Positions 1 through 24,894 of a stretch of 24,894 nucleotides of DNA are shown one piece after another. The stretch's first letter is position 1, and the number at the start of each line of letters is the position of its first letter. The DNA comes from a virus: the IMG/VR virus record IMGVR_UViG_3300005529_000095, positions 1 through 24,894 of that record; one strand, given 5' to 3'. The notes under the pieces were generated by a model. The model was not told the DNA's origin, made no database searches, and was given only the letters and a program-made list of their open reading frames with translations. The translations under genes and the position numbers were made by a program.

Positions 1-1
1 G

Positions 2-1129
2 TTTGCTATCATCCGGGACCCGCAGCCCTACAATGCCGGTTTCCTGTACATGTGTACACTGGTCAGCAACAACCCCAAAACGGACTTCGTTGATATTACC
101 TACCTGCAACCAGGCATTGAGTACTCACTGGTGAACACTTCCATTGGTGAATTCGATGAAGATCTCCCTGGTCTTCCTCGTATGGCAGAAAAGATCACCA
201 TGTACGAGTCATTGGGATCAGCCGTAGGTTACCGGCACAGCATCACTGGCTGGGCAGACGACCGCATGCTGCGTAATAGTAATGGTATGCCCCTGGACCT
301 CATGGTTTACATCAATGGTAAACGCAACGAGAAACCTGTCACCAAGCACGATATCCGCTGGGAACCTTTCATTGAGTTCTGGATGCGCAAGGCCATGCTG
401 GATCTGAAGGTCCAGAAGATGGTTTGGGGTAAACCCGGTATTGTTAAGACCCGTGGTTCCAAACAGGAAGTTAAGAAAGTATCTGCTGGTATCTACTACC
501 GTATGCGCAACAACGGTAACCTGGTACAATACAACAGGGGGCAATTCTCCGTGAATATTTTCCGGGCTGTCTTTGGAGACCTGTTCTACCGCAGGGTGGA
601 TGTGGCCAATAGACGCGTAAAGATCTACACGAATGAAGCAGGCTTCGACGTGTTTGACCAGGCCCTGAAAGATGACGCACTGAACAGTGGTCTTACGATC
701 ATCGCTGATACCCGGTTCATCCAGGGTGCTGAGCAGAAGTTGACCCTGAACTATGCCTTCAGTTCAATGGTGACCCGTGAAACCGGACGCATTGAGTTGG
801 TGCACTTAAAAGAACTCGACCTGCCTCAAAACAACCTGGAGTTCGGTCAGAATAAGAAATCCACTCCTCTGTTCCTGGTATTTGACGTGTCGCCGGAAGG
901 AGATGGTTCTCTGCGAAATAACATCCGGGAGGTACGGATGAAAGGAAGACCCTCTATGACCTGGGGTTATATTGATGGACGGAGAAGCCACTTAGGTTTC
1001 GCCAGATCCCAGGGTCACTCAGCAGCCAACATGTTCGATGGATATACCATCTTCATGGACGATCGGTACGATGTGTTTATCGAAGACCTTTCTCGCTGCG
1101 TTGTCATTGAAGAAGTACCACAGTTCTAA
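2..1129 (+). CDS. Probable major capsid protein, 5'-truncated by window edge
   Basis: The frame is open from the first bases and the first ATG (position 50) lies inside the coding region, so the true start is upstream; 375 residues are visible. The sequence is soluble, has no membrane segment and mixes alpha and beta character. The C-terminal stretch (RPSMTWGYIDGRRSHLGFA, then MFDGYTIFMDDRYDVFIED) resembles my recollection of the end of crAss-like capsid proteins. The next two genes look like the conserved proteins that follow the capsid gene in those phages, and the ring, muzzle and cargo genes come downstream in the expected order. The gene ends with TAA and is followed by two RNA hairpins, as might suit a very highly expressed transcript. 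No motif proves an HK97 fold, so another abundant head protein remains possible. Confidence 0.55.
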   Translation, partial: FAIIRDPQPYNAGFLYMCTLVSNNPKTDFVDITYLQPGIEYSLVNTSIGEFDEDLPGLPRMAEKITMYESLGSAVGYRHSITGWADDRMLRNSNGMPLDLMVYINGKRNEKPVTKHDIRWEPFIEFWMRKAMLDLKVQKMVWGKPGIVKTRGSKQEVKKVSAGIYYRMRNNGNLVQYNRGQFSVNIFRAVFGDLFYRRVDVANRRVKIYTNEAGFDVFDQALKDDALNSGLTIIADTRFIQGAEQKLTLNYAFSSMVTRETGRIELVHLKELDLPQNNLEFGQNKKSTPLFLVFDVSPEGDGSLRNNIREVRMKGRPSMTWGYIDGRRSHLGFARSQGHSAANMFDGYTIFMDDRYDVFIEDLSRCVVIEEVPQF

Positions 1130-1142
1130 TACTGTGCCCACC

Positions 1143-1184
1143 GCAGGGGGACTCAACCCCTTCCCACCTCTTGGGTCTCCCTGC
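1143..1184 (+). promoter_or_regulatory. Intergenic RNA hairpin 1 after the capsid gene
   Basis: GCAGGGGGACTC (1143-1154) pairs with GGGTCTCCCTGC (1173-1184) to give a 12-bp stem with two G-U pairs and an 18-nt pyrimidine-rich loop. No T-run follows, so it is not a standard intrinsic terminator. It could protect the 3' end of the capsid message, pause polymerase or act as an RNase site. Confidence 0.5.
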
Positions 1185-1192
1185 ACCATATT

Positions 1193-1237
1193 GTTCTCCT
1201 CCAGAGGTATGTCTGTGGTTCGAAACCAGAGGAGAAC
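1193..1237 (+). promoter_or_regulatory. Intergenic RNA hairpin 2, upstream of the next start
   Basis: GTTCTCCTC (1193-1201) pairs perfectly with GAGGAGAAC (1229-1237). Inside it, TGGTT (1216-1220) pairs with AACCA (1224-1228) around a CGA triloop. A competing stem, GTGGTT (1215-1220) with AACCAC (1235-1240), shares bases with the first fold. CCAGAGG occurs twice (1201-1207 and 1226-1232). The structure ends 24 nt before the next ATG and has no T-tract. Confidence 0.5.
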
Positions 1238-1261
1238 CACAAACCAACTAAATAACTACGT

Positions 1262-2212
1262 ATGGCCAAGGTCGGAAAGATCAGTGTTATCCCCAAGGAT
1301 TTCAGTTCAGCTTTTCCTACGATGGAAAAATCCCTCAGAGAAAAAGGATACAGCAGGATGCCGGGGACCGTTCGCCTTCTATTCCCCTACCGGGAACTGA
1401 ATGGTAGATACAGAACCGGACTCGATGAACATGCTGCGGCAGTCATGAAGATTGCCGATCCCAGAGATCGGGAGCTGGAGCAGAAGAGGATACGAGAGAC
1501 CAGAAAGAAATTGGAAGAAGCAACCGGTATTGATCTATCTCCCACATCCGAGTATTACAACTATGCTTCCAAGCGTGACCCACATGTGGAAGGCGTTAAG
1601 CTCCAGGATGGCGACAACATCTTTAATCTTGATGATCCTTGGCAAGCTATTACTTATCATTGGCTCAAGGCCGATCCTCGGATAGCTTCCTCCCTGCAGG
1701 CATACGAGAAAGGTTTATATCCTTCTGATACTCAATTCTATGTGAATGATGAAGACGTAGAGAGCGAGATTGAGTACAAAAAGAAAAAGACAGCCAACGA
1801 TGCCATTATCCGCTTCGATAGCTGGTCCCTGGAGAAAAGAAGGAAAGTGGCTCGTCTCATGGGCTTACCCATAGGCGAGGACTTCAAGGAAGAAGTGGTC
1901 TACAACATGGTAGATAACTTCCTGAAATCCAAGCAAGTAGATTCCGGAGCCTGGAAAGGCAGTGATCCCATTAAGGTATTCAGCCTGTTCGCTGACCTGA
2001 AAGACGACGTGCTTTACGTAAAAGACCTGATCCAACAGGCTTTCAACCACCAGATCTATAAGGAGAAGAAAGGAGGAAGAGTATACGAAGGAGAACTGGA
2101 GCTCTTTGCCAACCGAGATGAGATGATCGAGTTCTACCTGGATGACAAGAACCAAGAGGATCTGCTAGCACTAGAGAAGAAATTGAATATCAAAAAGTTA
2201 GCTGAAGTATGA
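1262..2212 (+). CDS. Conserved capsid-adjacent phage protein, function unknown
   Basis: A 316-residue soluble protein rich in charged residues and helix. Helical stretches lie at about residues 60-90 (a Glu/Lys/Arg-rich segment) and 175-260. There is no signal peptide, membrane segment or catalytic motif that I recognise. It begins 132 nt after the probable capsid gene, behind two RNA hairpins. In crAss-like phages a conserved uncharacterised protein of this general kind sits directly after the capsid gene, so a role in head assembly is inferred from position only. The ATG at 1262 is preceded by A/T-rich sequence with no Shine-Dalgarno motif. Its 3' end overlaps the next gene by 4 nt (ATGA), which suggests translational coupling. 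Confidence 0.6.
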   Translation: MAKVGKISVIPKDFSSAFPTMEKSLREKGYSRMPGTVRLLFPYRELNGRYRTGLDEHAAAVMKIADPRDRELEQKRIRETRKKLEEATGIDLSPTSEYYNYASKRDPHVEGVKLQDGDNIFNLDDPWQAITYHWLKADPRIASSLQAYEKGLYPSDTQFYVNDEDVESEIEYKKKKTANDAIIRFDSWSLEKRRKVARLMGLPIGEDFKEEVVYNMVDNFLKSKQVDSGAWKGSDPIKVFSLFADLKDDVLYVKDLIQQAFNHQIYKEKKGGRVYEGELELFANRDEMIEFYLDDKNQEDLLALEKKLNIKKLAEV

Positions 2213-2937
2213 TCCCCGTAGAGAGCTTATTGTACAAAATTGACCTCCGGTTAAACAAGATCGCGGTCTTGGAGCACCAGGTCATCCCTTTGGAAAATAA
2301 GATCCTTGCGCTCAACGAAGCTCAGCTAAAGCTCATCAAACTAAAGCTAGAAGTTAACAATCCCCTTGGATTGGGACTGGATGCCTTCAAAAAGCGGTAC
2401 GAGGATTTGGAGAACCTCATCGAAATCCCGGGCGCTCATCCCCTACCCCTGACCCTTACTGATCCCAACCTCAACGAGTGGTCAGCCAATCTGGAAGACC
2501 TTGATCCGAAGTACATGTTCTACATAGATGCCTACCTACTGGCTGACAAAGGCTCCTGTAAGAACCGCATCTTATATGTGAACAAAGGGTTGACCAAGCA
2601 TGCCGACATCCTTACCCTTCTAACGGACAGTAATTACGCCCCCTCCTTTGAGTACGAGGAAACTTTTACTGCTATCTCCGATCTCAATCTCAGGGTATTC
2701 ACCGATGGCACCTTTACTCCTACAAAAGTATTCGTTTCTTACATCAGATACCCACAAATAATTGATTATCCAGGGTATATACATTTCGACGGAACTGCGT
2801 CCATCAAACAGGATTGTGAGCTCCATCTCTACCTGGAAGACGAATTACTCAACCTGGCGGTGCAGGAGCTGGCCATGGATACCGAAAACAACCCCGCTGT
2901 TCAATACACTCAAGAGAGAATAAGAACCTCCGAGTAA
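2209..2937 (+). CDS. Conserved structural-block protein with N-terminal coiled coil
   Basis: A 242-residue protein. Residues about 4-50 form a strongly heptad-like helix (LNKIAVLEHQVIPLENKI and onward) rich in Leu/Ile at a and d positions, so oligomerisation or attachment to a partner helix is likely. The segment GLDAFKKRYEDLENL follows. The remaining 170 residues look like mixed alpha/beta and end in a charged tail. The pattern resembles a conserved uncharacterised protein of crAss-like and other large Bacteroidota phages, found in the same place after the capsid gene. It overlaps the upstream gene by ATGA and is 26 nt from the next gene. A head or head-completion role is inferred from position. 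No enzyme motif is visible. Confidence 0.6.
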   Translation: MIPVESLLYKIDLRLNKIAVLEHQVIPLENKILALNEAQLKLIKLKLEVNNPLGLGLDAFKKRYEDLENLIEIPGAHPLPLTLTDPNLNEWSANLEDLDPKYMFYIDAYLLADKGSCKNRILYVNKGLTKHADILTLLTDSNYAPSFEYEETFTAISDLNLRVFTDGTFTPTKVFVSYIRYPQIIDYPGYIHFDGTASIKQDCELHLYLEDELLNLAVQELAMDTENNPAVQYTQERIRTSE

Positions 2938-2963
2938 ACAATAACACTCAAAATTTCCAATAA

Positions 2964-4136
2964 ATGGATTTCTCTTTAACAACCTTGTTCGTTGCCCAAT
3001 CTGGAACCCTGGCTTCCAGCGGCTCTACTCAGAACCTGACTCCTGGTCAGCTTGGGGTATTCCTTCCGGATTATACCATAGCAACGACAGGTAATATAGC
3101 TTCTGCACAGTACATCTATGTTGCACAGGGCAGGATCGAGGTGATCCCTCCGGCTGGTGGTATTGCAGGTTTGTTGCCGCAAACCGGTAACCAACTGGGC
3201 AGCAAGCGTTCGGATAAGATCTCTGCTTCCAAGATCATTGATTGGTATAAGGTAACAGCTATTTCCAACGTACCCACCCAGATCCAATCCATTGCCAGCT
3301 GGAATATCCAGTGTGGTGAACAAATCACTTTCGCTTTCCGGCTGCACTCCAGCTATATCGATACTGGCTTCTTCAATGGCCTGACCAGATCGACGGTAGT
3401 ACAAGCACCTTGCTGCTCTTGCGGAGCCAACCCTTGTGCTACGGTTACCGGAGCGGCCCTGGATGCCTTTATTGATACTGCTGTTAATCAGCTGAATGCC
3501 GATCCTCAGCTCTCTGTATTCCTGACCTTCAGCCGGTTTGGCTCTTCTGCCACTGGTGGTAGCCCACAGCTGATCATCACCGAGAAACCACTGACGGTAT
3601 ACGGTAACCCTTGTGATTTCGAAGCTTATCCATGGGAATACGACAGACTGTGGTTCAGAGCTTTCGTGATCAATGGCCCGGTTACTACCCAGGACTTCAT
3701 TGTATCGGATGCTTGTAACATCGTGGCTACTTCCACGGTGGTACAGCGATCAGACTATGGTACTGGTTCATCGGCTGAGATTGCTCAACTGGAGAAGAAC
3801 CTCTACAGCTATCAAACCAGCGAGTTCAAGAGTACCTACAAGTACAACTCATGGAACCAAGCTTTCGTGAGCTATGTAACAGCTGGTACCTATTACGATA
3901 CGTACTACATCAAGTACTACCCACAGGATGAAAGACTAATGGACTGGAATCCAGGCGTTGTACAGGATTCTACGGTGATCGTAGCCTTTCCAACCGGTAC
4001 AGGTACTGCCTTCGAGACTTTGCTGACAGCTTACCTGGGAGCACCGAAGGATTGGAGCGGTACTAACCCAACAACTACGACTACAACGTCTACTACTTCG
4101 ACTTCTACGACTTCTACCACTACACTGATCCCATAA
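2964..4136 (+). CDS. Virion structural protein with C-terminal Thr/Ser tail
   Basis: A 390-residue protein with beta-rich, Gly/Ser/Thr-rich composition typical of virion shell, tube or decoration proteins. The N-terminus (MDFSLTTLFVAQSGTLASSG) leads into a beta-type domain. A Cys cluster (CCSCGANPC, about residues 149-157) sits in the middle. The last residues are an 18-residue Thr/Ser run followed by Leu-Ile-Pro and the stop. It is the last gene before a good intrinsic terminator, which fits an abundant product. Candidate roles are a head decoration protein, an auxiliary capsid protein or a tube protein; the sequence does not decide among them. The ATG at 2964 follows an A-rich leader with no Shine-Dalgarno motif. 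Confidence 0.6.
   Translation: MDFSLTTLFVAQSGTLASSGSTQNLTPGQLGVFLPDYTIATTGNIASAQYIYVAQGRIEVIPPAGGIAGLLPQTGNQLGSKRSDKISASKIIDWYKVTAISNVPTQIQSIASWNIQCGEQITFAFRLHSSYIDTGFFNGLTRSTVVQAPCCSCGANPCATVTGAALDAFIDTAVNQLNADPQLSVFLTFSRFGSSATGGSPQLIITEKPLTVYGNPCDFEAYPWEYDRLWFRAFVINGPVTTQDFIVSDACNIVATSTVVQRSDYGTGSSAEIAQLEKNLYSYQTSEFKSTYKYNSWNQAFVSYVTAGTYYDTYYIKYYPQDERLMDWNPGVVQDSTVIVAFPTGTGTAFETLLTAYLGAPKDWSGTNPTTTTTTSTTSTSTTSTTTLIP
4071..4124 (+). repeat. Thr/Ser tail 1 (18 residues)
   Basis: These 18 codons encode 14 Thr and 4 Ser, three residues from the end of the 390-residue protein. All four Thr codons are used (ACT 7, ACA 3, ACG 3, ACC 1), so the DNA is not a simple microsatellite. Confidence 0.9.
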
Positions 4137-4162
4137 AGACAGGTAGTATAACCTAACCCACG

Positions 4163-4194
4163 GGGGAGTGAGGGCAATCCTCCTCCCCTTTTTT
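4163..4194 (+). terminator. Rho-independent terminator after the Thr-tailed structural gene
   Basis: GGGGAG (4163-4168) pairs with CTCCCC (4183-4188). An inner AGG/CCT stem closes the loop GCAAT with a small internal bulge. Six T residues (4189-4194) follow at once. Only 12 nt separate the T-run from the next start codon, which leaves no room for a promoter, so downstream genes presumably depend on read-through or on an unseen upstream start. Confidence 0.85.
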
Positions 4195-4206
4195 AATTCA
4201 AAAACC

Positions 4207-4668
4207 ATGTCGCAACTAGCATTAGATTCAGTACAAGTAGCTATAGGTCAAATAGGCCAGCAGGAACATCCTATAGGGAGTAACTGGGGGGAACCTGTCA
4301 AAACTTACCTATCCTCCGTAGATATAGATTTTCCAGCCAGCTGGTGCATGGCCTTTGTATATTGGTGCTTTGATCATGCTGCGAGGGCCAGCTCCATTAG
4401 GAATCCACTGGTAAGAACAGCTGGTGTGCTGAATGCCTGGAACAAATCCAATCCTGGAAATCGTGTACTCACCAATCCAATTGCAGGAGATATCTTCATC
4501 ATGGATTTCGGAGGAGGCCATGGGCACACAGGAATTGTGGAGAAGGCTGATGATACCTATATCTATACCATAGAGGGGAATACTAATGACACAGGGAGCA
4601 GAGAGGGTTATGAAGTTTGTAGAAGGAGACGACTCAAGACAAGCATTAAAGGATACCTAAGATACTAA
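4207..4668 (+). CDS. CHAP-like amidase/endopeptidase (phage lysin)
   Basis: A 153-residue protein matching the small CHAP/NlpC-P60-type phage hydrolases that cleave peptidoglycan peptide or amide bonds. The nucleophile is probably Cys47 in PASWCMAFVYWCFD, the typical context of a helix-borne catalytic Cys. The partner His is probably His107 in GGGHGHTGIVE, and TIEGNTN (about 121-127) supplies the usual third polar residue. One domain fills the whole protein, with no wall-binding domain, signal peptide or membrane segment. The ATG at 4207 is chosen over a GTG at 4168 because the latter lies inside the terminator stem. No holin is visible nearby, so it may be either the lysis enzyme or a virion-carried wall-degrading enzyme. 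It ends 1 nt before the next ATG. Confidence 0.8.
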   Translation: MSQLALDSVQVAIGQIGQQEHPIGSNWGEPVKTYLSSVDIDFPASWCMAFVYWCFDHAARASSIRNPLVRTAGVLNAWNKSNPGNRVLTNPIAGDIFIMDFGGGHGHTGIVEKADDTYIYTIEGNTNDTGSREGYEVCRRRRLKTSIKGYLRY

Positions 4669-4669
4669 G

Positions 4670-5242
4670 ATGGCTTATCCAGAAACATCGCCCATATTAG
4701 ATTTTGTTGTAATAGATACACACAACCCGCTGACACTGGCAGTGGCGGATACCTCTTTCTATCCACAGGGATTTAATATTATCAATCCCACCATTGAAGT
4801 GTTTCCTCCCGGATTCCAGGAGGCTGTGCTGAACTACAGCCCCAACAGCATCACTGTCCTTAATAGCAACAGTCTGCGCATCACCTGCGTTCCTAGTGTC
4901 GATCTTCTTACCCCTCTCCCAGACGGCATTTGGAAAGTGAAACTGTCCATTTCTCCTCCTATTCAATGGAACGTGGAGCGCAGCTTCCTACGAACAGAAC
5001 AAATACAACAGAAGCTGGGACGAGCCTTCCTAAAGGTGGATCTGACACAGTGTAACATCAATGCCCAGCGGGAGAACATGCGGGTAATTGATGAGATCAG
5101 CTTCTATATCCAGGCCGCCATTGCTGCTGCTAATCAGTGCAATGATATCCTGGCCATGAATCTTTACCGAACTGCTAATACCATGCTGGACAACTTTGAA
5201 AGAGGTAGATGCAGCGGAACCACAAATACCCTTTGGTGCTAA
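4670..5242 (+). CDS. Conserved small phage structural protein, function unknown
   Basis: A 190-residue protein in two parts. Residues 1-100 look like a beta sandwich with short strands (FNIINPTIEVFPPGFQEAVL; SLRITCVPSVDLLTPLPDGI WKVKLSI). Residues about 105-180 are helical (TEQIQQKLGRAFLKVDL, then a helix of Ala/Asn/Asp character). The C-terminus has two Cys (RGRCSG and the last residue). The pattern is familiar from uncharacterised proteins next to lysin and fibre genes in large Bacteroidota phages, but I cannot name a family. It lies between the lysin gene and a Thr-tailed gene, spaced by one and one nucleotides, so it is clearly cotranscribed with them. A fibre-attachment or baseplate-like role is only a guess from position. 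Confidence 0.6.
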   Translation: MAYPETSPILDFVVIDTHNPLTLAVADTSFYPQGFNIINPTIEVFPPGFQEAVLNYSPNSITVLNSNSLRITCVPSVDLLTPLPDGIWKVKLSISPPIQWNVERSFLRTEQIQQKLGRAFLKVDLTQCNINAQRENMRVIDEISFYIQAAIAAANQCNDILAMNLYRTANTMLDNFERGRCSGTTNTLWC

Positions 5243-5243
5243 C

Positions 5244-5663
5244 ATGATCCCTTTCTTACTGCGACAATGTACAGACTGTGACAACCTGGAAGACGCCCTG
5301 TGCCGGATTGAGGGGGCATTGGCGCAATACGGGAAAAATGCCTGGCACAACCTCAGTTACCTGACCCAAAAGCCGGTACCGAACGTACAAGTAAAAAGAA
5401 TAATATATTACCAGCAGATACTCAATACATTAAAAACTAGTCCAAGTTCCTATTGTCCACCGTATACCATTGCCACAATCGCCTCCCGGGCACAAGCAAT
5501 TGCAGGTAGCACCACTCCCATTGTACGGAGAAACAAACTACCTGTTTATACCACAACAACTACCACTTCGACCAGTACCACGACGACGACTTCTACGAGT
5601 ACTACCACGACAACGAGTACCAGTCACACTACCAGTACCACCACCACTACAACGACAACCTAA
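5244..5663 (+). CDS. Small helical protein with long C-terminal Thr/Ser tail
   Basis: A 139-residue protein. The ATG at 5244 is chosen because it lies one base after the upstream stop; an in-frame ATG at 5196 would overlap the upstream gene by 47 nt. Residues 1-60 are helical with Cys (LLRQCTDCDNLEDALCRIEG), and residues 60-100 form a second helical part. Residues 103-139 are a run of 29 Thr, 7 Ser and one His ending at the stop codon. The folded part is only about 100 residues, so more than a quarter of the protein is tail. The stop TAA shares a base with the ATG of the next gene (TAATG), so translation of the collar fibre is probably coupled. The function is unknown; a small virion-associated or fibre-associated protein is likely. 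Confidence 0.65.
   Translation: MIPFLLRQCTDCDNLEDALCRIEGALAQYGKNAWHNLSYLTQKPVPNVQVKRIIYYQQILNTLKTSPSSYCPPYTIATIASRAQAIAGSTTPIVRRNKLPVYTTTTTTSTSTTTTTSTSTTTTTSTSHTTSTTTTTTTT
5550..5660 (+). repeat. Thr/Ser tail 2 (37 residues, period of 8)
   Basis: This is the longest of the four tails. Ser occurs at tail positions 7, 9, 15, 17, 23, 25 and 29, so a Ser-Thr-Ser element recurs every 8 residues three times. The codons of the three 8-residue units differ throughout (ACC, ACA, ACG and ACT mixed), so the period exists in the protein rather than in the DNA. Confidence 0.9.
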
Positions 5664-6724
5664 TGGCTTGTAAAGATTGTTTACAGAACTGCCCCGAAAT
5701 AATATCTGACCAGTGTGTCCAATACACGGGTCCAGCCTTGGCTGCTCCCTTTAATGTGTGTACAGGGGATCAATTGCCTGTCCTGGAGGCAGCCTTGGTA
5801 TCTATTATCCAAAGCCTCCTCAATGGTACAGGTCCCACTCCACAGGTGACCACCACCGAATGCACCTGGTTCCAGCAGCTGTTTGGAATTCTGCCTATCA
5901 ACCTCAATAATGTGCTGCAGGTATTGATCAATGGAGAGTGCAGCCTGTACACCATGATCACCGATCTAACCAACGAGTTCAATAGTAGCCAAAATGGAGC
6001 GGTGATTGATACCGGTTGTTTGACAGGATTACCGGCGACCCCTACCACAGCCCAGATCATCCAGGCCATCATCACCTTACTCTGCGGTGTCAATACCACT
6101 GTTAATTCATTTCCAACTACTTATGTAAGAGTAGCAGATCTGACCACCCTGGTTACACCCATCGTGAATACCATCATCAGTGGCGGTAGCACTACTTCCC
6201 AACAGTACGCCAAGATGGTCCCTTATGTAGCCTACGAATACTACGGACCCCTCTCCAACTTTGATGGCTCCGGGAAAGGGATTGCTACCTTGGGCTTCGA
6301 TAAAGTGTACCTCTGCAATGGCAGCAATGGCACCCCTGATAAACGAGGTAGGGTGGCTGTGGGAGCTATCCGGGATGTACCTGGCGGGTCTCTGGACCCA
6401 GCGGTTGATCCGGCGGTCAATCCCAACAATCCCAACTGGGGATTAAAGGATAAGGCAGGTGAAACTTTCCACACCCTCACCGTGCCGGAAATGCCCAGCC
6501 ACACCCACACAGTCACGGACCCACAGCACAGCCACACCTTTGCTTCCGGGGTACTGACCAATGGTACAGGGCCTTTCAGTGGGGTAGGTGGTGGAGGTTT
6601 GTATTTCTCTACTCAGACTTCTCCAGCTTCGACGGGAATCAGTATTAATGCGGCAGGTGGTAGCCAACCTCACAATAATATCCAGCCTTCCATCGCTGCC
6701 TATTATATTATGTATTTGCCCTAA
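5663..6724 (+). CDS. Tail fibre with C-terminal tail-collar domain
   Basis: A 353-residue receptor-binding-type fibre. Residues about 190-353 match the phage tail-collar family: DKVYLCNGSNGTPDKRGRVA (214-232), then AGETFHTLTVPEMPSHTHTV, then the closing QPHNNIQPSIAAYYIMYLP. His280, His282, His289 and His291 are placed like the metal-binding histidines of T4 short-tail-fibre-type tips, where a metal staples a trimer. Residues 1-150 carry the Cys-bracketed repeat shared with the next gene, including CVQYTGPAL (18-26) and a Cys119-to-Cys141 unit. It is the only gene of the Cys-repeat pair without a Thr tail; the collar tip takes that place. It overlaps the upstream stop by one base. The role is probably host-surface recognition. 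Confidence 0.8.
   Translation: MACKDCLQNCPEIISDQCVQYTGPALAAPFNVCTGDQLPVLEAALVSIIQSLLNGTGPTPQVTTTECTWFQQLFGILPINLNNVLQVLINGECSLYTMITDLTNEFNSSQNGAVIDTGCLTGLPATPTTAQIIQAIITLLCGVNTTVNSFPTTYVRVADLTTLVTPIVNTIISGGSTTSQQYAKMVPYVAYEYYGPLSNFDGSGKGIATLGFDKVYLCNGSNGTPDKRGRVAVGAIRDVPGGSLDPAVDPAVNPNNPNWGLKDKAGETFHTLTVPEMPSHTHTVTDPQHSHTFASGVLTNGTGPFSGVGGGGLYFSTQTSPASTGISINAAGGSQPHNNIQPSIAAYYIMYLP
5714..6085 (+). repeat. Cys-bracketed helical repeats in the collar fibre
   Basis: Three degenerate units cover residues 18-53, 67-93 and 119-141. Each starts with Cys, has a short polar turn, then an amphipathic stretch rich in Ile and Leu. The units at 67-93 and 119-141 also end with Cys. They match the repeat of the following gene. 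Confidence 0.6.
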
Positions 6725-6747
6725 AAATTGATAATCAACTAATTATA

Positions 6748-8178
6748 ATGGCTTGCGTCAATTGCATACAAACCACTGCCAGCATAACTGGTTTCTCCCC
6801 TACTAATTGTGTGAGTCAACCTGGATGTGCAGTCAATGCTTCCTGTATAACCTATACAGGACCGGCACTCTCTTGTTCAGGAATAGCCACTTATGATACG
6901 CTGGACATTATCCTGCAGAAGATAGATCCCCTGCTTTGTGCCAGCTCAGGGGATTATTCTACGTACAACACCTACTGCCTGGCTCCTATCAGCACACAGA
7001 AGCAGTTCGTAGAGAGTATCTCTAATTACGTTTGTACCCTCAATACCAACTTCACTACTTTCACCGGGACTACTTTTCCTGCCTACCAGACAAGTGTAAC
7101 GGCAGCTATTACAGCGGTCAATACACCTGCTATCACCTGCGCAGTCGCAGGAGTAACACCTTCGGATACCATTCCTACTATTCTAAGCAAGTACTGCACG
7201 ACCCTGACCAATATCTCTACCAACCTGGATATATCAGGGGCGAACTGGGGAAGTTGTTACGTGGTATCGCCTACCCCCTCTACCCTCACCCAAGGCTTCA
7301 ATGCGCTCATTGCCCAGATTTGCCTGCTGAAATCGCAGGTAGCTGGTGCAGCTGTCCTTCCTACTTTCAACAATACAGCGAACTGTCTGGCAGGAGGAGC
7401 AAGCGATTCCCTGGTAACTACCATTGGGAGTATCATCACTAGGCTCTGTAACACAGGTACCCTCAATACCAGCACCCTCACCTGGGGATGTGTCACACAA
7501 CCATCCGGCAACCAGAACCTACAGGATACCCTTCAGAATATCCTCACGCAGCTTACCACTGTGAGCCAGGCAGAACCGATGTCCTGGTCCAACGACTTTA
7601 CAGTTACCAACGTAGACAACGGTAATCTGTGTGCCGGGAAGCACATTGCCCTGGCCACACCTTCCACCCAGGACCGGTTTGTCGCTGCTACCCCCAGTGA
7701 TACTTCTCCTGCTACCCTCCAGGGCAAAGTAACTGCGGGTACAAATATCACCCTGGACTTCGTGACTACTCCTGGACAGATGATCATCAATTCTTCTGGA
7801 GGAGCCGGAACCGGCGATCATAAAGTATTGGCCGATGGAGCTGATAGTACAGCCAATTATCTTTCCCTGAAGCTATCAGGTAGCACTTCATCTGGTGTCA
7901 GTGTACAACCACTCCTGGATACGACAAACCCAAGCCATGTAGTGAACCTGACAGTGAACGTCGATTTGGTTACCCTGTTCACAGCTCTGTTGAACGCGGT
8001 ACCGAACAATGCAGGACTACAGAGCCTCTTCTGCACTACTGTTGGGAACTGCCCCTCTCCCTGCTCTGCCCCCACTAGCGTTAGTGTGGTGTACAATGCC
8101 CAGACCACGACAACCACAACGACAACCAGTACTACAAGCACTACCAGCACAACAACTACCACGACCACTACTCCATAA
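6748..8178 (+). CDS. Cys-rich repeat fibre protein with Thr/Ser tail
   Basis: A 476-residue protein with 20 Cys. The N-terminus (MACVNC; CITYTGPAL at 33-41) is paralogous to that of the upstream collar fibre, so both probably attach to the same virion site. Residues 33-272 hold about six Cys-bracketed helical repeats. Residues 275-450 are beta-rich and Thr/Ser/Gly-rich, like a fibre shaft or head. The last 24 residues are 20 Thr and 3 Ser in the pattern 8T-S-2T-S-2T-S-8T, followed by Pro. There is no enzyme motif or collar domain. It is separated from the collar gene by 23 nt of A/T-rich sequence and from the next gene by 14 nt. A trimeric tail-fibre or adhesin role is the best reading; the receptor is unknown. 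Confidence 0.65.
   Translation: MACVNCIQTTASITGFSPTNCVSQPGCAVNASCITYTGPALSCSGIATYDTLDIILQKIDPLLCASSGDYSTYNTYCLAPISTQKQFVESISNYVCTLNTNFTTFTGTTFPAYQTSVTAAITAVNTPAITCAVAGVTPSDTIPTILSKYCTTLTNISTNLDISGANWGSCYVVSPTPSTLTQGFNALIAQICLLKSQVAGAAVLPTFNNTANCLAGGASDSLVTTIGSIITRLCNTGTLNTSTLTWGCVTQPSGNQNLQDTLQNILTQLTTVSQAEPMSWSNDFTVTNVDNGNLCAGKHIALATPSTQDRFVAATPSDTSPATLQGKVTAGTNITLDFVTTPGQMIINSSGGAGTGDHKVLADGADSTANYLSLKLSGSTSSGVSVQPLLDTTNPSHVVNLTVNVDLVTLFTALLNAVPNNAGLQSLFCTTVGNCPSPCSAPTSVSVVYNAQTTTTTTTTSTTSTTSTTTTTTTTP
6844..7563 (+). repeat. Six degenerate Cys-bracketed repeats
   Basis: Units start at Cys33, Cys77, Cys131, Cys170, Cys213 and Cys248 of the 476-residue protein. Most close with a second Cys at 19-22 residues (77/96, 131/150, 170/192, 213/234). 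Between the Cys lie a turn with Ser, Asp or Pro and a helix of the type TIPTILSKYC or SLVTTIGSIITRLC. Confidence 0.6.
8104..8172 (+). repeat. Thr/Ser tail 3 (23 residues)
   Basis: These 23 codons encode 20 Thr and 3 Ser, symmetric as 8T-S-2T-S-2T-S-8T, before a final Pro. ACC, ACA, ACG and ACT are interspersed. Confidence 0.9.
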
Positions 8179-8192
8179 TAAAACCATAGCAT

Positions 8193-9269
8193 ATGTCAAC
8201 CAGCATTGCAACCATATCATGGACGCCTCCCCCTGGGTCTACCGGAACACTGGTTGAGTACAAACTAGCTTCCAGTAGCACCTGGATTACGCCCACTACT
8301 CCGAACAATCCTACCCTTGCAGCTACCTATCCCCTGACCATTACCGACAACCAAGTCTACAATGTCAGGCTTACTAATTATGGCGCTAGGTGTTTGCCAC
8401 GTAGCAGGACTTTCAATATCATTAGTGTAGTAAATAATTGCTGCCCTCCTGGATATAGCCTATCTCCGGATGGCACCTATTGTATGCAAGTGAATACGAC
8501 AGCTGCTACCCCGCCCAGTTCGCAGGAAATAACGGTATCTTCGACCAACGCAGCCTACACCAACTTTGGGGCTTACATCTATGATCCGGGATATGCCAGC
8601 AATGGCACGGGTACTTCCAACCAAATCCCTACCAGCAATTCGTTCTGGTGGAACCCATCACTCACTACCACCCAAGGCCCCATGAACCGGTCTGGGCTGT
8701 GGGCCACTACTGCCACCAGTAATCAGGATGTAGGCTTCTCAGTGTGTATTACCGTCCCTGATACCTCGGTATACTATGTAGGTATCGGCGTAGACAACTA
8801 CGGCATCCTACAGATCGATGGAAATGTGATCGTCACCCAAGATCCAACCGCGCTGGCTGCTCAATACAACCCTACCTTTCCTGGAATCGGTCCTGCAGTC
8901 ACCTTCAAGATCTGGCACATCTACCCTGTTACCCTCACCCAAGGAACACACGTACTGAATATCATTGGGCACAACGTAAGTGGAGCAGCAGGGCTTGGTG
9001 TGGAGGTGTATAACCTCACCATACCGCAACTCCAAAGCGCCACTTCCTATGCAGACATGGGAGCAGGGCTCATCTTCTCCAGCAAGGATTTCATCGGACA
9101 GAATGTACAGATTGGAAGTGGTGGTACTGGCTACACCTGTCCTCCGAACTATTCCCTGGTTTTCTGCACGGACAGCCCGTACTGTACCCAAACCCTAACG
9201 ACCAATATCATCCCTTGTGTCATCACCACTACAACTACTAGTACTACGACTACGACCACAACTACTTAA
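8193..9269 (+). CDS. Fibre protein: FN3-like N-terminus, ligand-binding-like middle, Thr tail
   Basis: A 358-residue protein. Residues 1-80 look like one fibronectin-III-type sandwich (ATISWTPPPGSTGTLVEYKL, then VYNVRLTNYG). A Cys element (CCPPGYSLSPDGTYC, about 87-101) follows. Residues about 115-310 form a beta-rich domain with QGPMNRSGLW and YYVGIGVDNYGILQIDGN, resembling PA14- or galactose-binding-like adhesion domains. A second, related Cys element (YTCPPNYSLVFCTDSPYC) precedes the final 14-residue Thr/Ser tail. The two Cys elements flank the middle domain like matching brackets. The next gene, 2 nt downstream, is a single FN3-like domain similar to residues 1-80. A host-surface or glycan-binding role is inferred from the fold type. 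No catalytic motif is visible. Confidence 0.65.
   Translation: MSTSIATISWTPPPGSTGTLVEYKLASSSTWITPTTPNNPTLAATYPLTITDNQVYNVRLTNYGARCLPRSRTFNIISVVNNCCPPGYSLSPDGTYCMQVNTTAATPPSSQEITVSSTNAAYTNFGAYIYDPGYASNGTGTSNQIPTSNSFWWNPSLTTTQGPMNRSGLWATTATSNQDVGFSVCITVPDTSVYYVGIGVDNYGILQIDGNVIVTQDPTALAAQYNPTFPGIGPAVTFKIWHIYPVTLTQGTHVLNIIGHNVSGAAGLGVEVYNLTIPQLQSATSYADMGAGLIFSSKDFIGQNVQIGSGGTGYTCPPNYSLVFCTDSPYCTQTLTTNIIPCVITTTTTSTTTTTTTT
9225..9266 (+). repeat. Thr/Ser tail 4 (14 residues)
   Basis: These 14 codons encode 13 Thr and 1 Ser and run directly into the stop codon of the 358-residue protein. ACT, ACA, ACG and ACC are all used. Confidence 0.9.
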
Positions 9270-9271
9270 CT

Positions 9272-9514
9272 ATGGCTCAACTAGTTATAAATTATAGCAT
9301 ACCTTTTGGGGCCAGCATACGGATCGGCTACCGCGTACAGAACAGCTCTACGCCCTTCACTTATGTTAACCCCTTCCCAGACTATACCCAATCCCCTTAT
9401 ACCATAGGTGGCCTTGCCCAGAACAACTACGAGGTGGAGTTAACTACCATCTGTCCCAATTGTTCAGGAGGAGTATTCGCAGATCCGGTCGTGTACCCTG
9501 CACAAACACAGTAA
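9272..9514 (+). CDS. Small FN3-like single-domain protein
   Basis: An 80-residue protein that reads as one fibronectin-III-like beta sandwich: strands around LVINYSIP, IRIGYRVQNS, YTIGGLAQNNYEVELTT, then a Cys pair in CPNCSGG. It resembles the first 80 residues of the upstream protein, with the shared end pattern N-x-Y-x-V-x-L-T, so the two probably arose by duplication. It has no Thr tail, signal peptide or membrane segment. It starts 2 nt after the upstream stop and is the last gene before a terminator, closing the fibre cassette. A small accessory or decoration protein that binds surface glycans or caps a fibre is possible, but the sequence does not show which. Confidence 0.6.
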   Translation: MAQLVINYSIPFGASIRIGYRVQNSSTPFTYVNPFPDYTQSPYTIGGLAQNNYEVELTTICPNCSGGVFADPVVYPAQTQ

Positions 9515-9531
9515 ACCTTATGCATTAGCAT

Positions 9532-9558
9532 CTCCTGTTTTGATTGGTTTTTCAGGAG
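9532..9558 (+). other. Small hairpin ahead of the terminator
   Basis: CTCCTG (9532-9537) pairs with CAGGAG (9553-9558) around a 15-nt T-rich loop. It lies directly 5' of the intrinsic terminator and may assist it or protect the 3' end. Confidence 0.4.
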
Positions 9559-9560
9559 TG

Positions 9561-9598
9561 AGGCCGACTGTTTCTACGGTTGGCCTTTATTTTAATTT
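9561..9598 (+). terminator. Rho-independent terminator closing the fibre cassette
   Basis: AGGCCGACTG (9561-9570) pairs with CGGTTGGCCT (9577-9586): 10 bp including two G-U pairs, with a 6-nt loop TTTCTA. A T-rich tract (TTATTTTAATTT) follows. The position after the last fibre gene and before a candidate promoter fits an operon boundary. Confidence 0.85.
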
Positions 9599-9627
9599 GG
9601 ATATCTACCTGAAAATCACTACCTTTA
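9596..9627 (+). promoter_or_regulatory. Candidate Bacteroidota-type promoter for the tail operon
   Basis: TTTG at 9596-9599 and TACCTTTA at 9620-9627 are 20 nt apart. The Bacteroidota consensus is TTTG then TAnnTTTG, so the -7 box matches at five of its six fixed positions (final A for G). It lies just after a terminator and about 30 nt before the next start codon. Confidence 0.5.
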
Positions 9628-9657
9628 CGAATAGCAATAAACCAAATACCTACTTAA

Positions 9658-10905
9658 ATGCCTGAGAATCAATCTCTTAGAGAGAGGCTACAAAAGCTCC
9701 TCTCTCGGAAGAAGTCAAGGAGATACTATGCCCATCAGTTAGGAGTCACAGAGGAGGAGATAAAGCGGGAGATGGAGGCCATCCGAGCAGGGGCAGATGC
9801 CAGCGAGATCCTGGAATATACCTGTCAATTGGAAGAGACGGTCCTGAAACTGGAAGAAGATCTCAAAAGAGGCGTGGGAGAGCTCACCCTAAAGAGCAAA
9901 GAGGAAATTCGAACACTGGAGGAACTCATTGAGAAAGGGAAGATAGATACAGAGAAGTGGAACATTGATCGCTACGTACAGAACTACTGGGGCAATGGGA
10001 ACGATCCTCACTGGCAAGTCAAAGCTTTCCTCTCCCAGAAAACCAAGGAGGAGAATTTCCACAAGAGTTTCCTCGATTTCCTGAAAACCTACACACCTGA
10101 GCCGCCAACCCTTCGCCCCCAACCCTTCGCCCCCACAAAGCCACTCCCTAATGCCTGCTTGCTGGTCAATAAGCAAGACGAGCACATGAACAAGTTCGAT
10201 ATCAACGGGAATAACGATATCGGTAGTAGATTCAATACCATCTATCAACGGCTGTACACCATCCTAGCCCAAGCAACCATCGCTGTCAACCTGGAGCAGA
10301 TTGTGTACATCATTGGTAGTGATCAATTCAATAGTGAGTGGACCAAGGCTACAACCCGGGGAACCCCTCAGGAAAATATGCTCCCCTACCAGGAAGCTTT
10401 CCGGCAGATCTGCGATTTCGAGATCGAGATCATTCGCCTACTGGAAGAGTTCTGCCCTTTTATCCAGGTAGTTTACATCCCAGGTAATCACGACGAGTAC
10501 GTAGGCTGGCACCTCATACATTGGTTACAAGCCTATTATAAAGAGCACCATTTGGTGCACTTTGACATCTCTCCCAAGTACACCAAGTATGTATCGTATG
10601 GAGGATCGGCCATGATGTTCAACCACGGCGATGCCATTAAGCCAGAGAAGCTGGCAGGAATGTTCCCGATTATGTACCGGGAGAAGTGGTCGGAGGCTAG
10701 TAACTACTATATCTTTACGGGCGACAAACATCATGAGGTAAGCAAAGATATCCATGGGATCAAGTTCTATCAGCTACCCGCTCTCTCCAATGCCAGGTCC
10801 CTGTGGGATGAGAAGAATGGGCACACCTGTTCCCCGGCTGAACTAACGGCCTTTCTGATAGAGGAGAAACAAGGGATGTCTACCATATACAAACAGCGAT
10901 TATAA
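9658..10905 (+). CDS. HTH-like/coiled-coil protein fused to a metallophosphoesterase
   Basis: A 415-residue protein. Residues about 15-45 look like a helix-turn-helix (RRYYAHQLGVTEEEIKREM), and residues 50-95 are a charged coiled coil. A conserved WNIDRYVQNYWG / DPHWQVKAFL segment spans 101-124. A Pro-rich linker (about 145-165) contains a 14-nt tandem repeat. Residues 166-400 carry calcineurin-type metallophosphoesterase motifs in order: D174-E-H176, G220-S-D222, G276-N-H-D279, H323-G-D and G355-D-K-H-H-E360. The usual role is metal-dependent hydrolysis of phosphoesters such as DNA ends or nucleotides; the substrate here is unknown. It heads the tail operon behind a candidate promoter. Alternatives are a nuclease trimming DNA at packaging or ejection, or an early-acting enzyme located here. 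Confidence 0.75.
   Translation: MPENQSLRERLQKLLSRKKSRRYYAHQLGVTEEEIKREMEAIRAGADASEILEYTCQLEETVLKLEEDLKRGVGELTLKSKEEIRTLEELIEKGKIDTEKWNIDRYVQNYWGNGNDPHWQVKAFLSQKTKEENFHKSFLDFLKTYTPEPPTLRPQPFAPTKPLPNACLLVNKQDEHMNKFDINGNNDIGSRFNTIYQRLYTILAQATIAVNLEQIVYIIGSDQFNSEWTKATTRGTPQENMLPYQEAFRQICDFEIEIIRLLEEFCPFIQVVYIPGNHDEYVGWHLIHWLQAYYKEHHLVHFDISPKYTKYVSYGGSAMMFNHGDAIKPEKLAGMFPIMYREKWSEASNYYIFTGDKHHEVSKDIHGIKFYQLPALSNARSLWDEKNGHTCSPAELTAFLIEEKQGMSTIYKQRL
10105..10134 (+). repeat. 14-nt perfect tandem repeat inside the phosphoesterase gene
   Basis: The unit AACCCTTCGCCCCC occurs at 10107-10120 and 10121-10134. The two C residues before it extend the periodicity to 10105. The unit is not a multiple of three, so gain or loss of one copy changes the frame in the linker between the HTH-like and enzyme domains. 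Confidence 0.85.
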
Positions 10906-10912
10906 TACGTAC

Positions 10913-11611
10913 ATGGCAACTATAAGAGACAATATATCCAGGGTCCGGTCAATGGAGAAACTCATCTCCAGTGACTCCAGTATAACAGACCGTGTTATTA
11001 TGCGGGAGCTGAAGAGTACTGCGCTGTATCTTATAAAGCAGCAGGTAGATAAGCGCAGGCTCTTCCGGACCTCTACTATTTTCTCCAATATTCCATGCAT
11101 TGAGATGATCAAGGTTCCTACTGCCGACTGCTGTGATTATGTCTCTGACCAATTTATTGCAAGGAGTAAGTACCGGCTACCTAAGATTGCAGAAGCGGCA
11201 TACGGTTTGTTGGTACAGGGCGTCTTCTCTGCAGACTCCGGGAGGAAGTTGAAGGAGACCACCCTTTCCAGCTACATCAATATTCTCAAGCTGGGGCTGC
11301 CCACTAAGGATATTTACTTCTGGTTCTACGATCACTACCTGTATATCTCTTCTCCTTATGTAACCCTGGCCAATATCTGGGCCTGTTTCGAGGATGACAT
11401 CCCGGATAACCTATTGTATCCGGATTGTCCGTGCCCTAACCAAGAGAAGAAAAATCCCTGTACCAGTCCGCTGGACAGCGAGTTCAAGTGTCCGGGGTTC
11501 CTGGAAGATGCAGTAGTAAAAGAGACCCTGGAGAAGCTTATGAAGACCTACTTCCGGGTACCAGTGGATCATACCTCCGACAATAAAGACGATCAAGTCA
11601 ATAAACAATAA
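10913..11611 (+). CDS. crAss-like ring/adaptor-type virion protein candidate
   Basis: A 232-residue protein, mostly helical, with a conserved-looking core: ALYLIKQQVDKRRLFRTSTI (37-56), IPCIEMIKVPTADCC (about 60-74), RSKYRLPKI, YGLLVQGVFS, SYINILKLGL, YLYISSPYVTLANIWACFED. A Cys-containing loop (CPCPNQEKKNPC, about 179-190) precedes LDSEFKCPGFLED and a C-terminal helix with KTYFRVPVD. I recognise this as a conserved protein of the crAss-like tail region, where several ring proteins form the head-tail neck. Which ring it would be cannot be told from the sequence. It lies 7 nt after the phosphoesterase gene and 4 nt before the next gene, in the same operon. Confidence 0.6.
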   Translation: MATIRDNISRVRSMEKLISSDSSITDRVIMRELKSTALYLIKQQVDKRRLFRTSTIFSNIPCIEMIKVPTADCCDYVSDQFIARSKYRLPKIAEAAYGLLVQGVFSADSGRKLKETTLSSYINILKLGLPTKDIYFWFYDHYLYISSPYVTLANIWACFEDDIPDNLLYPDCPCPNQEKKNPCTSPLDSEFKCPGFLEDAVVKETLEKLMKTYFRVPVDHTSDNKDDQVNKQ

Positions 11612-11615
11612 GCGA

Positions 11616-12095
11616 ATGAGCAGGGTAAAGGTAGGATATAGAACAGCAGGAAGGTCGGCCTACGATGATTTTTGTAGCAAGTACCCGGATATTATTCTCA
11701 CTTTCAAAGAATGGTGTCAGATTATTTATACCTATAACCGCCTCTTCCGGGATTATGTACTGGAGACAGGACAGCGAGCCAAGCTTCCCTGGGGCATGGG
11801 TACCTTTGCAATCTCCAAAAAGAAGACCAAGAAGTTCAAGACAATCGGCGATCGAACCTATGTGAACATGGCCATTGACTGGAAGAAGACCCGTGAAGCG
11901 GGGAAATACATTTACAACCTCAACGCACATACCGATGGTTACCGGTGCTTCTGGTACTGGTTTCCCCGGGAAGCGAAGTTCTATCAAAATGATGTCTGGT
12001 ACTTTACACCCTCCCGGGATTCCTCTCGCCTGATCACCGAATACCTCAAGAAACCACGACAAATTGAGCTATACCATAAATGGCAACGTAAATAA
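11616..12095 (+). CDS. Conserved basic protein of the crAss-like tail block
   Basis: A 159-residue basic, aromatic-rich protein. Features are FKEWCQIIYTYNRLFRDYVL (31-50), PWGMGTFAISKKKTKKF (about 59-75), NMAIDWKKTREAGKYIYNLN, HTDGYRCFWYWFPR, and a C-terminal Arg/Lys/Trp-rich segment. The Lys cluster and aromatic content suggest contact with DNA or a tight protein interface. I recall the same motif series from uncharacterised genes beside ring proteins in crAss-like phages. No enzyme motif is evident. Its stop overlaps the next start by one base (TAATG), so it is probably translationally coupled to the ring/gp4-like protein. A head-tail connector component is the most likely role by position. 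Confidence 0.55.
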   Translation: MSRVKVGYRTAGRSAYDDFCSKYPDIILTFKEWCQIIYTYNRLFRDYVLETGQRAKLPWGMGTFAISKKKTKKFKTIGDRTYVNMAIDWKKTREAGKYIYNLNAHTDGYRCFWYWFPREAKFYQNDVWYFTPSRDSSRLITEYLKKPRQIELYHKWQRK

Positions 12096-13135
12096 TGTCT
12101 TACTATTACAAGTATAAGTTCGTCTCCCCAGACCCCTTATTTGCCCGTATCAAGGAGGAATTGAAATCCTACTTTGACGCAGGTATGGTGGATGACCTGC
12201 TCTTCCCGCTTTGGACAGACGATTGCCTGAAGAAGCTGGGGAGATCTTCCTGGCCCATCCAACAGGCTATCCTCTGGCAGGACAACTTTGAATCCAAACT
12301 CCCCCCGGACTTTGTAGATGTGCGGGAAGCCTGGTTGACCACTACGACCTTTGGTCCGGAGTTCCAGTTACCGGGTAGCTTTTACCGGAGTATTACCACC
12401 ACCCTGGGTAAATCCTATGATGTCTGTAATCCAGCCGTGAGTTGTGATCCCTGTAACCCAGATATCCTGGAGGTGGTCACCAAAACCACCGAGACGGTGA
12501 CACGGCCTATTCGGTTAAAATACTTACTGAAACCAGGTAACATCTACCTGAATCGTCCTGGGGGCAGTCATCGCACGATTTCTCAGCGGGAGGCTTTCTA
12601 TGCACAACCTCCTGGCATTCAAGCAGCCCAGGTAGATTTTCCTCTCCTCCCGGAGGACGTGGGGTTAGGTTGTCTGAACTACTCCTCGACAGCCGAGGAT
12701 ACCTTCGATATCCGGGATGGGAAATTCATTACCAACTTTCGCCATGGGGAGATCTTCCTGATCTATTATGCCATGCACACCGACAATGCGGGCTACCAAC
12801 TGATCCCGGAGAATTACCGTATCCAGGAGTATATCCGGAGTTACCTGAAACAGAAGATCTTCGAGCAACTCTTTAACCAGATCACCGACGAGAGCTTCCA
12901 ACAGATCGAGCGTAAGTATGTGATGTACAAGCAGCAGGCAGATGAAGCTTACATCATGGCTGACATCGAAGTCAAAAAACAAACCATCTATCAACGTGCT
13001 TATGCCATTCGCAGGGATGAAAGAAGATTACGTCCGTATGAATACGGACACTGGTGGAGAAGATGGTATGGCAGCATGCCCAACAGCTCCTGGGGGTGGA
13101 ATGGAGTACCGCACTCTTCTTTTACTAACGACTAA
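12095..13135 (+). CDS. Tail tubular/ring protein (P22 gp4-like type) candidate
   Basis: A 346-residue protein directly upstream of the muzzle-type gene. That is where crAss-like phages carry the adaptor ring described as P22 gp4-like tail tubular protein. The N-terminus is helical (PDPLFARIKEELKSYFDAG, GMVDDLLFPLWTDDCLKKLG), followed by LPPDFVDVREAWL (about 68-80), a signature I associate with this family. A beta-rich middle includes a Cys cluster (CNPAVSCDPCNP). A long C-terminal helical region (about 245-310) ends in an Arg/Trp-rich tail. The N-terminal helices would contact the portal side and the beta part the tail. It overlaps the upstream gene by one base and ends 2 nt before the muzzle gene. 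Confidence 0.65.
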   Translation: MSYYYKYKFVSPDPLFARIKEELKSYFDAGMVDDLLFPLWTDDCLKKLGRSSWPIQQAILWQDNFESKLPPDFVDVREAWLTTTTFGPEFQLPGSFYRSITTTLGKSYDVCNPAVSCDPCNPDILEVVTKTTETVTRPIRLKYLLKPGNIYLNRPGGSHRTISQREAFYAQPPGIQAAQVDFPLLPEDVGLGCLNYSSTAEDTFDIRDGKFITNFRHGEIFLIYYAMHTDNAGYQLIPENYRIQEYIRSYLKQKIFEQLFNQITDESFQQIERKYVMYKQQADEAYIMADIEVKKQTIYQRAYAIRRDERRLRPYEYGHWWRRWYGSMPNSSWGWNGVPHSSFTND

Positions 13136-13137
13136 TT

Positions 13138-16100
13138 ATGGGAGAATTAATACCACAGAATGCTTACCTGGGGATGAACCTGGATGCGATAACATCCCAG
13201 GTAAAGCCCGGTCAGCTAACATATGCCCTGAATGCGCAGGTAGAGGGATACGATGGCAACTCTATCATCTACCAGAACGAACAGCGCAATGATTTTTGCT
13301 TCCAGCTACCCGCCGGATACGACGTCATTGGTACCCATCAAATCATCGAGATTGATACGGTGATCTATTTCCTGGCCAATGCTACCACTGGGCAGTCCGA
13401 GATCGGGAAAGTGGTAAACGATAGTTGCACTTACCAGACTATCATTAATGCTAATTGCCTGAATTTCAATATCAATTTCCCTATCCTCAAGGCGGTTCAC
13501 AAGATCACCAATTGCTCGGTAGAAGTATACTGGACCGACGGGAACAATCCCAGACGGTGGATCGACCTGAACAACCTTCCTTTTACCCAGGTTATCGAGG
13601 CTACCAATACCGATGCCTGCAATGTTACTACTACCAATGTGGTGGACTGCAACAAGCTCAGTGTCCAGCCCAATTTTGCTATCCCCCAGATCAGCTATGT
13701 AACTGTAGCCGATGAGGGCAATACAGTGGCAGGCACCTACCAGTTTGCCGTACAGTACTGTAACTCCCTGGGAGATCCCTATACAGGCTTCTATTCTATC
13801 ACCGATCCTCTTCCAATCCACGATCCCCTGGCTGTCACCCCGGACTTCAACTATTTGACAGGCAAATCCATCCAGCTACAGGTTGATAACCTGGACACCA
13901 CCGGGATCTGGCAGTACTTCAACGTGGCAGTTATTAAAACTATTAATAATATATCCTCGGTGGACCTAGTGGCTACCTATCAGATCGAAAGCAGCAGCCA
14001 AAAAGTCCTCTACACCGGCCAATCCAAAACAGGGATCACCCTCACCATTGATGATATATTTGAAAAGTTTAATATATTCGATACTGCCGGGGACCTCACG
14101 GTTGTACAGGATATCCTGGTCTGGGATGACCTCACAGCTACCGAGCGTATTTCCTACCAGCAGATTGCCAATAAGATCCACCTGCAGTGGGTAAGCTACA
14201 TCCTCCCTCCTGCATTGAATGGTTTCAAAGATGAGCTCAACAGTGCCAATTACCGGGGCTATATGCGTGATGAGGTATATGCATTTGACATGGTAGTTGT
14301 CCTAAAGAACGGATACCAATCCGATCGCTTTCCTATTCCCGGTCGTCCTCCCCTGGATTCGGATCTTACGCTGGTTAATAACGGGGATACCCAATTTGGT
14401 ACTACCCTTTGTACAGAGCCCCAGAGCAAGCCCAGGTGGCAGGTCTATAACACGGCTTCCATCACCGGTGTTGATCCTCAGTTTGAACCCGACAACATCT
14501 GCTACCAGGGACCTTATCAGTTTGGGGAGTTTGCCTATTGGGAATCTACGGAAACCTATCCTTGCAACGAGGCTGTTTGGGGGGACCTGGCAGGCAAACC
14601 AATCCGTCACCACAAATTCCCAGATTCTACCACTACCCACCACTATGATCAGGCAGGCAACGTCTATCCGCTAGGGGTAAGGGTAGACATGATGGATGTG
14701 TACAACTTGTTCCGTACTTCTGGACTTACTTCTGAGCAGCTGGAGAGAATAGCGGAGATCAAGATTGTCCGGGGCAACCGGGCTAATGCCAAGTCGGTGG
14801 TAGCCAAAGGAATGCTTTACAACGTAGGGGTATATTCCAACAAGGATGCCACTTACTACTATCCCAACTATCCCTACAACGACCTGCGCGTAGATCCATT
14901 CATCCAAAAACAAAGTACGACTTCGCTGGGGGTACTGCTCATCAATCGGGTAGAAGACGCGGAAAACGAGGCAGGGAAGGAGACGGATCTCTACAACGAA
15001 CAAATTGCAGGCGGACAACTGGCCAATGACAATGATGTCCTCACGGCGAATTACCAGGGTACCTTCTCCAACAATGGCAGCTTAAAGGACCTGCGGCTCT
15101 ATTTTGCTGGACAGAAAATCTTTGACAGTGGGGCCATGAACGTGAATTCTTCTACCTCCTGGCAGATCGTCAGCACCATTACCCGCATCGACGCCACCAG
15201 TGTCAAATGTAGTACAGTAATCACCCTGTCAGGAGCCACCTCGACTACGAGTACGCAGAAGGTCACCTTGATAAACCTAGTGCTGGGTAATCCCAATACC
15301 CTGCGCTTGACAGGACAAGCATCACCTCCCGCGTTCCCAGCTACCTTTGTGCCCCCCGAGAGTGGAGACATTGTAGCCCGCACAGAGACCATTAGCTACC
15401 GGGCAGCCCAGTTGCAGGAAGATAATACATTGAATCTCAATGGATTCAACACTCCTCAGAGCCAGCAGCGCTTCACTTTCCACTCCCCGGATACCAGTTT
15501 CTACCAACCCTTTCTGGGTACTATCCTGAAGCTGGAATCAGTGGAGTACGGGGATGCGAAGGCCCACTTTGTACAGGTACAGGGGCATGCTAAGTACAAG
15601 TTCCCTTCGCTGAATTCCTACCTCACAGCCCTAGTGACAGGAATTGTGGTGGGGTTTGCCAGCGGTACCTACGGGTTATCCAACAACGTCTTCAATGGTG
15701 CAGCCGCTTTCACGGCTTTCCAGACCATGAAGGACATTATTTACCAGCTCATCCCCCGCAAGAACTTCGCCTACCAGTTTAATTCTGTGGGGAACTACAC
15801 GAATTCAGCCATCATCCCGGATGACAATGGGAACAAGATCCGGCAGATCGACATTGGTACGTATTTGACCTCTGTGATCCAGGGAGTAGGCGATACCAAT
15901 CCAGTGAACAACTGGGAGCGGGAGTCTTCGGTCTACGTTCGTACTACCAGTACTGTTCCTTATCCTGACACCTACCCTGGCGTCCCACAGGATAGATCCC
16001 GGTTCACCGGGTCGCAAGTCGGATGCTCGGACAATTTCTTCAATGTTCCTATCTCTTCCTACTATGGAAGCATTAAGATCTTGTATCCTGATCAATACGG

Positions 16101-18081
16101 TCAGATCTATTCCTATGATACAGTAGACACAGGGGCGAGCTATCTCATTGATTTACAAGACCCTTTTAACGTACATCGCCGGTTCCTGGATGTCTTCGGC
16201 GGGGATACTTTCATCAACAAGTTTGCTTTCAAACGGAAGCTGCCCTTCTTCATCGATAACCGGGTAGGCGCTCCTGATGATTCCGATGTGTTCTACGACG
16301 AATTGGGAAACATTGCCAATCCTACCTATTGGTTCAGTACAGATATCACCCGGGGAGATGGTGGGGCTTTCAGCATTGGTTCTCTGTTCGGTGTTAAGGT
16401 GAATAATTTCGATTGCAAGGAAGGGAAATTCTTCTACGATGCGGGTAGGTTCTATCTGTTTGCCTACGGCATCCCCTACTTCTATGTGGAAAGCACGGTG
16501 AATGTGGACTACCGGCAAGCCTATAATAATAAGGAAGGAGACTACTATCCTCATGTATCCGGCGATGTCCCTGATCCCTGGCTCCAGGAGCAGAACGTAT
16601 CCATCCAATACGACAATACCTATACATACAACAAGACTTTCTCTAAGCAGAATGCCGAGAACAACTTCACCACGCTGCCCATCGACTTTGTGCCCGGCGA
16701 AGACTGCTTGCAAAACTTCCCCAATAAAGCTGTCTATTCCGACCGCCAGGAAGATGTGGTGAATTATAAGAAGAACAACTGGCTCATCTACCGACCGGCC
16801 AGCCAGTTCGACTTCCCCCTGACCTATGGTAAGCTGACTTCCTTAGAAGGGATCGAAAACAGGGCAGTGCTGGCCCGGTTTGAAAGTAAGTCCATGATAT
16901 ATAATGCCTTACTTACAATAAATACTTCTAATCCACAGGCCGCTTACATAGGAAATAGCACGCTTTTTGCGGGGTCTCCTCCGATTGATTTCACTGAGAC
17001 CGACCTGGGGTATTCAGGTTCCCAACATAAGTTCTTCCTGAAAACAGAGTACGGCAATATCTCCATCGATGCCAAACGGGGAAACGTCTTTCTTATTCAC
17101 GGAAATGGCATCAAAGATATTGGAGGGGAGAACGTCAGACGGTTCATGGAGACCAACCTCCCTTTTCAGATGAAACTGGCGTTCCCTGCTTATAACATCG
17201 ATAACCACTTCAAAGGAGTAGGACTCCATGGAGTATACGACGAGAAGTATGAGAGGTTGATAATCACTAAGTTAGATTACAAACCCCTGAATCCCAATAT
17301 TCAGTATGACAGCAGTATTGATAGGTTCTCTCTTAATGGGAATACCATCCAGTTAGGGGACCCTACCTACTTCTGTAACGTATCTTGGACCCTCTCCTAC
17401 TCTTTCCTCACCCAAAGCTGGATTGCTTTCCATACCTACTTGCCCAATTATTACGTGGGAGCCATCAGTAAGTTCTATTCCGGTAGAAGGGATCTGGGAT
17501 CGGTGTGGACACATAACACCATTGAGAACGAGTACAATAGCTTCTACGGAACCATTGAGCCCTACATATTAGAATATGTCATCAACTATAAACTCCAGGA
17601 TGAGATCATTACCAACATTAAGGACTACACCAAGGTAGCAAGTATCATAGGAAGATCCTCCTATGTGCAGACAGATAATGTCTTCTTCAACAAGGCCATC
17701 ATCTACAATGACCAGCAGAACTCTGGGATATTAAACCTGGTTCACAAGGTACCCAACAACCTCCAGTTCTATCTGCAGTATCCTAAGTACAATCCAGACA
17801 GTAAGGACATCCTCTTTGTCAAATCAGATAATTTCTACAATTACAACGGGTTCTGGGACATTGTAAACGACTATACCCAGCCCGTCTGGCAGGACAGTTG
17901 TGTGAACAAAAGTCTGGGAAAACAATTGATAACCAGCAACTTGAACTACAACAAGCGCTCTTTCCAGAAGTACCAGATCCGGGCCAAAGATTGTAAGGTA
18001 CGGCATATCCTGGATAACCGGAGTGACAGCCGCCTGACCAGCCGATTTGTGGCATTTGAAAACACTATATCCTACAAATAA
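13138..18081 (+). CDS. Giant tail stabilisation / muzzle-type protein
   Basis: A 1647-residue, beta-rich protein, matching in order and motifs the tail-stabilisation protein of crAss-like phages (distantly likened to P22 gp10). That protein forms the tail end around the exit channel. Recognisable segments: QNAYLGMNLDAITSQVKPGQ near the start, WTDGNNPRRWIDL at 132-144, VDYRQAYNNKEGDYYP from about 1123, then DNTYTYNKTFSKQNAENNF, GIENRAVLARFESKSM, and HKFFLKTEYGNISIDAKRGN from about 1296. The central 500-950 region is Thr/Asn/Tyr-rich and less conserved-looking. There is no membrane segment or catalytic motif. It shares TAATG with the next gene. Tail shaft or needle alternatives are less likely given the segment order. 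Confidence 0.75.
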   Translation: MGELIPQNAYLGMNLDAITSQVKPGQLTYALNAQVEGYDGNSIIYQNEQRNDFCFQLPAGYDVIGTHQIIEIDTVIYFLANATTGQSEIGKVVNDSCTYQTIINANCLNFNINFPILKAVHKITNCSVEVYWTDGNNPRRWIDLNNLPFTQVIEATNTDACNVTTTNVVDCNKLSVQPNFAIPQISYVTVADEGNTVAGTYQFAVQYCNSLGDPYTGFYSITDPLPIHDPLAVTPDFNYLTGKSIQLQVDNLDTTGIWQYFNVAVIKTINNISSVDLVATYQIESSSQKVLYTGQSKTGITLTIDDIFEKFNIFDTAGDLTVVQDILVWDDLTATERISYQQIANKIHLQWVSYILPPALNGFKDELNSANYRGYMRDEVYAFDMVVVLKNGYQSDRFPIPGRPPLDSDLTLVNNGDTQFGTTLCTEPQSKPRWQVYNTASITGVDPQFEPDNICYQGPYQFGEFAYWESTETYPCNEAVWGDLAGKPIRHHKFPDSTTTHHYDQAGNVYPLGVRVDMMDVYNLFRTSGLTSEQLERIAEIKIVRGNRANAKSVVAKGMLYNVGVYSNKDATYYYPNYPYNDLRVDPFIQKQSTTSLGVLLINRVEDAENEAGKETDLYNEQIAGGQLANDNDVLTANYQGTFSNNGSLKDLRLYFAGQKIFDSGAMNVNSSTSWQIVSTITRIDATSVKCSTVITLSGATSTTSTQKVTLINLVLGNPNTLRLTGQASPPAFPATFVPPESGDIVARTETISYRAAQLQEDNTLNLNGFNTPQSQQRFTFHSPDTSFYQPFLGTILKLESVEYGDAKAHFVQVQGHAKYKFPSLNSYLTALVTGIVVGFASGTYGLSNNVFNGAAAFTAFQTMKDIIYQLIPRKNFAYQFNSVGNYTNSAIIPDDNGNKIRQIDIGTYLTSVIQGVGDTNPVNNWERESSVYVRTTSTVPYPDTYPGVPQDRSRFTGSQVGCSDNFFNVPISSYYGSIKILYPDQYGQIYSYDTVDTGASYLIDLQDPFNVHRRFLDVFGGDTFINKFAFKRKLPFFIDNRVGAPDDSDVFYDELGNIANPTYWFSTDITRGDGGAFSIGSLFGVKVNNFDCKEGKFFYDAGRFYLFAYGIPYFYVESTVNVDYRQAYNNKEGDYYPHVSGDVPDPWLQEQNVSIQYDNTYTYNKTFSKQNAENNFTTLPIDFVPGEDCLQNFPNKAVYSDRQEDVVNYKKNNWLIYRPASQFDFPLTYGKLTSLEGIENRAVLARFESKSMIYNALLTINTSNPQAAYIGNSTLFAGSPPIDFTETDLGYSGSQHKFFLKTEYGNISIDAKRGNVFLIHGNGIKDIGGENVRRFMETNLPFQMKLAFPAYNIDNHFKGVGLHGVYDEKYERLIITKLDYKPLNPNIQYDSSIDRFSLNGNTIQLGDPTYFCNVSWTLSYSFLTQSWIAFHTYLPNYYVGAISKFYSGRRDLGSVWTHNTIENEYNSFYGTIEPYILEYVINYKLQDEIITNIKDYTKVASIIGRSSYVQTDNVFFNKAIIYNDQQNSGILNLVHKVPNNLQFYLQYPKYNPDSKDILFVKSDNFYNYNGFWDIVNDYTQPVWQDSCVNKSLGKQLITSNLNYNKRSFQKYQIRAKDCKVRHILDNRSDSRLTSRFVAFENTISYK

Positions 18082-21000
18082 TGCGCAAGAAGATAAAGAA
18101 GATGCCAGATGGCGGAAAGGTGAACCCTCTCCAAAGCCAGCTTGATTTCTACAACCAGTATTTACATTCCCCAAATTATCTGAAGCGGCTAAAGGGGATG
18201 GGGTATACCAATCCTGAAGAAGTCATACGAGCAAGGTCCAACAGGATCAGTAAGACGAAATTGAGAACAGGACTAGACGAAGGCAGTGCATATTACGAAG
18301 ATACCAACACTATTGTCTTCGATCCCCACCAGGCCAAACACTATCCGGGGATGAACAGGAATGTTGTGCTGGCCCATGAGATGAGTCACGGAGCAGGTTC
18401 CTTTGGAGAATACTATGCTAAAAAACATGGCTTTGGAAATCTCACATTAAATAAAAATGAGATAAATGCCCTGAACAGCAGAAATAAACTTTATAACACC
18501 GACCCCTTTACCAATCACACTACCGACGAAGCAGGAGAAATTATCCACGATGCTATGTCCAATGAGCTGAAAGCAGATATCGACGCCTTCCGGTATAAGC
18601 TGAAGACAGATAAATTATACGATACGGGTACCCAGGAATTTAACCAGAACATCTTAAACAAAGCCAAGAAACTATACAGCAAGGACCCGAATTTCCAGAG
18701 GACCTTCAAAAGACTGGACGATAAGGATCTGATCTGGTTGATGAATAACATTGCTGCCAATCAACCCCAGGATACCAACACCGCTAAAAATGGCCACACC
18801 ATGAGAGTCAAAGCAAAGAATTTACTTTTCTCCAGTCTTCCCAGTGTCAAAGAATTACGGGGAATAATGGCAGAACAGGGAGCTACTGCAGGACCAGGAC
18901 CCGATCCCAGGATTAGGAACTTCATCAAATCCATCCCGGATAACTACTTTGATATGTTTGGACAACCCCAGCATGCCAAACTGCCCGGGTTAGCGCCCAT
19001 CGATAAGGGACCCATCAACACAAGTAATGCGATCCCCCCCAGCCAACCCCTGACCAATCCTGGGTACTATCCAAGACCCCAGATGCAGCAGAAAAAATTC
19101 AACGCAGGAGATGCCATGCTACTAGGGTTGACGACACTGGATATGGCTATACCACACGAACCCATTCACAATCAACAGGTTATCAGGCCCCAAGAAGGGT
19201 ACCAACCCTACCCCAGAGGCACCGGTTCTCAAGCCCTGATGGACGATGGCGGTTACATGATGAACCTGGATAGATCTACCCCTATGATAATCCCAGAAGG
19301 CTTTGGAGGGGATGGCACCCCCTCTGCCAACCTGGGTGCAGGCATTCCCTACGGCAGAACACTTCAATACGAAAGTATCAACGATACCAATATGGAAAAA
19401 GCTAAATCAGGCAACTGGATTCAGAAAGCGGTGAATCCCAAACATAAGGGTTTTTGCACACCTATGTCTAAAAAGACGTGTACCCCTCGTAGGAAAGCCT
19501 TGGCAAGAACCTTCAAGAAACACCATGGTTTCCATAAGAAAGAAGATGGTGGCTACCTGGAGGAGCTCATGGCTTTTGGAGGCATCATTCCGGACAATAT
19601 GAGCAACTTTACCCAGTATGCAAACGGTGGCTCTAGTAGGGGAAGATCGGATACTTTCAATCTCCTGGAGCAAGTGGTCATGCATCCTAACCAAGCAGAT
19701 ATGATGGGATGGGCCAGGGATGGAGGTACGGCCAGAGGAGGGTCAGATACCCTTAACATATTCGAACAAATCGTAATGCATCCCAACATGGCTGACATGC
19801 AGGGGTGGGATAAGGCGAAGAAAGGAAAAACGCTCACTCGTGCCAAGGCCAGGGAGATCTTGCACGATGGCACTGCGCAAGGGCATAAGCTGACTGATAA
19901 ACAGCGTAGGTACTTTGGGGCAGTAGCCAGTGGTTATGCAGCAGCGGGAGCAGGCTCTGTAGGAGGGGAAGGTCCTGGCAGTGGCTTCACAGCCCAGAAT
20001 ATGATAGGGGCCAGATCCAGCGGTATCCAGGATGCGCAGTTCATTGATACGCTTAACTATTCCCTGGTATCCGGTAACCGGCCAAAAGGAGATGTATCGG
20101 GTTATACGCCTGATCAGCTTTCTCTATTAACAGGAGCACTGGCTTACAGACAACAGCATCCAGGAGTGGCCCCAGAACAAGTGATTCAGGGTTACTACAA
20201 CCGCCCGGTAACAGCAGGTAATACTGCCGATGCCTACAGACAGCGCCTGAGCAAGATTGGGTACGGTCCTACCTCGATGTATTACAGTAGTCCAAACCAG
20301 GATATTCAAATGCGACAAGGAGCTGCTCCGCCTCAATACACAGATGCCACGCGCAATGTAAATAGGCCCACTCCTACCCTTCAATTTGATAGCGGGGGGA
20401 TCATGTATGCAGATGGAGGAGAAGTGGAAACGCTGTGGGGAGGGGGTGTAGGACAACTGTCAGATAATCCTTATGATGGAGGTACCCTCCAGTTCAATGG
20501 AGATTCTCATGAGGAGGGAGGGATCGGTATGCACTACAACGGCAATCCGGTGGAGGTCGAGGGTGGAGAAACTGCCAGCCGGGATTCGCAGGGCAACCTG
20601 AATATCTTCGGGAACATGTACCTGCCCGGGACCAAAACAAAGTTCAAAACCGTGGCCAAGGAAATTGCTGAGAAGGAGAAGCGCTATGACAGACTGAAAA
20701 CCAGGGGTTCGGAATTGGTGAACAATTCCAATCCAGCCAATAAATTCGAACAGCTTTCCTTCAATGCAGGTAGAGCCATGATGGCAGGCGGGTCTATTGG
20801 TCAACAAGATTTAGCGGAGAAGAAAGAAAACCTGGCCCATTTACAAAGAGCCATGCTGGATACGGCAGACCAGTTCGGTCTGGATGCACAACACATGTCC
20901 AAAGGTAAAATCAAGAAGGCCAAGGGGGGGACCTACATCCCTTTCGCGGCGGATGGGCTCACTACTAGTGGTGATCCCAACGATCCTAAAAGATCGGATA

Positions 21001-22220
21001 GGAATCATAACCCCGGTAACATTCGTTGGAGCAAATTTGCTCGTGAGCACGGAGCTATCGGCAGGGATAAGGATGGTTTTGCCATCTTCCCAGACCGCAC
21101 TACTGGGTTATCTGCGATGACCAATCTCCTGGGTTCAGATAAATACAAGAACCTAACAGTAAAACAGGCAATCAAAAAATGGACGGGGGGGAAGCCCTAC
21201 AAGTACGACCTTGGGGCACTGGATAACATGAAAGTAAGTGAGCTGCAGGCCGGTGATTTTGACAAGGTGGTAAACACCATGGTCCAGGGTGAAGGAACAA
21301 GATATGGAGGGCCTGGTCCCAGACCCAAAGTGCCCAGCCCCCCTACTCCCTATACTCCTTATGGGCCACCTGATATCAGCCTGACCCCAGACCAACCAAG
21401 ACCCATTCCTGGAACGGTGACTCCTCCTCCTTTGGGTGAGATCAACGTACCCAGAAGACCGGTGTTACCCTCCAACACCGAGCCACTGAACATTGGAGAG
21501 GTGGCTGGAGAATTGTATGCAGCGGCTACCAACAAGGTAGAGCCGGTACCTATGCAGGAATACAATCCGCAGCTCTATCAACCTTACCAGGTGAGCTTCC
21601 AGGACCGGCTGAACCAAAATCAGTCCAGCTTCAATGCCTTGCAGCGTACCCTAGGAGTCACCAATCCGAGTGCCTTGGGTGCCCTGGCTGCCCAGAAATA
21701 TGCTGCTGATAGCAGTGTCAAGGCAGACGAATTCAGAACCAACCAGGCGATCGCGCAGGACATCACCAACAAGAACATTGGTCTGATGAACGATGCCAAG
21801 CTGAAGAACCTGGGACTGGCCGATACGCAAATGGTACGGCAATCCACAGCTCGCTCCAAGACCGCCCAGCTCAACCAGATGATTGTCAACAGTATCTCTA
21901 GTAAGTACCTGCAGAACAGACTGGAAAACAAACGACTGGCAGCTTACGAGAACCTGTACGATTACCGGTTTGTGCCCACCGATCAGGGAGGGCAACAGGC
22001 TACCTACTTTGGTCCGGCAGCTACCTTTAACTTCAACCAGACTCCAGCTACCCAGCGCAATGCACAAGATGTAAGAACGGTTAGCAGGTACGATGCTCAA
22101 GGAAACCTGAAGAGCTATATGCAGTACGATGACAGTCAGCTGGAAGAAGCCAAAAAGGCCATGGACCTGGAATACCAACGTAGGAAGCTACCGCTCCTAA
22201 CGGCTCCCCCTCTACAATAA
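18081..22220 (+). CDS. Multidomain cargo/ejection protein: zincin plus lysozyme-like domain
   Basis: A 1379-residue mosaic. Residues about 65-175 form a putative zincin metallopeptidase: VVLAHEMSHGAG with H99-E100-x-x-H103, and NELKADIDAF (161-170) offering Glu162 as third ligand. Two 32-residue tandem repeats occupy 513-576. Residues 583-618 carry AKAREILHDGTAQGHKLTDK and DKQRRYFGA, a motif known from other phage virion proteins. Residues about 809-875 hold HEEGGIGMHYNG and VEVEGGETASRD. Residues 972-1045 match an RNxNPGNIR-type lysozyme-like domain (DRNHNPGNIRW, GFAIFPDRTTGLSAM, AIKKWTGG). A Pro-rich linker (about 1070-1130) leads to a helical C-terminus (1165-1290). At least ten D/N/E-Gly-Gly motifs are scattered through it. 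Position and composition suggest an internal protein that is ejected with DNA and opens the wall. It lies directly after the muzzle gene. Confidence 0.65.
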   Translation: MRKKIKKMPDGGKVNPLQSQLDFYNQYLHSPNYLKRLKGMGYTNPEEVIRARSNRISKTKLRTGLDEGSAYYEDTNTIVFDPHQAKHYPGMNRNVVLAHEMSHGAGSFGEYYAKKHGFGNLTLNKNEINALNSRNKLYNTDPFTNHTTDEAGEIIHDAMSNELKADIDAFRYKLKTDKLYDTGTQEFNQNILNKAKKLYSKDPNFQRTFKRLDDKDLIWLMNNIAANQPQDTNTAKNGHTMRVKAKNLLFSSLPSVKELRGIMAEQGATAGPGPDPRIRNFIKSIPDNYFDMFGQPQHAKLPGLAPIDKGPINTSNAIPPSQPLTNPGYYPRPQMQQKKFNAGDAMLLGLTTLDMAIPHEPIHNQQVIRPQEGYQPYPRGTGSQALMDDGGYMMNLDRSTPMIIPEGFGGDGTPSANLGAGIPYGRTLQYESINDTNMEKAKSGNWIQKAVNPKHKGFCTPMSKKTCTPRRKALARTFKKHHGFHKKEDGGYLEELMAFGGIIPDNMSNFTQYANGGSSRGRSDTFNLLEQVVMHPNQADMMGWARDGGTARGGSDTLNIFEQIVMHPNMADMQGWDKAKKGKTLTRAKAREILHDGTAQGHKLTDKQRRYFGAVASGYAAAGAGSVGGEGPGSGFTAQNMIGARSSGIQDAQFIDTLNYSLVSGNRPKGDVSGYTPDQLSLLTGALAYRQQHPGVAPEQVIQGYYNRPVTAGNTADAYRQRLSKIGYGPTSMYYSSPNQDIQMRQGAAPPQYTDATRNVNRPTPTLQFDSGGIMYADGGEVETLWGGGVGQLSDNPYDGGTLQFNGDSHEEGGIGMHYNGNPVEVEGGETASRDSQGNLNIFGNMYLPGTKTKFKTVAKEIAEKEKRYDRLKTRGSELVNNSNPANKFEQLSFNAGRAMMAGGSIGQQDLAEKKENLAHLQRAMLDTADQFGLDAQHMSKGKIKKAKGGTYIPFAADGLTTSGDPNDPKRSDRNHNPGNIRWSKFAREHGAIGRDKDGFAIFPDRTTGLSAMTNLLGSDKYKNLTVKQAIKKWTGGKPYKYDLGALDNMKVSELQAGDFDKVVNTMVQGEGTRYGGPGPRPKVPSPPTPYTPYGPPDISLTPDQPRPIPGTVTPPPLGEINVPRRPVLPSNTEPLNIGEVAGELYAAATNKVEPVPMQEYNPQLYQPYQVSFQDRLNQNQSSFNALQRTLGVTNPSALGALAAQKYAADSSVKADEFRTNQAIAQDITNKNIGLMNDAKLKNLGLADTQMVRQSTARSKTAQLNQMIVNSISSKYLQNRLENKRLAAYENLYDYRFVPTDQGGQQATYFGPAATFNFNQTPATQRNAQDVRTVSRYDAQGNLKSYMQYDDSQLEEAKKAMDLEYQRRKLPLLTAPPLQ
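19617..19808 (+). repeat. Two 32-residue tandem repeats in the cargo protein
   Basis: Residues 513-544 and 545-576 align without gaps with 20 of 32 positions identical. The core is GGxxRGxSDTxN, EQ, VMHPN and ADMxGW. The period is 96 nt. Confidence 0.85.
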
Positions 22221-22253
22221 TTTGGTTATCATAGGAGATATTTATTACATTTG
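22221..22253 (+). promoter_or_regulatory. Bacteroidota-type promoter with perfect -7 box
   Basis: TTTG at 22221-22224 and TACATTTG at 22246-22253, 21 nt apart, match TTTG / TAnnTTTG in full. They fill the 41-nt gap before the last gene. Transcription would begin close to position 22260, almost at the start codon at 22262, so the message may be leaderless or nearly so. Confidence 0.7.
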
Positions 22254-22261
22254 CATTATAT

Positions 22262-24894
22262 ATGGCAAGATTTACAGATGAATTAGTCGGCTTTAATCCA
22301 TATATCCAGCAGGTACCTGTGGATGATTATGTCCGTGTGGGCCTGATGAAACAGCAGCAATACAATGAAGGTGTACAAAAGGTACAATCCTACATTGATT
22401 CTGTGGCAGGCATCGACGTGATCAAACCAGAACAAAAAGAGTATCTGCAAAACAGGGTTTCTCAATTACAAGGAGAGGTGGGGAAAATTCTGTCCGAAGA
22501 TTTCTCTAACCAGCAGATAGTCAATTCAGTAGGAAATCTTACTGCCAAAATAGCAAGAGATCCCATTGTCCAAAATGCTGTTTACTCCACCCAGCGCTAC
22601 CGTCAGGGGCTGGCAGCCATGAAAGATGCCAATGACAAGGGACAAGGAAGTCCTGCCAATGAGTACGTCTTCAATAAGAAAGTGCAGGATTGGTTAGGAG
22701 ATCATGATGTGAAGTCTACTTTCAATGGAGAATACGAGAAATACGTGGACACCAAAAAGCCCATCCTGGAGGCAATCAATGCCCTAAAACCCGGTGCTAA
22801 TGTTACCGATATCCCCTACGAAACCGATGCGCAAGGTAACTACCTCCTAGACGACAGAGGCAATCGAAAAATTGCATATGCTACCCTCCGGGAGAAATTA
22901 GAAGGTGTGCCAGAGGAGAGAGTAAAAATGGCTATTGAAGCATCGATTACTCCCCAGATGCGCAGGCAATTTGAGATTGATGGGATGTACGAGTACCGGG
23001 GACTGGACAAATTTGCGCTGAAAAAAATGGCAGATGCCTCCTATCAGAACAGGTTTGGCAAGATTAATGATATAGTACAAGGACTTACTGCTCAATTAAA
23101 TACGAGCAATAATAACGATGCTAGGAAAGAAGCCCTACGAGCACAAATAAAACGATATGATCTGCTGGCCAGGGACCTGCAGAACCAATACCGGAGTGAT
23201 ATGGAATCCCTGGATAGAGACCCAGAGGGCTATAAAGGGGCACTGCACTACCAGGACGAACTGGCCAAATACTCACTCGGCTACTCCTGGTCCAAGCATT
23301 CCCTCACATATGAGAAAAACCCGTTATTTGATGGAGTGATGAAAGAGAATGCCCAGCGCCTTAATTGGGCGAAACTGGACGAGCTCTCCAAGTACCATAC
23401 AGGTATGTTGGGCCTAAAGTCGCAGGAAGTGGAACTACGGAGACTGAGCCTTCAAGCTAAAATGGCCAAGGCAGCTGGACAAACAGGACTGCCGTTGGAT
23501 GCCCCAATCTTTGGTCCCATTGACCAGGAAAAACTGGAGAATGTCCACTTGTCCACTATCACCACCGAGATCGATAACATGTCCAAGGACTTGGATCAAC
23601 AGAAATTGCGTATGATCTCGCAGCTCGAAGGAGGAAGTGCCTGGGTGACCAATAACAATGGGCAGCTCATGTACAAAGATCAGGCTTCCAAGGACGCGGC
23701 AGAAACAGCCGTCGCCCAACTGAAGGCAGCCTATGACAAAGATCCATCGGCTGTCTCTCCTGCTGCTCAGACCTATTTCCGTAATAATGGTATTACGGAG
23801 GGTGTTATTAAGAACTTCCAGGCGACGGCTGATAAGATTGTGAAGGATGCGGATGAAAAATACGGCACCCAAAACCTAACTGCAGGACTGTCTCCCTTGA
23901 AGTTCAATGCCAATGGGCAAACCTATGAGTTTACTCCCAAAGAGATGCTGGACCTGGCAGAGAAAGAACAGGCTCAGGAAAGGAAATATCCAGAGCAGTA
24001 CATCACTCCTGATCCCCTGAGTGGAGGATCTGTGCGAATGCCCCGCTCTGCACAGGAAGAAGCTGCTTATATGTCAGCCTTTAGCCCCAAGGAAAAGGCG
24101 TTACTGGAAGCTTACCGCAAACAGGGAACCGATCCCTCTATTAGCAACACTTATGGAAAGGCTCGGGCTACACTGGCTTCCCCCAAAGCCTCTGCGATGT
24201 TGGCGGAGAGAGACCGCTTTATCCAGGAGCAGGCAAGAAGAGCATATACCCAACAGCAGCAACAAACCAACCCTATCATGGCCTATAAGCCGGAGCAGGC
24301 TACTAGGGCCAAGGCGCTCTTTATCCAACTCCTGAATGATCAGGTAGCTGCAGGAAAGGATAACCCCAATCCGCTGTTTGACCAGAAGAACATCTCCGCG
24401 ATGCTGGATGATAAGAATTTCCCCAAGACTACCTATGCATTGCACACCAATCCGGACGGTACCCAGTCCATCCGTTTCTCCAATACAGAGGTCACAGATA
24501 AGCCAAGGGAAATGGACATTACTCCGCAGCAGGCAGAGGTCCTCTTTGGTAGCTCAGTAAATGAGTTCAAGCCCATTCAACAAGCCATTAATCTCTCCAA
24601 GTATAACGGGGTAGGAGCTACTACCGACGTCCGGGGGCTGGGAAGAGAGAGTGCCTATAACATTCCCAGTAGCCCACAGTTACAGAATTACTCGGTGAAA
24701 TACCATGTAGAGGAACCTTTTAACGGGCAATACCAGGTGAAGCTCTACATCTATGATAAGGCAAGCAAGAAGTGGTTACCGGAGACCTATGTGGACCTGG
24801 ATGGAAGAATGCTGACCCCTGAGCAGGTAACTTCTGCTATCAACCATTTGACGGATAGTGAGATTGATCGCCTTAAAAAACAAGGACCCAGCCG
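22262..24894 (+). CDS. Second giant virion/cargo protein, 3'-truncated by window edge
   Basis: The frame is open from the ATG at 22262 to the end of the window, 877 complete codons with no stop. The N-terminus (MARFTDELVGFNPYIQQVPV, then YVRVGLMKQQQYNEGVQKVQ and SYIDSVAGIDV) matches a pattern I know from giant proteins of crAss-like and related phages. Residues about 25-130 are helical, with DFSNQQIVNSVGNLTAKIAR in the middle. Long coiled-coil-like helices recur at about 255-310 and 385-480. A Gln run (AYTQQQQQTNP, about 661-671) lies in the second half. Near the window end the sequence turns beta-rich (YSVKYHVEEPFNGQYQVKLY). No enzyme motif was recognised in the visible part. It has its own promoter, unlike the upstream cargo gene. 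Probably an internal virion protein. Confidence 0.65.
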   Translation, partial: MARFTDELVGFNPYIQQVPVDDYVRVGLMKQQQYNEGVQKVQSYIDSVAGIDVIKPEQKEYLQNRVSQLQGEVGKILSEDFSNQQIVNSVGNLTAKIARDPIVQNAVYSTQRYRQGLAAMKDANDKGQGSPANEYVFNKKVQDWLGDHDVKSTFNGEYEKYVDTKKPILEAINALKPGANVTDIPYETDAQGNYLLDDRGNRKIAYATLREKLEGVPEERVKMAIEASITPQMRRQFEIDGMYEYRGLDKFALKKMADASYQNRFGKINDIVQGLTAQLNTSNNNDARKEALRAQIKRYDLLARDLQNQYRSDMESLDRDPEGYKGALHYQDELAKYSLGYSWSKHSLTYEKNPLFDGVMKENAQRLNWAKLDELSKYHTGMLGLKSQEVELRRLSLQAKMAKAAGQTGLPLDAPIFGPIDQEKLENVHLSTITTEIDNMSKDLDQQKLRMISQLEGGSAWVTNNNGQLMYKDQASKDAAETAVAQLKAAYDKDPSAVSPAAQTYFRNNGITEGVIKNFQATADKIVKDADEKYGTQNLTAGLSPLKFNANGQTYEFTPKEMLDLAEKEQAQERKYPEQYITPDPLSGGSVRMPRSAQEEAAYMSAFSPKEKALLEAYRKQGTDPSISNTYGKARATLASPKASAMLAERDRFIQEQARRAYTQQQQQTNPIMAYKPEQATRAKALFIQLLNDQVAAGKDNPNPLFDQKNISAMLDDKNFPKTTYALHTNPDGTQSIRFSNTEVTDKPREMDITPQQAEVLFGSSVNEFKPIQQAINLSKYNGVGATTDVRGLGRESAYNIPSSPQLQNYSVKYHVEEPFNGQYQVKLYIYDKASKKWLPETYVDLDGRMLTPEQVTSAINHLTDSEIDRLKKQGPS

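Follow-up and report, generated by a model that had tools for sequence, protein, structure and literature searches.

Four proteins of an uncultured crAss-like phage end in runs of threonine and serine, and these tails fall into two classes: an arm on the protein encoded by gene 2964–4136, which belongs to the capsid, and a widespread linker that closes the products of the other three genes. We consider it somewhat probable that the tails represent one protein-level element in two uses, as a linker and as a C-terminal arm, and we infer that this element forms an exposed, extended arm or stalk. The window, that is, the whole stretch of DNA analysed here, is the 24,894-base IMG/VR record IMGVR_UViG_3300005529_000095, and it was compared with its 80 nearest relatives (L003–L082), yielding a set of 81 loci. 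An earlier note on this DNA had proposed one shared tag for all four proteins, a view that is too simple because the capsid tail and the linker-type tails differ in their evolution.

Four terminal Thr/Ser runs and their surroundings

All four runs are encoded on the plus strand and were read from the translated open reading frames, with zero to three residues separating the end of the run from the stop codon. The first (4071–4124, 18 residues) closes gene 2964–4136 and is followed by LIP and the stop. The second (5550–5660), directly before the stop of gene 5244–5663 (g7), comprises 37 residues, 36 of them Thr or Ser and one, residue 26 (5625–5627), a His; its reading also draws on relatives with a run-domain-run arrangement. 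The third (8104–8172, 23 residues, the last eight being Thr) ends gene 6748–8178 (g9) ahead of a single Pro and the stop, and the fourth (9225–9266, 14 residues, TTTTTSTTTTTTTT, with eight terminal Thr) lies directly at the stop of gene 8193–9269 (g10). The lengths, coordinates and stop distances reported earlier were right, the single His being the lone correction. Each run draws on all four Thr codons in mixed order, and both the TCN and the AGY codons of Ser are in use across the set. Moreover, identical neighbouring codons in the Thr/Ser runs were slightly rarer than in shuffled runs (476 compared to 511 ± 17), which together with the codon mixture rules out a recent triplet-repeat expansion, as the earlier note had argued. 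The terminal placement is not due to chance. Among the 124 unique Thr/Ser runs of at least nine residues in the 81 loci, 34 ended at most four residues from the stop, as compared to 2.7 expected under uniform placement, and the excess persisted when the capsid auxiliary protein was left aside (25 of 108 versus 2.5 expected).

The window opens with the 3′ portion of a major head protein gene (MCP; PHROG match to phrog_11589), followed by two genes and then by gene 2964–4136, and the same order is seen in relatives. The MCP gene (1–1129) is cut by the window start, the ORF from position 50 encoding 359 residues as compared to 514 in close relatives. When annotated phages were searched by tblastn, the MCP returned a sole match at 25% identity, the cyanobacterial Leptolyngbya phage Lbo-JY46 (L388, PP438436.1), which is the nearest annotated phage by capsid protein and has zero Thr/Ser runs of at least eight residues within the 50 kb examined; the same search with the protein encoded at 17665–18240 of L054 gave no match. 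Between the capsid auxiliary gene and gene 4670–5242, the window and L003 carry a CHAP-domain endolysin-like gene (4207–4668 in the window); in other relatives this place is empty or filled by different small genes. Gene 5663–6724, annotated at the PHROG/Pfam level as a tail-type (collar-type) protein, adjoins the g10 region. In L368, the collar-type gene beside the tail genes is flanked by two ORFs (411–728 and 1814–2332), both with HNH-endonuclease-like ends. Directly after g10 follows an 80-residue protein (9272–9514, plus strand) that has no Thr/Ser run and is conserved beside g10 in relatives.

The C-terminal arm of the capsid auxiliary protein

The 390-residue product of gene 2964–4136 (plus strand) had no PHROG or Pfam match, its profile had no sequence match in the PDB, and tblastn with a capsid auxiliary protein against annotated phages returned no match, so that its identity came from the fold. 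An AlphaFold2 model calculated from a 59-sequence alignment (mean pLDDT 76) had a sole strong Foldseek match, 7qof_a (E 3.1e-10), the gp36 protein of phi-crAss001. The VIA alignment to this chain gave a Z of 17.2 and an rmsd of 4.5 over 294 aligned residues, placing residues 1–364 of the model on residues 4–333 of the chain. The two-domain architecture of the gp36 family, PH-like and FliD-like, is present over the whole length of the model, with residues 103–265 matching FliD/FliC structures, and further matches in BFVD include structural proteins from the Cellulophaga phages phi14:2 and phi17:2. Judged by its predicted structure, the protein is a capsid auxiliary protein (AUX) of the gp36 family. 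Its gene is also located similarly, a few genes downstream of the MCP, with two intervening genes here and three in phi-crAss001. In the latter phage, gp36 sits on the outer capsid with nine copies per asymmetric unit (PMC10172136). By analogy, each asymmetric unit would here carry nine copies of the window protein, or about 540 per virion, and the protein probably ranks among the most abundant ones on the outside of the crAss-like capsid.

Whereas the likeness to gp36 (PDB 7QOF) covers the fold of essentially the whole protein, the two proteins differ at their C-termini. The phi-crAss001 protein ends at residue 333, equivalent to residue 364 here, without a Thr/Ser run, and the further 22-residue arm of the window protein (PTTTTTTSTTSTSTTSTTTLIP, 4068–4133, plus strand), which contains the run at 4071–4124, thus extends the protein past the known fold. 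Homologues of the capsid protein with a Thr/Ser-rich C-terminus were found in all 81 loci, the exceptions in detail being L072, where a frameshift inside the tail leaves it readable in a second frame, and three loci with a shortened tail (L026, L056 and L062). The tail measures 21 to 22 residues from the first TTT/S block in 74 of the 81 loci, it ends with LIP in 62 and with LVP in six, and it is also carried by three deeper relatives whose bodies are 42–45% identical. Overall, the arm is conserved at body identities as low as 42–48%. No homologue was seen with a domain behind the arm. According to these data, the capsid arm is a related, fixed-length form of the element (22 residues, usually with an LIP end) and a permanent C-terminal arm in this clade.

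The pattern of substitutions shows purifying selection on the capsid tail. In the window clade, pN/pS was 0.08 for the tail versus 0.20 for the body; in the distant clade, the corresponding values were 0.32 and 0.27 (0.29 and 0.27 for LIP-type tails), so that constraint on the distant-clade tail is similar to that on the folded part of the protein, with synonymous sites left free. In the monomeric AlphaFold2 model, the arm has a pLDDT below 50, and this part of the model can equally well be read as disordered. Among the functions considered in the earlier note, the fixed tail length and the conserved hydrophobic C-terminus favour that of a docking strand for the product of gene 2964–4136.

Linker-type runs and their counted Thr block

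The small protein g7 (5244–5663, plus strand), with homologues in 65 of the 81 loci, consists of a conserved N-terminal domain of about 100 residues and the terminal run; neither g7 nor g9 had a PHROG or Pfam match. The N-terminal domain is kept in its relatives, and behind the run follows one of several unrelated domains or nothing. Close relatives have further domains in this place, and the majority of the distant homologues stop after about 88 residues with neither run nor further domain. The 37-residue run in the window looks like two runs that became fused after loss of an intervening domain. L012 and L015, which are more than 99% identical across the capsid region, differ at this gene: 1,030 bases of L012, encoding g7 domains, correspond to about 20 in L015, one edge of the difference lies inside a Thr/Ser run, and the g7 protein of L015 ends in a terminal run plus IPL.

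The protein g9 (6748–8178, plus strand) bears an N-terminal motif, YTGPALxCxGI, of which YTGPAL also occurs in gene 5663–6724, and its Thr/Ser run is terminal in each of the nine homologues of the alignment; it is probably a virion protein. For g10 (8193–9269, plus strand), for which the comparison comprises seven sequences, the model (mean pLDDT 67) predicts, with modest confidence, an adhesin-like protein composed of a fibronectin-III domain (Z 8.7 over residues 1–78), a PA14-like sugar-binding fold (PA14 domains by Foldseek, probability 1.00, E ~1e-3), a Cys-containing piece and the terminal run. The PA14 sequence model did not match the window protein, and one of the seven members touches PF07691 at E 0.04. 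The homologues vary around the tail: L369 keeps it behind a different and shorter body between the fibronectin-III domain and the tail (195 compared to 358 residues), L008 has an extra domain behind the run, and L391 ends just before it. The modelled g10, together with the neighbouring tail-type protein 5663–6724, would fit exposed adhesins, and the place and folds of g7, g9 and g10 suggest that all three are part of the virion.

In relatives, including the g7 and g10 homologues, the same Thr/Ser runs join domains, and in the four window proteins and all capsid-protein homologues seen, the run does not stand between folded domains. Because the runs are often internal linkers in relatives, the element is not generally terminal, contrary to what the earlier note had implied. 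In the aligned homologues, the capsid tail was kept, steady in length and under purifying selection, and the g7 and g10 tails were absent or followed by domains in several cases. The idea of a spacer at a domain-exchange point is supported for g7 and g10, given the different or missing domains beyond the run and the L012/L015 edge inside it. The element can stand at the N-terminus as well, as collar-type homologues of gene 5663–6724 in L009 (14313–15473), L018 and L023 begin with a Thr/Ser run (MPEDTTTTTTT...).

The linker-type element has a recurrent build, namely a variable Ser/Thr core, one or two Ser, and seven or eight Thr, often followed by x-x-Pro. Exactly seven trailing Thr were present in 45 of 121 runs, as compared to 4.7 ± 2.1 when Thr and Ser were shuffled within the runs, and eight in 20 (3.4 in shuffles), while five and six were depleted (two runs each, versus 8.1 and 6.0). 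A second class of runs, the capsid tails among them, has three or four trailing Thr. In runs of at least 12 residues, Ser was over-represented at the eighth and ninth places counted back from the end (62% and 81%), and the third residue after internal runs was by far most commonly Pro (50 cases). Between the orthologous linkers of L011 and L012, the core changed from 32 to 20 and from 30 to 26 residues, and the final SSTTTTTTT was unchanged. At the DNA level, third bases within the Thr block matched at random (0.34 versus 0.35 expected), Ser at the fixed places was spelled AGY or TCN alike, and sharing a contig did not make two blocks more similar to each other. The random third bases and the free spelling of Ser indicate that the protein, not the DNA, is conserved, and the random codons in the block, the low pN/pS of the capsid tail and the set Thr count bear out the earlier suggestion that amino-acid composition is kept at the protein level.

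The element is used across environmental phages, inside proteins as well as in C-terminal tails. Among the matches listed for other viral contigs, five, six, seven and eight trailing Thr occurred 18, 16, 32 and nine times, so that the mode is again seven, with a peak weaker than in this clade. These figures, which are samples and not counts, come from patterns requiring Ser-Ser and at least five Thr; a scan for exactly seven Thr was left out of the length test, and in a further scan six Thr were the minimum. A strict version of the motif, Ser(AGY)-Thr7-[A/V]-x-Pro, was found in more than 120 cases in viral contigs and in 56 stretches of about 85,000 genomes of bacteria and archaea, many of the latter being actinobacterial and some lying in short frames, where a chance origin is probable.

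Linkers of Thr and Ser are a known kind. Both residues are enriched in low-complexity regions of bacterial proteins related to polysaccharides (PMC6821194), and the Ser/Thr linkers of carbohydrate-related bacterial proteins, like other low-complexity linkers, resemble the runs described here in composition and in their place between domains. They differ in that here the Thr block is counted (seven or eight), Ser stands just before it, and the element is also used at protein ends. The open papers searched contained no description of such Thr/Ser tails in crAss-like phages, nor of the counted Thr block, its use at protein ends or its fixed place on a crAss-like capsid protein. Low-complexity Thr/Ser segments are commonly dismissed as floppy linkers, but in this case length is counted despite free codon drift, and the element recurs in unrelated phage proteins and as a fixed arm on a crAss-like capsid protein. 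The sequence Ser, seven Thr, x-x-Pro offers a searchable signature for exposed phage proteins and makes a question testable, namely what counts to seven.

Possible functions of the tails

Docking or self-association fits the data better than a passive spacer. The exact length, the Ser-free block, the independence of context and the hydrophobic C-terminus of the capsid arm together favour a pairing structural unit over both a brush and a passive spacer. The fixed Thr block would pair, as such a unit, either with its own kind or with the strand of a partner, and the Ser/Thr core would act as spacer; this pairing step is a guess, plausible rather than probable. The simplest partner that is always present would be another copy of the block itself. 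On the capsid, the arms may converge at local three-fold positions of the PH domain or dock on a neighbour through LIP, and in adhesin-type proteins the element would hold domains away from the particle. As the element is independent of its context, domains beyond it can come and go, and their gain or loss may leave a terminal tail. In its most specific form, Thr7-x-x-Pro would be a self-associating unit, a counted beta-stalk clamp serving environmental phages as an interchangeable holder of adhesin domains, and a related form would raise about 180 three-stranded capsid stalks in this clade; we regard this full version as unlikely.

Alternatively, the tails may be acceptors of O-linked sugars, which a glycosyltransferase of the phage would attach in the host cytoplasm, creating a glycan brush on capsid and adhesins. 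The dense packing of Thr and Ser and the PA14-like fold on g10 are consistent with this possibility. Yeast flocculins of the Flo1/Flo5 type carry a PA14 domain on a Thr/Ser stalk, and g10 resembles them in combining a PA14-like sugar-binding fold with a Thr/Ser-rich segment; unlike them, it is a cytoplasmically synthesised phage protein that is not known to be glycosylated, and its tail is short and terminal. Glycosylated virions have reportedly been described for mycobacteriophages (Freeman et al. 2023), and phage-encoded glycosyltransferases would likewise be a possible source of virion sugars in this case. A GT2 enzyme (PF00535) was present in 10 of 12 large records with Thr/Ser tails and in none of four cultured crAss-like genomes without them, a comparison that is small and confounded by descent. 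Moreover, glycosyltransferase genes are common in large phages, they lay tens of kb from the tail genes in the records compared, and one more tailed record, of 84 kb, had no GT2. A brush would also not need exactly seven Thr, a Ser-free block, a fixed 22-residue arm or a hydrophobic LIP end, and we consider this explanation rather unlikely. As to the enzymes themselves, most large relatives (L371–L384, the records behind L004, L022, L029, L044, L047, L048, L061, L074, L075 and L079) encode GT2-type glycosyltransferases, and one GT2 family (WDDDD, SWFYMWGGRGYHMSG) is well conserved; tblastn with this family against annotated phages gave no match.

A more modest proposal is that the runs are flexible low-complexity linkers, the terminal ones being stubs that remained inactive after loss of a distal domain. 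The internal linkers of relatives, the resemblance of the g7 run to two fused runs, and the roughly 1-kb difference in g7 domains between L012 and L015, with its edge inside the run and the terminal run plus IPL in L015, are what it would predict. It accounts poorly, however, for a capsid arm that is kept in nearly all homologues and never seen with a domain behind it, for a g9 run that is terminal in nine of nine homologues, for a g10 tail that persists while the body is replaced, and for a Thr block of set length, making it distinctly unlikely as a general explanation. Finally, a constraint at the DNA level, with (ACN)n tracts serving as recombination joints for module swaps and Thr as a by-product, would suit the L012/L015 breakpoint and the swaps adjoining runs, but is highly improbable given that similarity between blocks is no higher within a contig than between contigs, and conservation of the Thr block as DNA is rejected by the random third bases and the interchange of AGY and TCN at fixed Ser places.
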